Assembly (NCBI RefSeq): GCF_030464365.1
Contig: NZ_VCYI01000010.1
Location: 1 to 64,000 of the forward strand
Source: Methanoculleus methanifontis
Lineage (GTDB): Archaea > Halobacteriota > Methanomicrobia > Methanomicrobiales > Methanoculleaceae
Length of the DNA stretch: 64,000 nucleotides
Direction of reading: 5' to 3'
A program made the position numbers and the translations under genes. Of this stretch, positions 1-64,000 are shown piece by piece. Position 1 is the stretch's first letter. Each line of letters starts with the position of its first letter. The notes under the pieces were generated by a model. The model worked only from the letters and a program-made list of their open reading frames with translations, ran no database searches and was not told the origin of the DNA.

Positions 1-50
1 CCGTTCTCCTGATCGGAAAGATAATCTTCGATTAACGCTAAGGGATCCAT
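1..50 (-). CDS. Edge-truncated CDS, N-terminus only
   Basis: On the minus strand an ATG at position 50 opens a frame reading MDPLALIEDYLSDQEN that stays open to the window edge. A purine-rich AAAGGAG ribosome-binding sequence lies about 10 bases upstream of it. Only about 16 residues are visible, so the family cannot be named. The next two genes run in the same direction. It could be chance, but start plus ribosome-binding site support a real gene. Confidence 0.45.
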   Translation of the reverse strand, partial: MDPLALIEDYLSDQEN

Positions 51-103
51 GGCCCTGTTTCTCCTTTGTCCAAATCTAGGTTGGATCCAGGGCCAATTCA
101 ATT

Positions 104-391
104 TTACAGAACTTTCGTTACGCTACCATTTTTTGATTTCTGGAGAAAATATTTCTGCTCATGAATGGGCGCTGTGTACAGTCCAATGCAAAAATTCTCA
201 TCAACGCGATCTGGATCGTACACCGTGACACTCTCTGATCTATTAGACGAGTTAAAAGTCTCGGCCCATGCAGGTACAGGTTCCTTTTCGATTATCAATA
301 CCGAAATGCCAACCCATGAACTTAAAGTAAATATTATTACAGTGATAGCCAAATAAACGATTATCCGATCGCTCTTCACCTTTTTACCCAT
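104..391 (-). CDS. Small single-pass membrane or exported protein, unknown function
   Basis: This 95-residue protein has a basic N-terminus (MGKKVKSDR) followed by a hydrophobic segment at about residues 10-34, then a polar tail. That is the layout of a signal anchor with an extracytoplasmic domain. A GGAGGAT ribosome-binding site sits just before the ATG. It lies 31 bases downstream of another exported protein gene on the same strand and may be co-transcribed with it. No conserved domain is recognised. The composition is more AT-rich than the core genes, in keeping with the insertion sequences next to it. Confidence 0.6.
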   Translation of the reverse strand: MGKKVKSDRIIVYLAITVIIFTLSSWVGISVLIIEKEPVPAWAETFNSSNRSESVTVYDPDRVDENFCIGLYTAPIHEQKYFLQKSKNGSVTKVL

Positions 392-422
392 ACCGATCCT
401 CCATGAAAAAAGTGGTTGAGTG

Positions 423-890
423 CTAGATACTCAATGTATCATCAGTCTGTGGATACTGATACTGGTTATACTCTGGAGCTTCGAAGATGTGATTTGTTTC
501 TGCAGTCCAGGTCCCGCTTGCCGATTCACTGCCAGAGTTATAGTTTAATTCTGCTATGCCCGAGTTACGATTGATCAGATTTTCCTCATACTTTAAAAGG
601 CCATTTTTCCAGACTTTCGCACGGACACCAATTTTGTCGATTGGAAAGTAATCTCCATTATCTGTCTTAGAGGTCGAGTAATGCCTACAAAGCACCTCAT
701 TTGAAGAATCCCTCGACAAAACTGTATCAGCCTTCCATGTGACAGGGATCCTTAACAAGAAGGGATTTTGATCATCTGGGAGCATTAAATCTTTTGTTGC
801 CGGTTGAGCGCTCACGGGCACGATGGTCACACCCACCAGCAACAACCAGACGAGTGTGATGCCAAACCCAACTTTCTTTAAGTTAGCCAT
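423..890 (-). CDS. Exported protein of unknown function
   Basis: This 155-residue protein has a clear N-terminal signal sequence: basic MANLKK, a hydrophobic core at about residues 8-26, and a probable cleavage region near VSAQ. The mature part is polar and looks beta-rich (for example WTAETNHIFE), which suggests a small extracytoplasmic domain. An AAGGAGGAA ribosome-binding site lies directly upstream of the ATG, and a TATA-like CTTAAAAG lies about 55-60 bases upstream. It is followed in the same direction by the 95-residue membrane protein. No family assignment is made. Confidence 0.65.
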   Translation of the reverse strand: MANLKKVGFGITLVWLLLVGVTIVPVSAQPATKDLMLPDDQNPFLLRIPVTWKADTVLSRDSSNEVLCRHYSTSKTDNGDYFPIDKIGVRAKVWKNGLLKYEENLINRNSGIAELNYNSGSESASGTWTAETNHIFEAPEYNQYQYPQTDDTLSI

Positions 891-944
891 TTTATTCCTC
901 CTTTTTGTATGATGCCTGAGGATGATTTTTCCTACATAATCACG

Positions 945-953
945 CTTTTAAGG
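945..953 (-). promoter_or_regulatory. TATA-like box for the exported protein gene at 423-890
   Basis: On the minus strand CTTAAAAG lies about 55-60 bases before the ATG at 890. This would leave a leader of about 30 bases that contains the AAGGAGGAA ribosome-binding site. Confidence 0.4.
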
Positions 954-1091
954 GGTAACCTTTTGTTCCAAGAGTGAATTCACCCAGACTTTTGAGATAA
1001 CACAACTAATTCAACAGTTGCATCGAATTTACTTACGCTCCTGAAGTGTAAGTGGTACCCTTGGTTGGTAGAACACTGATAATTACTGAGG

Positions 1092-1598
1092 TCATCCCAA
1101 TACTCTCGCAATCATGATGCTGCATGCCAGGTGAATCAGTCCCATGAATGAGTGCTCATACCGCTCGTATCGTGGAACGATCTTCTTAAATGCTTCAATC
1201 CAGCTGAAGAACCGCTCTACCGCACTGCGTTTCTTGTAGAGTTCCGGATCAAACCCGAACGGTCTTCCTCGCTTCGGCTGTTTCCGGGATCTTCGATTGA
1301 CCGGGATATTGCTCTTGATCCCTCGTTTCCGGTTGTATTGTCGGATTTCCCGAGCATCGTAGGCTGCATCTGCGGAGATGATCCGGGGACGAACCTGCAC
1401 CTCAGGAATCTCAAATGTTTCGAGAGTTGGTTCGTAGAGCCGGGAATCGTGGACATTTGCTGGTGCAACCGTGCAGGCAAGCGGGAGGCCGTTCCGATCG
1501 ACCAGAGCACTCAGTTTGTTCCCGTTTACCTTTTTATAGCCATCATAGCCGATGGATCCCCTTTTTTTGCCGGGATATCCTTGGTATCTGTCGCACAA
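1092..1598 (-). CDS. IS5-family transposase, OrfB (C-terminal catalytic part)
   Basis: This frame carries the C-terminal DDE catalytic part: GYKKVNGNKLSALVD, the second Asp in IISADAAYD, and the Glu in the YKKRSAVERFFSWIEAFKK signature (the Y-R-E-K motif of IS5 elements). Its frame is -1 relative to OrfA. It is probably made mainly as an OrfA-OrfB fusion by frameshifting, since the internal ATG at 1598 has no convincing ribosome-binding site. The stop codon lies within a few bases of the left inverted repeat, as is usual for compact insertion sequences. Confidence 0.8.
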   Translation of the reverse strand: MCDRYQGYPGKKRGSIGYDGYKKVNGNKLSALVDRNGLPLACTVAPANVHDSRLYEPTLETFEIPEVQVRPRIISADAAYDAREIRQYNRKRGIKSNIPVNRRSRKQPKRGRPFGFDPELYKKRSAVERFFSWIEAFKKIVPRYERYEHSFMGLIHLACSIMIARVLG

Positions 1599-1885
1599 TG
1601 CGAGAGATCGATCTTCTTGATCTCGTACCCGGATCGGAGCAGGTCGAGGAAGATCGCCTGATACACGCCCTTCTCACAGAGCTCGAGGTGATACCGGTGA
1701 ACCGTTGATTTAGTACCGTAGTTCGCCGGGACATCGAGCCAGGAGCATCCGGTGGTCAGAACGTACAGGATGCCGTTGATCAGCCCGCGGGGATCACAGC
1801 GGGGTCGGCCAATGTGCGGCTTTGTTGGGGGAAGGTAGTTCTGAACAATCTCCCAGAGATCATCGTCGATTTCCCGGAATACCAT
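1526..1885 (-). CDS. IS5-family transposase, OrfA (N-terminal part)
   Basis: This 119-residue N-terminal half of an IS5/IS427-type transposase contains the conserved DUF4096-like region, including WEIVQNYLPP, GRPRCDPR and GCSWLDVP. Its 3' end overlaps OrfB by 73 bases. The zero-frame codons GCA AAA AAA GGG at about 1562-1573 form a canonical A AAA AAA -1 slippery heptamer, so a fused OrfAB protein is the expected active transposase. The first catalytic Asp probably lies in the CATDTK region just before the slip site. A ribosome that does not slip terminates at TAA after IKR. Confidence 0.8.
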   Translation of the reverse strand: MVFREIDDDLWEIVQNYLPPTKPHIGRPRCDPRGLINGILYVLTTGCSWLDVPANYGTKSTVHRYHLELCEKGVYQAIFLDLLRSGYEIKKIDLSHCATDTKDIPAKKGDPSAMMAIKR

Positions 1886-2028
1886 GATTCCCGGTTTTAT
1901 CTGGGGGGACTTATAATTATAGGATCACCTCACTATCTCCTGAGTAGGATAGACGCTCCGGGGCGTTGTGATCCGCTTCTAAACCCTTGTAATACACCGA
2001 ATCAGGCATCTGCTTCAGTAGTAATCTC

Positions 2029-2083
2029 ATATCACTAAATATCTTGTGTGATATTCATCTAATCGTTAGAGGACAATTAGATG
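2029..2083. repeat. Two short hairpins between the two insertion sequences
   Basis: ATATCAC (2029-2035) pairs with GTGATAT (2048-2054), and CATCTAAT (2056-2063) pairs with ATTAGATG (2076-2083). They lie in AT-rich DNA between two IS elements. Their function is unknown; they may be remnant element ends or an operator. Confidence 0.3.
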
Positions 2084-2125
2084 ATTTACACAGAAGATTT
2101 AAGGTGTCTACTCTTAAAGTCCTAG

Positions 2126-3256
2126 GAGAATTGCGATTAATCCTCTCTTTCATCAAGGATTTGCTCTTTCATTCCTTCACTGCTGCGCCGCTTCCTTCCT
2201 GAACTCTTTCCTTTGGGGTTTTTTTTTGGATTTTCTCGAGAGCTACCGCTCGGCAGCTTGCGCTTGGAGGGTAAGAAGTTGGCGGAGATTAAAATCTATG
2301 CAGGAGAAGGTGTTCTTGACGCGGACCCTGGCAACGGTCGTGACCATGAGATGCCCTGCCTCGAACACCCGTTTCATCCAGGCGAACGGCCGTTCCACCA
2401 GTGATCGGGTCCTGCTGATGGCCTTGTTCCGCCGGTTCTCCTTGATCGACAACGGATGACCGCGAGTCGCCCGGTGCATGGTCTTGTCCATGGACGCCTT
2501 CGGTTTCACCCCGAAGTAGCCTTTATCACGATAGACCGTTTCGCCTGTGCAGGAGAGATCGATCCTGCTGTCATGGAGCGACGCCGTGGTGGTCTCGATC
2601 CGGCGGATGAGCTGGTAGTCCTTGTCCATGAGGATATGGAGTTTGTAGCCGAACTGGGACTTCGAGCCCTTCTTTGCCCAGGTGCCGTCACGGCTACGCC
2701 GCGTCTCTGCCTGGTCTCCCCGGGGGGTGTCGGCAGAGGCGTGTCCGGGATCGGCGGTGATGAACGAGGCGTCCTGCATGACGCCGCGCTTGATGGTGAG
2801 CCCTTGTACCTCGAGTTGCCGCTGGAACTCCTCCCAGATCGCGGTATCCTTCCCGGTTTGCGCCAGGCGTTCCCGGAACAGCCAGACCGTCGACCGATCC
2901 GGAATGGTCTCGGGGTATCCCAGGAAGTGGCGGAACGAGATCCGGTCGGTCGCCTGACGTTCCAGTTCGGGATCCGAGAGGCCATACCACTGCTGAAGCA
3001 CCAGCAGCCGGATCATCAGAACAACGTCGTAGTTCGGACGACCGCCTCGTCCCTCGGCATTGGTGTAGAGGTCAGCAAGGAGAGGACGAAAGGCGTCCCA
3101 GTCGATCAGACCGCTGACCTCCCCCAGCCGATCGCCCAGAGCGGCAAGGCTGGCATATTCGTGCCGAATCGCAAAATTGGTAAACGTGCTCATGAGAAAA
3201 ACGTCGATCCGTGGCTATAAAGTACTTTGGATGAGGTGGGGTTTTTCGAAGTTCTC
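2126..3256 (-). mobile_element. IS5-subgroup insertion sequence with CTAG target duplication
   Basis: This is a 1131-bp element. The left end reads GAGAATTGCGATTAATCC and the right end, on the other strand, GAGAACTTCGAAAAACC, giving imperfect inverted repeats. Each end is flanked by CTAG (2122-2125 and 3257-3260), a 4-bp target duplication that fits the CWAR preference known for the IS5 subgroup. It encodes one full-length transposase. Matching duplications and an intact frame suggest a recent insertion. It sits 13 bases upstream of the ATG of an exported-protein gene, so it has probably displaced that gene's promoter. Confidence 0.88.
2243..3193 (-). CDS. IS5-family transposase, full length
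   Basis: This 316-residue DDE transposase is intact. The N-terminal region contains the IS5 pattern GRPNYDVVLMIRLLVLQQWYG and the phrase FRHFLGYPETIPDRSTVW. Catalytic residues can be placed at Asp141 (VMQDASF), Asp223 (YRDKGYFG) and Glu267 (RSLVERPFAWMKR). DDE transposases of this family cut and paste the element by acting on its inverted repeats. A single uninterrupted frame, in contrast to the neighbouring two-frame element, puts it in the IS5 subgroup proper. Confidence 0.92.
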   Translation of the reverse strand: MSTFTNFAIRHEYASLAALGDRLGEVSGLIDWDAFRPLLADLYTNAEGRGGRPNYDVVLMIRLLVLQQWYGLSDPELERQATDRISFRHFLGYPETIPDRSTVWLFRERLAQTGKDTAIWEEFQRQLEVQGLTIKRGVMQDASFITADPGHASADTPRGDQAETRRSRDGTWAKKGSKSQFGYKLHILMDKDYQLIRRIETTTASLHDSRIDLSCTGETVYRDKGYFGVKPKASMDKTMHRATRGHPLSIKENRRNKAISRTRSLVERPFAWMKRVFEAGHLMVTTVARVRVKNTFSCIDFNLRQLLTLQAQAAER

Positions 3257-3269
3257 CTAGATATTGCTT

Positions 3270-3713
3270 ATGAATGCGTGTAGGATCCTGATCCCAGTAC
3301 TGCTCATGGCGGCGTTGCTCACTCTGCCTGCATATGCACTGGAGTCCGAGGTAAACGACTGTGGCTATGAAATTGCCCCTCTACCTGAAGAACATCAATG
3401 GATGTCTGTATTACGAAATTATGCCACAATAACACAGGGGGGGACCGATCGATATACAAAATCTGTCTCAAATGGTGAAACAGATCTGCCCCTTGATTTG
3501 AACTGGGGAAATTCCGCAAACTCCCTCTCTCTCACAGTCAGTTCTCCCACAACTGTTGTTGCAATATTTCACGATGCCGATGACGGGAAAAATGACGGTC
3601 GGATAGGTATGATCATTCGCAATAGCGGAGGGTTAGAACCCGGAACGTGGACGTTCCTCGTCCATGGCGAGAGTGTTCACGGAACCGAGGACTACACCTT
3701 TGAATGGTATTGA
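3270..3713 (+). CDS. Exported protein of unknown function next to an IS
   Basis: This 147-residue protein starts at the ATG at 3270; a TTG two codons upstream is the alternative. It has a strong signal peptide (MNACRILIPVLLMAALLTLP, cleavage near AYA) and a mature region rich in short beta-like stretches (SLSLTVSSPTTVVAIFHDADDG, then GTWTFLVHGES). The arrangement resembles small pre-peptidase C-terminal-like beta sandwiches, but this is not certain. The IS end is only 13 bases upstream, so the native promoter and possibly the 5' end were lost. A membrane-bound regulator follows after 44 bases and is probably functionally linked. Confidence 0.6.
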   Translation: MNACRILIPVLLMAALLTLPAYALESEVNDCGYEIAPLPEEHQWMSVLRNYATITQGGTDRYTKSVSNGETDLPLDLNWGNSANSLSLTVSSPTTVVAIFHDADDGKNDGRIGMIIRNSGGLEPGTWTFLVHGESVHGTEDYTFEWY

Positions 3714-3757
3714 CAGATCTGTCGGGCAGATCTTAAGGGCGCAGAGGTATCGAAGAA

Positions 3758-4546
3758 ATGAAGCACTGGATCTTTGTCGCACTTATCATCACAGGATTTT
3801 CCTTCCTGATATGTCCTGCGGCGGCCCCAGGAGGTTACACATTTTCGCCGCTGGGTGAACCTCCGCCGGAAGGCGGCAATGATTTCACCGAAATATCATT
3901 CTGGGAGTTATCACCCCGCATGATGCTCGTCGAGCTGCTGCTCTTCATCTCCCCAATGCTTCTCTTCCCTGCTAAATTCTTTTACTCTTTTACTGTGGTG
4001 CCTTTTTTCGGCTACCGGCGCATCTTCCGGAGGAACGCCCTTGACCATGACTCCAGGAAAAGGTTGTATGAGTGTATCGGCCAAAGCCCGGGCATCTCAC
4101 TTGGGGCGCTGACCCGTGCCTCCGGGGTCGCGAGGGGGGCGGCTCAATACCATCTCTGGCGCCTCGAATCGGTGGGCATGATCGTCGAGGTCCGTCGAGG
4201 CGGTCAGGTGGGCTATTTCAAAACCAGCGAAGGCTCCAGCGTGGTCAGTCGGAGTCTTTATCTTCACCTGCAAAACGGTACGACACGACAGATTCTCTCC
4301 CTGCTCCTGGAGGATCATCACCCCTCGCAGCAGGATCTTGCCGTAGCTATCGGCATCTCAGCCCCCTCGGCTTTCTGGTATATGAGGCGCCTCATAGCCG
4401 ATGGGATCGTCGAACCTCACCGAGAAGGAAGGACAATGAGGTATTGTCTCACGCCCAAGGCCCGGGAACTTCTCAGGGAGAAGACCAGATATGACGGTAC
4501 AGGCTACTGGAGATCGGGAGATGGCGAAAAAGGGATTATCGTATGA
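3758..4546 (+). CDS. Membrane-anchored protein with two winged-helix domains
   Basis: This 262-residue protein has a signal-like N-terminus (1-23), a short extracytoplasmic loop, a transmembrane segment at about 54-84 rich in L, F and P, and then a cytoplasmic part with two helix-turn-helix regions. The first covers about residues 98-165 (SLGALTRASGVARGAAQYHLWRL). The second covers about 175-245 (PSQQDLAVAIGISAPSAFWYMRRL) with a wing ending EGRTMRYCLT. Such membrane-tethered winged-helix proteins are common in Methanomicrobia and are thought to be transcription regulators sensing the exterior. The upstream exported protein could be its partner. Confidence 0.75.
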   Translation: MKHWIFVALIITGFSFLICPAAAPGGYTFSPLGEPPPEGGNDFTEISFWELSPRMMLVELLLFISPMLLFPAKFFYSFTVVPFFGYRRIFRRNALDHDSRKRLYECIGQSPGISLGALTRASGVARGAAQYHLWRLESVGMIVEVRRGGQVGYFKTSEGSSVVSRSLYLHLQNGTTRQILSLLLEDHHPSQQDLAVAIGISAPSAFWYMRRLIADGIVEPHREGRTMRYCLTPKARELLREKTRYDGTGYWRSGDGEKGIIV

Positions 4547-4583
4547 AACTCCGAAAAAACAGCGCACCGATGTGGTGTCTCTA

Positions 4584-4655
4584 TGCGCCGACCGGGACTC
4601 GAACCCGGGTTTAGGCGTTGGCAACGCCTAGTGATAACCACTACACTATCGGCGC
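4584..4655 (-). tRNA. tRNA-Gly (anticodon GCC)
   Basis: The minus strand folds as a 72-nt cloverleaf. The acceptor pairs GCGCCGA with TCGGCGC plus discriminator A, the D stem is GTG/CAC, and the anticodon stem AGGCG/CGCCT holds the loop TTGCCAA. The T arm is CCGGG-TTCGAGT-CCCGG. The anticodon GCC reads glycine GGC and GGU codons. No 3' CCA is encoded, and no intron is seen. Confidence 0.95.
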
Positions 4656-4794
4656 ACGCCTGTGCTTTCGCACTGTGTGCCTTACAACGTGGGTTTTTCT
4701 GGCTAATAAGCCTATCGAAGCGCGGCCTGGATCGGGCGCTGCCGCCCCTGCAGGATCGCGAGGTCGGCCGGCCCCGCGGGAGGCCGATCGCGCA

Positions 4795-5502
4795 CTATCG
4801 GTGACCGCGTTCGAGCGCCTGCTTGATGTTTCGGTTTGCCAGCAGCCAGAGCCCTGGTATCAGGACCAGGACGAATACGGCCAGGGCGTAGGTGACGATC
4901 TCAGCGGAGATGAGCAGGAAGTTGAAGATGCCATGCAGCACCATCCCGAGAGCGAGCCCCCGCAGGACGATTCCCGAACGCTCTTCGGGAGCCGCGAATT
5001 TGGCCCTGCCGAGGGCGTAGCCCCAGACACCGGCGAAGAGCGCGTGCCCCGGGACCGAGAAGATCGCACGGACAACGATCGTGCCGAGGGCAAGCGACGG
5101 CGATGTCAGGTATGCCGTAAAGACATAGAGGACGTTCTCGAGCGTTGCGAGTCCGAGGGCGGCGGCGGCGGCGTAGACGATGCCGTCCATCGGCTCATTG
5201 AACTCGGTGTTGTGGTAGGCGAACCGGCGCACGACCGCAAACTTGCCGTACTCCTCGACGATGGGCGCGATGACGGCGCCCATGATCAGCGGAGATACGA
5301 TGAAGAGGCCGAAGAACCCCTCGACGAAGGCGACGGGAAACGTGATGAGGACGCCGAGGAGGAAGATCTTCACGATCAGAGCCGCCGGTTCGGGCTCGTA
5401 TTTATCCCTGCGGTAGAAGTACCACGCCCAGAACACCCCCGGCGCCAGCGCCAGGGCAAGGATTACCAGCGGTTCAACGACCATTGCTTGATCGGGGTTC
5501 AT
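4795..5502 (-). CDS. PrsW-family intramembrane metalloprotease
   Basis: This 235-residue multi-pass membrane protein has the motif set of the PrsW/CAAX-like glutamic-zinc proteases: EEYGK at 83-87, ENVLY at 122-126, His153 in PGHALFAGVWG, and His190 in LHGIFNFLL. In Bacillus PrsW cleaves an anti-sigma factor; the archaeal substrates are unknown. About seven or eight hydrophobic segments are visible. It is transcribed in the same direction as the membrane protein gene upstream but separated from it by 160 bases. The substrate cannot be inferred here. Confidence 0.85.
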   Translation of the reverse strand: MNPDQAMVVEPLVILALALAPGVFWAWYFYRRDKYEPEPAALIVKIFLLGVLITFPVAFVEGFFGLFIVSPLIMGAVIAPIVEEYGKFAVVRRFAYHNTEFNEPMDGIVYAAAAALGLATLENVLYVFTAYLTSPSLALGTIVVRAIFSVPGHALFAGVWGYALGRAKFAAPEERSGIVLRGLALGMVLHGIFNFLLISAEIVTYALAVFVLVLIPGLWLLANRNIKQALERGHR

Positions 5503-5665
5503 GGTTTACGAGAGGAAGAGTCTTTCCGTCACGATGACGCGGAGTGGTGCCTCCTTGCGAGGGGGCCACCACCGTATCGGGCATCATCGCGGATAACCTC
5601 TCGCATCCGGTCTGTCACCTGTGCCCGGCGACTATCCAGCCTGCCGGCCCCCGTTCAAAAAAAGG

Positions 5666-6601
5666 TTATTCGGGGAGGAGATGGTATCCCGGCGCGAGCC
5701 CTTCGAGGACCAGCAGCCCGTAATACCGGAAGAACGTGACGAACGGCACCGCGATCAGGAGCGCGACCGGGATGACGATGATGAGGTAGGGGATGAGGAG
5801 CGCGAGGAGCAGCACGATGTTCGCCTGGATTGCGGCGAGGAGGACGATCCCGATGAGCACGAACGGTATTGCGATGATCAGCATCGCGAGGATGACCAGG
5901 ACCGCCTGCACGATTCCGGCGATGAGGCCGAGCACGAATCTCGTGATGATGTAGGCGACGGTCTGCCAGAGGTTTTCTGAGATCATCCCAAAAAGCCGCC
6001 GCCATCCCTCGATGACCCCGCAATCTTCATGGATCATGATCGGGACGACGAAGTCGTGGGTCAGGAGGAAGACGATCCCGAAGAGGAGGGCTGCGACCAG
6101 GATGAATGGAATGAACAGGAGGATGAATGCAACACCGGCACCACCCGACCCCTCGAACCCGACGAGCATGAGGATGAGCGCCATCATGGCGAGGATCAGG
6201 ATCAGCGTGAGGGCTGCCTCGAAGAGGAAGAGCCGCACCCCTTTGCCAACCCGTTCTCCAAAGAAGCGCCTGATATGGATATCTCCGGTCCGGAGCATAT
6301 CGACGAAGACGAACTGCATCACCGTGCCGATGATCCACCAGATGAGCGCGATCGCAAGCACGACGAGGATGAGCACCACGAAGATCGTTGCGATCCCGGG
6401 GAGGGCCCCCTCGACGCCGGACGGGAGGTCGCCTTCGTTGAAGTTGTACCCGGAGGTGTTCGGGAGACTGACGCCCCCTCCCACAAAGAGTGCGATCAGG
6501 GCCAGGCGGAGCCAGACCCCCCACTTGAACGGCCAGAGCAGGCCTTTCGTGCGATGGAACGCACCTTCCAGCCTGCTGAATGCATACGTCTCTTCAGCCA
6601 T
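5666..6601 (-). CDS. Multi-pass membrane protein, DUF7544-like, unknown function
   Basis: The start is placed at the ATG at 6601 (MAEETYAFSRLEGAFHRTK), because the longer frame adds 25 polar residues that look like untranslated leader. The protein has about 312 residues. It has an N-terminal amphipathic stretch and then about six strongly hydrophobic helices rich in I, V and A. A soluble loop around HEDCGVIEGWRRLFGMI lies between the central helices. This layout is seen in archaeal membrane proteins of the DUF7544/DUF4013 kind, but no biochemical role is known. It is divergent from the tetrapyrrole operon. Confidence 0.6.
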   Translation of the reverse strand: MAEETYAFSRLEGAFHRTKGLLWPFKWGVWLRLALIALFVGGGVSLPNTSGYNFNEGDLPSGVEGALPGIATIFVVLILVVLAIALIWWIIGTVMQFVFVDMLRTGDIHIRRFFGERVGKGVRLFLFEAALTLILILAMMALILMLVGFEGSGGAGVAFILLFIPFILVAALLFGIVFLLTHDFVVPIMIHEDCGVIEGWRRLFGMISENLWQTVAYIITRFVLGLIAGIVQAVLVILAMLIIAIPFVLIGIVLLAAIQANIVLLLALLIPYLIIVIPVALLIAVPFVTFFRYYGLLVLEGLAPGYHLLPE

Positions 6602-6753
6602 AGTTGTCCCGGAGAACTGGATGTTTCTACCATTTAAACCTTCTTTGGGCGAATCGGTCTCAACGTTCGGGTTCAAAGACCCGTGGCTGCCAATTCCCGG
6701 GAAACGGGTCTTTCAACACCTTAATCTAGTCCGTTCACCACAGTATAAAAGGA

Positions 6754-7380
6754 ATGATCCCTCTCATGCTTGACCTGACCGGCAGGAGGGTGCTCATATT
6801 CGGCGGAGGCGGTGTCGGTGCCCGAAAGGCTGCGTTCTTTGAGCATGAGGCGGAGGTGACGGTGATCAGCCGTTCGTTCTCGCCGGAACTCGACGCTCTC
6901 GCGATCCGGCGGCAGGAGGCCGATCTTTCGGTTCTTTCGGACGAGACGTTCCAGGGCTTCCTGCAAGGTGCGTTCCTCGCGGTAGCCGCGACGCCCGACC
7001 CGGGCCTCAACGACCGTATAGGGAGGCTGTGCGCCGAGGCCGGCGTCCTCTTCAACAATGCCGCAGGCGTACCCGGCGACGTCATCATCCCTTCGGTCGT
7101 CCGGGGCAGCCGCTTTCTCGTCGCGATCAGCACCCGCGGAAAGAGCCCTGCCGTATCGCGCTACCTCCGCACGAGGCTCGAAGCCGAGTACGCAGACCTC
7201 GATAAGATGATCGAACTCCAGGAGGAGGTCCGTTCCATGCTCCGGGAGACCGAACCGGTGCAGGCAGAGCGGTCCCGCATTCTCTGGAGCATCCTTTCGG
7301 ACGACGAGATCCGGGCAGCACTCGCCACCGACTACGGCCGGGCACGCGCACTGGCGATCGAGAGGTACCTGCATGCCTGA
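6754..7380 (+). CDS. Precorrin-2 dehydrogenase / sirohydrochlorin ferrochelatase-type (CysG N-terminal, Met8-like)
   Basis: This 208-residue protein begins MIPLMLDLTGRRVLIFGGGG, the Rossmann NAD-binding start typical of the bifunctional Met8/CysG N-terminal family. The family oxidises precorrin-2 to sirohydrochlorin and sometimes inserts iron. ISTRGKSPAVSRYLR at about 124-138 is the conserved second-domain signature. Sirohydrochlorin feeds F430, cobalamin and siroheme in methanogens. The stop overlaps the hemA start by 8 bases. A TATA-like AGTATAAAAGG lies at 6742-6752, so close to this ATG that a shorter start at 6766 is possible, although family conservation favours 6754. Confidence 0.88.
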   Translation: MIPLMLDLTGRRVLIFGGGGVGARKAAFFEHEAEVTVISRSFSPELDALAIRRQEADLSVLSDETFQGFLQGAFLAVAATPDPGLNDRIGRLCAEAGVLFNNAAGVPGDVIIPSVVRGSRFLVAISTRGKSPAVSRYLRTRLEAEYADLDKMIELQEEVRSMLRETEPVQAERSRILWSILSDDEIRAALATDYGRARALAIERYLHA

Positions 7381-8644
7381 ACCGTTCGCCATCCCCCTCG
7401 CGCTCGCGGGGATCAGCCATCACACCGCAGACATCGCCACGCTCGAGGCGTTCCGGTTCTCCGACGAGGCGGCGTTCCTCCGCGAGGCACGGGAACGGTT
7501 CCGGGGTGCGCTCCTGCTCCAGACCTGCAACCGCGTCGAGATTCTTGTCCAGGGCGACGCACGGAGTCTTGAAGGGTTCCTGCAGGAGAAGGGCCGGCAC
7601 AGTTTTACGGTCATCGAGGGCGAGGCCGTGCCCCGCCACCTCCTGGAACTGGCCGCAGGCATCGACTCGCTGATCGTCGGGGAAGACCAGATCCTCGGGC
7701 AGCTCAAGCAGGCGCTCGCCGCCACGGAGGAGGCCGGGACCTGCTGCAGCGCCATCGGGCTCTGCGTCAAGAAGGCGGTGCACGTGGGGGTGCGGGTTCG
7801 GCGGCAGACAGAGATCAACCGGGGAGCGGTCTCCGTCGGCTCCGCGGCCGTGACGCTCGCGGAGAACCTTCTCGGCACCCTGTGCGACCGGCACATTCTG
7901 GTCGTCGGGAGCGGGGATATGGGTGTTTTGGTGGCGCAGGCGCTCGCTGCCAGGGGTCTTACGGCCATCTACGTCGCCAACAGGACCTACGAGCGCGCGG
8001 TGATGCTTGCCGATAAGATCGGGGGACGTGCGGTCAACTTCAAGGACCTCTACCGCTACATCGCGCTCTCCGACGTCGTCATCTCCTGCACTGCCGCACC
8101 GCATCCGGTCATCCGGACGGAGGACATCCAGACAGTGATGGAAGAGCGGCTCTGGCCGCTTGATACCCATCCCCGCCATCTGGTCATCATTGACATCGCC
8201 CAGCCCCGCGATGTCGAGGAGGGGGTGCGGTCGATCGAAGGTGTGCACCTCTTCACCATCGACGACCTCAGAAACGTCAACGACGCAGCCATGGAGTCGC
8301 GGAGGAGCGAAGCGGGCCGTGCACAGGGGATCATCGACGAGGAAGTCGACCACTTCACCCGGCTCCTCCGCCGGACGGCGGCCGACGAGACGCTTGCCCT
8401 CCTCTACACCTGGGCGGAGTCGATCCGGGCACGTGAACGCGACCGGGCACTTGCACGCCTGGGAGAGGCGGACGACCGCATGACGGAGGTCGTCGACGAC
8501 CTGACCCGTGCGCTCACGAAAAAGCTCCTCTCGGACGTGACGACGGCCATCCGCGCGAGCGCGGAGTGCGGCGATATGACAACGGCAGAAGCCCTGATGC
8601 GGGCAATTACCCGGGGAGAACCATGTTTCCAGAACGAAGAATGA
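7373..8644 (+). CDS. hemA: Glutamyl-tRNA reductase
   Basis: This 423-residue enzyme reduces glutamate on charged tRNA-Glu to glutamate-1-semialdehyde, the first committed step of C5-pathway tetrapyrrole synthesis. The catalytic Cys52 sits in QTCNRVEIL, and LIVGEDQILGQLKQA is the family signature. The NADPH-binding motif VVGSGDMG is present near residue 175, and the C-terminal dimerisation helices are complete. Length is normal for the family. The gene overlaps the precorrin-2 dehydrogenase gene by 8 bases and hemB by 22, which indicates tight translational coupling. Confidence 0.97.
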   Translation: MPEPFAIPLALAGISHHTADIATLEAFRFSDEAAFLREARERFRGALLLQTCNRVEILVQGDARSLEGFLQEKGRHSFTVIEGEAVPRHLLELAAGIDSLIVGEDQILGQLKQALAATEEAGTCCSAIGLCVKKAVHVGVRVRRQTEINRGAVSVGSAAVTLAENLLGTLCDRHILVVGSGDMGVLVAQALAARGLTAIYVANRTYERAVMLADKIGGRAVNFKDLYRYIALSDVVISCTAAPHPVIRTEDIQTVMEERLWPLDTHPRHLVIIDIAQPRDVEEGVRSIEGVHLFTIDDLRNVNDAAMESRRSEAGRAQGIIDEEVDHFTRLLRRTAADETLALLYTWAESIRARERDRALARLGEADDRMTEVVDDLTRALTKKLLSDVTTAIRASAECGDMTTAEALMRAITRGEPCFQNEE

Positions 8645-9606
8645 GACGGATGCGGCGGCGGATAATCCAGCCGCTCCTCCGCGAAACCGAACTGCGAAAG
8701 ACCGACCTCATCGCGCCGGTCTTCGTGGATGAATCGATCAGCACGCCGATCCCAATCGCCTCGATGCCGGGGCAGTTCCGCCACCCGGTGGACGGTGTCA
8801 CCGACTATTGTGAGCGCCTCCGGCACGCCGGCATCCGGGCGGTGCTCCTCTTCGGGGTTCCGGCCGCAAAAGACGGCGACGCGACCGGGGCCTATGCGGC
8901 GGACGGTGTCGTCCAGCGGGCCGTCCGGAACATCAAGGAGCGGCTGCCAGAGATGGTGGTCGTGACCGACGTCTGCGCCTGCGAGTACACCGACCACGGC
9001 CACTGCGGGATCGTCGGGGAGACCGCCGACGGCCCCGACCTCCTAAACGACCCCTCCCTCGAACTGATGGCGCAGATAGCCGTCTCCCACGCACGGAACG
9101 GCGCCGATACCGTCGCGCCGTCGTGCATGCTCGACGGGATGGTTCGGGCGATCCGGCAGGCTCTCGACGCCGCCGGATACCAGGACGTCCCGATCATGTC
9201 CTACTCCTCGAAGTTTGCGAGCGCTCTCTACGGGCCGTTCCGCGACGCGGCGGACTCGGGATTCAGTTTCGGCGACCGGACGACTTACCAGATCAGCCCC
9301 GGCAACGCCCGCGAGGCAGTGATGGAGTCGGAGCTCGATGTGGCCGAAGGGGCGGATATCCTGATGGTCAAACCGGCCGGTGCCTACCTCGACATCCTTG
9401 CGGCCGTCGCGGAGTTCGGGCTGCCGGTCGCGGCCTACCAGGTCAGCGGGGAGTACGCGATGATCAAGGCCGCCGCAGAACGCGGGTGGCTGGACGAGCG
9501 TGCCGTCGCCATCGAGACCCTCACTGCCATCAAGCGGGCCGGGGCCGACCTGATCATCACCTACTTTGCAGAAGACGCGGCGGGGTGGCTTGATGAAGAG
9601 CAGTGA
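8623..9606 (+). CDS. hemB: Delta-aminolevulinic acid dehydratase (porphobilinogen synthase)
   Basis: The start is placed at the ATG at 8623 ([13 protein letters not shown]), preceded by a GGGGAG ribosome-binding site; 327 residues follow. It condenses two aminolevulinate molecules to porphobilinogen. The zinc-site cysteines Cys118, Cys120 and Cys128 are in [14 protein letters not shown], so this is a zinc-dependent form. The Schiff-base lysines are Lys197 ([17 protein letters not shown]) and Lys250 ([10 protein letters not shown]). Full family length. It overlaps hemA by 22 bases and hemL by 14. Confidence 0.97.
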
Positions 9607-10840
9607 CCTCTTTAGCCGCGCAAAAACCCTGATGCCGGGCGGCGTCAGCAGCCCGGTGCGGGCGATCAAGCCCTACCCGTTCTACGTGGAGCGCGCCGCG
9701 GGCTCGCATCTTTCGACTGTCGACGGTGCCGACCATGTCGACTGCTGCCTCGGCTACGGCCCCCTCATCCTCGGCCACGCGCACCCGGAAGTCCGGGAGG
9801 CGATCGAGCGCCAGCTCGAGAAGGGGTGGCTCTACGGCACGCCGACGCCGCTCGAACTCGACCTTGCGGGCATCATCACCGGCGACCATCCCGCGGTCGA
9901 TATGGTGCGGTTCGTCTCGTCGGGCTCCGAAGCGACGATGGCCGCGATCCGTCTCGCCCGCGGCTACACGGGCAAGCAGGATATCATCAAGATCGAGGGC
10001 GGGTTTCACGGCGCCCACGACGCGGTTCTCGTCAAGGCCGGGTCGGGGGCGACGACCCTCGGGGTGCCCGACTCCGCGGGCGTCCCTGCGGATCTGGTGG
10101 CGCACACCCGGCAGGCCCCCTACAACGACCCCGAGGCGCTGGAAGCCCTTCTCGCCGGAAACGACGACGTCGCCGCGTTCATCCTCGAGCCGGTCATGGG
10201 GAACGTCGGCCCGGTCCTCCCCGATGACGGCTACCTCGCCGACGTCCGGGAGATCACCGCCGCACACGACGTCCTCCTCATCCTCGACGAGGTGATCACC
10301 GGCTACCGGGCCGGGATCGGCGGCGCGGAGGTGCTCTACGATGTAGAGCCGGACCTCGCCACGTTCGGCAAGATCATTGGCGGCGGCCTCCCCATCGGGG
10401 CGTTCGGGGGACGGCGCGACATCATGGAACTGGTCGCCCCCGCCGGCCCCGTCTACCAGGCGGGCACGTTCAGCGGCAACCCGGCAAGCCTTGCGGCGGG
10501 GTACGCGACCCTCCGCCACCTCCACGAGCACCCGGAGGTCTACCGGCGGCTCGACGAGGCCACGCGGGCGATCGGGGAGGCCGCCGCGGATGCGGGCAGA
10601 GGCTCGTTCGTCAGATTGGGTTCGCTCTTCAAGCACTTCTTCCGCAGCGAGCCGCCGCGGGACTACCGCGAGGTCAAAGAGTGCGACACGGAGGCGTTCT
10701 CGCGGTTCTGGAAGGCGATGCTCGAGGCAGGGGTCTTCCTCCCGCCGTCACAGTTCGAGACGAACTTCCTCTCGGCCGCACACACGGAACAGGACATCAA
10801 ACAGATAGCGGACGCATACGGATCATGTCTCTTCGCATAG
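9593..10840 (+). CDS. hemL: Glutamate-1-semialdehyde 2,1-aminomutase
   Basis: The start is at the ATG at 9593 ([20 protein letters not shown]), giving 415 residues. It is a class III aminotransferase-fold PLP enzyme that converts glutamate-1-semialdehyde to 5-aminolevulinate. The PLP lysine is in [19 protein letters not shown]. The family signatures [26 protein letters not shown] and LDEVITGYR are present. It sits between hemB and hemC with overlaps of 14 and 16 bases, so the C5 pathway enzymes are co-translated. Confidence 0.97.
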
Positions 10841-11709
10841 GCACACGGGGAAGCGCTCTCGCGCTTGCACAGACAAACAAGGTGGCCGGCATGCTTGCCG
10901 ACCGGGGTATCGAGGCGGAGGTCGTCACGGTCACGACCGAGGGCGACACCGCGACCGGCGTCCCGCTCCACGCCATCGGGGGGCAGGGGGTCTTCGTCCG
11001 GGCGCTCGACGACGCCATCCTCCGCGGCGAGATCGACGCCGCGGTGCACAGCATGAAAGACATCCCCGCAGCCCGCCCGGCGGGGCTCACCTGCTGCGCG
11101 ATCCTCGAGCGGGACTCGCCCGCCGATTTTCTGGTACACGAGTGCCCCCTCGATGCGGTCTCTGTCATCGGGTCGTCGAGCACCCGGCGCCGCGCCCAGC
11201 TCCTCCGAGACGCCCCGGCGCTTGAGGTGAAGCAGCTCCGCGGGAACGTCGACACCCGCATCCGGAAACTCCGTGAGGGGCAGTACGACGCCATCGTGCT
11301 CGCGGAGGCGGGCCTTGAGCGCCTCGGGCTCACGCTGCCGGGAGAGCCTCTCCCCACCGATCGGTTCGTCCCGTCCCCGAACCAGGGGACCATCGCGGTC
11401 GTCTGTCGTGACGACCCGGCCGTCGCCGGCGCCTTTGCGCCGCTCGACCACGCGCCGACCCGCCTCGACGTCGAGATCGAGCGTGCCGTCATGGAGGAGG
11501 TCGGCGGCGGGTGCTTCACCCCGCAGGGGATTTACTGCCGGGACGGGAACCTGATCGCCGAGGTGCTCGCGCTCGACGGTTCCCGGTGGGAGCGGATCGA
11601 GCGGCACGTCGCGGCCCTCGACGAGGCCCGGGAGTGGGGGCGGGCGCTGCGTGTGCAGGCGGCCGGACTGATCCGGGAGGCCTATGCGGCACTGGGGATA
11701 AAACCATGA
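10825..11709 (+). CDS. hemC: Hydroxymethylbilane synthase (porphobilinogen deaminase)
   Basis: The start ATG at 10825 gives the canonical N-terminus [20 protein letters not shown] and 294 residues. The enzyme polymerises four porphobilinogens on a dipyrromethane cofactor bound to Cys230 in [10 protein letters not shown]. The substrate-binding arginines in [13 protein letters not shown] and [11 protein letters not shown] are conserved. The gene overlaps hemL by 16 bases, and its TGA overlaps the cobA ATG (ATGA). The expected partner, uroporphyrinogen-III synthase, is not found in the operon. Confidence 0.97.
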
Positions 11710-12443
11710 CAGGAAAAGCGTATCTTGTGGGGTCCGGCCCGGGCGGGCTCGGCCTCCTGACGATGAAGGCCCGCGAGGTGATCGACGGAGCGGACGTGAT
11801 CCTCTACGACCAGCTCCCGGGCGAGGAGATCCTTGCAACCCTCCCGCGGAACGCCGAGCTCGTTGACTGCGGGAAGTACGGCGGCAGCCATACCCTCGAA
11901 CAGGACGAGATCGAGGTGCTGATGGTCGAGCGGGTCAGGGCAGGCAAAACGGTCGTCCGCCTGAAAGGCGGCGACCCCTTCCTCTTCGGCCGCGGCGGGG
12001 AGGAGGTCGAAACGCTCAGGGAGCACGGCATCGCCGTCGAGGTGGTTCCGGGGGTGACGAGCGCCATCGCCGTCCCGGAGATGGTCGGGATCCCGGTCAC
12101 CCACCGGCGGTATGCGTCGCAGGCGACCTTCATCACCGGCCACGAAGACCCCACGAAACCCGAGTCCGCCCTCGACTGGGAGGTTCTCGCGCGGCTGAAG
12201 GGAACCCTCGTCGTCCTGATGGGCGTAAAGAACCTCCCCGCCATCGCGGCGGCCCTCACCGCGAACGGCAAAGACCCCGCGACCCCGATCGCGATCATCG
12301 AGCGGGGGCTCCGGCCCGACCAGCGCGTGACGGTCGGGACGCTTGCCGATATCACCGAGAACGCCCGGGCCGCGGGCGTCCGGCCGCCGGCGGTGATCGT
12401 GATAGGGGGGGTGGTGGAGTTGTATGAGGGGTTTGAGGGGTGA
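11706..12443 (+). CDS. cobA: Uroporphyrinogen-III C-methyltransferase
   Basis: The ATG at 11706 gives 245 residues. It uses S-adenosylmethionine to methylate uroporphyrinogen III at C2 and C7, making precorrin-2 for F430, cobalamin and siroheme. Conserved motifs are YLVGSGPGGLGLLTMKA (the N-terminal GPGD-like loop), VVRLKGGDPFLFGRGGEE, and VVPGVTSAIAVPEMVGIPVTHR. It is a monofunctional CobA/SUMT without a HemD fusion. It is the last gene of the operon, starting within the hemC stop codon. Confidence 0.96.
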   Translation: MTGKAYLVGSGPGGLGLLTMKAREVIDGADVILYDQLPGEEILATLPRNAELVDCGKYGGSHTLEQDEIEVLMVERVRAGKTVVRLKGGDPFLFGRGGEEVETLREHGIAVEVVPGVTSAIAVPEMVGIPVTHRRYASQATFITGHEDPTKPESALDWEVLARLKGTLVVLMGVKNLPAIAAALTANGKDPATPIAIIERGLRPDQRVTVGTLADITENARAAGVRPPAVIVIGGVVELYEGFEG

Positions 12444-12471
12444 AGGAGCACGGTCGTCAGCGCTGTGTTTC

Positions 12472-12556
12472 CTCACGCGAAGACGCGAAGAACGCGAAGG
12501 GAGGGGATGGGTGCGTAGCAATGCGCAGACTTCGCGACTTCGCGTCTTCGCGTGAG
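12472..12556. repeat. Long perfect inverted repeat downstream of cobA
   Basis: The 19-base arm CTCACGCGAAGACGCGAAG (12472-12490) is exactly complementary to the sequence at 12538-12556, with a 47-base spacer. It lies between cobA and ilvD, which point the same way, so it could act as a transcript-end hairpin. The spacer adds a further partial GCGAAG copy. The sequence type resembles mobile palindromic repeats more than an ordinary terminator. Confidence 0.7.
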
Positions 12557-12700
12557 ACCGTCTCCCATTGCCATGTGACGTAAAGAGCTGGCACAACCCT
12601 ACCTTCCCCATGCAAAAACCCTTTCAGCCCGGCCGCACCACACCCCGCTACCCGGAATACTCTTTTCTCCCCACGCGTTTATTCTCCTACGAGGATTACC

Positions 12701-14344
12701 ATGCGGAGTGAGAAGGTAAAGAAAGGCTACCAGCGTGCTCCGAACCGGGCGCTGCTCAGGTCGCTCGGTGTCACGGACCGTGAGATGGATCAGCCCTTCA
12801 TCGGGATAGCGAACGCCTACAACAACATCGTTCCCGGGCACCTCCACCTCCGGTCGATCTCGCAGAAGGTGCAGGAGGGCGTCGCGGCCGCGGGCGGCGT
12901 GCCGTTCGAGTTCGGGACGATCGGCATCTGCGATGGGATCGCGATGGGCCACGAAGGGATGCGGTATTCCCTCCCCTCGCGGGAGAACATCGCCGACGCC
13001 GTCGAACTGATGGTCGAGGCGCACCGGTTCGACGGTCTGGTCTGCGTCTGTACCTGCGACAAGATCGTCCCCGGCATGCTGATGGCGGCGATGCGGTGCA
13101 ACGTCCCGACGATCGTCGTCACCGGCGGCCCCATGCTCCCCGGCTACGCGGCGGGCCGCGAACTCTCCCTTATTGACGTCTTCGAGGGCGTGGGCCGTGT
13201 CGCCGCCGGCACGATGAGCGAGGAGGAACTCGGGGAACTTGAGTGCGCGGCGATGCCCGGGTGCGGCAGCTGCCAGGGGCTCTACACCGCGAACACCATG
13301 GCGTGCGTGACCGAGGCGCTGGGCCTCTCCCTCCCGGGATGCGCGGCCATCCCTGCGGTCGACGCCGCAAAACTCCGAATAGCCCGTGAGAGCGGGGAAC
13401 AGGTCGTCGGGCTCGTCCGGGAAGGCGTCCGCCCGCGGGACGTCGTCACCCCAGAAAGCCTCTCGAACGCTGTCCGGGTGGACATGGCGCTCGGCGGGTC
13501 GTCGAACACCGTTCTCCACCTGATGGCCGTCGCCCGGGAGGCAGGCGTTCCCCTCGACCTCGAGACCTTCAACACCGTCGCCGAGGAGACCCCGCATATC
13601 TGCCACATGCAGCCCGGGGGGCCGCACTCGATGCTCGCTCTCTATCGGGCAGGAGGCATCCCCGCGGTCCTCTCGATGCTCGAGCGGTACCTCGACGACG
13701 GCCCGACGGTCTCGGGCCGTTCGATCCTCGAGATCGCGAAAGAAGCGCGGGTCGCCGACCCGGACGTGATCAGGACGGCCGACGCGCCGGTCAGCCCTGC
13801 CGGCGGCCTGAAGATCGTGCGGGGATCGCTCGCCCCCGACGGCGCCGTCGTCAAGTGCGCCGCCGTCCCGGAGGCGATGTGGCGGCACCAGGGACCGGCA
13901 CGGGTCTTCGACGGTGAAGATGCCGCGATGGAAGCGATCCTCCACCGCGAGATCGCGGAGGGCGACGTCGTCGTGATCCGCTACGAAGGGCCGCGCGGAG
14001 GACCCGGGATGCCCGAGATGCTCTCGCCGACCTCGGCGCTTATGGGCCTCGGCTACGCCCGGGTCGCCCTGGTCACCGACGGCCGCTTCTCGGGCGGCAC
14101 CCGGGGGCCGTGCATCGGGCACATCGCCCCCGAGGCCGCGGTCGGCGGGCCGATCGCTCTTGTGGAAGACGGCGACGAGATCGCGATCGACCTCTATGCA
14201 AAGAGCCTCGACCTCGTTGTAGAGAAAGCGACCCTCGAGGAGCGGCGGAAGACCTGGAAACTGCCGGAACGCCGGCTTACCGGTGTGCTCGCCCGTTACG
14301 CGCAGACCGTGGAGCAGGCGAACCTCGGCGCCGTCCAGAGATGA
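12701..14344 (+). CDS. ilvD: Dihydroxy-acid dehydratase
   Basis: This 547-residue iron-sulfur enzyme dehydrates 2,3-dihydroxy-isovalerate and -methylvalerate in valine and isoleucine synthesis. The cluster motif [14 protein letters not shown] (Cys119-Asp-Lys) and the second cysteine motif [18 protein letters not shown] are present. [18 protein letters not shown] near the C-terminus is the other family signature. Length matches archaeal IlvD. It stands alone between non-coding spacers, followed by a hairpin with a T tract. Confidence 0.97.
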
Positions 14345-14375
14345 CCTCTTCTCCGGGAGGGGGAGCGCATACTCT

Positions 14376-14413
14376 CCGCCGGGATCGTAGCCCCCGGCGG
14401 GGAACAGTCTTTT
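14376..14413 (+). terminator. Putative terminator after ilvD
   Basis: CCGCCGGG (14376-14383) pairs with CCCGGCGG (14393-14400) around a 9-base loop, followed by a short T tract (TCTTTT). It begins 32 bases after the ilvD stop codon. Archaea terminate mainly on T tracts, so the hairpin may only help. Confidence 0.5.
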
Positions 14414-14673
14414 AACCAAACGGGTTTTGTTAACCAGGTCTACCTTGACCTCATAGCGCACTCAACACTCCGCACCCCGATCCGGGCATCGGCCTCCAGG
14501 GCAGTTCAGGCGTTTTGCACCCGATCCGGGGGTTGAGCGCCGCCCGTTTGTCCGGTTTCGAGACTGCACTGTTTCCCCAAAACTTCAACGATATACTTTT
14601 TTAAACCCGAGAAATAATTCACTTTTCAGGCGCGACCGTCGAGAACGGTCGCCCATATCACTTAAGGAGGATA
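14414..14673. promoter_or_regulatory. Intergenic region before the carbonic anhydrase gene
   Basis: This is spacer with no gene. A GGCGTTTTGCACCC motif around 14510-14523 resembles one seen in the leaders of the betaine-binding protein genes. A TATA-like AT-rich run, ATACTTTTTTAAA, lies at about 14593-14605. An ideal ribosome-binding site, TAAGGAGGATA, lies immediately before the ATG at 14674. Confidence 0.4.
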
Positions 14674-15258
14674 ATGATGATTGACAGATTTCTTGAGGGT
14701 AACAAGCACTTCCTGGAAGAAGACTTCGGAAAAGATCCCGATCATTACGGCCCGCTTGCATCAGGCCAGAGCCCCGTGGTCCTCTGGATAGGGTGCTCCG
14801 ACTCACGGGTGAATCCCGAGCGCATCACCGGTGCGAAGGCCGGGCAGATCTTCGTGCAGCGCAACATCGGCAACATCGTCCCGGTCCATGACTGGAATTT
14901 TGCGACCGTACTCGAATATGCGGTCAACCATCTCAAGGTCGGGGACATCGTCATCTGCGGGCACTCGGACTGCGGCGCCATAAAGGCGCTCGATCACGAG
15001 AGCAAGGATGCATACGTCCCGCTCTGGCTGAACAACGCGATGGAGGCGAAACACCGCGTCGATGCAAAGATCCCGGCGCCGAAGAACCCCGAAGAAGAGA
15101 AGAACCGGCTGCGTCTCATCGAGCTCGAGAACGTCGCCCTGCAGATCGAGCACCTCCGCACCTACCCGCCGGTCAGGACTGCGGAAAAAGAAGGACGGGT
15201 ACAGATTCACGGCCTGTACTTCGATCTCGCGACCGGAGAGTTGAAGAAGATACTCTAA
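14674..15258 (+). CDS. Beta-class carbonic anhydrase
   Basis: This 194-residue zinc enzyme interconverts carbon dioxide and bicarbonate, useful in a methanogen that fixes and consumes both. The zinc ligands Cys41, His97 and Cys100 are in WIGCSDSRVNPE and ICGHSDCGA. The Asp43-Arg45 dyad that gates the zinc is present, and GQIFVQRNIGN is the family motif. A strong GGAGG ribosome-binding site precedes the ATG; a second ATG one codon later is equally possible. It converges on and overlaps the next gene by 4 bases. Confidence 0.96.
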   Translation: MMIDRFLEGNKHFLEEDFGKDPDHYGPLASGQSPVVLWIGCSDSRVNPERITGAKAGQIFVQRNIGNIVPVHDWNFATVLEYAVNHLKVGDIVICGHSDCGAIKALDHESKDAYVPLWLNNAMEAKHRVDAKIPAPKNPEEEKNRLRLIELENVALQIEHLRTYPPVRTAEKEGRVQIHGLYFDLATGELKKIL

Positions 15259-15599
15259 GACTCTTCAAGCGCATAATCAATCTCTTCTTTTATCAGATCG
15301 AGCGAGATCCTCCCGATCGACGTCACCCTGTCGTTGACCAGGATGATCGGGATAGGAGGGTGGCGCTCCTCGATGATCTCCTTGATGCGGTCGGGCACCT
15401 CCTCGTCGATCAGTGTCGTCTTCACCTCGACATTATCACCGTACCCGGCGAGAAGCTCGTCGCGCAGGGCGCTGATGGCGTCCATCAGGCTATTGGATGG
15501 GTAGCAGGTCTCAAGGCCGCAGGATCGCGTCTCGTCGCAGGGAAACGGGCCGCACTCAGATTCCGCAAACCCGACAATCTCAACAGTCACTTCTGCCAT
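15255..15599 (-). CDS. Cysteine-rich thioredoxin-like small protein
   Basis: This 114-residue protein has an N-terminal strand (VTVEIVGFAE) followed by four cysteines at 16, 21, 27 and 32 in CGPFPCDETRSCGLETC. The end, PPIPIILVNDRVTSIGRISL, resembles the cis-Pro region and last strand of a thioredoxin/glutaredoxin fold. No standard CxxC motif is seen, so redox or metal binding is only inferred. It lies 28 bases downstream of the flavoprotein gene on the same strand and may be co-transcribed with it. The stop overlaps the convergent carbonic anhydrase gene by 4 bases. Confidence 0.65.
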   Translation of the reverse strand: MAEVTVEIVGFAESECGPFPCDETRSCGLETCYPSNSLMDAISALRDELLAGYGDNVEVKTTLIDEEVPDRIKEIIEERHPPIPIILVNDRVTSIGRISLDLIKEEIDYALEES

Positions 15600-15627
15600 G
15601 CATCATCGGTGGGGGACGGATGCTATA

Positions 15628-16512
15628 TTATTCTTCGTCTCGGGGAGCAAGCAGCGCGGAGAGCGCCGCCCGGACATCGTCTTCAACCCCGCCGATCGTT
15701 TCAACGTCTCTCGCCCGGTCGAGATCGCCGATCAGCACCGGCGCGGCGGGACGGATGCCCAGGTTCTCCATGAACATCTCCACCACCCTCGTTACGCAGA
15801 CAAACGGCTCGGCCCCCCGCCGTCCCGCGACGGCGACGAGCAGGCCCCGGGCGTGCACTTCCTTCCCCAGAACCTTCTCCCGCGCATGAAGCCACTGGCA
15901 GCGGTCGATCGCCGCCTTGAGAGCCGCCGGGACGGTACCGGTGTAGACCGGGGTGCATACGACGACCACGGAAGCGGCCTCGAGCGCCCGGATGATCGGG
16001 GGCATGTCGTCCTCGACCGGGCAGTAGCCCTGGTCGTAGCAGACGTAGCAGCCGATGCACGGGCGGATCTCCATCTCCTGCAGGTGGAAGACCCGGGACG
16101 TGAGGCCGGCACGGGCAGCCTCATCGTCGCACCACGACGCGATTTTTGCGGAGTTGCCGAACCGGCGCGGGCTCCCCTGCAGAATGACGACGTCGGCCGT
16201 GCCGGTGCCCGGAAGCGGGCGGGTGAAGACGCGCGGCCGGGTGTAGAGATGGGGGCGGGACGCCACGTCGTGCGCGAGCCGGGTGAAGACGATCTCCGCC
16301 GCCTTCCGGGTATCGAAGAGGGTTCCCTGGCGCGCACTCTCATAGGTGTTGATCGCGTAGGCGTAGACCGACTTGGTCCCGCGGAGAACATCGACGGTAT
16401 ACCGGATCATGCCCGGGTAGATGTCTCCCAGGTCGTCCTGGACAAGCCTGAGCGTGAACGTCCCCTCGGGCGTCTCGATGGTCTGGATCTTCTCTGCCGC
16501 GCTCTCGCTCAT
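15628..16512 (-). CDS. Iron-sulfur flavoprotein / NADPH-dependent FMN reductase family with N-terminal extension
   Basis: This 294-residue protein has a flavodoxin-like FMN domain from about residue 105 (VVILQGSPRRFGNSAKIA). A compact cluster motif, C-x2-C-x2-C-x5-C (Cys152, 155, 158 and 164), is typical of archaeal iron-sulfur flavoproteins. It is followed by TPVYTGTVPAALKAAIDR. Such proteins shuttle electrons between ferredoxin and small oxidants. The first 100 residues (TFTLRLVQDDLGDIYPG and on) are an added domain not seen in the second copy at 61609-62277. The thioredoxin-like gene follows in the same direction. Confidence 0.82.
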   Translation of the reverse strand: MSESAAEKIQTIETPEGTFTLRLVQDDLGDIYPGMIRYTVDVLRGTKSVYAYAINTYESARQGTLFDTRKAAEIVFTRLAHDVASRPHLYTRPRVFTRPLPGTGTADVVILQGSPRRFGNSAKIASWCDDEAARAGLTSRVFHLQEMEIRPCIGCYVCYDQGYCPVEDDMPPIIRALEAASVVVVCTPVYTGTVPAALKAAIDRCQWLHAREKVLGKEVHARGLLVAVAGRRGAEPFVCVTRVVEMFMENLGIRPAAPVLIGDLDRARDVETIGGVEDDVRAALSALLAPRDEE

Positions 16513-16591
16513 TGTGTGTCATCTCACGCCCTGCCGACTTCAATATTTCGGGTTGATGAGGGCCCGCCGTACAACAAGGAGGATCTGACGC

Positions 16592-16755
16592 GGCTGGAGC
16601 GGGAGAACCAGGCGCTCCGGGGAGAGCTTGCTGGCATCCAGCGGCAGATCACAATGATGAACGCGATGCAGGCTGATGTGGGCGCTACCCCGGAGGCGCT
16701 GCAGCGGCTGGTGGATGCAAGGATCCGGGCGATGAAGAGCAGCGGGGAGATTTAA
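16592..16755 (+). pseudogene. Coiled-coil protein relic, copy 1 (3' part of gene)
   Basis: The frame reads LERENQALRGELAGIQRQ, then a MMNAMQADVG segment and an EALQRLVDARIRAMKSSGEI end. That is a heptad-like short coiled coil. No ATG, GTG or TTG start lies at the proper place, although an AAGGAGG sequence precedes it at about 16576-16582. The same end (MMNTMQAS..., then DLEALQKLGDARIKALIG) recurs at 17531-17635. It is treated as a 5'-truncated copy; use of a rare CTG start cannot be excluded. Confidence 0.5.
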
Positions 16756-16822
16756 CCCTGAGGGCAAGAGAAACTTATTTTATGTACGCCGGGATATTAT
16801 ATCGTATCAGGAGGGAAAGAAG

Positions 16823-16969
16823 ATGGCAAAACCGATAGAACTTGGGCTTGTCCTGGAGGGGGAAGACGCCCGGCGGTTCCAGCGCTATTTGGACCACCCC
16901 ACAGACACCGATGACGGCCGCGAGTTGATCCGCGAAGCCGCCATCCTTGCCCGCGAGATGCGACTTTGA
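16823..16969 (+). CDS. Small antitoxin-like protein upstream of a GNAT acetyltransferase
   Basis: This 48-residue acidic protein begins MAKPIELGLVLEGEDARRFQ and ends AREMRL. A GGAGGGAAAGAAG ribosome-binding site precedes the ATG. The stop lies 3 bases before the GNAT ATG, or overlaps its alternative TTG start. The position, small size and coupling match antitoxin-toxin order. However, the sequence does not look like the ribbon-helix-helix DUF1778 antitoxins usually paired with GNAT toxins; it is mostly helical. The antitoxin role is inferred from context only. Confidence 0.6.
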   Translation: MAKPIELGLVLEGEDARRFQRYLDHPTDTDDGRELIREAAILAREMRL

Positions 16970-16971
16970 AT

Positions 16972-17508
16972 ATGAAGATACCCCTTAGTAATCTATCTTT
17001 TTCTCTTCTCAATGAGGACATTGACATTTCAGCATTCCGATGCGGAGAACCTGATCTGACTGAGTTCCTGATCGAAGATGCGCTCGAAAACCAGGCTGCC
17101 CGGCTGTCGGTCACGCGAATCGTGCTGCATGAAGGGCAAGTCGTCGGGTTTTTCACGCTCACCAACGACTGCATCATCAGGAAAAGTGTCAGTGACGACG
17201 ACGGCGAAGAATGGTATCCATACCCGCACTATCCGGCGCTGAAGATCGCACGACTGGCAACGCACCAGGAGTTTGAGGGCCGGGGTATCGGACGAGCAAT
17301 GTTGTTGAAGACGGTGGCCATCGCCATGCGGCTCTCGCAGTATGTGGGGTGCCGCATGATCACGGTTGATGCAAAACCGAAGTCTGAGGGATTTTATCTG
17401 AAATACGGCTTTCAAAAGGCTCTAACAAATAAGAAGAAGGATACGATTCCTCTCTATCGTGACTTCTATCGATCTTACCAGGAAGCCGAGAAGGGTATGA
17501 GCCTCTGA
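16972..17508 (+). CDS. GNAT-family acetyltransferase, possible toxin
   Basis: This protein has 178 residues from the ATG at 16972; a TTG at 16966 is possible. The acetyl-CoA loop is in HQEFEGRGIGRAMLLKTV (the R/Q-x-x-G-x-G/A motif). The end SEGFYLKYGFQKAL is the usual GNAT last strand. The N-terminal ISAFRCGEPDLTEFLIEDA and the phrase MITVDAKPKSEGFYLKYGF resemble TacT/AtaT-type toxins, which acetylate aminoacyl-tRNA. It is coupled to the 48-residue gene upstream, supporting a toxin-antitoxin pair, but no activity can be claimed. Relics of one coiled-coil gene flank the pair. Confidence 0.75.
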   Translation: MKIPLSNLSFSLLNEDIDISAFRCGEPDLTEFLIEDALENQAARLSVTRIVLHEGQVVGFFTLTNDCIIRKSVSDDDGEEWYPYPHYPALKIARLATHQEFEGRGIGRAMLLKTVAIAMRLSQYVGCRMITVDAKPKSEGFYLKYGFQKALTNKKKDTIPLYRDFYRSYQEAEKGMSL

Positions 17509-17530
17509 CTGTTTTTGATGATAGATTGCG

Positions 17531-17635
17531 ATGATGAACACGATGCAGGCCAGTGTCGCGGACGATCTCGAGGCGTTGCAGAAGTTAGGGGATGCGCGGA
17601 TTAAGGCGTTGATAGGAGAGGCAGATAAGAACTAA
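17531..17635 (+). pseudogene. Coiled-coil protein relic, copy 2
   Basis: The 34-residue frame MMNTMQASVADDLEALQKLG continues DARIKALIGEADKN. It matches the end of the frame at 16592-16755 at most positions, including MMNxMQA, EALQ and DARI. Only the C-terminal third is present. It starts 22 bases after the GNAT stop, so the two copies bracket the acetyltransferase pair. Confidence 0.5.
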
Positions 17636-17639
17636 TTGT

Positions 17640-18719
17640 TCAGGCACCCCGGGCGGATTCTTTCTCAACTTTCCTTTTATATGCCTTCCTGCATCTATCT
17701 GAGCAGTATTGTCCTTTTCCCTCTGATCTCTTCATTCGCTTACGCTGGATGATACCACCGCAATTATCGCACCGGGGTAGGTCGTCGATGGACTGGTTGG
17801 GAGAAATCATTTCCTCAACCCCCTGCCCGCAATTATCGCGCCCAGGTGGTTCGTCGGTGGGGGTATGAATTCTGGAAAATGTCTTGGTTTGCGCTTTGTA
17901 GTGATCTAGGATTAATTGAAGATCATCAATGGAGATATGAGGTATGGAAGAGCCGCTCATATCGAGGTGGTGTCTGACGTTGATCCATCCATCAGGCGCA
18001 ATTTTCTTAAAATTCCCTCTACTGTAGTTGTATCGGTATCTCTGACGTTCTAGCTGGGCTTTATATCTGCACTCCTGAGAGCAGTATTTTTGTCCGGGCG
18101 CAATGCTGTAGTACGCGTCAACCGTGCGGACCGCTGGCCGGCGATGAGGATTGCCCGGGAGCAGCCAGTTGTGACAATATTGGCAGGTAGGTTCGTGGAC
18201 GGTGTAAATATACGGTTTGCCGGTTTTCCTATCGAACTGTTCAGGATCGAGCCTGTGACATACCTCTGAGTGCGTCCCTGTCTCGAAGGGGAACGGGAGA
18301 TGCCAGAGATGTACCGTGGGAAAAAGATCCGTGCTTCCAAGATGTCTATCGTCATCACCTGGGATGCGATACCCTTTGATAGGATATTTTGGCATGAGTG
18401 GTTGTTGTTGCCCCTTCCTCTGATATTTGACGCGAAGATAATATCGGATCTCGCTCGGTCCGATCAGAACCTCGTTGCCTATCGTCGCCCGGAAGTTCGA
18501 TCCGCCCCGCTTCTCTACTATCCAAAAATCAGAAATAGATCTTGACGTTGGCAATTCCTCCTTCATCTCGGGGCGGTACCAATAGAACTTCTTCTCTGAT
18601 AGGAAGATGTGTTCTTCGTTTGGAGAAAAGAAGATTACATCACGTATTGCGATTTCACATTTCATACTATGACACGTGTTATGTTTTGTCCGAGATAATT
18701 CTTTAATGCCCTCAATCAT
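17640..18719 (-). CDS. Zinc-finger protein of unknown function
   Basis: This 359-residue protein has three cysteine modules. The first is TCQYCHNWLLPGN (about 186-198), paired with KYCSQECR further on. The second is DNCGQG. The third is PRCDNCGGIIQRKRMKRSEG, paired with QYCSDRCRKAYKRK at the end. The last looks like a treble-clef zinc ribbon of the kind found beside phage and restriction genes. The N-terminal half (HIFLSEKKFYWYRPEM) has no recognised fold. Base composition is more AT-rich than the core genes, suggesting acquired DNA. A later start at Met19 is possible. Confidence 0.55.
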   Translation of the reverse strand: MIEGIKELSRTKHNTCHSMKCEIAIRDVIFFSPNEEHIFLSEKKFYWYRPEMKEELPTSRSISDFWIVEKRGGSNFRATIGNEVLIGPSEIRYYLRVKYQRKGQQQPLMPKYPIKGYRIPGDDDRHLGSTDLFPTVHLWHLPFPFETGTHSEVCHRLDPEQFDRKTGKPYIYTVHEPTCQYCHNWLLPGNPHRRPAVRTVDAYYSIAPGQKYCSQECRYKAQLERQRYRYNYSRGNFKKIAPDGWINVRHHLDMSGSSIPHISIDDLQLILDHYKAQTKTFSRIHTPTDEPPGRDNCGQGVEEMISPNQSIDDLPRCDNCGGIIQRKRMKRSEGKGQYCSDRCRKAYKRKVEKESARGA

Positions 18720-18793
18720 CCTTGCGTTATATGGCCTTTTATTCTATATACCCTTGTATAAATGAGATGGGGTGAACAGAACTGCCATCAGTA

Positions 18794-19273
18794 GTGATCT
18801 ACGCAGACGGCACCCACCACGTTCAGACATCGGTGACGATTCCAAAGGAACTTCACACCTTCACTAAGCGTGAAGGGATCTCGTTCAGTGCTGCACTGAG
18901 GCGGGTGCTTGAACATGAGAGAGAAGATCGCGAGAGGGGTTGCAATGCGCCAACATCAGTCCTCTCCCGCCAGATCCCACCCGCCCTTAATTCAGAGGTG
19001 AGCAGGGTGATCACCAGTCTTCCCGCTGGAGGCATAAGTGTCGCCCCTGCCAACCGGGAGCACCCCCGGCTCGTGACTCGTGAGACGATCGAGCTCTTCG
19101 AGAAGACAAATCCTGCGCTCAAGGGGATCGGCAGGACCATGGTCGATATGGGGCTGTGGGTTGTAGACGAAAACAGCGGCGAGAAAGCAAGCAGGAGAGC
19201 AGGCATGCCAGGGATGTATGCCTGCAGTGACATCCGGGAGCGACCAAATGCCAACATTGATGGATACGCCTAA
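18794..19273 (+). CDS. Ribbon-helix-helix N-terminal domain protein
   Basis: Translation from the GTG at 18794 gives 159 residues. Residues about 8-45 (HVQTSVTIPKELHTFTKREG, then FSAALRRVLEHE) form a beta strand and two helices like a CopG/MetJ-type ribbon-helix-helix DNA-binding domain. The remaining 110 residues are of unknown fold. It is probably an accessory-island regulator. The start is uncertain: no clear ribosome-binding site is seen, and a slightly longer frame without a standard start exists. It is divergent from the zinc-finger gene, so it may regulate that gene. Confidence 0.55.
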   Translation: MIYADGTHHVQTSVTIPKELHTFTKREGISFSAALRRVLEHEREDRERGCNAPTSVLSRQIPPALNSEVSRVITSLPAGGISVAPANREHPRLVTRETIELFEKTNPALKGIGRTMVDMGLWVVDENSGEKASRRAGMPGMYACSDIRERPNANIDGYA

Positions 19274-19554
19274 ACGCTTACGCTTTTCGACGTACTCTGG
19301 CTCCCTTTCTCTCGATCACCTCACGCCAGAATGTCGATCCGAAGGCACGCTTTGCGGATCCTTTGGCACGACCAACGGAGCGTGCCGGCTCCGGTGCGAT
19401 AGGGGATGTTTGCTCTTGCGGATGGGTCTCGTACGACCTGTAGCTGGCGGCGCGGCGGTGAGCAAGCGGGGAGAGGTTGTCCAAGTGCATAGCGAGACTA
19501 TCGACGACGAGGAGGAGTGATGTCCCTCCCCTCTCTTTCTCCCGGGTGCGGCTG

Positions 19555-19713
19555 ATGAACCCCTCCGGCAGCCCAAAGCGGCCACCCCGGACGATCAAAG
19601 TTGAGCACAGCACCTTCGTCCGTCTGTGGATGCTGAAGCACCGGCTCGGGATGCCTTCGTATGACGCGGTGATCCGGCACCTCCTGAAGCAGGCTGGCGC
19701 GGAGGAGGAGTGA
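19555..19713 (+). CDS. Small ribbon-helix-helix-like protein
   Basis: The ATG at 19555 gives 52 residues: a basic proline-rich N-terminus, then TIKVEHSTFVRLWMLKHRLG and a PSYDAVIRHLLKQAG second helix. This strand-helix-helix order is typical of small archaeal and phage ribbon-helix-helix DNA binders. A longer in-frame start at 19477 is possible. The ATG overlaps the TGA of an 11-codon upstream frame that itself begins at the stop of another frame, so translational coupling of very small ORFs is possible. Confidence 0.5.
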   Translation: MNPSGSPKRPPRTIKVEHSTFVRLWMLKHRLGMPSYDAVIRHLLKQAGAEEE

Positions 19714-19751
19714 TCGGGTTGCCGGAAACGATCCCTGTCGAATAGATCCTT

Positions 19752-19763
19752 GCTCTATATATA
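19752..19763 (+). promoter_or_regulatory. TATA box for the lipoprotein gene at 19786
   Basis: CTATATATACC lies about 30 bases before the ATG at 19786. With a TATA-to-start distance of about 25, transcription would begin close to that ATG, giving a nearly leaderless mRNA. This favours the ATG at 19786 over the upstream TTG at 19750, which overlaps the box. Confidence 0.6.
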
Positions 19764-19785
19764 CCCCAATCCCTTATCCCCTCTC

Positions 19786-20319
19786 ATGACTGGTGCGGAA
19801 TCTTCTTTCTGGACCCCGGCGCGCGCTCTTGTGACGATCGGGGCAATCCTACTCATTGTGGTGACAGCCGGATGTGTGAGTACTCCCGCCGAGACGGCGA
19901 CGGATGCCGCCGTTAGAGAACTCCATGCAGCGGTTAATGCTCAGGATATCGGATTAGGGAATATTACTAATATTGATTCCGAGTTTGTTGATGGGAAATT
20001 TGTTGTGTACTCCGGCGATCCAGCTGGTATCATGTACGCGCACGAAAAGTTTGTCGAATCCGCCAAGCATGTGGAGAGGGCAAAACAACACCTAGGCGAG
20101 GCCCGCCACAATATGGACAACTCAGAGGATCTTCTGATGAACGGGCGTATGTTTCAGGCAGCACTGATTGTCGACAACATTGCTCAGCGTGGAATTAGCC
20201 TTACCTCCGAACTCGGGAAACCGTCTCCAAACGCGACAGTTTGTATGATTGATGCTGGGCTGATTGAGCGATACTTACCGGAACGAGACGATATGCTACG
20301 CCTCGCCGGGGTGTTGTGA
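19786..20319 (+). CDS. Putative lipoprotein, unknown function
   Basis: Translation from the ATG at 19786 gives 177 residues. A hydrophobic stretch ends in a lipobox-like VTAGC at about residues 27-31, so the mature protein is probably lipid-anchored outside the cell. The rest is helical (FVESAKHVERAKQHLGEARH) with no known domain. A strong TATA box about 30 bases upstream decides the start. The stop is followed by a T-rich run (TTTTTCTAACTCTTTTTTTA) at about 20359 that can serve as a terminator. Confidence 0.65.
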   Translation: MTGAESSFWTPARALVTIGAILLIVVTAGCVSTPAETATDAAVRELHAAVNAQDIGLGNITNIDSEFVDGKFVVYSGDPAGIMYAHEKFVESAKHVERAKQHLGEARHNMDNSEDLLMNGRMFQAALIVDNIAQRGISLTSELGKPSPNATVCMIDAGLIERYLPERDDMLRLAGVL

Positions 20320-20661
20320 GCGCGGGCGACCCGGCCCATGGATGCCGGGTATGTCCAATTTTTCTAACTCTTTTTTTATACGGCGTTGCTCCGGGCCGTA
20401 AACGCTTCTCCACATCGCGCCACATTCCGATGTTCTCCTCTCGCCACGCCTCCTTACACCTTCGGTTGAAGATAAGCTGGGAAAGCGGCAGACAATATCG
20501 GGACGCACATAAGGAGCTGTTCGCCGCCCCATCAACCACTCCGTTTGCACAGGGCATGAGCTTGGCCGCGGCAGGAGATCGCGGCATAATCGCTATACTC
20601 ATCGCACAGACTCGGAAATCAATTCGAAACGCTTTTCACACCTACCGCCGATGTGGGCCAT
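20320..20661. other. Intergenic region with no supported gene
   Basis: This 342-base stretch starts with a T-rich terminator-like run (about 20359-20378). Minus-strand frames here (for example one containing EENIGMWRDVEKRLRPGA) have no family match I can recognise and no ribosome-binding site. They could be a decayed gene. Only a weak TATA-like ATACTC is seen before the next lipoprotein. Confidence 0.3.
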
Positions 20662-21459
20662 ATGAAGCCCCCCTTTGTTCTCGCGGTCCTCCTGGTCGCT
20701 CTACTCCTCGTTTGCGGCTGCACCGGGACCACGTCCGATGAAACAGGAACTGCCGCGACTCCGACCACTACAGCGATCGAAACCGCGCCGCCCTCGACGC
20801 CGGTAGAAACCGCGACAGAGACCCGCACGCAACCGACTGCACGACCGACCGCACAACCGACAATATACATCCCGAAGTACACCGCGGGCGAGATCCTGAG
20901 AAATGCCGACGCGAGCGATATCCGGCTGATCACAAAGGTGAGCCAGAACCGGTATCAGATGCGGACGGTCACATTCGCCGATGACGACTTGTATATAAAG
21001 GCAGATAAGTCATTCCAAGAGATGGGGAGCGGATGCGACGCCCGGGAGTTCGATAAGATGGTGTTCGTGTCGATGGGGCCTGTCTCAAGTGTCCTCGTCC
21101 GGGACGCTAACGGGAACGCCTATGGGTTCCTAGAATACCAGGACGAGAGCACTATGAAGTTTGAGCGCCCCTCTCCAGAGAAACTCACTGGCGACGTGAA
21201 ATACATCCTGGAGATCTGGTATAGCGGGGACGTACGGGTCTATGCCTCGATCGGCTCGGTGACGACTACAAAGACATATCCCGTCAACGGTTACAGCGAG
21301 ATCGTCCTTGGCGAGGATGAGCGCGCATTCGTCAGCGTGAGTAAGGACGATTACGGTTCTGGAACGTTGAAGGCCACCCTGAAGGCGGATGGTGTCCTAG
21401 TAGCTGAGGGTGAGACTAACGATAAATACGGTCACGTCTCGCTGTCATTCTACACATAA
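20662..21459 (+). CDS. Putative lipoprotein with Thr/Pro-rich linker
   Basis: The ATG at 20662 (MKPPFVLAVLLVALLLVCGC) gives 265 residues; a GTG three codons upstream is possible. A lipobox (LVCGC) is followed by a Thr/Pro/Glu-rich linker of about 50 residues and then a beta-rich domain beginning PKYTAGEILRNADASD. The opening of that domain resembles PKYQPGDIIDSDPTYSD in the lipoprotein at 59282-59719, suggesting a shared surface-domain family. Function is unknown. It probably sits on the outer face of the membrane. Confidence 0.7.
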   Translation: MKPPFVLAVLLVALLLVCGCTGTTSDETGTAATPTTTAIETAPPSTPVETATETRTQPTARPTAQPTIYIPKYTAGEILRNADASDIRLITKVSQNRYQMRTVTFADDDLYIKADKSFQEMGSGCDAREFDKMVFVSMGPVSSVLVRDANGNAYGFLEYQDESTMKFERPSPEKLTGDVKYILEIWYSGDVRVYASIGSVTTTKTYPVNGYSEIVLGEDERAFVSVSKDDYGSGTLKATLKADGVLVAEGETNDKYGHVSLSFYT

Positions 21460-21521
21460 CCCTTTTTACGTGCAGTCTCCTCGGGGTGCATGTGACCGAT
21501 ATGTAATCCGGACCCGCCCCG

Positions 21522-21764
21522 GTGCCGCCGGCCTGCTCGCACTGTGGCGCGGCCCTGTGTGCAGAGGCTCGCTTCTGCGCCGCGTGCGGGATGCCCCTGA
21601 CAGAAGAGGCCGCGGCCGAGCGCCTGGGTGACCTGCTCGCGAAAGACGCCGGGATCGCCCGGGACAATCCCCGGCTGCAGGCGGCGCTTGCCCGCGTCCG
21701 CGAGGAGGAGCCGGAGGCGTGGAATGCCTTACTGCAGAAGATCGCCCCGCGGGCGACGGCATAA
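21522..21764 (+). CDS. Zinc-ribbon small protein
   Basis: Translation from the GTG at 21522 gives 80 residues. CSHCG (5-9) and CAACG (about 19-23) form a classic zinc-ribbon knuckle pair, followed by a charged helical tail ending ALLQKIAPRATA. No enzymatic domain is present, so it is probably an adaptor or nucleic-acid-binding protein. The start is uncertain because no ATG and no clear ribosome-binding site are seen. It lies at the end of the accessory island, before carA. Confidence 0.55.
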   Translation: MPPACSHCGAALCAEARFCAACGMPLTEEAAAERLGDLLAKDAGIARDNPRLQAALARVREEEPEAWNALLQKIAPRATA

Positions 21765-21943
21765 CCCTGCCCTCTCTTTTGCTCGAACACCACCATGACG
21801 GGGATCCCCAGCCGTCAGGTGAAGGCGCAAACCTCTTCCATGTTCAGAACAATAGAGTATGTGAATATGGGTGAATATTCCCCAAATGCGAAGGCGTAAT
21901 CTATTCGTTTTGAGCCCTCGAATCGCTATTATCTCCATGCCAC

Positions 21944-21953
21944 AATTATATTA
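21944..21953 (+). promoter_or_regulatory. TATA box for carAB
   Basis: AATTATATTA lies 31-40 bases before the carA ATG, the expected distance for a short leader. Confidence 0.6.
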
Positions 21954-21983
21954 AGGAATCTGATCCACATGATATGGTAATTC

Positions 21984-23039
21984 ATGAAGGCGGTTCTGGG
22001 TCTTGAAGACGGAACATTTGTTGTAGGGGATGGTTTTGGCGTTGAGGGGACATGTTCCGGCGAACTCGTCTTCACGACGCAGATGACCGGGTACATGGAG
22101 GCATTGACTGACCCCAGTTATGCCGGACAGATTTTGATGTTTACGTATCCCCTCATCGGGAACTATGGTGTAGATCAGCAGAATTTCGAGAGTCCGATGG
22201 TTCATGCGCGGGGCTGCGTCGCGCGTGAGATCGCCGCGGTACCCGCCGCGCTCCCCTCGGTTGCAGAATATTTTGAAGAGAACGGCCTTCTCGGGATATC
22301 GGGCGTCGATACCCGCAGCCTGACGATAAAGACCCGGACGGTCGGCACGCTCAGGACATCGCTCATCGTCGGGAGTGATGACGGAGAAGAGGCGGTCAGG
22401 CGCGCCCGGGCAGCTCCCCCGATCAGTGACGTCGACCTCATCGGGAGCGTCTCCTCTCCCGAGCCCTACCGGATCGCAGGTCCCGGAAAGCGGATCGCCG
22501 TCATCGATCTCGGTGTGAAGCGGCACATCCTTGAGAGCCTTGGCCACCGGGGTGCCGACATCCACGTATTTCCGCACACCGCCGCGCCGGACGAGGTGAT
22601 GGCCGCAGAGCCCGACGCACTCTTCGTCAGCAACGGCCCCGGCGACCCGAGGCGGGCTACGCACGCCATCCGGTGCGTCCGGGATCTGGCCGGCGAGGTT
22701 CCGGTCATCGGGATCTGCATGGGCATCCAGGTGGCCGCGCTCGCGCTCGGTGCCGAGACCTACAAGATGAAGTTCGGTCACCGGGGAACAAACCAGCCGG
22801 TCCGCTACAAGGACGGGAGCATCTACATCACGACGCAGAACCACGGGTTCGCGATGGACGAAGAGACCCTGCCCGAGGGATGCACGGTCTCGTACCGGAA
22901 CGTGAACGACGGCACGGTTGAGGGGTTCGAGAACCGTGATCTTGGCATCACCTGCGTCCAGTTCCACCCGGAGGCGCACGGCGGCCCCCGGGACACGGAG
23001 ATGCACTTCTTTGACCGTATATACAGGGAGATCCCATAA
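21984..23039 (+). CDS. carA: Carbamoyl-phosphate synthase small subunit
   Basis: This 351-residue glutamine amidotransferase subunit releases ammonia from glutamine for carbamoyl phosphate, used in arginine and pyrimidine synthesis. The nucleophile Cys lies in IGICMGIQVAALALGAE (near residue 245). The His and Glu of the triad are in VQFHPEAHGGP. The N-terminal CPSase domain starts MKAVLGLEDGTFVVGDGFGV. Its stop TAA shares a base with the carB ATG, so the two are translationally coupled. A TATA box lies 31-40 bases upstream. Confidence 0.97.
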   Translation: MKAVLGLEDGTFVVGDGFGVEGTCSGELVFTTQMTGYMEALTDPSYAGQILMFTYPLIGNYGVDQQNFESPMVHARGCVAREIAAVPAALPSVAEYFEENGLLGISGVDTRSLTIKTRTVGTLRTSLIVGSDDGEEAVRRARAAPPISDVDLIGSVSSPEPYRIAGPGKRIAVIDLGVKRHILESLGHRGADIHVFPHTAAPDEVMAAEPDALFVSNGPGDPRRATHAIRCVRDLAGEVPVIGICMGIQVAALALGAETYKMKFGHRGTNQPVRYKDGSIYITTQNHGFAMDEETLPEGCTVSYRNVNDGTVEGFENRDLGITCVQFHPEAHGGPRDTEMHFFDRIYREIP

Positions 23040-26000
23040 TGCCGAAGAAATCTCATATTAAGAAAGTTCTCATCATCGGTTCCGGCCCCATCCAGATCGG
23101 GCAGGCGGCCGAGTTCGATTTCTCGGGGTCGCAGGCCTGTCGCGCGCTCCGGGAGGAGGGCGTCGAGGTCGTCCTCGTCAACTCGAACCCCGCGACGATC
23201 CAGACCGACCCCGATACCGCGGACGTCATCTACATCGAGCCGCTGAAGGCCGAACTCATCGCGAAGATCATCGCAAAGGAAAAGCCCGACGGGATCCTGA
23301 GCGGCATGGGCGGCCAGACCGGCCTCAACATGACCGCGGAACTCGCGGAGATGGGTGCGCTCGACGGTGTCGAGATCCTCGGGACGCCGCTTGAGGCGAT
23401 CTACCGGGGCGAAGACCGGGAACAGTTCCGCGACCTGATGAACGCCATCGACGAACCCGTTCCCCGGAGCATGATCATCGAGCACATGAACCAGATCGAC
23501 GAGGCGATCCGCGAGGTCGGTCTCCCGGCGATCATCCGGCCGGCATACACCCTGGGTGGTTCCGGCGGCGGCGTGGCGCACACGCCCGAGGAGATGCGGC
23601 GGATATGCGAGCTCGGGCTCGCTCGCTCCCGGATCCATCAGGTGCTTGTGGAGGAGAGCGTCGCCGGGTGGAAGGAGATCGAGTTCGAGGTGATGCGGGA
23701 CGCGTCCGATACCTGCATCATCGTCTGCGGGATGGAGAACGTCGACCCGATGGGCATCCACACCGGTGAGAGCGTCGTCGTCGCGCCCATTCTCACGTTG
23801 CGGGACGATGAGTTCCAGACGCTCCGGACCGCCGCGATAAAGATCATCCGGGCGCTCGACGTCCAGGGCGGCTGCAACATCCAGTTCGCCTACCGCAACG
23901 GCGACTACCGGATCATCGAGGTGAACCCTCGTGTCTCCCGATCGTCCGCGCTCGCTTCCAAGGCGACCGGCTACCCGATCGCCCGGGTTGCGGCAAAGAT
24001 CGCGATCGGGCTTCGGCTCGACGAGATCATGAACACCGTGACCGGCGTCACCCCGGCATCCTTCGAGCCCGCGATCGACTACGTAGTGGTGAAGGTGCCC
24101 CGGTGGCCGTTCGACAAGTTCGGGTCGGCCGACCGGACGCTTACCACGGCGATGAAGAGCACCGGCGAGGTCATGGCAATCGGGCGGACGGTCGAGGAGG
24201 CGTTCAAGAAGGCGCTCCGGTCGCTCGATAACGATATGCAGCGGCACACGAACCCAAGCGAGATCCGGATGATCCTGACGTCCCCGACGGACGAGCGGTT
24301 CGGGTGCCTCTTCGACGCCTTCCGCGAGGGCTTCACGATCGAGGAGGTTGGCGAACTCACGGCAATCACGCCGTTCTTTTTAGAGAAGATCAAGAACATC
24401 GTCGACCTTGAACGGAAACTCGAGACCGATTTCGAACCGGAGGACGTCAGAATCGCCCGGCGCTACGGTTTCTCGGACGAAGACCTCCTGGCGCTGACGA
24501 AGAAGACCGCCGCCAAGATCGAGGCGCTCTCCGGAACGCCGACCTACAAGATGGTGGACACCTGCGCCGCCGAGTTCCCGGCGACGACGCCCTACTTCTA
24601 CTCCACCTGGGAGGAGGGGTGCGAGCTCGTCCGGGACGGCGCGAAGAAGGTGCTGATCCTCGGTTCCGGGCCGATCCGGATCGGCCAGGGGATCGAGTTC
24701 GACTACTGCACCGTCCACGCGGTGATGGCGCTTCGCGAAGAAGAGGGGATCGAGGTCCATATCGTCAACAACAACCCCGAGACGGTCTCGACCGATGCCG
24801 ACACCTCCGATCGGCTCTTCTTTGAGCCGATGCAGCTCGAGGACGTCGTGAACATCCTCAAGAAGGACGACTACTACGGCGTCATGGTCCAGTTCGGCGG
24901 CCAGAACTCGGTGAACCTGGCCGTGCCGCTGGAAGCGGAGATCAAACGTCTCGGTCTGGCGACGAAGATCCTCGGCACGTCGCCCGATGCCATGGATGCG
25001 GCGGAGGACCGCGACCGGTTCAGCCGGCTCCTGACCAGGCTCGATATCCCGAGCCCGGCGAACAGTTCCGCCTACTCCGAGGAGGAGGCACGGAAGATGG
25101 CCGGGGAGATCGGCTACCCGGTGCTGGTCAGGCCGTCCTACGTCCTCGGCGGCCGGGCGATGGAACTCGTCCACGACGAGGCCGAACTCGAGAGTTATAT
25201 CAAGGAGGCCGTCCGGGTGAGCCGGAAGCACCCGGTGCTGATCGATTCCTTCCTCCAGAATGCCGTCGAGGTCGACGTCGATGCGGTCTCTGACGGGACG
25301 GACGTCCTGATCGGCGGCATCATGGAGCACATCGAGTGGGCCGGCGTCCACTCCGGCGACTCGGCCTGCGTCATACCGGCGCAGTCCCTCTCGCCCTCGG
25401 TGATCGCGCGGGTGCGCGACTACACGAAGAAGATCGCTCTCGGCCTCGGGGTCTTCGGGCTGATCAACATCCAGTATGCCGTTAGAAACGACGTGGTCTA
25501 TGTCCTGGAGGCGAACCCGCGTGCGAGCCGGACGGTGCCGTTCGTCGCGAAGGCGACGGGCATCGCGCTCGCGAAGATCGCGGCGAAGGTGATGGTGGGG
25601 CGCAAACTCGCCGATATGGATGTTGCCGAACGGGAGATCGAGCACGTTGCGGTCAAAGAGGTGCTCCTGCCCTTCAACAAACTCCCCGGCGTCGACACTG
25701 TCCTCGGCCCGGAGATGAAGAGCACCGGCGAGGTGATGGGCATCGATTACGACTTCGGCCGTGCCTACTACAAGGCATGCACTGCTGCAGAGAACACCCT
25801 GCCGACGAGCGGCAACGTCTTCATCTCGGTGACGGACGAGCAGAAAGAGGAACTCCTGCCGGTCGCCCGGAAACTCCGGGGACTCGGCCTCTCGCTCTAC
25901 GGGACGAGCGGGACGGTCGACTTCCTCACCCAGAACGGCGTCGAGGCGAACCTTGTGCGGAAGGTCCAGGAAGGTTCCCCGAACGTCATCGACGCGATGC

Positions 26001-26209
26001 GTTCCGGCAACATCCGGCTGATCATCAACACCCCGGCGGACAAGGCGTCCCGGCAGGATCACATCCAGATCATGCGGGCCGCCGTCGATTACGGCATACC
26101 CTACATCACCACCCTCCAGGCGGCGCGGGCGGCGGCGATGGCGATCGACGCCATCAAGCGCGAGGAGATCACCATCGAGCCGCTCGGGCACTACCACGGG
26201 CTGGCGTAA
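23039..26209 (+). CDS. carB: Carbamoyl-phosphate synthase large subunit
   Basis: This 1056-residue synthetase subunit has two tandem ATP-grasp halves, as expected. The first begins KKVLIIGSGPIQIGQAAEFD and the second KKVLILGSGPIRIGQGIEFD (about residue 536). An MGS-like regulatory domain at the end includes GLSLYGTSGTVDFL. It makes carbamoyl phosphate from bicarbonate, ammonia and two ATP. Unlike some methanogens, where carB is split into two genes, this one is full length. The product feeds argF and argG as well as pyrimidine genes elsewhere in the window. Confidence 0.98.
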   Translation: MPKKSHIKKVLIIGSGPIQIGQAAEFDFSGSQACRALREEGVEVVLVNSNPATIQTDPDTADVIYIEPLKAELIAKIIAKEKPDGILSGMGGQTGLNMTAELAEMGALDGVEILGTPLEAIYRGEDREQFRDLMNAIDEPVPRSMIIEHMNQIDEAIREVGLPAIIRPAYTLGGSGGGVAHTPEEMRRICELGLARSRIHQVLVEESVAGWKEIEFEVMRDASDTCIIVCGMENVDPMGIHTGESVVVAPILTLRDDEFQTLRTAAIKIIRALDVQGGCNIQFAYRNGDYRIIEVNPRVSRSSALASKATGYPIARVAAKIAIGLRLDEIMNTVTGVTPASFEPAIDYVVVKVPRWPFDKFGSADRTLTTAMKSTGEVMAIGRTVEEAFKKALRSLDNDMQRHTNPSEIRMILTSPTDERFGCLFDAFREGFTIEEVGELTAITPFFLEKIKNIVDLERKLETDFEPEDVRIARRYGFSDEDLLALTKKTAAKIEALSGTPTYKMVDTCAAEFPATTPYFYSTWEEGCELVRDGAKKVLILGSGPIRIGQGIEFDYCTVHAVMALREEEGIEVHIVNNNPETVSTDADTSDRLFFEPMQLEDVVNILKKDDYYGVMVQFGGQNSVNLAVPLEAEIKRLGLATKILGTSPDAMDAAEDRDRFSRLLTRLDIPSPANSSAYSEEEARKMAGEIGYPVLVRPSYVLGGRAMELVHDEAELESYIKEAVRVSRKHPVLIDSFLQNAVEVDVDAVSDGTDVLIGGIMEHIEWAGVHSGDSACVIPAQSLSPSVIARVRDYTKKIALGLGVFGLINIQYAVRNDVVYVLEANPRASRTVPFVAKATGIALAKIAAKVMVGRKLADMDVAEREIEHVAVKEVLLPFNKLPGVDTVLGPEMKSTGEVMGIDYDFGRAYYKACTAAENTLPTSGNVFISVTDEQKEELLPVARKLRGLGLSLYGTSGTVDFLTQNGVEANLVRKVQEGSPNVIDAMRSGNIRLIINTPADKASRQDHIQIMRAAVDYGIPYITTLQAARAAAMAIDAIKREEITIEPLGHYHGLA

Positions 26210-26314
26210 CAGGGTCTTCCCACATTCTTTTTTCCGGGTGCGTTTCTCAGGTGAGGATACCCGGTTAGCATAGTCCAGAGTGGGTTCGCCCCAAACGGGT
26301 CTGCAACCCTCTGC

Positions 26315-26345
26315 TACAGGTTTACCGGAATGTCGGTAAAAAAGA
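26315..26345 (-). terminator. Putative terminator after the betaine-binding protein gene
   Basis: TTTACCG (26321-26327) pairs with CGGTAAA (26334-26340) around a 6-base loop, and a run of Ts (on the minus strand) adjoins the hairpin just after the stop at 26349. Confidence 0.5.
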
Positions 26346-26348
26346 GTA

Positions 26349-27230
26349 TTAGTTTTCGCCGATCCATTCGGCGACCTGGTCCGGATGAGCATCCACCCAG
26401 GCCTTTGCAGCGTCCTCATCGGATTCACCGTTCTCGATGGTGAGCATCACCGACTCCATATCGGCTGGAGTCCAGTGGAATCGCTCAAGGATGCCGTAAA
26501 CGCCAGGCTTCTCCTCTGCAAGCCCTTGCCGGGCAAGCGTTCCGATATATTCCTCGCCACCATAGACGCCTTTCGGGTCATCAAGGTACTTGAGGTCCCA
26601 GCGGGCGAACTTCCAGTGCGGGTTCCAGCCGGTCACGGCGATCCACTCCTCGTTCTGGATGGCCGACCTGAGTTCTGCGGCCATGCCTGCGCTGCTGCTG
26701 GCAAGGAGCTCATACTCAAGTCCGTACTCGGTTATCGCCTCTTCGGTGTTCTGCACGACCCCGGAACCCGGTTCGATACCGATGATTGTACCGTCGAATT
26801 TGTCCCTGACGCCGTTAAGTTCCTCGATCGAGTCGATGGTCACGTAACTCGGAACCACAAGACCGATCTTTGCGCCCTCAAGGTTCTTACGGACGTGGTC
26901 GACATCATCGCCAAACTGCTCCCAGTAGTTCGCCTGTGTGGCCGGGAGCCAGGCTGAGACCGTACAGTCGAGATCGTCTTTCGCAATCGCCTGGTAGAGC
27001 AGTCCTGCATCGACAGCAACGATCTCTACGTCGTATCCGGCCTTCTCAAAGACCTGTTTGAGCACGTTGGCGCTGGCGATCTCCGAATCCCAGGTAACAT
27101 AGCCGATGCTGACCTCACCCTTTGCGGATTCGGTTGCCTGTGTGTCGGTGCAACCGGCTGAGAGGAGGCAGAACATCAGGACGATGCCTATACCTGTCAG
27201 TCTAAATAATTTCCTGGTTATTTGAGCCAT
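26349..27230 (-). CDS. proX: Glycine betaine/proline-type ABC transporter substrate-binding lipoprotein, copy 1
   Basis: This 293-residue OpuAC-family binding protein has a lipobox (LLSAGC, Cys27), so it is tethered to the outside of the membrane. Family motifs are VSIGYVTWDSEIASANVLKQ, the aromatic cage region VSAWLPATQANYWEQFGDD, and VTGWNPHWKFARWDLKYLDD. It binds compatible solutes such as glycine betaine for uptake, used in osmotic adaptation. It is about half identical to the next gene upstream by eye. The 5' leader is unusually long and shared with that paralogue. A terminator hairpin follows. Confidence 0.92.
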   Translation of the reverse strand: MAQITRKLFRLTGIGIVLMFCLLSAGCTDTQATESAKGEVSIGYVTWDSEIASANVLKQVFEKAGYDVEIVAVDAGLLYQAIAKDDLDCTVSAWLPATQANYWEQFGDDVDHVRKNLEGAKIGLVVPSYVTIDSIEELNGVRDKFDGTIIGIEPGSGVVQNTEEAITEYGLEYELLASSSAGMAAELRSAIQNEEWIAVTGWNPHWKFARWDLKYLDDPKGVYGGEEYIGTLARQGLAEEKPGVYGILERFHWTPADMESVMLTIENGESDEDAAKAWVDAHPDQVAEWIGEN

Positions 27231-27440
27231 TATCTTTCATCACTTCTCAGTTTTTGTCAGGAGACGACGGGTTAACATTCAGAGCCTGGATGCGGGGTTG
27301 TGGGCTCTCAAAGAGTGTCCTGAATGGTAAGTAGTTGGACACAACTGAAGATAACTGCGCGCCACTCCTGGCGTTTTGCATCCCCGGGCAGAAAGGCTTG
27401 TTTTTCCCCCATTTACATTGGGGTTCGGTTCTACTTAGTG
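27231..27440 (-). promoter_or_regulatory. Conserved structured 5' leader of substrate-binding gene copy 1
   Basis: On the minus strand this leader contains, in order, a CCCCAATGTAAATGGGG hairpin, GATGCAAAACGCC plus AGGAGTGGCG (hairpin CGCCA/TGGCG), a hairpin AGAGCC...GGCTCT whose loop holds AACCCC, and then GAATGTTAA before the gene. The same order of elements occurs upstream of copy 2 (28571-28800). Conservation of arrangement with compensating stem differences suggests a structured RNA element, possibly regulatory. Confidence 0.5.
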
Positions 27441-27697
27441 TTCACGACTCTGTTGAACCCGTTTTTCTGACCGTGTCGAGAGCAGGGACGTTGCCGGATA
27501 CTGGTGGTAGGCCTCATCCACCGATACAGTTCGGTCTCAGGTTCTCGTTTCTGCTCCCGCGTTTCCCTTCCCGTTCCCTTGTAAAACAACCTGCGATTGT
27601 TCTCCTGGAAGAGGATGGGATATACTTGGAAGGCGTGGTCACTTGACTGACTGCAGATCAATCCTGTTCGATGTTCTGGGGATAAAAAAAGTGGGGG

Positions 27698-28570
27698 TTA
27701 TGCGTTCCCGAGCCAGACGTCAACCGTGTCGCGGTTGGCATCGACCCACTTCTGCGCGGCTTCCTCTTCAGGCATGCCGTCCGCGATATCGGTCATGACC
27801 GAGGCGATATCATCGCCGGTCCACTCGAACCGCTCAAGGATGGCGTGGGCCTCCGGGTCGTCGGTCGCGAGATCCTGGCGCGCAAGGGTCACGATATCCT
27901 CGGCTCCGCCGTAGACGCCCTGTGGGTCGTCAAGGAACTTGAGGTCGAAGCGGCCGAACTTCCAGTGCGGCGACCATCCGGTCACCACGACCCACTCCTC
28001 GCTGCTGATGGCGGAGGAGAGCTCAGCCGCCATGCCGGCGCTGCTGCTTGAAACCAGCTCGTAGTTGAGATCGTAATCATCGATGGCCTGCTCGGTCCGG
28101 GTCATGATGCCCGCACCGGGCTCGATGCCGACGATCCTGCCGTCGAACTGGTCAGAGACGTCGTTCATCTCCTCGATCGAGTCGATGGTCACGTACTCCG
28201 GGACGACAAGCCCGATCCGTGCCGCTGCGGGGATGTTTTCGTTGACGTAGTCGATCTGATCACCGTACTCTTCCCAGTAGTGCTCGTGGGTGTGCGGGAG
28301 CCATCCGGTCGTCGTGAAGTCGACGTCCCCGCTGGCGAGCGCCTGGAAGAGCGGTCCTGCGTCGACTGCGACCATTTCGACATCGTATCCCGCTTCTTCA
28401 AAGACCTGTTTCATTACATTGCTGCTCGCGATGGCGCAGTCCCAGGTGACGTACCCAATACTGACCTCCTTTGCCTCAGCTGGTTCCGTACCGGTACAGC
28501 CGGCGGAGAAGAGGCAGAGCGTCAGAATTAAGCCCGTTAGTGCGAGCAGGCTTCCAATTTTTCGAACCAT
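27698..28570 (-). CDS. proX: Glycine betaine/proline-type ABC transporter substrate-binding lipoprotein, copy 2
   Basis: This 290-residue paralogue of the adjacent binding protein has lipobox Cys25 (LFSAGC), VSIGYVTWDCAIASSNVMKQ, the ligand-site segment TTGWLPHTHEHYWEEYGDQ and VTGWSPHWKFGRFDLKFLDD. The differing residues in the cage region (VSAWLPATQ versus TTGWLPHTH) suggest a different solute preference. It has its own promoter and leader, although it follows the permease gene in the same direction. A T-run after the stop (about 27674-27690) probably ends its transcript. Confidence 0.92.
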   Translation of the reverse strand: MVRKIGSLLALTGLILTLCLFSAGCTGTEPAEAKEVSIGYVTWDCAIASSNVMKQVFEEAGYDVEMVAVDAGPLFQALASGDVDFTTTGWLPHTHEHYWEEYGDQIDYVNENIPAAARIGLVVPEYVTIDSIEEMNDVSDQFDGRIVGIEPGAGIMTRTEQAIDDYDLNYELVSSSSAGMAAELSSAISSEEWVVVTGWSPHWKFGRFDLKFLDDPQGVYGGAEDIVTLARQDLATDDPEAHAILERFEWTGDDIASVMTDIADGMPEEEAAQKWVDANRDTVDVWLGNA

Positions 28571-28760
28571 AATTCACCTTGTAGATTTTTGTCCCGCCAG
28601 AAGGCAGGCAGATTACATTCCGAACCCGGCAGTGTGGGGTTCCGGGTTCTTACGAACAGTCCGGGACGGCGGTTCGCCGATGAGCCGGACATAGAGCAGA
28701 GGTGGCGGTAGACGCCACTCCTGGCGTGTTTGCACCCCAGGGCAAAACGGCCAGTTTTTG
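28571..28760 (-). promoter_or_regulatory. Conserved structured 5' leader of substrate-binding gene copy 2
   Basis: On the minus strand: GGTCA-loop-TGGCC hairpin, GGGGTGCAAACACGCC with AGGAGTGGCGT (hairpin), then AGAACCCGG paired with CCGGGTTC around a loop that holds AACCCC, then GGAATGTAAT, and GGGACAAAAAT just before the start. The stems differ from copy 1 but the order and loop bases agree, as expected of a conserved RNA fold. Confidence 0.5.
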
Positions 28761-28783
28761 ACCGGTTCAACTTATGGACCTAA

Positions 28784-28793
28784 CCATATTTAG
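28784..28793 (-). promoter_or_regulatory. TATA box of substrate-binding gene copy 2
   Basis: CTAAATATGG on the minus strand lies about 215 bases before the ATG at 28570. Transcription from here would produce a leader of about 190 bases and separate this gene from the permease gene upstream. Confidence 0.55.
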
Positions 28794-28957
28794 ACTTTAC
28801 GGGTTCCGACCGGCAAACGAGACTCTCCGGAAACTGGGTTTTAAGGGGTCTCCGACCGGGAAATCATACCCGACATACAGGTGGTACCTTTGTTCCACCG
28901 TCGTCTGGTGTCCGGGGAGTACGCGAAAAAACATGGGTCTGATCGGGCCTTTCCCGG
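28794..28957. other. Spacer between permease gene and copy 2 promoter
   Basis: The spacer carries no gene. TCCGACCGG occurs twice (about 28804 and 28851), a short direct repeat that could be a regulator site. Function is unproven. Confidence 0.3.
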
Positions 28958-29803
28958 TCACGACCTCTCATTGTGCTGCGGCACGAGGTTCTGGGTGATC
29001 CTGTCGAGGATTATCGCGATGATCACGATGGCAAGCCCCGCCTCGAACCCCCCGCCGATATCCACCCGCTGGATGCCCACGAGCACCTGGTAGCCGAGCC
29101 CTCTGGCACCGATCATCGATGCGATGACGACCATGGAGAGGGCGAGCATGATGCACTGGTTCACCCCGGCCATGATGGTGGGAAGCGCAACCGGGAGCTG
29201 CACTTTGAAGAGTTTCTGCCGGGGCGTGGAACCGAAGGCGTCCGCGACCTCGATCAGCTCGGTCGGCACCTGCCGGATCCCGAGGTTGGTGAGGCGCAAT
29301 GCCGGCGGTATCGCGAAGACGACCGTTGCGATGGTGCCCGGCACGTTCCCGATGCCGAAGAAGATCACGGCGGGGATGAGGTAGACGAACGAGGGCATCG
29401 TCTGCATGAAGTCGAGGATCGGCCGGAGCGCTGCATTGAGCGTGTCGCTTCCTGCGGCCGCGATACCGAGCGGGATCGATATCGCGAGCGCGACGATCGT
29501 CGAGACGAGGACGAGCGCCAGGGTGAGCATGGCCAGGCTCCAGAGCTGGAGATCCCAGATCAGCAGCAGGCCGAGTGCGGTAAGCCCTGCCAATTTGATG
29601 TCGCGCCGGGTGACGAACCAGACCAGCACGCTTACCAGGACGATCAGGATCGGTGCCGGTATGGCGATCAGGATGCTCTGAAAACCGCCGATGAGGAACC
29701 CGAGCCCTCCGCTGATGGCATCGAGCAGCCAGCCGAAGTACTGCTCGATCCAGTAAACGAGCACTTCGACGGCATCTCCCACGGGGAGTTTAGGCAGTTG
29801 CAT
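28958..29803 (-). CDS. proW: Glycine betaine/proline-type ABC transporter permease
   Basis: The start is at the ATG at 29803 (MQLPKLPVGDAVEVLVYWIE), preceded by GAGAGGATATCA, giving 281 residues. About seven transmembrane helices are visible. The ABC permease EAA-like loop is ELIEVADAFGSTPRQKLFKV, with LPVALPTIMAGVNQ following. It forms the membrane channel of the solute importer. Its start overlaps the proV end by 14 bases, so the ATPase and permease are co-translated. The substrate-binding genes lie downstream with separate leaders. Confidence 0.93.
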   Translation of the reverse strand: MQLPKLPVGDAVEVLVYWIEQYFGWLLDAISGGLGFLIGGFQSILIAIPAPILIVLVSVLVWFVTRRDIKLAGLTALGLLLIWDLQLWSLAMLTLALVLVSTIVALAISIPLGIAAAGSDTLNAALRPILDFMQTMPSFVYLIPAVIFFGIGNVPGTIATVVFAIPPALRLTNLGIRQVPTELIEVADAFGSTPRQKLFKVQLPVALPTIMAGVNQCIMLALSMVVIASMIGARGLGYQVLVGIQRVDIGGGFEAGLAIVIIAIILDRITQNLVPQHNERS

Positions 29804-31049
29804 TGATATCCTCTCCCTTTCGTGCCAGAGCACCAAGTATGGCGCCGCGCGATATGACACCCCTGAGCCTGCCGGTATCGTCTACCACCGCCACAGGATA
29901 GGGGCTCTCAACGATCAGCGAGATGATGTCGGAAAGCGATGCATCGGGAGCCACGGCGGGAACGTCGGTGATGAGGATGTCAGCGAGCTGTTTGCCCTTC
30001 TTGACCGCCTCGGCGGCGGCGTCGAGCGTCACCCGGCCCTGGAGTATGCGCTGACGCGTGATCACGAATATCCCCGGGATGTCGTGCTCCTCCATGAGGT
30101 GCAGGGCAACCCTCGGGCCCGCGGTGCACTGGGCGACCGGCTCGGGGCGGCGCATCACCTCGCTTGCCGTGAGAACCCTCGTGAGGTCGACGTCGGCGAC
30201 GAACTTCTCGACGTAGGCGTTCTCGGGGTTCGTCAGGATCTCCTCCGGCGTGCCGATCTGCACAATTGCGCCGTCCTTCATCAGGGCGATCCGGTCGCCG
30301 AGTTTCAGGGCCTCGTCGAGGTCGTGGGTGACGAAGATGATCGTCTTGCCGAGCCGCTGCTGGAGGTCCAGCAGTTCGTCCTGCATGTCCCTGCGGATAA
30401 GGGGGTCGAGAGCACTGAACGCCTCGTCCATCAGGAGTATATCCGGGTCGCTGGTGAGCGCGCGGGCGAGCCCGACACGCTGCTTCATGCCGCCGGAGAG
30501 CTCCCCGGGCATGCTCCCCCCGTAGCCCCCGAGCCCCACCATCTGGAGCACTTCCTCGGCTTTTGCGTGCCGTTCTTCCGCCGGAACGCCCTGGATCTCA
30601 AGGCCGAAGGCGACGTTGTCGAGAACTGTCTTGTGCGGGAGGAGAGCAAAACCCTGGAAGATCATCCCGAGCTTGCGCCGCCGGGTCGTTCGGAGTTCTT
30701 CCTGGCCCATGCCGACGATGTCCTCACCGTCAAGCAGTATTTCGCCCTCGGTAGGGTCGATGATTCGGTTGATGCAGCGCAGGAGCGTTGATTTCCCGCT
30801 TCCGGACAGCCCCATCAAGACGAACGTCTCGCCCGGTATGACGTCGAACGAAACGTCATCGAGGGCCAGCGTCGAGCCGGTCTCCTCGTAGATCTCCTGT
30901 TTCGAGCGGCCTCTTCTATGGAGTTCCAGTGCTTTTTCCGGGTCCTGCCCAAATACCTTGGTCAGGTCCCTGACGCTGATTATTGGTTGTAATGATCTTG
31001 TGTACTCTATGGGTATCTCCTCAAAAATGACGGACCCCTCCAGCTTCAC
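29790..31049 (-). CDS. proV: Glycine betaine/proline-type ABC transporter ATP-binding protein with CBS domains
   Basis: This 419-residue protein has Walker A (GLSGSGKST, 80-88), a signature loop (LSGGMKQRVGLARAL), Walker B (ILLMDEAFSALDP) and the His switch (FVTHDLDEAL). The C-terminal 130 residues form a CBS-domain pair, which in OpuA-type transporters senses ionic strength. The N-terminal insertion KALELHRRGRSKQEIYEETG is characteristic of the ProV/OpuAA family. A TATA-like TTATAAAG lies about 20-25 bases before the ATG, so the mRNA is leaderless or nearly so. Confidence 0.95.
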   Translation of the reverse strand: MKLEGSVIFEEIPIEYTRSLQPIISVRDLTKVFGQDPEKALELHRRGRSKQEIYEETGSTLALDDVSFDVIPGETFVLMGLSGSGKSTLLRCINRIIDPTEGEILLDGEDIVGMGQEELRTTRRRKLGMIFQGFALLPHKTVLDNVAFGLEIQGVPAEERHAKAEEVLQMVGLGGYGGSMPGELSGGMKQRVGLARALTSDPDILLMDEAFSALDPLIRRDMQDELLDLQQRLGKTIIFVTHDLDEALKLGDRIALMKDGAIVQIGTPEEILTNPENAYVEKFVADVDLTRVLTASEVMRRPEPVAQCTAGPRVALHLMEEHDIPGIFVITRQRILQGRVTLDAAAEAVKKGKQLADILITDVPAVAPDASLSDIISLIVESPYPVAVVDDTGRLRGVISRGAILGALARKGEDINATA

Positions 31050-31472
31050 GATTTCTATGTTATCTGCTTTATAATTTCGGGTTCCTCAAATCGAGCAGAA
31101 ATAAGTTCAATTTTCGTTTTTCTTGCATTCTTCATCCTTTTCGCTGATGGGCCGCAGTCATGGTGGCTATCTCGAATTTTATTCGCTCTTTGCCGTTAAT
31201 TCGTTCTATAGCGCTCGCTAGTCCGAATTCTGGCATCCCAGCCATCAGCTCCCCGATGACCCCGGCCGCGCAGGTAAGCCCCGGGGTTGCACAATCACCC
31301 CGGCAGCGCCTCCGGGCTCTTTGTGCCCAACCCGCTGGCATAAAAACAGGTAATGGATGGAATTTCTGCCGGGCCAGCCATACCATTTCTTTTATTGTGT
31401 GAAAGGTCATATCAATGTAGATCACTCCGGTCTGCCGTCAGGCAGGGAACCAGGAACGCGGAGATCAGTATC
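31050..31472. other. Divergent intergenic region between proV and argG
   Basis: The region holds the proV TATA-like box (31066-31074, minus) and a possible argG box GCATAAAAACAGG (about 31338-31350). A 97-codon minus-strand frame (31132-31425) is present, with a Cys pair in CATPGLTC and a plausible helical end. It lacks a good ribosome-binding site and a recognised family, so I do not call it as a gene. Confidence 0.35.
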
Positions 31473-32660
31473 ATGGAAAAGCGAAAAGTCGTCCTAGCAT
31501 TTTCAGGAGGTCTCGACACCTCCATCTGTATCCCCCTCCTGCGCGAGCACTACGGGTTCGATGAGATCGTCACCGTTGCCGTCGACGTTGGTCAGCCCGA
31601 GGAGGAGATCGCGCGGGCAACCGAGAAGGGCCGGATGCTTGCAGACAACCACTACACCATCGATGTGAAGGAGATGTTTGTAGCGGACTGCATCTTCCCC
31701 TCAATAAGAGCGAACGGGTCATACGAGGGTTACCCGATGGGCACGGCGCTTGCCCGCCCGCTGATCGCCGAGGAGATCGTGAAGGTTGCAGAGCAGGAAG
31801 GCGCCTCGAAGATCGCGCATGGGTGCACCGGCAAAGGAAACGACCAGCTCCGGTTTGACTTTATCTTCAGGTCTGCCGGGTATGATATCGTTGCGCCGAT
31901 GCGGGAGATGAACCTGACCCGCGAGTGGGAGATCTGCTACGCGCAGGATCATGATATCCCGGTGACGGTGGCGAAGGAAAAGCCTTACAGCATCGACGAG
32001 AACTGCTGGAGCCGGAGCATCGAGGGCGGCAAACTTGAAGATCCTGCCTTCCACCCGCCTGATGATATCTACGCCTGGACGGTGTCGCCGAAGGATGCTC
32101 CCGACGCGATGGAAGAGGTCAGTATCGAGTTCGTGCAGGGAATCCCGGTCGCTCTCAACGGGAAAGAACTGCCCGGCCTTGCCCTGATCAGGGAGTTGAA
32201 CAAGATCGCCGGAAGGAATGGTGTCGGCCGCAATGACATGGTCGAGGATCGGATCCTCGGCCTGAAAGCGCGCGAGATCTATGAGCACCCGGCTGCGACC
32301 GTTCTCCTCGCCGCACACAGCGACCTCGAACGCCTCGTCCTGACCCGTTCGGAACTCGCGTTCAAGCATATCGTCGACGACAGGTGGTCCGAACTTGCCT
32401 ACATGGGGCTCGTGCACGAACCGCTCTTCTACGCGCTCAACGCGTTCATCGACAAGACGCAGGAGCGGGCGAACGGCACCGTGGACGTCGGCCTCTACAA
32501 GGGCAGCGTGAAGGTGCTCGGCCGGAGCTCGGATTCCGCGCTCTACTCCGACGATCTGGTGTCCTTCGACTCGAAGACGCTCGACCAGAACCACGCCGTC
32601 GGGTTCTCGAATTACTTCGGCTTGCAGGCGCGCCTGCTGAAAAACCTCAAGAAGTGTTGA
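31473..32660 (+). CDS. argG: Argininosuccinate synthase
   Basis: The ATG at 31473 ([20 protein letters not shown]) gives 395 residues. It couples citrulline and aspartate using ATP in arginine synthesis. The ATP pyrophosphatase P-loop SGGLDTS is at 11-17. The signatures [14 protein letters not shown] and [15 protein letters not shown] are conserved. Length is normal. It stands alone with a leader of about 100 bases that holds possible promoter sequences. It works downstream of argF and carAB, which are also in this window. Confidence 0.97.
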
Positions 32661-32668
32661 AGGGGTGC

Positions 32669-33073
32669 TTAACGCACCTTCTTCCCGGCTTCTTTTCCCG
32701 GCGTGCACTCGAAGACGTCGGTGATCTTGATGACGATGAGCGATTTCGCCGGGTACTGGTGGCCCTTCGTCCTCACCTGGTCGCGGAACTTCTCGTAATC
32801 GGGGCCGGACGTCTTGATCTCTGTCGCGCCCTTCACCTGGAAACAGCGCTTGGTCTCCTGGTCGTAGAAGTAAAGCGCCGTGATGGGATTCTCTTTGAGA
32901 TTCTCAAGCGTCTTTACCATGTAGTTGTCCATGATCCAGACGGTGTCGTCGCCGACGAGCTGGATCGATGCCATCGGCGCCACGTTCGGAACACCGCTCT
33001 TGGATGCTGTGGCCATCGGCATGACTTTGGTTTTCGTAAATATCTCCTTAATATCATCTGAAAGCGCAACCAT
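32669..33073 (-). CDS. Pyridoxamine 5'-phosphate oxidase-like FMN-binding protein
   Basis: This 134-residue protein begins at the ATG at 33073, since GGAGAGGTGA sits at the right spacing; a GTG three codons earlier is the alternative. The split-barrel motifs VMPMATASKSGVPNVAPMAS and NPITALYFYDQETKRCFQVKG are typical of the FMN-binding pyridoxamine-phosphate-oxidase-like superfamily. Members bind FMN, F420 or heme, so the cofactor cannot be fixed from sequence alone. It converges on argG with an 8-base gap. Confidence 0.82.
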   Translation of the reverse strand: MVALSDDIKEIFTKTKVMPMATASKSGVPNVAPMASIQLVGDDTVWIMDNYMVKTLENLKENPITALYFYDQETKRCFQVKGATEIKTSGPDYEKFRDQVRTKGHQYPAKSLIVIKITDVFECTPGKEAGKKVR

Positions 33074-33153
33074 ACGGTTCACCTCTCCCTGGAAGCGGAA
33101 CGGGCACGACGGAGTGCCGCAGCCTGTCCGGTAATGTGGTTATCCGCGCTGTC

Positions 33154-33162
33154 GATATATAA
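33154..33162 (-). promoter_or_regulatory. TATA-like box for the FMN-binding protein gene
   Basis: TTATATATC on the minus strand lies about 80-90 bases before the ATG at 33073, implying a leader of about 55-60 bases. The remaining spacer up to 33550 shows no gene. Confidence 0.45.
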
Positions 33163-33551
33163 GCACTCTGCCGGAACCGGCAATGCAGGCCGTTGGACGA
33201 TGATCCGCGATGGCGGCAGGACATGCTCGTGCCGGTGCGAAATCTCCCACGGTCTGTTATACTGGACTTTCTCTTCATTACAGTTGTTTGATCGTTGCCA
33301 ATCGCGATTAATGCAGTTGCATTCATTCCGCTCACGACGCGAGGCGCAACGCCTTCTCACGCTCTTCTCCCGGCACAGCAGATAACAAAGTCTCCACAGA
33401 TTCTCGGATTTGAACCAGGACGCCGACCATTGCCTGAATTAACAAATCTTGCTGGAGAAGCCGAAATACAACTCCGGGAGCCGGAAGAAGCATTTCCCCG
33501 GGAGTTTCCTCCCTCTTCAGGTCACCGGAGGTATATGGAATCATGGAAAGG

Positions 33552-33557
33552 TATAAA
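33552..33557 (+). promoter_or_regulatory. TATA box for methanogenesis marker 14 gene
   Basis: TATAAA preceded by AAGG lies 25-30 bases before the ATG at 33582, so transcription should start at or next to that ATG. Confidence 0.6.
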
Positions 33558-33581
33558 GTGGGAGACGGGGAAACGACTACT

Positions 33582-35078
33582 ATGTGTGCCCGCTTTTTGG
33601 AGCGCTTTTTCAAACCTGCACCCCACATCGTCGAAAGCCCGCCGCCGCCGTCGATCTCCCACGGGCCGGGCGTGGGTGTTCCCGAGTACCGGGTAAAGCC
33701 CTATTTTATCGTGGCTTCTGTTGAGATGGGCAATACCACGACAAAGTGCATTCTGACCGGCACGAATCTCGAAACCGGCAGGTCGTATGTCATCAACAAG
33801 ACCGTGACCATGAGCCGCGATGTCCGGGCACCGAAACCGGGCGAGACGATCTTCGGGGCGACCCTGGACGGCACGGAACTGACCCGGGAGTCGGTTACGG
33901 AACTGGTGCGCGACACCCTGATCCAGTGTCACAACGAGGCTCACCTGAGCATCAAGGACGATCTGGATTTCGTCGTACGGAGCACCGGCGTCGTGGCGGC
34001 GATGGACTCTCCCGACCAGGTCGGGGACTTTGTCATTGCTCTTGCGAACGGCTGCCTCGAAGCAGGCGTTCCCCCGCGGAAGATGACGCCGCCGATGTCG
34101 ATCGACAACCTCCCGCCGAAACTCCGGCAGTTCTCGTTTGCCGATAAAGTGGTCTTCGTCGGTGCGGTGGCTGGTGTTGTGCCGCCGGTCGGTTGTACGG
34201 GCGTCGAGATGGTGGCGAACGAGATGGAAGGCGAGCTTGCGATGGCGGGGATCAAGGAGGGTGCAAAGTGGACGGCGGTCGACTTCCGGAACCCCTGCAT
34301 ATCCATCGACTTCGGGACGACGCTCGACGGTCGGATTACGAGCGACGTCGCCCGCGATGACCCAAACCCGTTTGCCCAGACGACGGGGAACTTTTGCGGG
34401 CTCGCGGGCGCCATACCGGATGCGATCGTCCGGGGCACCCGGCTCGTGAGTGACCAGACGGGTACCGCGCTCGACCTCTTCGGCGACCACAGCATCAAGG
34501 GTGCGTTCGGGGGCAGAAAACGTTCTGTTGTCGAGGAGTATGTCGACCGTTGCCACGAGCACATCGATATCCGGATTGTTCCCACCGACCGGACGAGGTT
34601 CGGGCGGGTTCCGGTCTGCGCGGACATGGCCGACAAATCGGGTGTCGCTCTCATTGGATGCGACTCGGGCGTCAACGGCAGCGGGATGCCGGATCTTGAG
34701 GCAATCGGGCGCGATATCCACGAGAAACACGGCGTGGCGATGCTGACCGAGGTCGTCGACCGGGTCTGCGCGAGGATGGCGCTCCGGCTCATCGACGTCG
34801 CCGTCGAGAGAGGGATGGTGCCACCGAACTCGTCGATCGGGTTCACCGGGCGTGCGGCGATATCGGGGAGGAAGCCCGAGTACATCATCGAGGGCATCAC
34901 GGAACGGAACCTCTACGACACCCCGAACGACCACCTGGTCTTCGTGGACGACGGCCTTGCCCGGGGAGCGGCACTGATGGGCCGGTGCATGAACTCGCTC
35001 GGGAAACCGAAAGCACCGCTCGGCGGCGTGCGGGGAGGGCCATGTATTATGTCCCGCCGGATCAAAATAGGAAAGTAG
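33582..35078 (+). CDS. Methanogenesis marker protein 14-like (ASKHA-fold)
   Basis: The start is set at the ATG at 33582 (MCARFLERFFKPAPHIVESP), giving 498 residues, because a TATA box lies inside the upstream extension. The motifs VASVEMGNTTTKCILTGTN and ISIDFGTTLDG are phosphate-binding loops of an acetate kinase/Hsp70/actin-type ATPase; GFTGRAAISGRKPEYIIEG is the adenosine-side region. I match it to methanogenesis marker 14 from memory of the family, which occurs only in methanogens and close relatives; its role is unknown. A 77-residue gene follows after 12 bases. Confidence 0.8.
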   Translation: MCARFLERFFKPAPHIVESPPPPSISHGPGVGVPEYRVKPYFIVASVEMGNTTTKCILTGTNLETGRSYVINKTVTMSRDVRAPKPGETIFGATLDGTELTRESVTELVRDTLIQCHNEAHLSIKDDLDFVVRSTGVVAAMDSPDQVGDFVIALANGCLEAGVPPRKMTPPMSIDNLPPKLRQFSFADKVVFVGAVAGVVPPVGCTGVEMVANEMEGELAMAGIKEGAKWTAVDFRNPCISIDFGTTLDGRITSDVARDDPNPFAQTTGNFCGLAGAIPDAIVRGTRLVSDQTGTALDLFGDHSIKGAFGGRKRSVVEEYVDRCHEHIDIRIVPTDRTRFGRVPVCADMADKSGVALIGCDSGVNGSGMPDLEAIGRDIHEKHGVAMLTEVVDRVCARMALRLIDVAVERGMVPPNSSIGFTGRAAISGRKPEYIIEGITERNLYDTPNDHLVFVDDGLARGAALMGRCMNSLGKPKAPLGGVRGGPCIMSRRIKIGK

Positions 35079-35090
35079 GATCTGGTAACC

Positions 35091-35324
35091 ATGGCTGAAG
35101 AAGAACTCTACGATATGCTTGTTCCCCCCGGTGTGCCGCGGAAGATGATCTACGACGTCGTCGAGAAGTATGACGTCGAAGTGGTGCGCAGGCAGCAGAA
35201 AATGGCGTTCGCGAACATGGACGGAGACGCACGGGAACTGATTGCGTTCCGCGGCAAACGAGAGGTCGTCGAAGAGGTGCAGAAGTACCTTTTTGAGCAG
35301 CTCAAAGAGTTCGTCGCGGAATAA
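35091..35324 (+). CDS. Small conserved protein downstream of methanogenesis marker 14
   Basis: This 77-residue acidic protein, MAEEELYDMLVPPGVPRKMI, continues with a KH-like or ferredoxin-like alpha/beta stretch, ELIAFRGKREVVEEVQKYLF. No cysteines or enzymatic motif are visible. It starts 12 bases after the marker 14 gene and probably shares its mRNA, so a linked function is likely. I cannot name the family. Confidence 0.65.
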   Translation: MAEEELYDMLVPPGVPRKMIYDVVEKYDVEVVRRQQKMAFANMDGDARELIAFRGKREVVEEVQKYLFEQLKEFVAE

Positions 35325-35329
35325 CTGCA

Positions 35330-35760
35330 TCTTCTTTTGTTTGTGCGCCGGGGGTTGACGCCGTGAGGCGTGGTCCTGGGGTGCACAGTGAAGGCCGGGC
35401 AGTGGTTTGAGGACAACTCCTCTATGGGAATAAACTGAAACCTGGTTTTCTTCGCCTCACCCGTACACTGGACCGTGGGAGTATCGCCACGGAGGGGGGT
35501 GGGGACAAAGGGGAGTGCGAGCGCAGCGAGCATGAGAAACTCGAAGAGTTTTGAGGGGGGAATACTCCCCCCTTCCCACCTGACGGTGTTCGAACTCCGT
35601 TCCTTCGCACCTTCGGTGCTCACGCTCCGGTTCTAACGAACCGTCGCGCTTCGGAACATCGCACTCCCCGTCAGCCCCTCGAAGAACTTCGTTCTTCTCG
35701 TGCTCCTGCCCTTCGGCCAGTCGCACTCCCCCAACGGCGATATCCCCACGAAAGCCGTGC
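35330..35760. repeat. Mosaic hairpin-array repeat, site 1
   Basis: A core bounded by TATCGCC (35482-35488) and GGCGATA (35736-35742) holds two back-to-back arrays of mini-hairpins around the G/C palindrome GAGGGGGGAATACTCCCCCC. Units include AAACTC-TTC-GAGTTT (minus strand), CACC-TTC-GGTG, GGTTC-TAAC-GAACC and AAGAAC-TTC-GTTCTT. They are joined by CTCRYGCTC or GTCGCACTCC linkers. The left flank carries CCGTACACTGGACCGTGGG, the inverse of the CACGGTCCACTG block. No gene is supported between 35325 and 35912. Confidence 0.75.
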
Positions 35761-35912
35761 ATCGGGATAGGCGGTATTTCAATAAGAACAGAGCCCTAAA
35801 AAAATCTCTGCACGGGCTCCCTCCACCAGAGGACACCATGACCCCCCGGCCGGAACGAGCCCATAAGCGATCTCACCCGTCGAACCCCGGGTGGATCGGC
35901 CGCGAAGATGTT

Positions 35913-36842
35913 TTACTCGACCGATGTCATCCCACCGCCGATCAGGCGCACGAGCAGCGCCTTCTGCGCGTGGAGCCGGTTCTCGGCCTGGTCCCAGACG
36001 ATGCTCTGCGGCCCTTCCATCACCTCGTCGGTGATCTCCTCGCCCCGGTGGGCGGGGAGGCAGTGCATCACGAGCGCGTCGGGGGATGCCTGCGCAAGGA
36101 GGCGGGAGTCTATCGTGTAGCCTTTGAGCGCCTGCAGCCGCTCGGCACGCTCCTGTTCGTCGCCCATCGAGACCCAGATGTCGGTGTAGAGGACGTCCGC
36201 GTCCCTGACCGCTTCTTTTGGGTCTGCGACGATGGTGACCTTCCCTCCCATTGCCCGTGCCCGGTCGACGATCTCGTCCTCCGGCTGGTAGCGCGGGGGG
36301 CTCGCAACCGCAACCTCCATCCCGGTCAGGGCGGAGGAGAGGATCCACGAGTTGCAGACGTTGTTGCCGTCCCCGACCCACGCGAGCTTCAGGCCGTGGA
36401 GATCGCCGAACCGCTCGCTGAGGGTCATGATGTCGGCCAACACCTGGCAGGGGTGCAGGCGGTCGGAAAGGCCGTTGACAACCGGAACGTTCGCGTAGCG
36501 AGCGAATTCCTCGATGGTGGCATGGCTGTAGGCACGGATCATCACCGCATCCACATAGCGGGCAAGCACCCGTGCCGTGTCCCGGATCTCCTCGCCCCGT
36601 CCGAGCTGCATATCCTGGGGGTTCAGGAAGAGTGCGTGGCCGCCGAGATCGGATATCCCCACCTCGAACGAGACCCGGGTGCGGGTGGACGCCTTCTCGA
36701 AGATCATCCCGAGGCTCTTGCCCCTCAGGAGTTCATGCGCGGTTCCTGCAGACTTCAGCCGCTTCAGGCGCACCGCGTCGGCGACAATGCTCTCGAGTTC
36801 GTGCTCGTCAATATCGAGGAGCGAGAGAAAATCTTTCTTCAT
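35913..36842 (-). CDS. argF: Ornithine carbamoyltransferase
   Basis: The start is at the ATG at 36842 ([20 protein letters not shown]), giving 309 residues. It transfers carbamoyl phosphate to ornithine, forming citrulline. The carbamoyl-phosphate loop STRTR (52-56), [11 protein letters not shown] and the ornithine loop [10 protein letters not shown] are all present. The ATG overlaps the purD stop (ATGA), so it is the last gene of the carS-pyrE-purD-argF series. Its substrate comes from carAB in this window. Confidence 0.97.
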
Positions 36843-38134
36843 GCAATCTCCCTCATGTGCCGGCACCTTTTTTCGAGGATCTCGGGTGTGCCGATGTCCC
36901 TGCGGTGAAAGACGCTTCCTGAGACAGAAGACGCCGCCTGTTCGGCTATCGCTTCGGCCTCTTCGAGCGTCTCGCCCCTCCCGACGAACGCGAGCGTCCG
37001 CGACGTCAGGGTATGAAGCGTCCCGTTCTGCTCCTCGACGCTTGCGTAATACAGCAGGGCGTCGCCGTAGTCGCCGAGGGTCAGCGGCTCGTTAGCCCTC
37101 GGCGCCTCCGGATAGCCCTCGGGGACGAGATACTTACAGACCGTAGCCTTGTTCGCGAACCGGACGTGCGACGCCGCAAGGTCGCCCTCGATGATGTGGC
37201 CGATAATCCCGGCAAAGTCCGATTCCAGGAGCGAGAGGACGTTCATGGCCTCGGGGTCACCAAAGCGGGCGTTGAACTCGATGACTTTCGGGCCTTCGCG
37301 GGTGTTCATGAACTGGCCGTAGAGAACCCCCCGATAGGGCGTTCCCTCGGCCCGCATGGCCGCGACCGTCTCTTCCATGATCCGGAGGGCTGTATCGTAG
37401 TCCCGGTGGGAGACGAAGGGGAGCATGTGATCCTCCAGGGAGTAAGAGCCCATACCGCCGGTGTTCGGTCCCACGTCTCCTTCGTATGCACGCTTGTGAT
37501 CCTGCACGAGCGGCATGGGCACCAGGTGCTCGCCGTCGACGAACGCCTGGAGGGTAAACTCCTCCCCTACCAGCCGCTCTTCCAGGACGACGTTCCCTCC
37601 GATCTCCCGGGCGTACTCGACCGCCCCCGCCACATCGACGTGTTCGCCCATGATCCGCACGCCTTTCCCGCCGGTGAGCCCGATCGGCTTGACCGCGAGG
37701 TCGCCGTCGTAGGACTCGATGAACCGCCGCGCCTCCTCCGGGTCATGGCAGACGCGGTACTCCGGGCACCCCGCGATACCGTGCCGCTCCATCAGCCGGC
37801 GGCAGAACGCCTTGTCCGTCTCGATCCGGGCCGCGGCACGCGTCGGCCCGAGGGACGGTATCCCCGCCGCCTCGAGGCGGTCGACGATGCCCGCCTCAAG
37901 GGGGGCCTCCGGCCCGATGACCGCAGCATCAACTCCGCAATTGGTGGCGAATGGTAGTATTTTCTCGATATTGGTCTCTTTTTCGAGGAGCACCCGCTCC
38001 GCGACCCGGGCAATCCCCGGGTTCTTGCGTGCCATGACAGAAAAAATCTTCGTGTCACTGTTGCAGGAAAGCGCCCTGGTGATCGCATGCTCCCTGCCAC
38101 CACCGCCTACAACGAGTACTTTCATATCCATCAT
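36839..38134 (-). CDS. purD: Phosphoribosylamine-glycine ligase
   Basis: This 431-residue ATP-grasp enzyme joins phosphoribosylamine and glycine in purine synthesis. The N-terminal [19 protein letters not shown] is the family start, with an extra MMD if the first ATG (38134) is used. [19 protein letters not shown] is the ATP-grasp loop; [26 protein letters not shown] carries the metal ligands. The gene overlaps argF at its stop and follows pyrE after about 20 bases, consistent with a nucleotide/arginine operon. Confidence 0.97.
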
Positions 38135-38157
38135 ATTTACCCGCTCTTAAAAAATGT

Positions 38158-38670
38158 TTATCCGTCCAGCAGTTCGCTGACCCGCACAAGTGCAAGGAGA
38201 GACGCGCCTTTTTCTGCAAGCGCTTCGAGAGCGCCCGCTTCCCGGTCGACGACGGTCACTACCCGGTCGACGTGCGCGCCCGCGGCACGAAGCGCTTCAA
38301 GACCGTAGAGGGCGCTCCCCCCTGATGTGGTCACATCCTCGACCAGCAGCACGTTTTTCCCGGTAACATCGCCGATGATCGTCCCGGATTTTCCGTGACC
38401 CTTCTCCTCCTTCCTGATGATGGCATACGGCCGGCCGCTCGCGAGCGAGACGGCGACGGCGATCGGTACGGCACCGACCGCTACGCCGGCAACCATCTCG
38501 AAATCTTCCCTTTCGGCAATGGCTTTCCCGATCTCCCTGAGGATGGCGGGGTTCGTTGTCGCAGCTTTTATGTCGATGTAGTAAGAACTCTGGGCTCCCG
38601 AGGCGAGGACGAACTCCCCAAACTCGATAGCCCCACACTCAAGCAACAGTGTCGCGATTGGGTTTACCAT
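38158..38670 (-). CDS. pyrE: Orotate phosphoribosyltransferase
   Basis: This 170-residue enzyme attaches PRPP ribose phosphate to orotate, giving OMP. The PRPP-binding motif NVLLVEDVTTSGGSA is at 106-120. GAQSSYYIDIKAATTNP is the substrate-side motif. Length fits the short archaeal form. The start overlaps the carS stop by 7 bases. Confidence 0.95.
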   Translation of the reverse strand: MVNPIATLLLECGAIEFGEFVLASGAQSSYYIDIKAATTNPAILREIGKAIAEREDFEMVAGVAVGAVPIAVAVSLASGRPYAIIRKEEKGHGKSGTIIGDVTGKNVLLVEDVTTSGGSALYGLEALRAAGAHVDRVVTVVDREAGALEALAEKGASLLALVRVSELLDG

Positions 38671-39227
38671 GGTACCTCTTTAACTCCGATGTAATAACCG
38701 ATAATATTCACCACCCGGTGCAGGAGAGGCGTCATGACGATGATCCAGACTGCAATGGGTATAGTGATGTTCCAGGACAACCACAGGGGGTCGAAGATGA
38801 GGAGCAGCAGGAAGGAACCGACGACCAGGTCATACTGGTCGGCCAGGAACCAGGATTCGCCCCGTCCTTTCCCGAGCCTCCGCTTCAGGAAACTCTTGGC
38901 GAGATCGCCGAGGAGCGCGCCGGTTGCAAGGAGGGTGACGGAGAGGAACGTCTGCTGGGGGAGAGCACCCAGGCTGAACGCAGTAACTGCCCAGATCTCG
39001 ATGAGACCTACCAGCACCCCCGAGAGGATGCCCCCGAAGAATCCCCGGTATGTCTTTCCGTCGCCGAAGATCCTCCTCCCGTCGGAGAACGTCCGCCCGA
39101 GATCGATAGGTCTCCCGCCGCCGAAGAGTGCGGCTGCTGAGTTCGGCACGTATGCCGGAAGCATGATCCAGAGTGCCGCGAGCCCGGAAAAAATCCAGTA
39201 ACCGATGTCTGAATTGATAACTGTCAA
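38664..39227 (-). CDS. carS: CDP-archaeol synthase
   Basis: This 187-residue integral membrane enzyme transfers CMP from CTP to digeranylgeranylglyceryl phosphate, the activated core of archaeal lipids. It has about five hydrophobic helices and the family motif FGDGKTYRGFFGGILSG plus GALLGDLAKSFLKRRLGKGRG. Length and motifs fit the archaeal CarS (DUF46) family. It is the first gene of the leftward operon, divergent from the tetraether-synthase gene with which it shares an AT-rich promoter. Confidence 0.93.
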   Translation of the reverse strand: MTVINSDIGYWIFSGLAALWIMLPAYVPNSAAALFGGGRPIDLGRTFSDGRRIFGDGKTYRGFFGGILSGVLVGLIEIWAVTAFSLGALPQQTFLSVTLLATGALLGDLAKSFLKRRLGKGRGESWFLADQYDLVVGSFLLLLIFDPLWLSWNITIPIAVWIIVMTPLLHRVVNIIGYYIGVKEVPW

Positions 39228-39239
39228 TACTCAGTATAA

Positions 39240-39256
39240 TCAGTAAATATAAAGAT
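39240..39256. promoter_or_regulatory. Shared AT-rich promoter core of carS and the tetraether synthase gene
   Basis: AGTAAATATAAAG reads as a TATA box for the rightward gene, while CTTTATATTTACT serves the leftward carS, whose ATG is about 20 bases away. The two divergent lipid genes could therefore be controlled from one site. Confidence 0.55.
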
Positions 39257-39305
39257 TAAAGTGTCGAAATATGAGATAGAATGAGTAGGTGGGCACGGTG
39301 AGAGA

Positions 39306-40775
39306 ATGCTAATTAAAAAGACAAAGAGCCTCTGCCCAACATGTGGTCGCGTGCTCGACGCGGATGTCGTTGAGGAGGGGGGGAAGGTCTGGCTGGTCCG
39401 GACCTGCCCGGAACATGGTGCGTACCGGGGCCTCTACTGGTCCGATGTGGAGATGTACCGGAGATTTGAAGCTTACGAACGCATCGGAAACGGGGTCTCG
39501 AACCCGCAGAAGACCGGTTCCCTGGCAGGATGCCCGAACGACTGCGGTGTCTGCGAGAACCACCGGTCGACGACGCTGCTCGCGAACATCGATCTGACGA
39601 ACCGGTGCAACCTCAACTGCGACTTCTGCTTTGCGAACGCCCGGGCCTGCGGCTATATCTACGAACCGACCTTCGACCAGGTCGTCGGGATGCTGCGCAT
39701 GCTGCGCGAGGAAAAGCCAGTCCCGGCGCCTGCCGTCCAGTTCTCGGGAGGCGAGCCGACGATGCGCGACGATCTGCCCGAGATCATCCGGAAGGCAAAA
39801 GAACTCGGGATGTCCCAGGTGCAGGTCGCGACGAACGGTATCCGGCTCGCACAGGATCCCGACTACGCGAAGCAGCTCAAAGAGGCCGGGCTTTCCACCG
39901 TTTATCTGCACTTCGACGGCGTCACGCGCGAGACGAACTCGAAACTCGCGAGTGACCGGCGAGCAATAGAGAACTGCGAAAAGATTGGCCTGGGGGTGGT
40001 GCTGGTGCCTACGGTCATCAATGGCAGGAACGACCACGAAGTGGGCGCCATCATCAAGTACGCCGCAGAGCACATCGGGATCATCCGCGGCGTCAACTTC
40101 CAGCCGGTGTCGTTTACCGGGGCCGCAAGCGAGGATGACGTCAGGAAAGAGCGGATCACCATCCCGGAACTTGCGGAACGGATCGAGGAGCAGACGGACG
40201 GCGTAATCAAGAAAGACTACTTCTACCCGGTGCCCTGCGTCGTCCCGATCTCGGAGCTCGTCGAGGCCTACACCGGTAAACCCCAGATCTCGTTCACCAC
40301 GCACCAGCACTGCGGCGCAGCGACCTACGTCTTCGTAACCGATGAAGGGATGGTTCCGGTCAACAGGATGGTGGACGTCGACGCCTTCTTCGAGTCGGTC
40401 GAGAAGATGACGGCGAAACTCGCGAAAGGCGGATCGATCAACAAGTACGTGACCCTCGTCGAGGGGGTCAAGGATCTCTACGGCTCCACAAGGAAGGCGG
40501 AGCAGAAGAACACCGGGGAGTTCATGAAACTGATTGCAAAGGCTCTCGTGATGCAGAACTTCGAGGCCCTGCGCGAGTTCCACTGGAACGCTCTCTTCAT
40601 TGGCACGATGCATTTCATGGACAAGTACAACTACGATCTCTCCCGGGTGCAGCGGTGCTGTATCCACTACGCGACCCCCGATGGTCGTCTGATCCCGTTC
40701 TGCACCTACAACAGCGGCCCGGTCTACCGCGAGCAGGTCTGGAAAGCCTTCGCAGAGCCCCAGAAGGACGAGTAA
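39306..40775 (+). CDS. tes: Tetraether lipid synthase-type radical SAM protein (MJ0619 family)
   Basis: This 489-residue protein has the radical SAM cluster motif C-x3-C-x2-C at Cys101, Cys105 and Cys108 (TNRCNLNCDFCFANA). Extra cysteines lie at 10, 13 and 34 and at 76, 80 and 83, plus C-terminal CCIHYATPDGRLIPFC, giving several additional cluster sites. This pattern matches the MJ0619-type family, in which members (Tes) join two archaeol tails into tetraether lipids. Earlier work linked the family to methanopterin methylation. The carS gene next to it supports a lipid role. Ribosome-binding site GGTGAGAGA. Confidence 0.85.
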   Translation: MLIKKTKSLCPTCGRVLDADVVEEGGKVWLVRTCPEHGAYRGLYWSDVEMYRRFEAYERIGNGVSNPQKTGSLAGCPNDCGVCENHRSTTLLANIDLTNRCNLNCDFCFANARACGYIYEPTFDQVVGMLRMLREEKPVPAPAVQFSGGEPTMRDDLPEIIRKAKELGMSQVQVATNGIRLAQDPDYAKQLKEAGLSTVYLHFDGVTRETNSKLASDRRAIENCEKIGLGVVLVPTVINGRNDHEVGAIIKYAAEHIGIIRGVNFQPVSFTGAASEDDVRKERITIPELAERIEEQTDGVIKKDYFYPVPCVVPISELVEAYTGKPQISFTTHQHCGAATYVFVTDEGMVPVNRMVDVDAFFESVEKMTAKLAKGGSINKYVTLVEGVKDLYGSTRKAEQKNTGEFMKLIAKALVMQNFEALREFHWNALFIGTMHFMDKYNYDLSRVQRCCIHYATPDGRLIPFCTYNSGPVYREQVWKAFAEPQKDE

Positions 40776-40785
40776 CTCGCCTGCC

Positions 40786-41470
40786 TTATACGAGATGGGG
40801 AGGAGTGACTGCTCGCTCGCACCTAACGGTGCTCAAGCTCGCTTCGCTCGCACTCCCCCCCGGCGGCTTTTTATGTGTACCCTATCTTTTGCGCGAAGTA
40901 TTGGAGATTGTAACTTCGCTGAATCTGGTGTGGGTGGGGGCTATTGATAGAGCCTTACGCGATAGAGACAGGGGGGATGCTCCTGCCGTCCTGGCAGTCG
41001 CGCTCTGGAACATCGCACTCCCCGTCGGCCCCTCTCCCGATGGCGATACCCTCACAGCCCAGTGTACGGGGAGTACCTGGAGAAGAACCATGCACGGCTG
41101 CCCACCGGGTATCGCCATGACTGCCCCCGCCCCCTTGGGGGCGGGGGAGGAGGCCGAAGGCCGGGCGGGGTGGGGGTTACAGATATACCGAAGTGGTGGG
41201 TGATACCGGGAGAAACCATATGCGATAGAGACAGGGGAGGGGGGCGTGTCCCCCCTCCCCGTCAGCCCCACCCCAGTGGCGATACCCTCACGGTCCACTG
41301 CACCGGGGAGATACTGGAAATGTGATGTATGCGCCCCCAAGCATGTTTTCCCCATCGCCTATCGCCATGACTGCCCCCTTCCAGCGTGGCGGGGAGGACC
41401 GGGCGGATTTCTCCCCCTATAAGGCGGGGGCAAGCCCGGCAAGGGGTCATCTTCATTCATACAGCATGGA
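40786..41470. repeat. Mosaic hairpin-array repeat, site 2 (tandem elements)
   Basis: Three adjoining elements fill the gap between two convergent genes. The first ends at GGCGATA (41042-41048) and holds units such as GCACCTAACGGTGC. The second runs from TATCGCC (41110-41116) to GGCGATA (41278-41284). The third starts at TATCGCC (41360-41366) and has no clear right end. The outer spacers contain CAGTGTACGGGGAG and CACGGTCCACTGCACCGGGG. Internal modules include GATAGAGACAGGGGAGGGGGG and GGGGTGGGGGTTACAG. No gene is supported here. Confidence 0.72.
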
Positions 41471-41498
41471 CACCCCATCACCCGGCCTCGTGCAAGCG

Positions 41499-42437
41499 TC
41501 ACGGGAACGGCAGTTCGTACTCCGCATCGTCCCGCAGGACGAGGGCGGCGATGGCGAGGTCCTGGATGGCAAGCCCGGTGGAGTCGAAGATCGTAATGGC
41601 GTCCGGGGACGACCGTCCTTTCTTCCCGACGACGACCTCGCCGAGGATTCCCGCGATTCGGGCGGGGTCGTAGTTCCCGGTGCTGATCGGGACGTTGACC
41701 TCGCCCGAGTGGGTCGCCTGGCCGGGGTCGTCGACGAAGACCTCGGCTTTATTGAGGATCGCGGGATCCAGTTCCTGTTTGCCGGGGGCGTCCGCGCCGA
41801 TCGCGTTGATGTGCGTCCCTTCGTGGATCCAGTCCGCCATCACGACCGGTTTCGTCGACGGCGTCGTCGTGGTCAGCACGTCGCAGTCACAGGCGCGCTC
41901 GATTGGGACGCTCCGGGCATTGTAGTCGGAGTAACGCGCTGCAAAAGCCTCCGCACTCTTCTCAGTCCTGCTCCAGACCAGGATCTCCTCGATCGCGAGC
42001 GAAGCGGCCGTCGCCTCGACCTGCGCCTCCGCCTGCCGCCCGGCCCCCACGATCCCGAGGGTGACGGGATGGCGGGGCGCGAGATACTTCGCCGCAATGG
42101 CGCCCGCCGATCCGGTGCGCAGCGCAGTGAGTTCGGTGGCGTTGATGATCGCCGTCGGAATACCGGTTTTTATATCGATGATGATGGTGAGCGCCATGAC
42201 GGTGGGAAGGCCTCTCGTGCGGTTATGCGGGTGGACGTTAACGATCTTCACCCCGGCAATCCCCCGGGACGGGAGGTATGCCGGCATCGTCCGGAAGTCC
42301 CCGTCCTCGACGAATGTCACGTAGACCTTCGGCGGCATCTGGACGCCGCCTCTCCCGTGCTCGGCAAAAGCCGCTTCAATTGCCGGGTTTACCTCGGCGT
42401 ACGGCGGGTATCCGGCATGAACCGGGTAATACTTCAT
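41499..42437 (-). CDS. Ornithine cyclodeaminase / archaeal alanine dehydrogenase family
   Basis: This 312-residue NAD-dependent enzyme belongs to the ornithine cyclodeaminase/mu-crystallin family, of which the archaeal alanine dehydrogenase is a member. The Rossmann motif is TLGIVGAGRQAEAQVEA and the substrate-side segments are MPPKVYVTF and GVKIVNVHPHNRTRG. VFVDDPGQATHSGEVNVP is also typical. Alanine dehydrogenase and cyclodeaminase cannot be separated from the sequence alone. The 3' end adjoins the hairpin-array repeat. Confidence 0.8.
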   Translation of the reverse strand: MKYYPVHAGYPPYAEVNPAIEAAFAEHGRGGVQMPPKVYVTFVEDGDFRTMPAYLPSRGIAGVKIVNVHPHNRTRGLPTVMALTIIIDIKTGIPTAIINATELTALRTGSAGAIAAKYLAPRHPVTLGIVGAGRQAEAQVEATAASLAIEEILVWSRTEKSAEAFAARYSDYNARSVPIERACDCDVLTTTTPSTKPVVMADWIHEGTHINAIGADAPGKQELDPAILNKAEVFVDDPGQATHSGEVNVPISTGNYDPARIAGILGEVVVGKKGRSSPDAITIFDSTGLAIQDLAIAALVLRDDAEYELPFP

Positions 42438-42716
42438 AGGGCGATCACCCTATGGCGCCGGCGCTCCTCCTTGCGGGGCTGCCGGCAGGGTTGACTCGTC
42501 GTTCTCCTCGATCTGATGGAGAGATGCATAGGACTACTCCGGTGGGCGGAGATATCAACTGTTTGGTGCGGGTGGATCCGGTGCATTCATGCACGCTCCG
42601 GGAGACCCTGCAGCAGAGCAGGATGGGACGTGCGCGGGATTTCCCGAAAATAGGCTCGTGTATACTGTTGATGGAGTTCACCGGGAGAGAGTGGAGGTGC
42701 CGGAACCGCCTTTCTC
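42438..42716. other. Intergenic region with no supported gene
   Basis: The 279 bases carry only shadow frames. There is no clear TATA box or hairpin. It separates the hydrogenase cluster end from the alanine dehydrogenase gene. Confidence 0.3.
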
Positions 42717-43388
42717 TTACTCGGGGTTGTCCCGCATTCCCCGTATCGAGAGCCGGATCAGGCCGAGGTTGGCATCCGGCTTTGCGAGGATGCAGAGGGA
42801 GAGGTCGCCGTAGGGTGCGATGATGAGCTTCCCTGCCGGTGTCTCGAGGATTATCTGGGAGAGATCGCCCATCTCCATGTCGCCGGTGATGCGGGTGCCG
42901 GCACGGAGCAGGTCTTCGGCGACCGCGGCCACCTGCTCGAAGTCCCCGGATCCGAGCGACTGAAGGGCAAATCCCTCGTGGAAGACCGAGACTGCAACGA
43001 CGCCCGGCTGCCGTGCGATCTGGTCGAGGCCGGCTGTCTCCGCGGATCCTATCCGGGAAGAAGGTTTTGCACCCTCCTCGCTGATCAGGCATCCGGCTTC
43101 ACGGGAAGCCTCCCGGGCAGCCTCGGTCTCCTCAACGGTGTAGGCGATGAGTTCGGATTCAAGCGACGGCCGGTCAAGCAGGTATCTGTACGCTTCGTCC
43201 CCACTGAGCAGCAAACCGTTGCTGCTGTTCTCGAACGCGGCTGCATAGGGCTTCCCGCTCTGAACCAGGACAAAACCGGTTCCTCCGGTCTCGCTGACGC
43301 GCACCGCTCCGGTGAACTGAGGGCTGATTGAAGCAAGGGCCGAGAGAGGCCCCTGCAGTCGTCCAAGTGAGATGCCGTCGGGTAGCAT
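42717..43388 (-). CDS. Roadblock/LC7-like protein in hydrogenase cluster, two-part
   Basis: This 223-residue protein's C-terminal half (GLDQIARQPGVVAVSVFHEG, then ETPAGKLIIAPYGDLSLCILAKPD) has the roadblock/LC7 pattern of a helix, a self-sensing strand pair and a final strand. The N-terminal half (FTGAVRVSETGGTGFVLVQS) resembles a DUF4388/PATAN-like strand-rich segment. Roadblock proteins bind small GTPases or each other in signalling and surface machinery. It is the last gene of the leftward hydrogenase series, 4 bases after a second roadblock gene. The specific role is unknown. Confidence 0.65.
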   Translation of the reverse strand: MLPDGISLGRLQGPLSALASISPQFTGAVRVSETGGTGFVLVQSGKPYAAAFENSSNGLLLSGDEAYRYLLDRPSLESELIAYTVEETEAAREASREAGCLISEEGAKPSSRIGSAETAGLDQIARQPGVVAVSVFHEGFALQSLGSGDFEQVAAVAEDLLRAGTRITGDMEMGDLSQIILETPAGKLIIAPYGDLSLCILAKPDANLGLIRLSIRGMRDNPE

Positions 43389-43392
43389 CGTC

Positions 43393-43740
43393 TCACAGAG
43401 CAGCAGTTATCCGATCCCTGTTCTTCTTCAGTTCGTAGCGGATTCTCCCGACATTAACGTTCGCGTTCGCCACAATGGCGATCAGCTCGTCCTCCGAGAG
43501 CGGGGAGAGCAAGATAGGGCCGTTCTCCAGTTCGATGAGCATCTGGTTCATCTCGCCCTTTCCGAGTTCGTCGCTCATGGCTTCAGACGTACCCATGCCT
43601 GTCGATGCCATGGCGCCCAGGGCCTCGACGTCCACGTCCCCGGCAACGACGCTCTCGATCACAAAGCCGTCCCGTCCCGCCACGACTGCGGCGGTAACTC
43701 CGTCAAGTTTCAGGAATTCTCCCAGGATCTGTCTTAACAT
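43393..43740 (-). CDS. Roadblock/LC7-domain protein
   Basis: The start is at the ATG at 43740 (MLRQILGEFLKLDGVTAAVV), preceded by AGGAGAGAGAG, giving 115 residues. The single roadblock/LC7 domain spans most of it: GVTAAVVAGRDGFVIESVV, MGTSEAMSDELGKGEMNQML, then GPILLSPLSEDELIAIVANAN. The longer upstream frame is translated noise from the end of the hydrogenase gene. Roadblock domains regulate small GTPases and polarity in prokaryotes. It starts 14 bases after the hydrogenase large-subunit stop. Confidence 0.8.
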   Translation of the reverse strand: MLRQILGEFLKLDGVTAAVVAGRDGFVIESVVAGDVDVEALGAMASTGMGTSEAMSDELGKGEMNQMLIELENGPILLSPLSEDELIAIVANANVNVGRIRYELKKNRDRITAAL

Positions 43741-43754
43741 GTTTTCTCTCTCTC

Positions 43755-45122
43755 CTATGTTCTTCGAATGCACTCGATCTTGAGGGGCATCCTCCCGATT
43801 GCGTGCGTTGCGCACGAGATACAGGGGTCGTACGCCCTGATGATCATCTCAATGCGGTTTGCTGCCCCGTCGGTCAACGCTCCGTTCTCCACCACACGGC
43901 GTGCCATATCCTCCACGCCGCGGTCCATCCCGTAGTTGTTCTGGCAGGTTGCCACGATCAGGTTGCACCGCTCGATGACGCCGTTTTCATCGACGGTATA
44001 ATCGTGGATCAGGGTTCCCCGGGGTGCCTCGATGAGCCCGATACCCCGGCGGTTCACGACTGCTCCCACAGGCGTCCGGATGTCTGAGCCGGTGATGCCC
44101 GGGTCGGAGAGCAACTGGACGGCCTGCTCGCACGAGGCGAGGAACTCGATGTAACGTGCCAGATTGTATGCGAGCGTGGCCTGGGTGACGGTGCCGAACC
44201 GCTCGCGGTACTCCGCGAGAGCAGCGTCCGCGTGCTCTGTGCCCATCTTCTGCACGATGTTGAGCCGGGCGAGCGGCCCGACCCGGTAGTAATCGCCGCC
44301 TTTGAACCGGGCGAACTTCAGGTACGACCAGTCCTCCGAGTACTCCTCGATGAAGTTCGTGTAGTCTTGGCCCGAGAACGAACCGATCTGGCCTCCGTCC
44401 GGGCCGAGCATCATCGCAGGCCCCTCATAGGTCGAGTAGACCCCGTTGTTGGCCATGCCTAGGAACCCGGTGGTTACGGCCCCGAAATCCGTATCGACGC
44501 CGTCGAGGAGGCCGCGGGCGAGATCCCACCCTTCACGCGCGATCCCGAGCACCTCATTTGCCATAGTGGTGAGTTCTGCTTTCTTCCCTTCCGTGAGCGG
44601 CGTCGACATCCCGCCGGGCAGCGCGTTTGACGGGTGGATGGGTTTGCCGCCGACCGCTTCCGTCAGGCGCTGACCGAACTTCCTGACCGCGATCGCCTTT
44701 TTCGCGAGATCCGGCGAGTGGCGGGCAAGCCCGATGACGTTCCTGCTCTCCACCGGTGCATCGTGGCCCAGGATGAAGTCCGGAGCCGCGAGCATGAAGA
44801 AGTGGAGGGCGTGAGAGTGGATGAACTGCCCGATGCTCAAGAGCTCCCGGAGTTTCTTCCCGGTTGCAGGCGGTTCGACGCCGAAGATCTGGTCGGTCGC
44901 CTTCGCTGCGGCCAGGTGGTGCGCCGAAGGGCATATCCCGCAGATGCGAGGCGTTATACGGGGTGCTTCCTCAATCGAAGCGCCGATAAGGAACTTCTCG
45001 AACCCCCTCAGTTCCACGACCTGGAAGTGGGCCGAGTCGACCTGCCCCTGGTCGTTGAGGTAGATCCTGACGCCTGCATGACCCTCGATCCGGGTCACCG
45101 GGCTGATTGTGATCTCTTTCAT
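43755..45122 (-). CDS. [NiFe]-hydrogenase large subunit (group 3, MvhA-like)
   Basis: This 455-residue catalytic subunit has nickel ligands Cys61 and Cys64 in RICGICPSAHH, and Cys434 and Cys437 in DPCISCATH. The expected endopeptidase site follows His440, removing a 15-residue tail. The N-terminal EITISPVTRIEGHAGVRIYL is the L1-type signature. It oxidises or forms hydrogen together with the small subunit next to it. Group 3 (F420-nonreducing, MvhA-like) is the best fit by eye. No HdrABC genes lie nearby, so the electron acceptor is probably the cluster ferredoxin. Confidence 0.92.
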   Translation of the reverse strand: MKEITISPVTRIEGHAGVRIYLNDQGQVDSAHFQVVELRGFEKFLIGASIEEAPRITPRICGICPSAHHLAAAKATDQIFGVEPPATGKKLRELLSIGQFIHSHALHFFMLAAPDFILGHDAPVESRNVIGLARHSPDLAKKAIAVRKFGQRLTEAVGGKPIHPSNALPGGMSTPLTEGKKAELTTMANEVLGIAREGWDLARGLLDGVDTDFGAVTTGFLGMANNGVYSTYEGPAMMLGPDGGQIGSFSGQDYTNFIEEYSEDWSYLKFARFKGGDYYRVGPLARLNIVQKMGTEHADAALAEYRERFGTVTQATLAYNLARYIEFLASCEQAVQLLSDPGITGSDIRTPVGAVVNRRGIGLIEAPRGTLIHDYTVDENGVIERCNLIVATCQNNYGMDRGVEDMARRVVENGALTDGAANRIEMIIRAYDPCISCATHAIGRMPLKIECIRRT

Positions 45123-46036
45123 CTGCTCCTCTCCTTTACCAGATCCCGGATCTTTGAGTTCTCCTTGTCCTCCATGATCAGGCTCCCGATGGTGAAGGCG
45201 TACATCGTGTGTGCGACGTCGTAGAGTTCCTTCTCCACTTCTTTCTGCGGCTTACCGGTGAGATCCGAAATTCTCCGCGCCATCATGCCGTAGATGTCCC
45301 GACAGGGTTCGCGAAGGATGTCAAGCGAGGGGCCGTTGCACCCGTGGCACGGGATGTTGTTTTTGGGGCACGACGCCCCGCATCTCCCGAAGGTGACGCT
45401 CCCGAGACAGAGGTAGCCCTGCCCGAGCAGGCAGTGCTCGCGGTCGGGAACACCCTCGTGCCGGCGCTTGAGCGTCCAGTTCTCGACCGGCCCCATGATT
45501 CTGTCGCATTCCGAACAGACGGACTTGCGCGAGAGTTCGAGGGTGTCTCCCGCGACCATTGCCGGGATGATCTGTTTCAAGAACGCCTCTTTTGGCGGGC
45601 AGCCCACGATGTAGTAATCGATCTTCACGAGGTCGCCCACCGCGAACGCCCGGTAGAGGAACGGCGGCACGTCTGTTGGGATAACCCCGTCGGGCTTCGT
45701 CGTTTCAACCTCCCGGTAGACGCAGGAGAAGAGGTCTTCGTTCGAGCTCAGCATCGAGAGACCCGATACTCCCCCGTAGCAGGCGCAGGTTCCTAGTGCG
45801 ACAAGCGTCTTTGACCGTTTCCGGATCTTTTCGAGGCGTTCGCGGTTCTCTTCATTTCGGACGGCTCCGGTCACGAATGCGATATCGATATCCTCGGGAG
45901 GTTCCTTGACGTCCATGATCACGGGGGAGTAGACGATGTCCGCTTCCGCGATGACGTCAAGGAGCATTTCATGGAGATCTAGCACTGCGATCGTGCATCC
46001 CGAACACCCTGCCAGTTCTTCAATAGCGATCTTCAT
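45119..46036 (-). CDS. [NiFe]-hydrogenase small subunit (MvhG-like)
   Basis: This 305-residue iron-sulfur subunit has the N-terminal ELAGCSGCTIAVLD (Cys11, Cys14) with GTCACYGG as the remaining proximal cluster site. Further cysteines in SVCSECDRIMGP, QGYLCLGS, GRCGASCPKNNIPCHGCNGP mark additional clusters. The gene overlaps the large-subunit gene by 4 bases (ATGA). It relays electrons from the nickel site to ferredoxin. The long C-terminal tail after the last cysteines (about 60 residues) is helical and not obviously conserved. Confidence 0.9.
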   Translation of the reverse strand: MKIAIEELAGCSGCTIAVLDLHEMLLDVIAEADIVYSPVIMDVKEPPEDIDIAFVTGAVRNEENRERLEKIRKRSKTLVALGTCACYGGVSGLSMLSSNEDLFSCVYREVETTKPDGVIPTDVPPFLYRAFAVGDLVKIDYYIVGCPPKEAFLKQIIPAMVAGDTLELSRKSVCSECDRIMGPVENWTLKRRHEGVPDREHCLLGQGYLCLGSVTFGRCGASCPKNNIPCHGCNGPSLDILREPCRDIYGMMARRISDLTGKPQKEVEKELYDVAHTMYAFTIGSLIMEDKENSKIRDLVKERSR

Positions 46037-46046
46037 CGTCCTTGCC

Positions 46047-46610
46047 TCATTTTAGGATCAGTTTCTTCAGGCAGGCGTTCGGGCCGGTGTGAACGATCTC
46101 CAGTTTGGCTTTCCTGCCGGTGATCTCCTCGATCGCGCCGACAACGTAGCCGAAGAGCGTCTGACAGAGCGGGCCGCCCTGCTCAAGACCGTTGCGTCGG
46201 AGCGTCTGGCGGACGATGCAGTCGTGGAAGACGAGGTAGATGAACGTCTCGCCGTTCTCCTCGATGATGAACGTCTCCTTGTCCTCAGGTTTCCAGACCT
46301 CAAACGAGTACTGGCCCCGAAGCAGGTCGGAGAGTTCGTGGAGCGCCCCTTCCACGTCCTCACGTTTCTGGAAGTACTTGGCAACCTCGTGACCGAACTT
46401 CTTGCCGGCACGGTAGGTGACTGCGTTTGCCCCGCGGCCTGCGATCTCCTCAAGCGACCTGATTACAAGGCCGTTGAGTTTCATCACGCCGTGGAGCGTC
46501 TGTTCCATCTCCTTTGGCCTGGGCGAACATTCGAGGGGAATATCCTCGGAACGATAGACGAGATCGGAGTGAAAGGCCTCGTGCATCTCATCGATGTATC
46601 CAGCGCTCAT
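46047..46610 (-). CDS. V4R-like / hydrocarbon-binding-like protein in hydrogenase operon
   Basis: This 187-residue protein has an alpha/beta N-terminal half (MKLNGLVIRSLEEIAGRGAN) followed by GKKFGHEVAKYFQKREDVEG. A C-terminal half ends GGPLCQTLFGYVVGAIEEIT with cysteines at several positions (DCIVRQ, PLCQT, PNACLKK). That is the V4R-type fold, a small-molecule-sensing module. It sits between the ferredoxin and hydrogenase small-subunit genes with 1-base and 10-base spacing, so it is surely co-expressed. A sensory or assembly role is inferred. Confidence 0.65.
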   Translation of the reverse strand: MSAGYIDEMHEAFHSDLVYRSEDIPLECSPRPKEMEQTLHGVMKLNGLVIRSLEEIAGRGANAVTYRAGKKFGHEVAKYFQKREDVEGALHELSDLLRGQYSFEVWKPEDKETFIIEENGETFIYLVFHDCIVRQTLRRNGLEQGGPLCQTLFGYVVGAIEEITGRKAKLEIVHTGPNACLKKLILK

Positions 46611-46852
46611 CAGACCACCTTCCGAAGCATTTCACAGACTTTGATGTCGATGTAGTGTCTCCGGGCAGCGTAGATGCCCCGGTGCTCGAGTGCCTGGGCC
46701 GGGCAGATCTCGTGGCAGGAAAGGCATCCCATGCAATTGTTCGGCCTGACCGCGACACTCACGTTGTTCTGGAGTTCGTACACGTGCATTGGGCAGTCCT
46801 TGACGCAGAGACCGCACCCGACGCACGCATCCGTATCCACATGTATCTCCAT
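46610..46852 (-). CDS. 2x[4Fe-4S] ferredoxin
   Basis: This 80-residue protein starts at the ATG at 46852 (MEIHVDTDACVGCGLCVKDC). The two motifs C-x2-C-x2-C-x3-C (CVGCGLCVKDCP and CMGCLSCHEICP) bind two [4Fe-4S] clusters. It probably links the adjacent hydrogenase to cellular electron carriers. It is the first gene downstream of a TATA box at 46895, so it opens the hydrogenase operon. A long upstream frame (to 47185) is not used. Confidence 0.9.
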   Translation of the reverse strand: MEIHVDTDACVGCGLCVKDCPMHVYELQNNVSVAVRPNNCMGCLSCHEICPAQALEHRGIYAARRHYIDIKVCEMLRKVV

Positions 46853-46894
46853 TGCGAGCCTCAGAAGGTGATTAACACTTCCTGCTATTAAAAG

Positions 46895-46903
46895 TATATA
46901 TTT
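46895..46903 (-). promoter_or_regulatory. TATA box of the ferredoxin-hydrogenase operon
   Basis: AAATATATA on the minus strand lies 43-51 bases before the ferredoxin ATG. It would drive ferredoxin, V4R, small and large subunits and the two roadblock genes. Confidence 0.6.
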
Positions 46904-46961
46904 TGTCCGCTTAGAGAGTTCATCAGGTAAAAGAATATTTCGGATTTTGTGCAGTTTCATT

Positions 46962-47014
46962 CTATTTTCTGGCTGTACAGGGTGATTTGTAGTTCGTTCA
47001 GAAAATAGCTGTAC
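46962..47014. promoter_or_regulatory. Inverted repeat upstream of the hydrogenase operon promoter
   Basis: CTATTTTCTG (46962-46971) is exactly complementary to CAGAAAATAG (46999-47008), with a 27-base spacer. GCTGTAC occurs twice (46972-46978 and 47008-47014). The site lies 60-110 bases upstream of the operon TATA box and could be an operator. The rest of 46853-47188 shows no gene. Confidence 0.45.
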
Positions 47015-47188
47015 TGCCGTGCTGGCGGTGGTGGCCGCTACGAAAGGTCTTTTCCCGACGCCTCGCGCAGTCGGAACCGATATTAGTGAATGCTCCCTTG
47101 CGGTTGCGCGGCTCACTCCCCGTTGCTGTGCGAAGATCGGATGAAAAAAGGCGTTAATGCGTGTGATAGGTCCTGCGGGCCCCAACGA

Positions 47189-47977
47189 TCACGCTTTTGC
47201 CCGGAAGAGGGCACGGGCGAGCCGGTTGACAAAGCCTTCCCGGGAAGGCTGCGTCTCTTCCTCAGTGTATTCGATCCCGGCCACGTCGGCGGAAAGGCGC
47301 TTGAAGGCACGGGATGCACTGGACGCCGGGTACTTCACCACGATCGGCGACTTCCCTGCAGATGCGCGCCGGATGTTCGGGTCTTCCGGTATGACCCCGA
47401 GCACCCGGACCCCGAGGAGTTTCTCCATCTGTGCGGTGTTGAAATCGTTCCCGGTGGCCGTGACCCGGTTGATGATCGCTCCTTCGATGTGGCCGCCGAC
47501 GGTCTCGGTCAGGATCTTTGTCTTTAAGCCGTCGACAATCGAGGAGATCTCGGGGTTTACGACGAGAATCACCCCGTCGGCAATTGTCAGCGGGATGACG
47601 CCGTCCCTGCTGATCCCTGCAGGAGCGTCCAGGATCAGGACATCGAACTCGCTCACAAGGTCGGTCATGATGTCCTTGAGCCGGTCGGGGTTCGATTGCT
47701 GGAAGCCCTGCAAAGAGAGGCCGCACGGGACGACTTTCACGCCGAACGGCCCGTCGTAGATGGCGTCCCGGATGCGTGCTTTGCCTGCCAGCACCTCGTG
47801 CAGGGTCACCGGCAGGTTTTCAAGCCCGAGAATGAGTCCGAGATTCGCCATTCCGACGTCGGCATCCAGAATGCATGTCTTCTTTCCGAATTGGGCGAGC
47901 ATCGGGCCCAGGTTTGCTGTGACCGTTGTTTTACCGGTACCGCCCTTACCGGACGCAATTGTGTATACTTTTACCAT
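47189..47977 (-). CDS. MinD/ParA-family ATPase
   Basis: This 262-residue deviant Walker ATPase begins VKVYTIASGKGGTGKTTVTA. The Walker A with signature lysine is GKGGTGKT, switch I is ILDADVGMANLGLILG, and Walker B is VLILDAPAGISRDG. A C-terminal helix (VNRLARALFRAKA) looks amphipathic and could bind membrane. MinD proteins position complexes or drive cell-pole assembly. It lies in the same direction between the membrane roadblock gene and the hydrogenase operon. Confidence 0.88.
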   Translation of the reverse strand: MVKVYTIASGKGGTGKTTVTANLGPMLAQFGKKTCILDADVGMANLGLILGLENLPVTLHEVLAGKARIRDAIYDGPFGVKVVPCGLSLQGFQQSNPDRLKDIMTDLVSEFDVLILDAPAGISRDGVIPLTIADGVILVVNPEISSIVDGLKTKILTETVGGHIEGAIINRVTATGNDFNTAQMEKLLGVRVLGVIPEDPNIRRASAGKSPIVVKYPASSASRAFKRLSADVAGIEYTEEETQPSREGFVNRLARALFRAKA

Positions 47978-48008
47978 GTAATCACTCGCTGTTTTGATCC
48001 TTGCGGTC

Positions 48009-48530
48009 TTACACCCAGTGTTGCAGGGTTTCCCGGATATCCTGTTCGAGTGCGTTCATCTGTTCGTCAGAGAGATGCTCCGAAGAGTGGGCGATGCCGA
48101 CCACCGTCTCCCCACGGTAGGGGACACCAAGGAGTTCCACTCCTTCCTCGTCGTGCAGCCTTCCCTGCGAGTAGAGGTGGCTGTACCGTGCGGCCTCGTC
48201 CTCGCTGCCGGGCTTTGTCGAGCCGATCAGAAGGCCGTCTGCGGCCGCCACCGTCAGGGATGCAAGGCTGTATTTTTCGCTGATTGCACCGAGCGTTTCC
48301 TCAAGGCTTCCCGTGTTCCCGGGATCGATTGGCCTGGGAGGAGGCGTGGACACAGGCACGGCGAGATCCGGGCCCGAGGAAGCCTCAGGCGTTACTGAGG
48401 CCTGTGGAGAATCCAGTCTTTTGATGACCCGGGAGATCTCCGCAAGGTAGTACGCAATACCGGCAAAACCGGCTACCGTTATAAGTGTGAGGAGGATGAG
48501 GAAAAACTGGATCGTGCCTGTTGAATCCAT
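48009..48530 (-). CDS. Membrane-anchored roadblock-like protein
   Basis: This 173-residue protein has one N-terminal transmembrane helix (about 9-31, FFLILLTLITVAGFAGIAYY), a Pro/Ser linker of about 40 residues, and a C-terminal domain of about 100 residues (SLASLTVAAADGLLIGSTKP and on). That domain resembles a roadblock/LC7 or PAS-like sensor. The anchor could recruit the neighbouring MinD and roadblock proteins to the membrane. It starts 21 bases after the gene upstream. Confidence 0.6.
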   Translation of the reverse strand: MDSTGTIQFFLILLTLITVAGFAGIAYYLAEISRVIKRLDSPQASVTPEASSGPDLAVPVSTPPPRPIDPGNTGSLEETLGAISEKYSLASLTVAAADGLLIGSTKPGSEDEAARYSHLYSQGRLHDEEGVELLGVPYRGETVVGIAHSSEHLSDEQMNALEQDIRETLQHWV

Positions 48531-48551
48531 TCTGTTACCAGCTCCTGAAGG

Positions 48552-49184
48552 TTAGGTCTCTTTGTCCTGGATGAGGTGGTCGAGGTGAATCTTCTTGAGC
48601 ATGTCTTTGCAGTTTACCTTGAAACTGCTGACCAGTTGCTCGACGTCCATCTCTTCCATGTTCTGGACGAGTGTATCGAGCTCGTCACCTCCTGATTGAG
48701 ACGCCTCGGCCGCCTTCTCCGCGGGCTTCACTCCCGGCATGGGAATATGATGCATCTCTGCGGTCGATTCTGGATGACGCCTGGATGAAGAGGCCGCACC
48801 GGCACCCTTCGGTGCTGTGGACGGCGTTGCTCCTCCCGGAGCACCTCTTCCTGCCGAAAGCCTGCCCGGTTTTTCGGGCTCTCCGATCGCGAACGGGCGA
48901 TTGAACTCCAGAGCAAGCTGTACCTGCTCGGGCGTCAGAAGGTTCAGTTCTGCTGCCACCTCGTTCTCTTCGCCCTCCAACGCCGCGTCCAGTGCGTGCT
49001 GCCCTTTTATGCCCCCATATTCGGCAAGCACAACCCGACCCTCGTTCAGCACCAGAGTGGCACTCTCGCTGCCAGGGACAATCGTGCAGATCCCGGTGAA
49101 CTGTTCTGAGGTAATCTCATCTACCAGGGCACGGGGTGTCGTGGACTTGATTAGACGATGGAACCGACCGCGTGGCAGTTGCAT
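48552..49184 (-). CDS. DUF2226/DUF4388-like protein with disordered linker
   Basis: This 210-residue protein has an N-terminal domain of about 95 residues (SEQFTGICTIVPGSESATLV, then LNEGRVVLAEYGGIKGQHAL) resembling the DUF2226/DUF4388 strand-rich modules found with signalling proteins. A Pro/Ala/Ser-rich linker of about 60 residues follows, then an acidic helical end. It is the first gene of the upstream half of the cluster. TTATAAATAA on the minus strand at about 49223-49233 lies roughly 40 bases before the ATG and is a good TATA box. Confidence 0.6.
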   Translation of the reverse strand: MQLPRGRFHRLIKSTTPRALVDEITSEQFTGICTIVPGSESATLVLNEGRVVLAEYGGIKGQHALDAALEGEENEVAAELNLLTPEQVQLALEFNRPFAIGEPEKPGRLSAGRGAPGGATPSTAPKGAGAASSSRRHPESTAEMHHIPMPGVKPAEKAAEASQSGGDELDTLVQNMEEMDVEQLVSSFKVNCKDMLKKIHLDHLIQDKET

Positions 49185-49222
49185 TCAGACAACTTTAGTT
49201 AAGTGGTATGAGATAAACCTTG

Positions 49223-49233
49223 TTATTTATAAC
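49223..49233 (-). promoter_or_regulatory. TATA box for the DUF2226-like gene
   Basis: GTTATAAATAA on the minus strand lies 39-49 bases before the ATG at 49184. Confidence 0.55.
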
Positions 49234-49300
49234 GCTCCATATGGTTACCCGGTGCGCAATAATTCGGACGGTGTGATAACGGCTATCTAAGATCTTACCC

Positions 49301-49762
49301 CTAACCCCCGGTCCACTCCCGGAGAATGGTAAGGATCTCCTGCTCGGCAACCCGGATCCCCTCTTCAACTTCCGGGTCGATATCTTTGCTGAACTCCTGG
49401 ATGTCGCCCACTTCAATCCCGACGGTCACGATCTCGCCGGCGTATCCGAGTTCCCGGGCAATCGTCACCACCTCACCGATCCCGATGTCGTGGAGCGTGT
49501 ATGCCGGAAGGTCCCACGATGGCGGGACCTCAAACGTAAGGACTTCTCCGATGCGGTCGCCGATACCCACCATCGCATCGATGATCACCACCTTCTCGTA
49601 GCCTTCCATCAGCGGGATCAGACCAAACCCGCCGGTGCCGCCGTCGATTGCATCCACCCCGGGAAATCTCCCGTCAAAGAGGTGCATCACCGAGATCCCC
49701 GCCCCGTCGTTTCCCATGAATGGGTTTCCGCACCCGATGATACAGACCCGGTTCTTCTGCAT
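49301..49762 (-). CDS. Hydrogenase maturation endopeptidase
   Basis: This 153-residue protease removes the C-terminal tail of a [NiFe]-hydrogenase large subunit after nickel insertion. The nickel-sensing ligands are placed at Asp19 (GNPFMGNDGAG), Asp62 (VVIIDAMVGIGD) and His91 (YTLHDIGIGE), in the HycI/HyaD/FrhD order. The likely substrate is the subunit at 43755-45122, whose DPCISCATH end carries the cut site. It is the most upstream gene of the leftward hydrogenase cluster. Confidence 0.9.
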   Translation of the reverse strand: MQKNRVCIIGCGNPFMGNDGAGISVMHLFDGRFPGVDAIDGGTGGFGLIPLMEGYEKVVIIDAMVGIGDRIGEVLTFEVPPSWDLPAYTLHDIGIGEVVTIARELGYAGEIVTVGIEVGDIQEFSKDIDPEVEEGIRVAEQEILTILREWTGG

Positions 49763-49852
49763 GGTACCTACCGGTTATATCCGGCAAGGTACAAAATGGT
49801 ACTGAAAACCCCTGACCGTGAACTGCCGTTCCGGGAGCGGGATGTGAGGCGC

Positions 49853-50647
49853 ATGATCCATATCGTACCTAAACCGACCGATACGCCGGACGACAACTCA
49901 ACCGGCGCTGTTATGCGGGAACTGGAGAGAGCCGATGCCCGATATAGGGTTCTCGATATCGGTGCAGTCGATCCCCTTGATTCCGGGCTTGAGAACGAAC
50001 TCATATGGGTCTGCGGTATCCGGCAGGACGGGCACCAGTTCGAGACCTTGAACGTACTCTCGCTCCATAACCGGGTGATTAACACACCCGAGAGCATCGT
50101 TGCCTGCGCATCCAAGGTGATGACGACGGCACTCCTCCTCGCAAATGGAGTGAAAACGCCGGATACGGCTTACATGCAGTCGGAGGAGCAGGCGCGGGAA
50201 TTTCTCCTGCGGCACGGAAACGTTGTCTATAAACCGCTCTACGGGTATGACGGAAACGGTATCCGGCTCGTGACGGAGCCCGGGGAACTCGGGCCGGGCC
50301 CATGGTACCTGCAGGAATACGTGAAGAACGACCGGGATTTCCGCGTCTTCGTCCTCGGCGGCGAGGCCGTTGGTGCAATAGCCCGGGTCTCCGATACCCT
50401 GATGCACAACATCCATCAGGGCGGAACCGGGATGCCGGTTCCGATCGACGAGGGGATGCGCGCCGTCGCCGAGGCTGCTGCGGCGGCGATCGGGACCGAT
50501 TACTGCGGGGTCGATCTCCTTTGTGACCGGGACGGTTATACGGTCCTTGAGGTGAATGGGACGCCGAACTGGCACTGCATGGCGGCGCCCATCCCGAAGT
50601 TGCTCGCTCGATACCTCATCGAGCGCGAGCGCGAGATGCGTGCCTGA
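49853..50647 (+). CDS. RimK-type ATP-grasp ligase, probable alpha-L-glutamate ligase
   Basis: The start is taken at 49853 (MIHIVPKPTDTPDDNSTGAV), because a TATA box (TTATAT, 49774-49779) would put the first base of mRNA near 49803; an ATG at 49796 is the alternative. The protein has 264 residues with the ATP-grasp loop VVYKPLYGYDGNGIRLV and the metal-binding strand TVLEVNGTPNWHCM. In methanogens such ligases add glutamate to methanopterin (MptN) or F420 (CofF), or build LysW intermediates. Which one applies is not decided. It is divergent from the protease gene. Confidence 0.8.
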   Translation: MIHIVPKPTDTPDDNSTGAVMRELERADARYRVLDIGAVDPLDSGLENELIWVCGIRQDGHQFETLNVLSLHNRVINTPESIVACASKVMTTALLLANGVKTPDTAYMQSEEQAREFLLRHGNVVYKPLYGYDGNGIRLVTEPGELGPGPWYLQEYVKNDRDFRVFVLGGEAVGAIARVSDTLMHNIHQGGTGMPVPIDEGMRAVAEAAAAAIGTDYCGVDLLCDRDGYTVLEVNGTPNWHCMAAPIPKLLARYLIEREREMRA

Positions 50648-50689
50648 GGAGAGGAGGGGAGCAGAGGGGTTTTGCACCCGCTTGCGCTC

Positions 50690-50974
50690 TTACTGGAGAT
50701 ACTCTATCTCTTTTAAGGTCTTCTCCGCAAGCTCTTTCATCCGGGCGGAGATCCGGCCGGATGACGAGAACTCCACGTCCTTCATGGCGTTTGCAAGTTC
50801 CGTGCCGAGCACGAATATTGCGTACTTATGTTCCATCTTGCTCTTATGCACCTGAGATGGGTCTATTTTCAACGCGTAATATTGAGAAAATTTCAGTTCC
50901 TGGTTCTGCAACTCAAAAAAGTCTTTAATCTCAGTAAGAATCCCATGTAAGGCTATCAACTCTTCCTTGTGCAT
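50690..50974 (-). CDS. UPF0058 family protein
   Basis: The start at the ATG at 50974 (MHKEELIALHGILTEIKDFF) gives 94 residues. This is the fully helical UPF0058 family of euryarchaea; HKSKMEHKYAIFVLGTELAN is a family segment. Function is unknown. It converges on the RimK-like gene and lies 63 bases after dnaG in the same direction. Confidence 0.88.
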   Translation of the reverse strand: MHKEELIALHGILTEIKDFFELQNQELKFSQYYALKIDPSQVHKSKMEHKYAIFVLGTELANAMKDVEFSSSGRISARMKELAEKTLKEIEYLQ

Positions 50975-51037
50975 ATTCTCTCCCAGAGATAAAAATGGTG
51001 GATATGAATATATATAAATTTGCACCCGGGATAACCG

Positions 51038-52252
51038 TCACCCTATCTTTATCAGTCTTATGGAGAGCGGACGCTTTATGATTCCCTTAAAGTCCCGGGC
51101 AGCCACGAACTCGAGATCCTTCCCCCCAAGCTGATCGAGGAGTTTCTGGTCGATGACACGATCGACGACAACCCCCTCGACGTCGCCGTTCAGGTTCTGG
51201 AGTGCGCCCTCGACGTCGGTTGCGTTGGATTCCAGGAGGACGGTGTAATCCGGTGAGAGGAACCGCGCAATCTTCTTGTCCCGGACGTCGGCCATGTGTT
51301 CCCCGAGGGTCGAGGGGGACTTCGAGCGCCATTCCCGGCGCGGCGGCTGTTCACCATCACCCGCACCGGCAGGAACCTGTACCTCGGCGGGAGGCGTGTA
51401 TGTGGGCAGCCGCTCGATCTTCTCGGTGGGAGAGTGGTCGATGATCCCCACCGCAGGCACTTTGTTCCGGAGCGCCTTCACGATCTCTTTGCGGCTCATC
51501 TCCTCGACACTCTTTCCTCGCGGACTGTAGGCCACGAAGTCGATCTCGGCGACCTGAAGGAGCTCGCGGAGGATCAGCTCCCCGCCCCGGTCGCCGTCGA
51601 GGAGGGTCGTTGCGGTCTTCTGCGAGCAGAGGTCGATGATGATACGCGGGACGTGAGTTCCTTCGACCGCAACAGCGTTCTTGATCCCGTAGCGCAACAG
51701 GTTGACGATGTCGGCCCTTCCTTCAACGATGATGATGGCGTCGGAGTCCATGACATTCGGGCCCGCGTGCACCTTCTCTTCGCCGAGATACTCGAGTTTC
51801 TCGATCCTGATGGCTTCCCTGACCTCGTCGAGCAGTTCGTCGCTGTTGATGGATCCCTCGTCGAAGTCCTCGAGGAGGAGTTCTTTTGCGCGCTCGACGA
51901 TCTTGCGCCGCTTGGTCACCCGGATGTCCTCGATGCGGTCGACCATGACGTGCGCCGTGCACGGGCCGACCCGGTCGATCGTCTCGAGTGACGAGGCGAG
52001 GAGCGCGGTCTCCGCCCGGTCGAGTGAAGACGAGATGAGTATCCCGCCTTTTGTCTCTCCGCGTTTCGTGGTGATCTGAACATCGATCCGGCCGACGCGG
52101 CCGGTTCTCTGTAGATCACGCAGGTCGAGGTCTTCGCCGAGCAGCCCCTCGGTCTGGCCGAAGATGGCGCCCACTACGTCGGGCTTGTCGACCACTCCCT
52201 CGATCTGCAGGATAAGATGAATGAGATACTTTGTGGTATCCGGTGAGTACAT
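51038..52252 (-). CDS. dnaG: Archaeal DnaG-type primase
   Basis: The start is at the ATG at 52252 (MYSPDTTKYLIHLILQIEGV), giving 404 residues. The TOPRIM domain contains DAIIIVEGRADIVNLLRYGI and LDGDRGGELILRELL. The archaeal DnaG/exosome-type N- and C-terminal regions are both present. The protein associates with the exosome and has primase-like activity in other archaea. Upstream frames in the leader are not used; a TATA-like GTTTAAAAACA lies at about 52384-52394. Confidence 0.95.
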   Translation of the reverse strand: MYSPDTTKYLIHLILQIEGVVDKPDVVGAIFGQTEGLLGEDLDLRDLQRTGRVGRIDVQITTKRGETKGGILISSSLDRAETALLASSLETIDRVGPCTAHVMVDRIEDIRVTKRRKIVERAKELLLEDFDEGSINSDELLDEVREAIRIEKLEYLGEEKVHAGPNVMDSDAIIIVEGRADIVNLLRYGIKNAVAVEGTHVPRIIIDLCSQKTATTLLDGDRGGELILRELLQVAEIDFVAYSPRGKSVEEMSRKEIVKALRNKVPAVGIIDHSPTEKIERLPTYTPPAEVQVPAGAGDGEQPPRREWRSKSPSTLGEHMADVRDKKIARFLSPDYTVLLESNATDVEGALQNLNGDVEGVVVDRVIDQKLLDQLGGKDLEFVAARDFKGIIKRPLSIRLIKIG

Positions 52253-52509
52253 GGAGTTTTGCCCCCTTTGGTATGTGTAAGTCTGATTGCCGCACCCCAC
52301 ACGGGTCTGGTTCTGCGCGGACGTACGGGTTAATCATATATCTAGGGTGAAATTACTTAAATCAGATGGCGGCCTGAGCGCAATGTTTTTAAACGGATAG
52401 GCCTAAAAATATGCTCTCAGGCGCCTACATTTTGATAAACTGTACTGTAGCGCCCTTTCACGCCGGGTGTCGTTCTGCCTTGTGTCCTGCATCTTCCGTC
52501 CGCGCCGGA
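52253..52509. promoter_or_regulatory. Leader and promoter region of dnaG
   Basis: GTTTAAAAACA (minus strand, about 52384-52394) and GATTTAAGT (about 52357-52366) are the best TATA-like boxes. There is no gene and no strong hairpin. Confidence 0.35.
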
Positions 52510-52827
52510 TCAGGCAGCGGCGGCGTTCAGGCATGTGAGGGCATGAGATTTTGATATGCCGGCGATTGCTACGGTTTTTGAGGAAGAAGTGTTTCCGGCG
52601 ATGATGGTCACATCGGCGCGGGGGACATGGAACGTCTCCGCGAGAAGGTCGGTGATAGCGCGGTTTGCTTTCCCGCCGACAGCGGGAGCTGCGATCTGGC
52701 ATTTGATGCTCTTTCGCCACTCGTTGTAGCCCGCTGGAAACGAGGAGCGCTTTGCACCCGCCGTGACGTCGAGCGTGACAGTCACCCCGTGCGAGGTTTC
52801 GGCGACGGCATCGGTGTAGGTGTCCAT
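52510..52827 (-). CDS. YggU family protein (DUF167)
   Basis: This 105-residue protein has the DUF167/YggU pattern: GVTVTLDVTAGAKRSSFPAG at the N-terminus, IAAPAVGGKANRAITDLLAE in the middle, and VTIIAGNTSSSKTVAIAG towards the end. The family is widespread and its function is not established. It is in the same direction as dnaG but separated from it by about 250 bases that include a promoter. Confidence 0.88.
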   Translation of the reverse strand: MDTYTDAVAETSHGVTVTLDVTAGAKRSSFPAGYNEWRKSIKCQIAAPAVGGKANRAITDLLAETFHVPRADVTIIAGNTSSSKTVAIAGISKSHALTCLNAAAA

Positions 52828-53023
52828 GAGAATAGTCCTCTTGAAGGGATGTCGCCCGACACTAACGATCGGTGTTCACAGGCGGCTTGTGCCGGTCCTC
52901 ACCCGATCGAACCCATATGCCGGGCGTGCCTGTCGCGCACCTGGGTTGTCCCGCGGATCATTTCCGGGCGTCTCGCCAGATGATCACCCGGGGACCTATA
53001 AGGTGCGCTTTATCGGCCCTGTA
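52828..53023. other. Intergenic region before the YggU-like gene
   Basis: No gene is supported in these 196 bases. A TTATTTATTTTC run (about 53026-53037) adjoins the dihydroorotase stop and can serve as a T-rich terminator. Confidence 0.3.
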
Positions 53024-54286
53024 TTATTTATTTTCCCGGGATAAATATCCTTGCCCGGGATACCACGCTGCGCAAGTTTCCCGGAGATCGCCGTGAACGT
53101 AGGCTCGCGTTCCCCCGACGATAACCTCCTCCGGGAAGACCGCTTCGAGCCCCTCGAACGGCGACCAGCCGCACTTTGCGTGGAGGTGTGAGGCGTCGAT
53201 ACGGGTGATCTCGTCCGGGTAGAGGGCAAAGTCCGCCCGGTCGCCCGGTTCAAACCCTGCCCGCGGGATGCCGAGGATGGCGGCGGGTGCCCACGACGTC
53301 TTCTCGATCACCGAGGCGAGGGTGATCCGCCCATTTTGCACCGCCGCCATCAGGAGCGGCACCATCGTCTCGACCCCGGGGATGCCGGAGGGCGCGGTCT
53401 CGAAGGGCGCCTCTTTTTCTTGAACCGTGTGCGGGGCGTGATCGGAGGCGACGACGTCTATCCTGTCCCAGCACGACCATAGTTCGTGCCGGGTCTTCTC
53501 GTCGCGGAGGGGTGGATTCACCCGGGCTCTGGTGTCGTCCGGATCGAAGTTCTTGCGCGAGAGGAAGAGGTGGTGCGGTGTCGCCTCCACTGTGCCGCGT
53601 GCTGCCCTGACCGAGGCGGCGGTGCTGAGGTGGCAGAAGTGGAGCCGCAGCCCTGCCGGGGCGAGGCCGGTGACTTTCTGCACGGCGCGGGCCTCTCCCT
53701 CACCGGATCTGGCGCGGTCGTGGTCGGCGAGCGTCGCCGGTGCCCGGCCGGAGACCTCTTCGGCGTGGACGGTCACGACCCCGCCGAGGGCGTGGATGCG
53801 GGCAAACAACTCTCTGAGCGTCTCCGCATCGAGTCCATCACCGTAGCTCGATGGAGCGGCGAAGGTCTCCCCAAACGCCATCGCGCCGGACTCCCACATC
53901 CCGCCAAGATCGGCCTCCGGCACGACGCCCGCGTTCACCGCAAACCCGCATACCGCTTGCTCCTCCGCCTCGCGGATGCGCGCCCGGAGGAGTTCGGGCG
54001 TGATGATGGGCGGGACGGTGTTCGGCTGGTCGACGACGACCGTCACCCCCCCGGCGACCGCGCTCGTCGTTCCCGTCCGCCAGTCTTCCTTTTCGGCCTG
54101 CACCCCGCCCCGCATGTGGACGTGCATGTCGACCGCACCCGGAAGGCAGGTATACCCGGTGCAATCGATCGTCTCGACGGCACGCACCGCCGCGCCGATG
54201 TGCCGGACGATGCCGCCGACGACGGCGATATCGGCGCGGCGGCCCGTCGGGAGCATCACGTTTCGGAGTACGAGATCGGCGTTCAT
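53024..54286 (-). CDS. pyrC: Dihydroorotase
   Basis: The start ATG at 54286 overlaps the DUF2156 gene stop. This 420-residue amidohydrolase cyclises carbamoyl aspartate in pyrimidine synthesis. The metal-site motif is DMHVHMRGGVQAEKEDW; VTVHAEEVSG, LHFCHLSTAASVRAA and VASDHAPHTVQEKE carry the other His and Asp ligands. Length fits the long class of archaeal dihydroorotases. It is the last gene of the hypC-hypA-hypE-GNAT-DUF2156-pyrC run. Confidence 0.9.
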   Translation of the reverse strand: MNADLVLRNVMLPTGRRADIAVVGGIVRHIGAAVRAVETIDCTGYTCLPGAVDMHVHMRGGVQAEKEDWRTGTTSAVAGGVTVVVDQPNTVPPIITPELLRARIREAEEQAVCGFAVNAGVVPEADLGGMWESGAMAFGETFAAPSSYGDGLDAETLRELFARIHALGGVVTVHAEEVSGRAPATLADHDRARSGEGEARAVQKVTGLAPAGLRLHFCHLSTAASVRAARGTVEATPHHLFLSRKNFDPDDTRARVNPPLRDEKTRHELWSCWDRIDVVASDHAPHTVQEKEAPFETAPSGIPGVETMVPLLMAAVQNGRITLASVIEKTSWAPAAILGIPRAGFEPGDRADFALYPDEITRIDASHLHAKCGWSPFEGLEAVFPEEVIVGGTRAYVHGDLRETCAAWYPGQGYLSRENK

Positions 54287-55197
54287 CGGCAGCACGTCTC
54301 CAGGTCGCGCCGTGTTGCGGAGTGGACCTCGACCATGTACGCGGGATGGTAGCGCGTCTTCGACTCGCGGAGCCCGGCGACGCCCATATCGCATTCCCGG
54401 TTGACGAAGCGGTAGCGGTCCCGGAGCCCGGCCGCCGTCTCGGTTGTGATCACCTTGTAGATGTTGCGATAGGTTTCGGGGAGCGCTTTTTCGAAGTGGA
54501 CGACCGCCATCGAGGCGTTGACCTGTCCGACAACCGATATCGCCCCGATGGTGCCGCTGAGCCTGACGATCCATCCTTCGAGCCCGATATCGAAGAAGTT
54601 GTTCACGGCAAAGAGGATGGCGTCTTTTTCATGGGTGAGGATGGGTTCGGAGTCGCAGTCCCGCCACTCACACCAGACGACCAGGAACTCCCAGACCTCA
54701 TCGATGTTCTCCTCCGTGATCTTCTCGATCGTATACGCGTAGTCCCGGCCGAACCGGTTGACCTGGCGGCGGATAGTGGCGTAGTCCTTTCCGGCGAGTT
54801 CGGCGAGGTCTTCGGTCCGGTAGATGTAGTCGAAGAAGTCTCGGTTCTCGTGCAGTGGGAGGTCCGGGTAGGCCTCCCGGAGCCACTCCTCGTTTGCTGG
54901 GTCGAGGACCCGCAATGGTATCTCACCCCCCTCCCGGAGCGCGAGATCGATGACGTCCTCGAGGAGATCCGGGTTCCTCGGGCCGATCGGCATGCGGAAC
55001 GCCGTCAAGCCGTCGATGGTGCTCGAGAGGACGATCGAGTCTTCGACCTCCACGTAACGGTAGTCCGCATAATGGTTCCAGCAGACCATGTTCGCGAACG
55101 TGTTGTCGCTGTGTACCTGGGGGAACTGCCGGTAATGCCTGGAGAAAAGGTCGCGATCGTCCAGACTCACGGGCTTGAAGTCGGCAAGTTTCAGCAT
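54283..55197 (-). CDS. DUF2156 family protein
   Basis: This 304-residue protein begins MLKLADFKPVSLDDRDLFSR and contains the GNAT-like DUF2156 pattern (KDYATIRRQVNRFGRDYAYT, then VNASMAVVHFEKALPETYRN). The family includes the aminoacyl-phosphatidylglycerol transferase end of MprF, but free-standing copies like this are uncharacterised. No membrane segments are visible, so it is probably cytosolic. It is separated from the GNAT gene by 3 bases. Confidence 0.82.
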   Translation of the reverse strand: MLKLADFKPVSLDDRDLFSRHYRQFPQVHSDNTFANMVCWNHYADYRYVEVEDSIVLSSTIDGLTAFRMPIGPRNPDLLEDVIDLALREGGEIPLRVLDPANEEWLREAYPDLPLHENRDFFDYIYRTEDLAELAGKDYATIRRQVNRFGRDYAYTIEKITEENIDEVWEFLVVWCEWRDCDSEPILTHEKDAILFAVNNFFDIGLEGWIVRLSGTIGAISVVGQVNASMAVVHFEKALPETYRNIYKVITTETAAGLRDRYRFVNRECDMGVAGLRESKTRYHPAYMVEVHSATRRDLETCCR

Positions 55198-55200
55198 GTT

Positions 55201-55632
55201 TCACCTCCTATCCGGGTACCACCGCATGGGTGTGTGCCCTTCCATCTTCCGAAACCCGAGCGCGGTGTAAAACGGCTCGGTCCCGGGTTCGGCGACGAGG
55301 CCGACCCAGGCGACACCTGCAGACGTACAGTAATCGAGCAGCGCAGATAAGATCATCGTTCCGACGCCCCGGCCCCGGTAGCGCGGCAGGACGACCAGAT
55401 CCTGGACGTAGCCGTCCGAGACCCCGTCCGAGATCACCCTGCCCATGCCGACGGATCTGCCGGTCGTCCGGTCGACGGCGACGGCGAAGGCGAAACTTCC
55501 CGCGATGAGGGCGGCGAGGTCGGCAGGATCCCATCGCTCGTTCCACCAGCCGCCAGCCCGGTAGAGGTCGGCGATTGTCTCCACGTCCCAGACGTTCACC
55601 AACCGCACCTCGATCTCCGCCTCCTCCGTCAT
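55201..55632 (-). CDS. GNAT-family acetyltransferase
   Basis: The start at the ATG at 55632 (MTEEAEIEVRLVNVWDVETI) follows a GGAGAGG ribosome-binding site, giving 143 residues. The acetyl-CoA loop VVLPRYRGRGVGTMILSALL (the R-x-x-G-x-G motif) and the final strand EPFYTALGFRKMEGH are clear. The substrate is unknown. A longer frame from 55662 exists. It lies between hypE and the DUF2156 gene in the same operon. Confidence 0.85.
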   Translation of the reverse strand: MTEEAEIEVRLVNVWDVETIADLYRAGGWWNERWDPADLAALIAGSFAFAVAVDRTTGRSVGMGRVISDGVSDGYVQDLVVLPRYRGRGVGTMILSALLDYCTSAGVAWVGLVAEPGTEPFYTALGFRKMEGHTPMRWYPDRR

Positions 55633-55727
55633 CGGTTCATGCCTCTCCATAAGACTGCTCACGGCGTTTATCGTATATGACAGGCGCGGGTCTCAACCTG
55701 GGTGATGCAAAAAAGTGTCGTTGTCTG

Positions 55728-56723
55728 TTAGCAGACACGCGGCACCGGGTCGCCGACCGGCGGTTCGATGAACCGTTCCCCGCCGATGGCGGTGCGCATG
55801 ACCACGTGCGAGCCTTCGACGACCTCGCCGACGATCGCGGCGTCACGCCCGTAGGGATGACTCCGGAGCGCCGCGAGGACGGCCTCTGCCTCCTCGGGGG
55901 CGACGCCCATGATCACTTTGCCCTCGTTCGCCACCTCGAGGGGGTCGAGGCCGAGCATGCCGGCGGCGCTCCGGACACTCGCCCGGAAGGGGAGGGCTTC
56001 CTCCTCGATGACGACGGCGACACCGCTCTTGCCTGCCATCTCGTTGATGGCGTTTGCAAACCCGCCACGCGTCGGGTCTTTCATGGCGTGGATATCCCCG
56101 GCCGCGAGCGCCTTCTCGACGAGCGGCCAGAGGGGGGCGACGTCGGATTTGATCTGGCCGCCGAAGTCGAACCCTTCGCGGTGGGCCATGATGGCGATGC
56201 CGTGGTCGCCGATGGTGCCGCTGACGAGGATTTTATCGCCGACCTCCAGGCCGTTGTCCTGTACCACCCGCTCGGCGACGCCGATCCCGGCGGTGTTGAT
56301 GACGAGGGCATCAAGCGCGCTCCGCTCGAGCACCTTGGTGTCGCCCGTGACGAGGTTTGCCCCGCACTCCCCGAGTGCTGCGTCCATCGACGCGACGATC
56401 CGCTCGAGGTCGGCGACCTCGAAGCCTTCGGGGATGACCATGCCGCACGAGAGCGCGATCGGCCGCCCGCCCATCATCGCGAGGTCGTTGATGGTTCCAC
56501 AGACGGCGATGCGCCCGATATCCCCGCCGGGGAAGAAGATCGGCGAGACTACATGGTTGTCGGTCGTGAAAACGATGTTCTGCCCGTTCAGTGGGATGAC
56601 TGCGCCGTCGTCCAGCGATTCGAGCCCGATCCCGCCGGCGTTGTTGTGCTTGAGGTTGGTGATGACGCGCAGGAGTTCGCCCATCACCTCGCCGCCGGCG
56701 CCGTGCATGAGGTTGACTTTCAT
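55728..56723 (-). CDS. hypE: Hydrogenase maturation factor HypE
   Basis: This 331-residue AIR-synthase/PurM-like enzyme makes the thiocyanate intermediate for the cyanide ligand of [NiFe]-hydrogenase. The C-terminus is PVPRVC, whose last cysteine is the carbamoylated one. MHGAGGEVMGELLRVITN and SLDDGAVIPL are the family N-terminal and ATP-site motifs. It overlaps hypA at ATGA. The presence of HypC, A and E here supports the hydrogenase genes at 43.7-46.9 kb. Confidence 0.95.
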   Translation of the reverse strand: MKVNLMHGAGGEVMGELLRVITNLKHNNAGGIGLESLDDGAVIPLNGQNIVFTTDNHVVSPIFFPGGDIGRIAVCGTINDLAMMGGRPIALSCGMVIPEGFEVADLERIVASMDAALGECGANLVTGDTKVLERSALDALVINTAGIGVAERVVQDNGLEVGDKILVSGTIGDHGIAIMAHREGFDFGGQIKSDVAPLWPLVEKALAAGDIHAMKDPTRGGFANAINEMAGKSGVAVVIEEEALPFRASVRSAAGMLGLDPLEVANEGKVIMGVAPEEAEAVLAALRSHPYGRDAAIVGEVVEGSHVVMRTAIGGERFIEPPVGDPVPRVC

Positions 56724-57061
56724 TCTTCGTCCACTTCTATCTCGATGTTAGTGACTACGATCTCCATTCCTGCAACTATTTCCGGGAGTTTCCCGCACTG
56801 GGGGCAGACGAAACGCTCGTTCCCCTCGTAACCGCAGGAGCAGCGGGTGCGCGCCTCGACGTCCCGGCACGAGAGTTCTGTTCCCGAAAAGAGCGGGTCG
56901 TCCTCGATGATGACGTTGAAGAGGAACTCCACCTGTTCGGGATTCACCATCGCCATCTTGCCGACGTCCACACTGATGCACTTCACCTCTTTTGCGTCGT
57001 TCTCGATCGCAGCCCGGCGGGCGGTCGTGTAGATATCGTAGGCGATGCTGTACTCGTGCAT
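56720..57061 (-). CDS. hypA: Hydrogenase nickel incorporation protein HypA
   Basis: This 113-residue protein binds nickel through His2 and Glu3 of its MHEYSIAYDIYTTA start (most family members have MHEMS). Its zinc site is four cysteines in TRCSCGYEG and VCPQCGKLP. It delivers nickel to the hydrogenase large subunit. It overlaps hypE and adjoins hypC in the operon. Confidence 0.95.
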   Translation of the reverse strand: MHEYSIAYDIYTTARRAAIENDAKEVKCISVDVGKMAMVNPEQVEFLFNVIIEDDPLFSGTELSCRDVEARTRCSCGYEGNERFVCPQCGKLPEIVAGMEIVVTNIEIEVDEE

Positions 57062-57285
57062 TACTCCTCCATCGCGGCGTAAACCTGCCTGAAGACCTCG
57101 CGGGTCTCAAGCCCCTCCTCTCTGCTGAGGCGCTGGATGGCGAACCCGACGTGGACGAGCACGAACTCCCCGACTTTCACGTCGACGAGGTCAAGCCTGA
57201 CCTCCTGTTGCAGGTCGCCGAAGTCGACAACGCCGATGTTGCCCTCTTTAATCTCGAGCACCTCAGCGGGCATTGCAATACACAT
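57061..57285 (-). CDS. hypC: Hydrogenase maturation chaperone HypC
   Basis: The start at the ATG at 57285 gives 74 residues beginning MCIAMPAEVLEIKEGNIGVV. The N-terminal Cys2 (MC-[LI]-A-[IM]-P) binds the Fe(CN)2CO unit. GEFVLVHVGFAIQRLSREEG is the conserved C-terminal part. The longer frame (to 57372) adds residues unlike HypC. A GGAGAGG ribosome-binding site lies upstream. It is the first gene of the operon. Confidence 0.93.
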   Translation of the reverse strand: MCIAMPAEVLEIKEGNIGVVDFGDLQQEVRLDLVDVKVGEFVLVHVGFAIQRLSREEGLETREVFRQVYAAMEE

Positions 57286-57429
57286 GACCTCTTTTCCTCT
57301 CCTGTTATTTTGTCCTGTTATCAAAAAAGGTTGACCATGCTGCACGGAAGAGCCCGGGAGTAGCCGTTTCAACCGGCGCGATTCTCGCTTCCTCCGTAAT
57401 CAGGTACTTATAGATCGGTTCGGTGGGGT

Positions 57430-58520
57430 AAAAAAGATATGTTTGTCTCCGGTTCCGGCCCCCGGAGGGGAGGGGGCCTGGCCGACCGTGGTGCGCCTCC
57501 GCCGGTGCCGCCGGTGCCGCCGCCCCACGGGTGTTGCGGTGTTTGTGCGCGGGAACGTAATGTTATGGGAGTACTGTATCTGCTTATTCCCGCCTGTCCC
57601 CGTGCAGTGGACCGTGGTGGCCTGCGCACCGCGGGTGCTAGATCCTGAATCGAAATTTTTCGGTTTTCCTCAAGTTCCGGCCCTTCGGCCAGCCGCCAGT
57701 CCAAGACCTTCGGCCTTCTTCTGCTCCTGCCCCCGCACCTCGCACCTCCGGTGCTCGAACTCCGGCCTTCCGGCCCGCCGCATTCCCATGGAACGTCGTT
57801 CCTACCGGTGCTCCAGCTCCGTTCGCACCGATCGGTGCTCATGCTCCGGCCCCGAAAACGCTTCGCGTTTTCTCATGCTCCTGCCGTTCCGGCAGTCGCA
57901 CCCTTCAGCCCGTCGCATTCCGGAGGGACGTCGCACCCTTCGGCCAGTCGCATATCGCCACGCACTGCCCGCCCCCTTGGGACGGAACGACTTCCCCTTT
58001 GGGGAAGGAGTTTGAGCACCGTCAGGTGCGAGTGAGGAGCGCGAAGCGCGGGTGGTGGGGGTCACAGGTAGAGCCTTAGGGGGTAGAGACAGGGGAGGGG
58101 GGATGCTTCCCCCTCGAAACTCTTCGAGTTTCTCAAGCTCGCTTCGCTCGCACTTCCCACCTGACGGTGGTCGAGCTCCGGTTCTACGAACCATCGCACT
58201 CCCCGTCAGCCCCTCGCACCTAACGGTGCTCGTGCTCCTGCCCTTCAGCCAGTCGCACTCCCCCAAATGGCGATATCCCCACGGTCCACTTTGCGGGGAC
58301 CGCTTGGAAAAGTCGTATCTAATTTCGCTATGACCTATACTGAAGATTCGCAGACACGATTGGTGCAAATGCCGGGTAGAATTCAGCCACCCCGGGCGCA
58401 CAGACCCGCTTACCCCTCGCACCTAACGGTGTTCGAACTCTGCTCCTCAAAGACCTTCAGTTTTCTCAAACTCCGGCCCTTCAGCCCGTCGCATCCGAAA
58501 CACCCCCTCCACCTCGGCCC
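57430..58520. repeat. Mosaic hairpin-array repeat, site 3 (largest)
   Basis: AGTGGACCGTGG (57606-57617) and CCACGGTCCACT (58279-58290) form perfect 12-bp inverted ends of a 685-bp element. Inside is an array of variable mini-hairpins (57640-57950): GCACC-TCC-GGTGC, GGAAC-GTC-GTTCC, GCACCG-AT-CGGTGC, GAAAACGC-TTC-GCGTTTTC, GCCG-TTC-CGGC. Linkers are TCATGCTCC, CTCGAACTCC or AGTCGCAC. Then comes TATCGCC (57953-57959) to GGCGATA (58269-58275), containing GTAGAGACAGGGGAGGGGGG and more units. A further array tail runs to about 58500. No gene is supported between 57286 and 58446. Confidence 0.78.
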
Positions 58521-59106
58521 GGGGGAGGTCCTCCCCCCTGACCCGCATCCGCCAGCGGTGCGTCCGGACCGAGACCGCCGCGAGCGGCGCGAAGAGTTCC
58601 GCCGTCTCGGTCTCGGTGAAGTAGTGGGTGATGATCCCGTCGCCCCGCCGGAACGTCCACGGCTCCGTCTCCGTTCCCTTCCCGGCGCGCATATCTTCGA
58701 CGGAGAAACTCCGGAAGAAGAGCGTTCCGCCGGGCCTGAGCACCCGGACGGCTTCGGCGGCTACGGCCTTCCTGCCCAACTCCGGGAGGTGGCCGGTGAC
58801 GTGGACCAGGAAGACCGCGTCGAACGCTTCATCTCGAAACGGCAGGTGCCGGGCGTCGGCGACGGCAAGCCCGATCTCCGCCGTCGCCGGGCGGCGCCGG
58901 GCGAGGGCGACGGCCTCGGGAGAGATGTCGACCGCGGTCACATGCGGTGAACGCCTGGCGAGGGCTTGGAGGGTCTTGCCGTTTCCGCAGCCGACCTCAA
59001 GAACGGCTGCGCTTTCGGGGAGGTCCGGGAGCGGCGCCGGGGCTCCGCCCCAGAGGTTTCCTCGCCTCCGGTAGTCCTCGTCCCAGGCGCATGGATGGGC
59101 AGTCAC
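58447..59106 (-). CDS. SAM-dependent methyltransferase
   Basis: This 219-residue class I methyltransferase has motif I VLEVGCGNGKTLQALARR, followed by VTAVDISPEAVALARRR and VADARHLPFRDEAFDAVFLV. The target is unknown. The last 15 or so residues (FRMRRAEGPEFEKTEGL) are encoded by hairpin-array repeat DNA, so the natural stop codon may have been replaced when the repeat spread into the gene. Otherwise it has normal length. It is followed by the repeat array and preceded by a short spacer. Confidence 0.82.
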   Translation of the reverse strand: MTAHPCAWDEDYRRRGNLWGGAPAPLPDLPESAAVLEVGCGNGKTLQALARRSPHVTAVDISPEAVALARRRPATAEIGLAVADARHLPFRDEAFDAVFLVHVTGHLPELGRKAVAAEAVRVLRPGGTLFFRSFSVEDMRAGKGTETEPWTFRRGDGIITHYFTETETAELFAPLAAVSVRTHRWRMRVRGEDLPRAEVEGVFRMRRAEGPEFEKTEGL

Positions 59107-59281
59107 TGATCAGTGGGTCGGCGCCGCTCCCGGATAATCATTCGCGCCGGCTGAGATCCTCCCGGCGCACGAACCGGAGCGATGCCGGGTGACGTGAAGG
59201 CGATCCAGATCGCGAACCCGAACCTGGATGGGTGGTGATAAAAATATGGTTGCCTCTTCCTTTTGTCGGAGGCCGGTATCC

Positions 59282-59719
59282 TTATTTTGATTTGCTCTCA
59301 ACCGGATGCTCAATTTTCACATCAGAAAGTTCGACATGAGCAATACGCGCAGGATAAAACCCTTCGATAAAGTCTCTCGCGTCCTGGTCGGTATCTTCAT
59401 CTAGTAGATATCCCCATGTTCCGTCTTCGTACTTAAAAATAACAGCCGTTTCATACTCATCCGTTTCTGGGTCATATGAGATAACTAGCCAGTTTGGATC
59501 ACTGTATGTCGGATCGCTGTCGATAATATCACCTGGTTGATACTTTGGCGTGCTTGATGATGCTGATGCATTCGAAGACGATTGTTGCGGGGCTGCAGTG
59601 GTATGCGACGCCGTCGGCTGGGCTGTTGCAGAGGTATCGACAATATCTCCGCTTTGAGTACATCCACTGATCAACAGAAACCCTACTAGCAACGCTAGCA
59701 TTACGACAATCTTTCTCAT
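59282..59719 (-). CDS. Putative lipoprotein
   Basis: This 145-residue protein has a signal sequence ending in a lipobox-like LLISGC (Cys20), then a Ser/Thr/Ala-rich linker, and a C-terminal domain beginning PKYQPGDIIDSDPTYSD. This resembles PKYTAGEILRNADASD in the lipoprotein at 20662-21459, suggesting a shared extracellular domain. The C-terminal part includes YETAVIFKYEDGTWGYLLDE, beta-like. It is AT-richer than its neighbours. Confidence 0.65.
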   Translation of the reverse strand: MRKIVVMLALLVGFLLISGCTQSGDIVDTSATAQPTASHTTAAPQQSSSNASASSSTPKYQPGDIIDSDPTYSDPNWLVISYDPETDEYETAVIFKYEDGTWGYLLDEDTDQDARDFIEGFYPARIAHVELSDVKIEHPVESKSK

Positions 59720-59889
59720 AAATGAGAGTCGCTGCGACTTTATTTAAAGTGTGTTGGATAGAAAATGTTCTTTTTTGTTCGCTCTCGAAAGCGGTTTTTC
59801 CGGCTTTGTTGAAACCCCATCTGTTTGTCCAGATGGTCGCAATTCAGAAGCATCCCTGGGCACGGTTATCCCTTATCATGCCTTCGTTG

Positions 59890-60335
59890 CTCCTGCTCAG
59901 GATGCTTCATACATCGCATATCGCTATGGGGGAGGAGGCCGGGTGGAGTGGGGGTTACAGATGTCCGCGTACAAGGTAGAGACAGGGGAGGGGGGATGCT
60001 CCCCCCTCGAAACTCTTCGAGTTTCTCAAGCTCGCTTCGCTCGCACTTCCCACCTGACGGTGGTCAAGCTCTGGTTCTACGAACCGTCGCACTCCCCGTC
60101 AGCCCCACAGCGAAGACCTTCGGTCTTCTCGTTTTCGCTTTCGCTCACACAGCGAAACCCTTCGGGTTTCTCGAACTCCTGTCTCGCACCTTCGGTGCTC
60201 ACGTTCCAGTTCTAGCGAACTGTCGCGTCCTGCGGACAGTCGTTCCCCCAATGGCGATATGCGACTGGCAGAAGGGCAGGAGCACGAGCACCAAAGGTGC
60301 GCAGGCCACCAGGTCCACGGTATGGTGACATGCCC
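59890..60335. repeat. Mosaic hairpin-array repeat, site 4
   Basis: TATCGCT (59919-59925) to GGCGATA (60253-60259) encloses GGGGGTTACAG, GTAGAGACAGGGGAGGGGGG, AAACTCTTCGAGTTT, GCTTCGCTCGCAC, CCACCTGACGGTGG, GGTTCTACGAACC and GAAGACCTTCGGTCTTC type units. The right flank (60260-60330) is, on the other strand, GGCCTGCGCACC followed by array ending CCAGTCGCATATCGCC, matching the left part of site 3. The remaining 59720-59890 and 60336-60497 hold no gene I can support. Confidence 0.72.
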
Positions 60336-60497
60336 GAAAATAAGGCCGTTCCGGGGACAAACAGAGGTTGCATCAACCTCATCAGGGTAGAGATGAGGAG
60401 CAGAGAATGGATTTCGACAGAGCCGTTTTTCTCCACTATTGATCTTCACCTCGAGATTACCATTTCATGATTGTGCGCGCACCCGCACAATGGTCAA

Positions 60498-60980
60498 TTA
60501 ATCAATGCGTGTCTGCACTCCTCGCTTGAATTTAAGAGCGGCAGAGTTCATGCAGTAGCGCTGGTTGGTCGGCGGCGGCCCGTCGTCGAAGACGTGGCCC
60601 AGGTGGGCGTCACACCGCCGGCAGAGCACCTCCGTCCGGTTCATGAAGAACCGGGTATCAAGTTCCGTCCTGATGTTCCGGTCTGACACGGGCTTGTAGA
60701 AACTCGGCCAGCCCGTCCCCGACTCAAACTTCGTCTTCGAGGAGAAGAGATGGTTACCACAGCAGACGCAGACGTAGAGTCCGTCCTCCTTGCAGTCGTG
60801 GTACCTCCCGGTGAAGGCCGGCTCCGTGCCCGCCTTCCGCGCAACGGAGAACTCTTCCGGGGTCAGCTGGCGTCGCCACTCCTCGTCGGGTTTGACAACC
60901 CTCTCAACCTCTTCCACCTCCCCGGTCACGGCGTTGCAGACCAACACCCTCCCGGCGGTCTCTTCAGTCTCCCTGAACAT
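60498..60980 (-). CDS. msrB: Peptide-methionine (R)-S-oxide reductase
   Basis: This 160-residue enzyme repairs R-methionine sulfoxide in proteins. The zinc site is Cys71/Cys74 (VCVCCGNH) and Cys120/Cys123 (LCRRCDAH). The catalytic Cys143 lies in NQRYCMNSAALKF. GTGWPSFYKPV and HLGHVFDDGPPPTNQRY are family signatures. The N-terminal extension of about 30 residues (GRVLVCNAVTGEVEEVERVV) looks like a small added domain. A later start at the DEEWRRQLTPEEF segment would give the usual MsrB length. Confidence 0.95.
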   Translation of the reverse strand: MFRETEETAGRVLVCNAVTGEVEEVERVVKPDEEWRRQLTPEEFSVARKAGTEPAFTGRYHDCKEDGLYVCVCCGNHLFSSKTKFESGTGWPSFYKPVSDRNIRTELDTRFFMNRTEVLCRRCDAHLGHVFDDGPPPTNQRYCMNSAALKFKRGVQTRID

Positions 60981-61089
60981 CGGTCACCCTCCTGGTTTCT
61001 GCCGGCCCTTGTCCGGAGAGCAGATAAATCGTTCCCCGTTCCGGATGCGTTTTCGCATTCGTTATATATCCGCCGGTCGATGAACCATC

Positions 61090-61560
61090 ATGAAGAAAGA
61101 CTCCCGTCCGGGAAGGAGCCTTGCAACCCTTATCCTCCTCGGCTGCCTCTTCAGCGCTGCCGTTACGGCGGGCTGCATGAACTCCGCTGACCCGGAGCCG
61201 GAGCCGGAGGACCCGACTCCGGAGGCGACACCGGAGGTTCAGACCACCTACTCGCCCGCCGGGCCGAAACCGTCGTTCTCGGCCAGCGTCACCACGCCCG
61301 AGAAGCGTATGCGCACCGACGGGTCCTGCTACTGGACCGTGACGGGGAGGGTGACCAACGACGGTGACGGGTCCGCGAGAAACGTCGTCGTCCGGTTCAT
61401 GCTCATCGACGACGAGAGCAATATGATCCGGGCGACCGAGACCGTTTTCGCTTCCCGGTTCCAGGCGGGCGAGACGAAGATATTCACCACCGACCCGCTC
61501 CCCGGCGACTGTGACCGGCAGTACCATGCCGGGATCGACGTCACGCACGACATCCCGTAA
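61090..61560 (+). CDS. Putative lipoprotein with FxLYD/CARDB-like domain
   Basis: This 156-residue protein has a signal sequence with a lipobox-like VTAGC (about 25-29), a Pro/Glu-rich linker, and a C-terminal beta domain, VTGRVTNDGDGSARNVVVRF and on. The pattern (small beta-strand-rich with paired exposed motifs) is that of FxLYD/CARDB-type extracellular modules. Two cysteines in the domain could pair. Function is unknown. It is in the same direction as the flavoprotein gene after 48 bases. Confidence 0.65.
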   Translation: MKKDSRPGRSLATLILLGCLFSAAVTAGCMNSADPEPEPEDPTPEATPEVQTTYSPAGPKPSFSASVTTPEKRMRTDGSCYWTVTGRVTNDGDGSARNVVVRFMLIDDESNMIRATETVFASRFQAGETKIFTTDPLPGDCDRQYHAGIDVTHDIP

Positions 61561-61608
61561 GGCCGTGGGCAAGCGTTATCCGGGATACGGGTTTACAGAG
61601 GAGATGAG

Positions 61609-62277
61609 ATGAAGATACTTGGGATTAATGGGAGCCCCCGGGGCTCAAGGAGCCAGACGCTCCGGCTCGTTCAGGCCGTCCTCGACGGGGCGGAAAGCGC
61701 CGGGGCCGACGTAGAACTCGTGGACGTCACGAAGCTCCGGATCGAGTACTGCAACGGGTGCCTGGTCTGCTGCGAGCGGGGGGAGTGCGTCAAGAACGAC
61801 GATTTTGCTGAACTCTACCAGAAGATGCTGGACTGTGACGGGATTGTCCTCGGGTCGCCCAACTACATCGACTCGGTCACCGCCCAGGTAAAGACCATGT
61901 TCGACCGGATGGCGGACGCCATCCACTGCCAGATGTTTCTCGGGAAGTACGGGTGCGCTGTCTCCACGGCAGGCGGCTCCGGGGCGGACGAGGTCGTGGC
62001 GTACCTGAACCGGGTTCTCCAGACCCTGGGCGCAAACACCGTGGGCGGCATCGGCGTGGTGCTCGCCGGCGACCCGGAGACGATCGTGCCTGCGGAGGGG
62101 AGGGCCTACGAGCTCGGGAAGAAGCTCGCAAGAGCCATCGAGAAGAAGGAGACCTATCCCGAGCAGGAGGAACTCCACGCCGCGATGTGTGACCGGATGC
62201 GGGCGCTGGTCACGGCAAACAAGGATCGCTGGCATCACGAGTATGACTACTGGAAGGAAACCGGGCGGATACCCTAG
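61609..62277 (+). CDS. Iron-sulfur flavoprotein (NADPH-dependent FMN reductase family), copy 2
   Basis: This 222-residue protein begins MKILGINGSPRGSRSQTLRL, the FMN phosphate loop. Cys48, Cys51, Cys54 and Cys60 (YCNGCLVCCERGECV) form the compact cluster motif C-x2-C-x2-C-x5-C. LGSPNYIDSVTAQVKTMFDR follows. Such proteins are electron carriers or reductases for oxidants in anaerobic archaea. It lacks the 100-residue N-terminal extension of the copy at 15628-16512. It converges on the HEAT-repeat gene with a 4-base overlap. Confidence 0.9.
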   Translation: MKILGINGSPRGSRSQTLRLVQAVLDGAESAGADVELVDVTKLRIEYCNGCLVCCERGECVKNDDFAELYQKMLDCDGIVLGSPNYIDSVTAQVKTMFDRMADAIHCQMFLGKYGCAVSTAGGSGADEVVAYLNRVLQTLGANTVGGIGVVLAGDPETIVPAEGRAYELGKKLARAIEKKETYPEQEELHAAMCDRMRALVTANKDRWHHEYDYWKETGRIP

Positions 62278-64000
62278 GTCTTCCCCGCTTCTTTCACGCG
62301 GATATCCCCGATGATCCGCTGCAGCCCTTCCCGCGCCTCCGGCTGCGCTTCCTCCCTGTGCGCCAGGTCGAGAGCCGGGATAATCGCCCCGCCCATGTGT
62401 ATCAGGGCCCATTCGGCCCGTTTTCTGACCACGAGCGCATCGTCCTTAAGCGCCCGGACAAGCGGGGCGACGGCGTCCTCTCCCCCGATCCGGTTGATGG
62501 CCCGGACAGCGTTCGCCCGCACCTCGATCAACGGATCGGAGAGAGTTTCCGCAAGAACCGGGATCGCTTCGGCACCGACCCGTTCCACCTCGGCCCACCT
62601 CCCCTGCGCCATGAGGTAGAGCGTACGTTCCGCACGGGTTTCCGGCTTCCAGCCGCCTGCTTCCAGCGCTTCGGCGACCCCCGCCCGGAACGTCTCGTCC
62701 CCCGAGCGGAGCGCGCCGACCAGGTGGCGGCGTATCGTATCGCCGGGATCTTTCAGGGCCTCGAGCGCGGCGTACCTGACTCGGTCGTCTACATCGTGGA
62801 GCGCCAGGACCAACGGTTCTAGGGCAGAGAGATCCCCGATGTAGCCGAGCGACCGCGCGGCGGCAATCTTGACTTCCTCGTCCCTGTCCTGCAACGCCAG
62901 TGTCAGCGGTTTTATCGCCTGTTTGATCCCCATGTACCCGAGCGCCTCCGCCACAGTCGCCCGGACCTCGGTGTCGGGTTCCTGGTGCAGGGAGCCTATC
63001 AGGGCTTCGACTGCCCGCTTGTTCCCGATCCGGCCCAGGTTTCGGGCAGCAACGAGCCTGACGAACCGGTCGTCGTCGTTCAGGGCATCCATGAGCGGCG
63101 TGACCGCGGTCTCACGCATATCACCGAGGATACTGGCCGCAGCGGCCTGGATATCGGGGTCCTCACCCCTGAGCGCATGGATGAGGCCGTCCACGGCGGG
63201 GCGCCCCATCATGATAAGGCGTGTAGCGGCACCGAGTTGCGTGTTCCACTCCTTGTCCTTGAGTGCGCTGATCAGGGTGCCGATATCCTGTTTGCCTGAC
63301 TGCTCGAATATTTCCGTATCTTCCAGCCGCACTTTCCTCTTTTTCTTCTTCCGGGTGCGCTCCTCTTCCTCGACCTGGCTGCCGAGCGTCCTCCGCCATA
63401 CATCTATCACCTGCCGTTTTCTGAGGGCGGCCGCAGCTTTTGCCCTCACTTCCTCCTCATCGTCATCGAGAGCGTAGCGCAGGACGTCGCCTGCACGCTC
63501 GTCCGGTGTCTCCCAGAGGGCATCAATTGCTGCAAGACGCATCTCCTTACTGCCTGTTCTCAGCACATGAGAGAGCGGTTCGATTGCCATGGCACCGAAG
63601 TCGCCCAGGGCCCGGGCAACGCTCCAGCGGACATCCGGTGCTGCATCCCCGAGGTGCGTGATGAGGAGCGGGATAGACTCGGTTGCGCCGATGAGGCCAA
63701 TCGCTTTCGCCGCCGTCACCCGCACGACTGGTAAGGGGTTGTTCAGCGCCTCTTCGAGTTCCCTGAGCACGCCACGGCCGAACTCCGCGACGGCATCCGC
63801 CGCAGCGACCCGGACCCCGTGGTACCGGTCGCGGAAGAGGTGAATGAGCGGCCCAACTGCGCGGCGGTCACCAATACGGCCGAGCGCCGAGGCGACGGCG
63901 ATTCGCACATCTTCTCTTGCGTCACCGAGTGCCTGGACCAGCGCCTCGACGGCATCCGGGTCCCCGATCTCGCCGAGCGCTTCCGCGGCGGCGATGCGGA
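62274..64000 (-). CDS. HEAT-repeat protein, 5' end beyond the window
   Basis: The frame is open to the window edge, about 575 residues being visible. It is built of repeated helix pairs (for example RLVAARNLGRIGNKRAVEALIG and KIAAARSLGYIGDLSALEPLVL), giving about 17 HEAT (PBS-lyase-like) repeats. A charged linker (EEEERTRKKKKRKVRLEDTE) splits two repeat blocks. HEAT repeats are protein-binding scaffolds. An apparent start at 63908 is only a GTG inside the repeat series, and the frame continues upstream as RIAAAEALGEIGDPDAVEAL. The partner is unknown. Confidence 0.85.
   Translation of the reverse strand, partial: RIAAAEALGEIGDPDAVEALVQALGDAREDVRIAVASALGRIGDRRAVGPLIHLFRDRYHGVRVAAADAVAEFGRGVLRELEEALNNPLPVVRVTAAKAIGLIGATESIPLLITHLGDAAPDVRWSVARALGDFGAMAIEPLSHVLRTGSKEMRLAAIDALWETPDERAGDVLRYALDDDEEEVRAKAAAALRKRQVIDVWRRTLGSQVEEEERTRKKKKRKVRLEDTEIFEQSGKQDIGTLISALKDKEWNTQLGAATRLIMMGRPAVDGLIHALRGEDPDIQAAAASILGDMRETAVTPLMDALNDDDRFVRLVAARNLGRIGNKRAVEALIGSLHQEPDTEVRATVAEALGYMGIKQAIKPLTLALQDRDEEVKIAAARSLGYIGDLSALEPLVLALHDVDDRVRYAALEALKDPGDTIRRHLVGALRSGDETFRAGVAEALEAGGWKPETRAERTLYLMAQGRWAEVERVGAEAIPVLAETLSDPLIEVRANAVRAINRIGGEDAVAPLVRALKDDALVVRKRAEWALIHMGGAIIPALDLAHREEAQPEAREGLQRIIGDIRVKEAGKT

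Follow-up and report, generated by a model that had tools for sequence, protein, structure and literature searches.

The window, a 64,000-nucleotide stretch of the Methanoculleus methanifontis genome, contains intergenic arrays of small hairpins at 35.4, 40.8, 57.5, and 59.9 kb whose stems differ in sequence. These arrays raise the question of which unit is repeated, what is kept from copy to copy, and how the copies accumulate. The arrays are real: compact hairpins (stem of at least 5 bp, loop of 2-5) outnumber those in dinucleotide shuffles in the regions at 35.4 kb (5 versus 1.3), 57.4-58.5 kb (16 versus 4.4), and 59.9 kb (9 versus 1.6), with a weak excess at 40.8 kb (4 versus 2.3). Genome-wide, a plain hairpin count is uninformative because GC-rich coding DNA is full of chance hairpins, and a linker grammar is required. 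The pattern of a hairpin followed by TCRNNYTY has 108 matches in 456 kb sampled from the window's own genome versus 15 in reversed sequence, and 247 matches in the loci of relatives versus 17 in the control. Modeled as single-stranded DNA, the minus strand folds better than shuffles in three stretches: 57640-57960 (z -3.0), 58090-58300 (z -4.4), and 59975-60310 (z -5.4).

What repeats is a module of two hairpins, A and B, with a length of about 45 bp, or roughly 46 bases. On its folding strand, which is the complement of the window's plus strand, the module reads H1(4 bp)-GA-[B hairpin]-GA-H1'-GA-[A hairpin]-GAR. The first-pass annotation had described single hairpins joined by near-constant linkers, and both parts of that description give way: the unit that inserts is a double hairpin of 45-49 bp, and the linkers covary as a helix. 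They are half-stems that pair around hairpin B and leave GA/GA mismatches on one strand. Extraction of all strings consisting of A hairpin, linker, B hairpin, and linker yields 87 distinct modules. In these, the inner four linker bases on each side of B form Watson-Crick pairs in 253 of 332 cells, compared with a mean of 200 (sd 7, maximum 224) in 2000 shuffles.

An alignment of H1 and B across 34 modules has 91% of its cells paired, changes on both sides in 9 of 10 pairs, and a covariation score of 0.633 versus 0.262 for shuffled (sd 0.024) and at most 0.109 for slid alignments; the choice of these modules allowed no more than one mismatch in the pairing of B, which favors the B part, while H1 is unselected. 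Six-bp cores anchored on CGA..GAGYNYGA, which carry no pairing preselection, are self-complementary at 5 or more of 6 positions in 81 of 146 cases versus 0 of 16 in reversed sequence. Anchoring on the six GA letters alone gives 85 distinct self-complementary cores versus 0 reversed. Some seemingly unpaired units (GCTTCGCTCGCAC and similar) fit the pattern GC-GA-xC[GNA]Gy-GA-GC; here GA/GA mismatches are part of a very short hairpin, the x:y pair can be G-C, C-G, or A-T, and all four GNA loops are present. The stems thus covary strongly rather than pairing no better than shuffled sequence, which supports the earlier proposal that the fold is kept while the stem sequence is free.

This covariation of paired bases also counts against decayed protein-coding repeats, a reading to which we assign almost no probability. 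Long open frames do cross the arrays, but the codon-score gene finder rejects them, and Pfam gives no match for three open reading frames overlapping the arrays. In addition, the lengths of the insertions described below (38, 45, 46, 48, 49, 78, and 94 bp) are not consistently multiples of three and do not keep the reading frame.

That one single strand folds is well supported by the loops, by both sets of folding parameters, and by a lean toward G.T mismatches. The folding strand is the more stable one in 79 of 83 modules with DNA parameters and in 80 of 83 with RNA parameters. Its mismatches favor G.T over A.C (24 versus 10 and 21 versus 13 among distinct sequences), a modest difference once copies are collapsed. 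Counted per distinct hairpin on this strand, triloops are GNA in 37 of 57 cases and tetraloops are GNNA in 21 of 28. A GNRA preference is expected of RNA tetraloops, and just 5 of those 21 are GNRA. With their G-C closing pairs, the module loops instead follow the rule for extraordinarily stable DNA mini-hairpins, which have "a GNA or GNNA loop (N = A, G, C or T)" (PMC4686876); d(cGNNAg) is likewise a selected stable DNA tetraloop (Nakano 2002, as cited in PMC9969394). The acting folded molecule is therefore more plausibly DNA than RNA.

The competing possibility is that the modules are transcribed structured RNA, either a multi-hairpin noncoding RNA or an mRNA-end element, with the fold selected at the RNA level. 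Strong covariation, the preference of RNA parameters for the same strand, the G.T excess, and the occurrence of GA/GA mismatches and GNA loops in RNA as well are all compatible with this account. It is nonetheless improbable, since the tetraloops are mostly GNYA rather than GNRA, insertion occurs into both strands, and module orientation relative to flanking genes is mixed (20, 17, 14, and 10). Because modules lie in both orientations relative to neighboring genes, a cis-acting RNA scaffold, one of the candidates raised at first, is unlikely. In Rfam, the sole match above the gathering score over the whole window is a tRNA outside the arrays, and a relaxed threshold gives no credible match within them.

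A covariance model (CM) built from 24 modules finds 82 matches at E <0.1 in 456 kb of the own genome, corresponding to about 70 modules and, by extrapolation, to roughly 400 modules per genome. With genes from a codon-score caller, coding sequence makes up 77% of the DNA, yet 63 of 64 strong matches are intergenic (p 5e-39). The only one that overlaps a gene is the diverged module at 58432..58496, which covers the 3' end of a methyltransferase gene; the insertion may have supplied the present C-terminus of this protein. Across the order Methanomicrobiales, the CM finds modules in 56 of 232 genomes, where per-genome counts are lower bounds from the best 26 candidates scored in each. Matches are strong in most genomes of Methanoculleus, the genus of the window, weak in a set of its small or fragmented genomes, and sporadic in other families of the order. 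In a phylum sample of 394 genomes, no genome outside the order passes 1e-4. One genome from another family of the order (G098, locus L223) is fragmented and has a strong module match, which may reflect horizontal spread or assembly contamination. The modules and composite elements of the window are collected in Table 1.

Table 1. Modules, composite elements, and an overlapped gene in the window (CM, covariance model).
Feature	Positions	Strand	Basis and details
Composite palindromic element carrying two modules	35482..35742		Sequence; TATCGCCA ... CGGCGATA ends
Host hairpin GTTCC..GGAAC with module 35607-35649 in its loop	35599..35657	-	CM match 35604-35651, E 8.9e-15
Module, 3-bp CTC duplication	35678..35728	-	48-bp filled/empty event (module 35681-35725); CM match 35688-35728
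Module with short B hairpin (GA/GA type)	40816..40855	-	CM match, E 9e-10
Composite without clear module	41110..41284		Sequence; TATCGCCA ... TGGCGATA
Module in long array	57739..57785	-	CM match, E 9e-12
Module, 8-bp A stem GAAAACGC/GCGTTTTC, B stem CTGCCG/CGGCAG	57854..57903	-	Grammar match; CM match 57862-57903
Composite within the 57.5 kb array	57953..58275		Sequence; TATCGCCA ... TGGCGATA; outer arms 57587-57617/58279-58309
Module, orientation opposite to neighbors	57983..58032	+	CM match, E 6e-12
Module CCACC[TGAC]GGTGG + GGTTC[TAC]GAACC	58154..58201	-	CM match, E 4.5e-16
Module GCACC[TAAC]GGTGC + CTGCCCTTCAGCCAG	58213..58260	-	CM match, E 3.2e-16; identical copy in L091
Diverged module overlapping 3' end of methyltransferase gene	58432..58496	-	CM match, E 7e-7
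Methyltransferase gene	58447-59106	-	Pfam
Composite element of the 59.9 kb array	59919..60259		Sequence
Module	60047..60094	-	CM match, E 2.4e-15
Module nested in loop of CTGTC..GGACAG hairpin	60183..60230	-	CM match, E 7e-11
Module directly after TGGCGATA	60257..60303	+	CM match, E 6.6e-13

Comparison of orthologous sites shows modules present in some genomes and absent from others. The gap between the HypC and methyltransferase genes (identified by Pfam) spans 57300-58547 in the window, whereas the orthologous gap is empty at about 260-280 bp in several relatives and filled at 600-1270 bp in others. A scan of orthologous stretches for filled and empty sites with 12-base anchors returns many coding artefacts, and only events that contain a module were kept. 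These comprise eight clean module-sized insertions (45-49 bp), all flanked by a duplication of 3 bp or more that is mostly CTC or TTC (GAG/GAA). Further events measure 38, 78, and 94 bp, with two modules in the 78-bp event. Modules therefore display both short direct repeats at insertion flanks and presence/absence polymorphism, and these filled and empty sites lend weight to the mobile element listed among the candidates of the first-pass annotation. In the window, the module at 35678..35728 is missing at the orthologous site of G056 (L177) and has one near-copy elsewhere in its own genome.

Several insertions lie inside the loops of other hairpins, and arrays are thus built by nested insertion. 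In L115, the arrangement is GGGCG-TTC-[module]-TTC-CGCCC, and another loop insertion distinguishes G057 from G048. The nesting at 60183..60230 is also a filled/empty event, with G056 filled over G057. At 35.4 kb, the module in the loop of the host hairpin is flanked by a TTC duplication (35604-35606 and 35650-35652), and the empty form of this hairpin, GTTCCTGTCGGAAC, is found in L008, another copy of the same composite in the own genome. The L115 module is also missing in the more distant relative G053, which favors insertion over deletion. Every linker holds CTC/GAG, however, so slippage deletion between such repeats would give the same footprint as insertion, and insertion polarity rests on module-less outgroups in some cases only.

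Some copies have evidently multiplied by other routes. Identical tandem modules with periods of 45-46 bp occur in G051 (C4:45439 and C7:9831), in G052 (C1:1429836), and in the own genome (L212, G000:C5:54195). Locus L117 of G052 holds 7 identical tandem copies with a longer period. Such identical tandem runs look like recent slippage expansion. An identical module also occurs at unrelated loci in G052 and G057 together with about 60 bp of common flank, which indicates that it moved or was converted within a larger piece. The tandem runs and this shared flank together imply that slippage and the copying or conversion of larger pieces act too. In the sampled 456 kb, nearest identity is below 0.85 for 17 of 36 modules. 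About half of the modules thus have no close copy, and these are either old and drifting under structural constraint, or their stems have been rewritten arm from arm. Template switching, which the first-pass annotation had proposed, may be a source of new stems.

These processes could in principle account for everything: the arrays would expand passively, through replication slippage, template switches within hairpins, and conversion of one copy by another, with no dedicated mobility enzyme involved. The exact tandem arrays, the CTC/GAG repeats at all boundaries, the copying of composites as larger pieces, and the failure to find a Y1 transposase or reverse transcriptase all fit such passive expansion. 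Yet insertions of the same size occur at unrelated sites, including hairpin loops, where orthologous sites are empty, and modules have spread through most of the genus and into some other families. Passive expansion is accordingly a possible but doubtful explanation.

The Y1 transposase family (PF01797) is absent in the own genome (G000) and in most module-rich genomes, with no match in the other module-rich complete genomes tested; it is found chiefly in genomes with few or no modules (G055, G064, G067, G075, and G078), with G062 as the exception in which both occur together. The reverse transcriptase family RVT_1 (PF00078) is absent in G000 and present in 3 of 35 genomes. Y1/RAYT and reverse transcriptase were thus rejected as movers for want of either family in the own genome. 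Although most genomes have TnpB, it was rejected as well: the module-rich G051, G052, G073, and G077 lack it, and its numbers are highest in G078, which has no modules. G078, which belongs to the same genus, has 19 Y1 transposase and 55 TnpB matches, the reverse of module-rich genomes.

These absences bear on a REP/BIME-like system moved by a RAYT or an IS200/IS605-type Y1 transposase. Modules resemble REP/BIME elements in being clustered intergenic palindromes whose structure is read on one strand, and the folding strand asymmetry and a short guide-like tetranucleotide beside each hairpin add to the likeness. REPs, however, keep their stem sequence, whereas modules are double, do not conserve stem sequence, and reside in a genome without a Y1 transposase. 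With no Y1 or reverse transcriptase family in the own genome, this is not a standard REP/RAYT system; that form of the reading is largely refuted, and a system of this general type is highly improbable.

The best explanation of the arrays, and one of fair probability, is that a small mobile module of two hairpins has inserted again and again. As the filled and empty sites show, a module inserts at YTC (GAR on the folding strand) with a short duplication, and because an older module often receives it in a loop or linker, the arrays become nested and tandem. The covariation shows that the fold is kept, by selection or by the mobility process itself, including helices H1, A, and B, the GNA/GNNA loops, and the GA/GA mismatches, whereas the stem letters are not. 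In the most likely mechanism, an enzyme of the host or the element would recognize a single DNA strand in its folded state, probably at times when lagging-strand synthesis or repair leaves DNA exposed. The folded strand would then be copied into other single-stranded DNA, preferably the exposed loops of older hairpins, while stem letters drift or one arm is rewritten by copying from the other. The fold, target, and polarity in this scheme come from the evidence, while we infer the enzyme and the single-stranded DNA stage. A bolder version is a replicating shape, a mobile DNA element of a cellular genome recognized by an undescribed type of enzyme only through its single-strand fold of sheared-G.A mini-hairpins, with free stems and copies that insert into each other's loops so that arrays grow recursively; this version is speculative and rather unlikely to hold in full. 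If modules do behave in this way, the GNA/GNNA loop rule would be one of the few cases in which nature uses the DNA mini-hairpins that chemists have described, and it would point directly to single-stranded DNA as the recognized form.

Integron attC sites are folded single strands that vary in sequence while conserving structure, and they serve as an analogy only, the module being far shorter. Closer counterparts occur in mitochondria. One group of mitochondrial elements reportedly consists of two adjacent hairpins per element, is intergenic, and has had mobility inferred, and by this description the modules are alike in all these respects. These are the double-hairpin elements (DHE) of Allomyces mitochondrial DNA (Paquin, Laforest and Lang 2000, as cited in PMC5910586). 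Modules differ in residing in an archaeal chromosome, in the covarying H1 helix that joins their linkers, in the GNA/GNNA loop rule, and in occurring in hundreds of copies nested in each other. The GC clusters of yeast mitochondria, such as GC42, are palindromic, mostly intergenic, and flanked by AG or ACT direct repeats (2-3 nt); they merge and shuffle, and their mobility enzyme is unknown (PMC4478555). Modules share the size (about 42-46 nt), the palindromes, the short flanking repeats, and the intergenic location, but GC42 keeps its sequence across copies whereas modules keep the fold with free stems, in a different type of genome. Repetitive hairpin-forming elements of sponge mitochondria likewise form sporadic intergenic hairpin arrays that include double and triple hairpins, although in the portion of the source consulted they are defined by repeated sequence, with no covariation or loop rule described (PMC2800124).

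The modules therefore match the mitochondrial elements in being tens of bp long with one or two hairpins, and may be regarded as their kin by behavior, not by descent; the covarying H1 helix and the loop rule have no counterpart in the mitochondrial accounts consulted. The initial statement that no such repeat family is described stands for Rfam and the searched cellular literature, including open-access literature on Methanoculleus, where no report of these elements was found, but not for mitochondrial double-hairpin elements and GC clusters, which behave very similarly. Hairpin elements that move without a known enzyme are a decades-long puzzle of fungal, algal, and sponge mitochondria. The same behavior in an archaeal chromosome, if true, would make the mechanism testable, since cultured species exist and comparisons can extend across most of a genus.

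By inspection, module ends have no terminal inverted repeats of the kind found in a MITE of a DDE transposase, while larger composites have TATCGCCA/TGGCGATA ends. The arrays at 35.4, 57.5, and 59.9 kb lie within such palindromic composites. The composite at 35482..35742 recurs at about 101 kb of contig C2 of the own genome (G000:C2, L005), and at C10 (L008) without the inner module. The site directly after TGGCGATA is occupied in other composites too (L012 and L007). Outer CAGTGGACCGTGG/CCACGGTCCACTG arms accompany the composites at 35482-35742, 41110-41284, 57953-58275, and 59919-60259. On the minus strand at 59282-59719, the window also contains a 145 aa open frame with a lipoprotein-like start and no Pfam match. 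Composites are found in both orientations at one orthologous site (L111 versus L117), and in L212 and L011 the module arrays are bordered by a separate repeat family (GCGAAGCCGCGAAGGGCGCGAAG with its complement).
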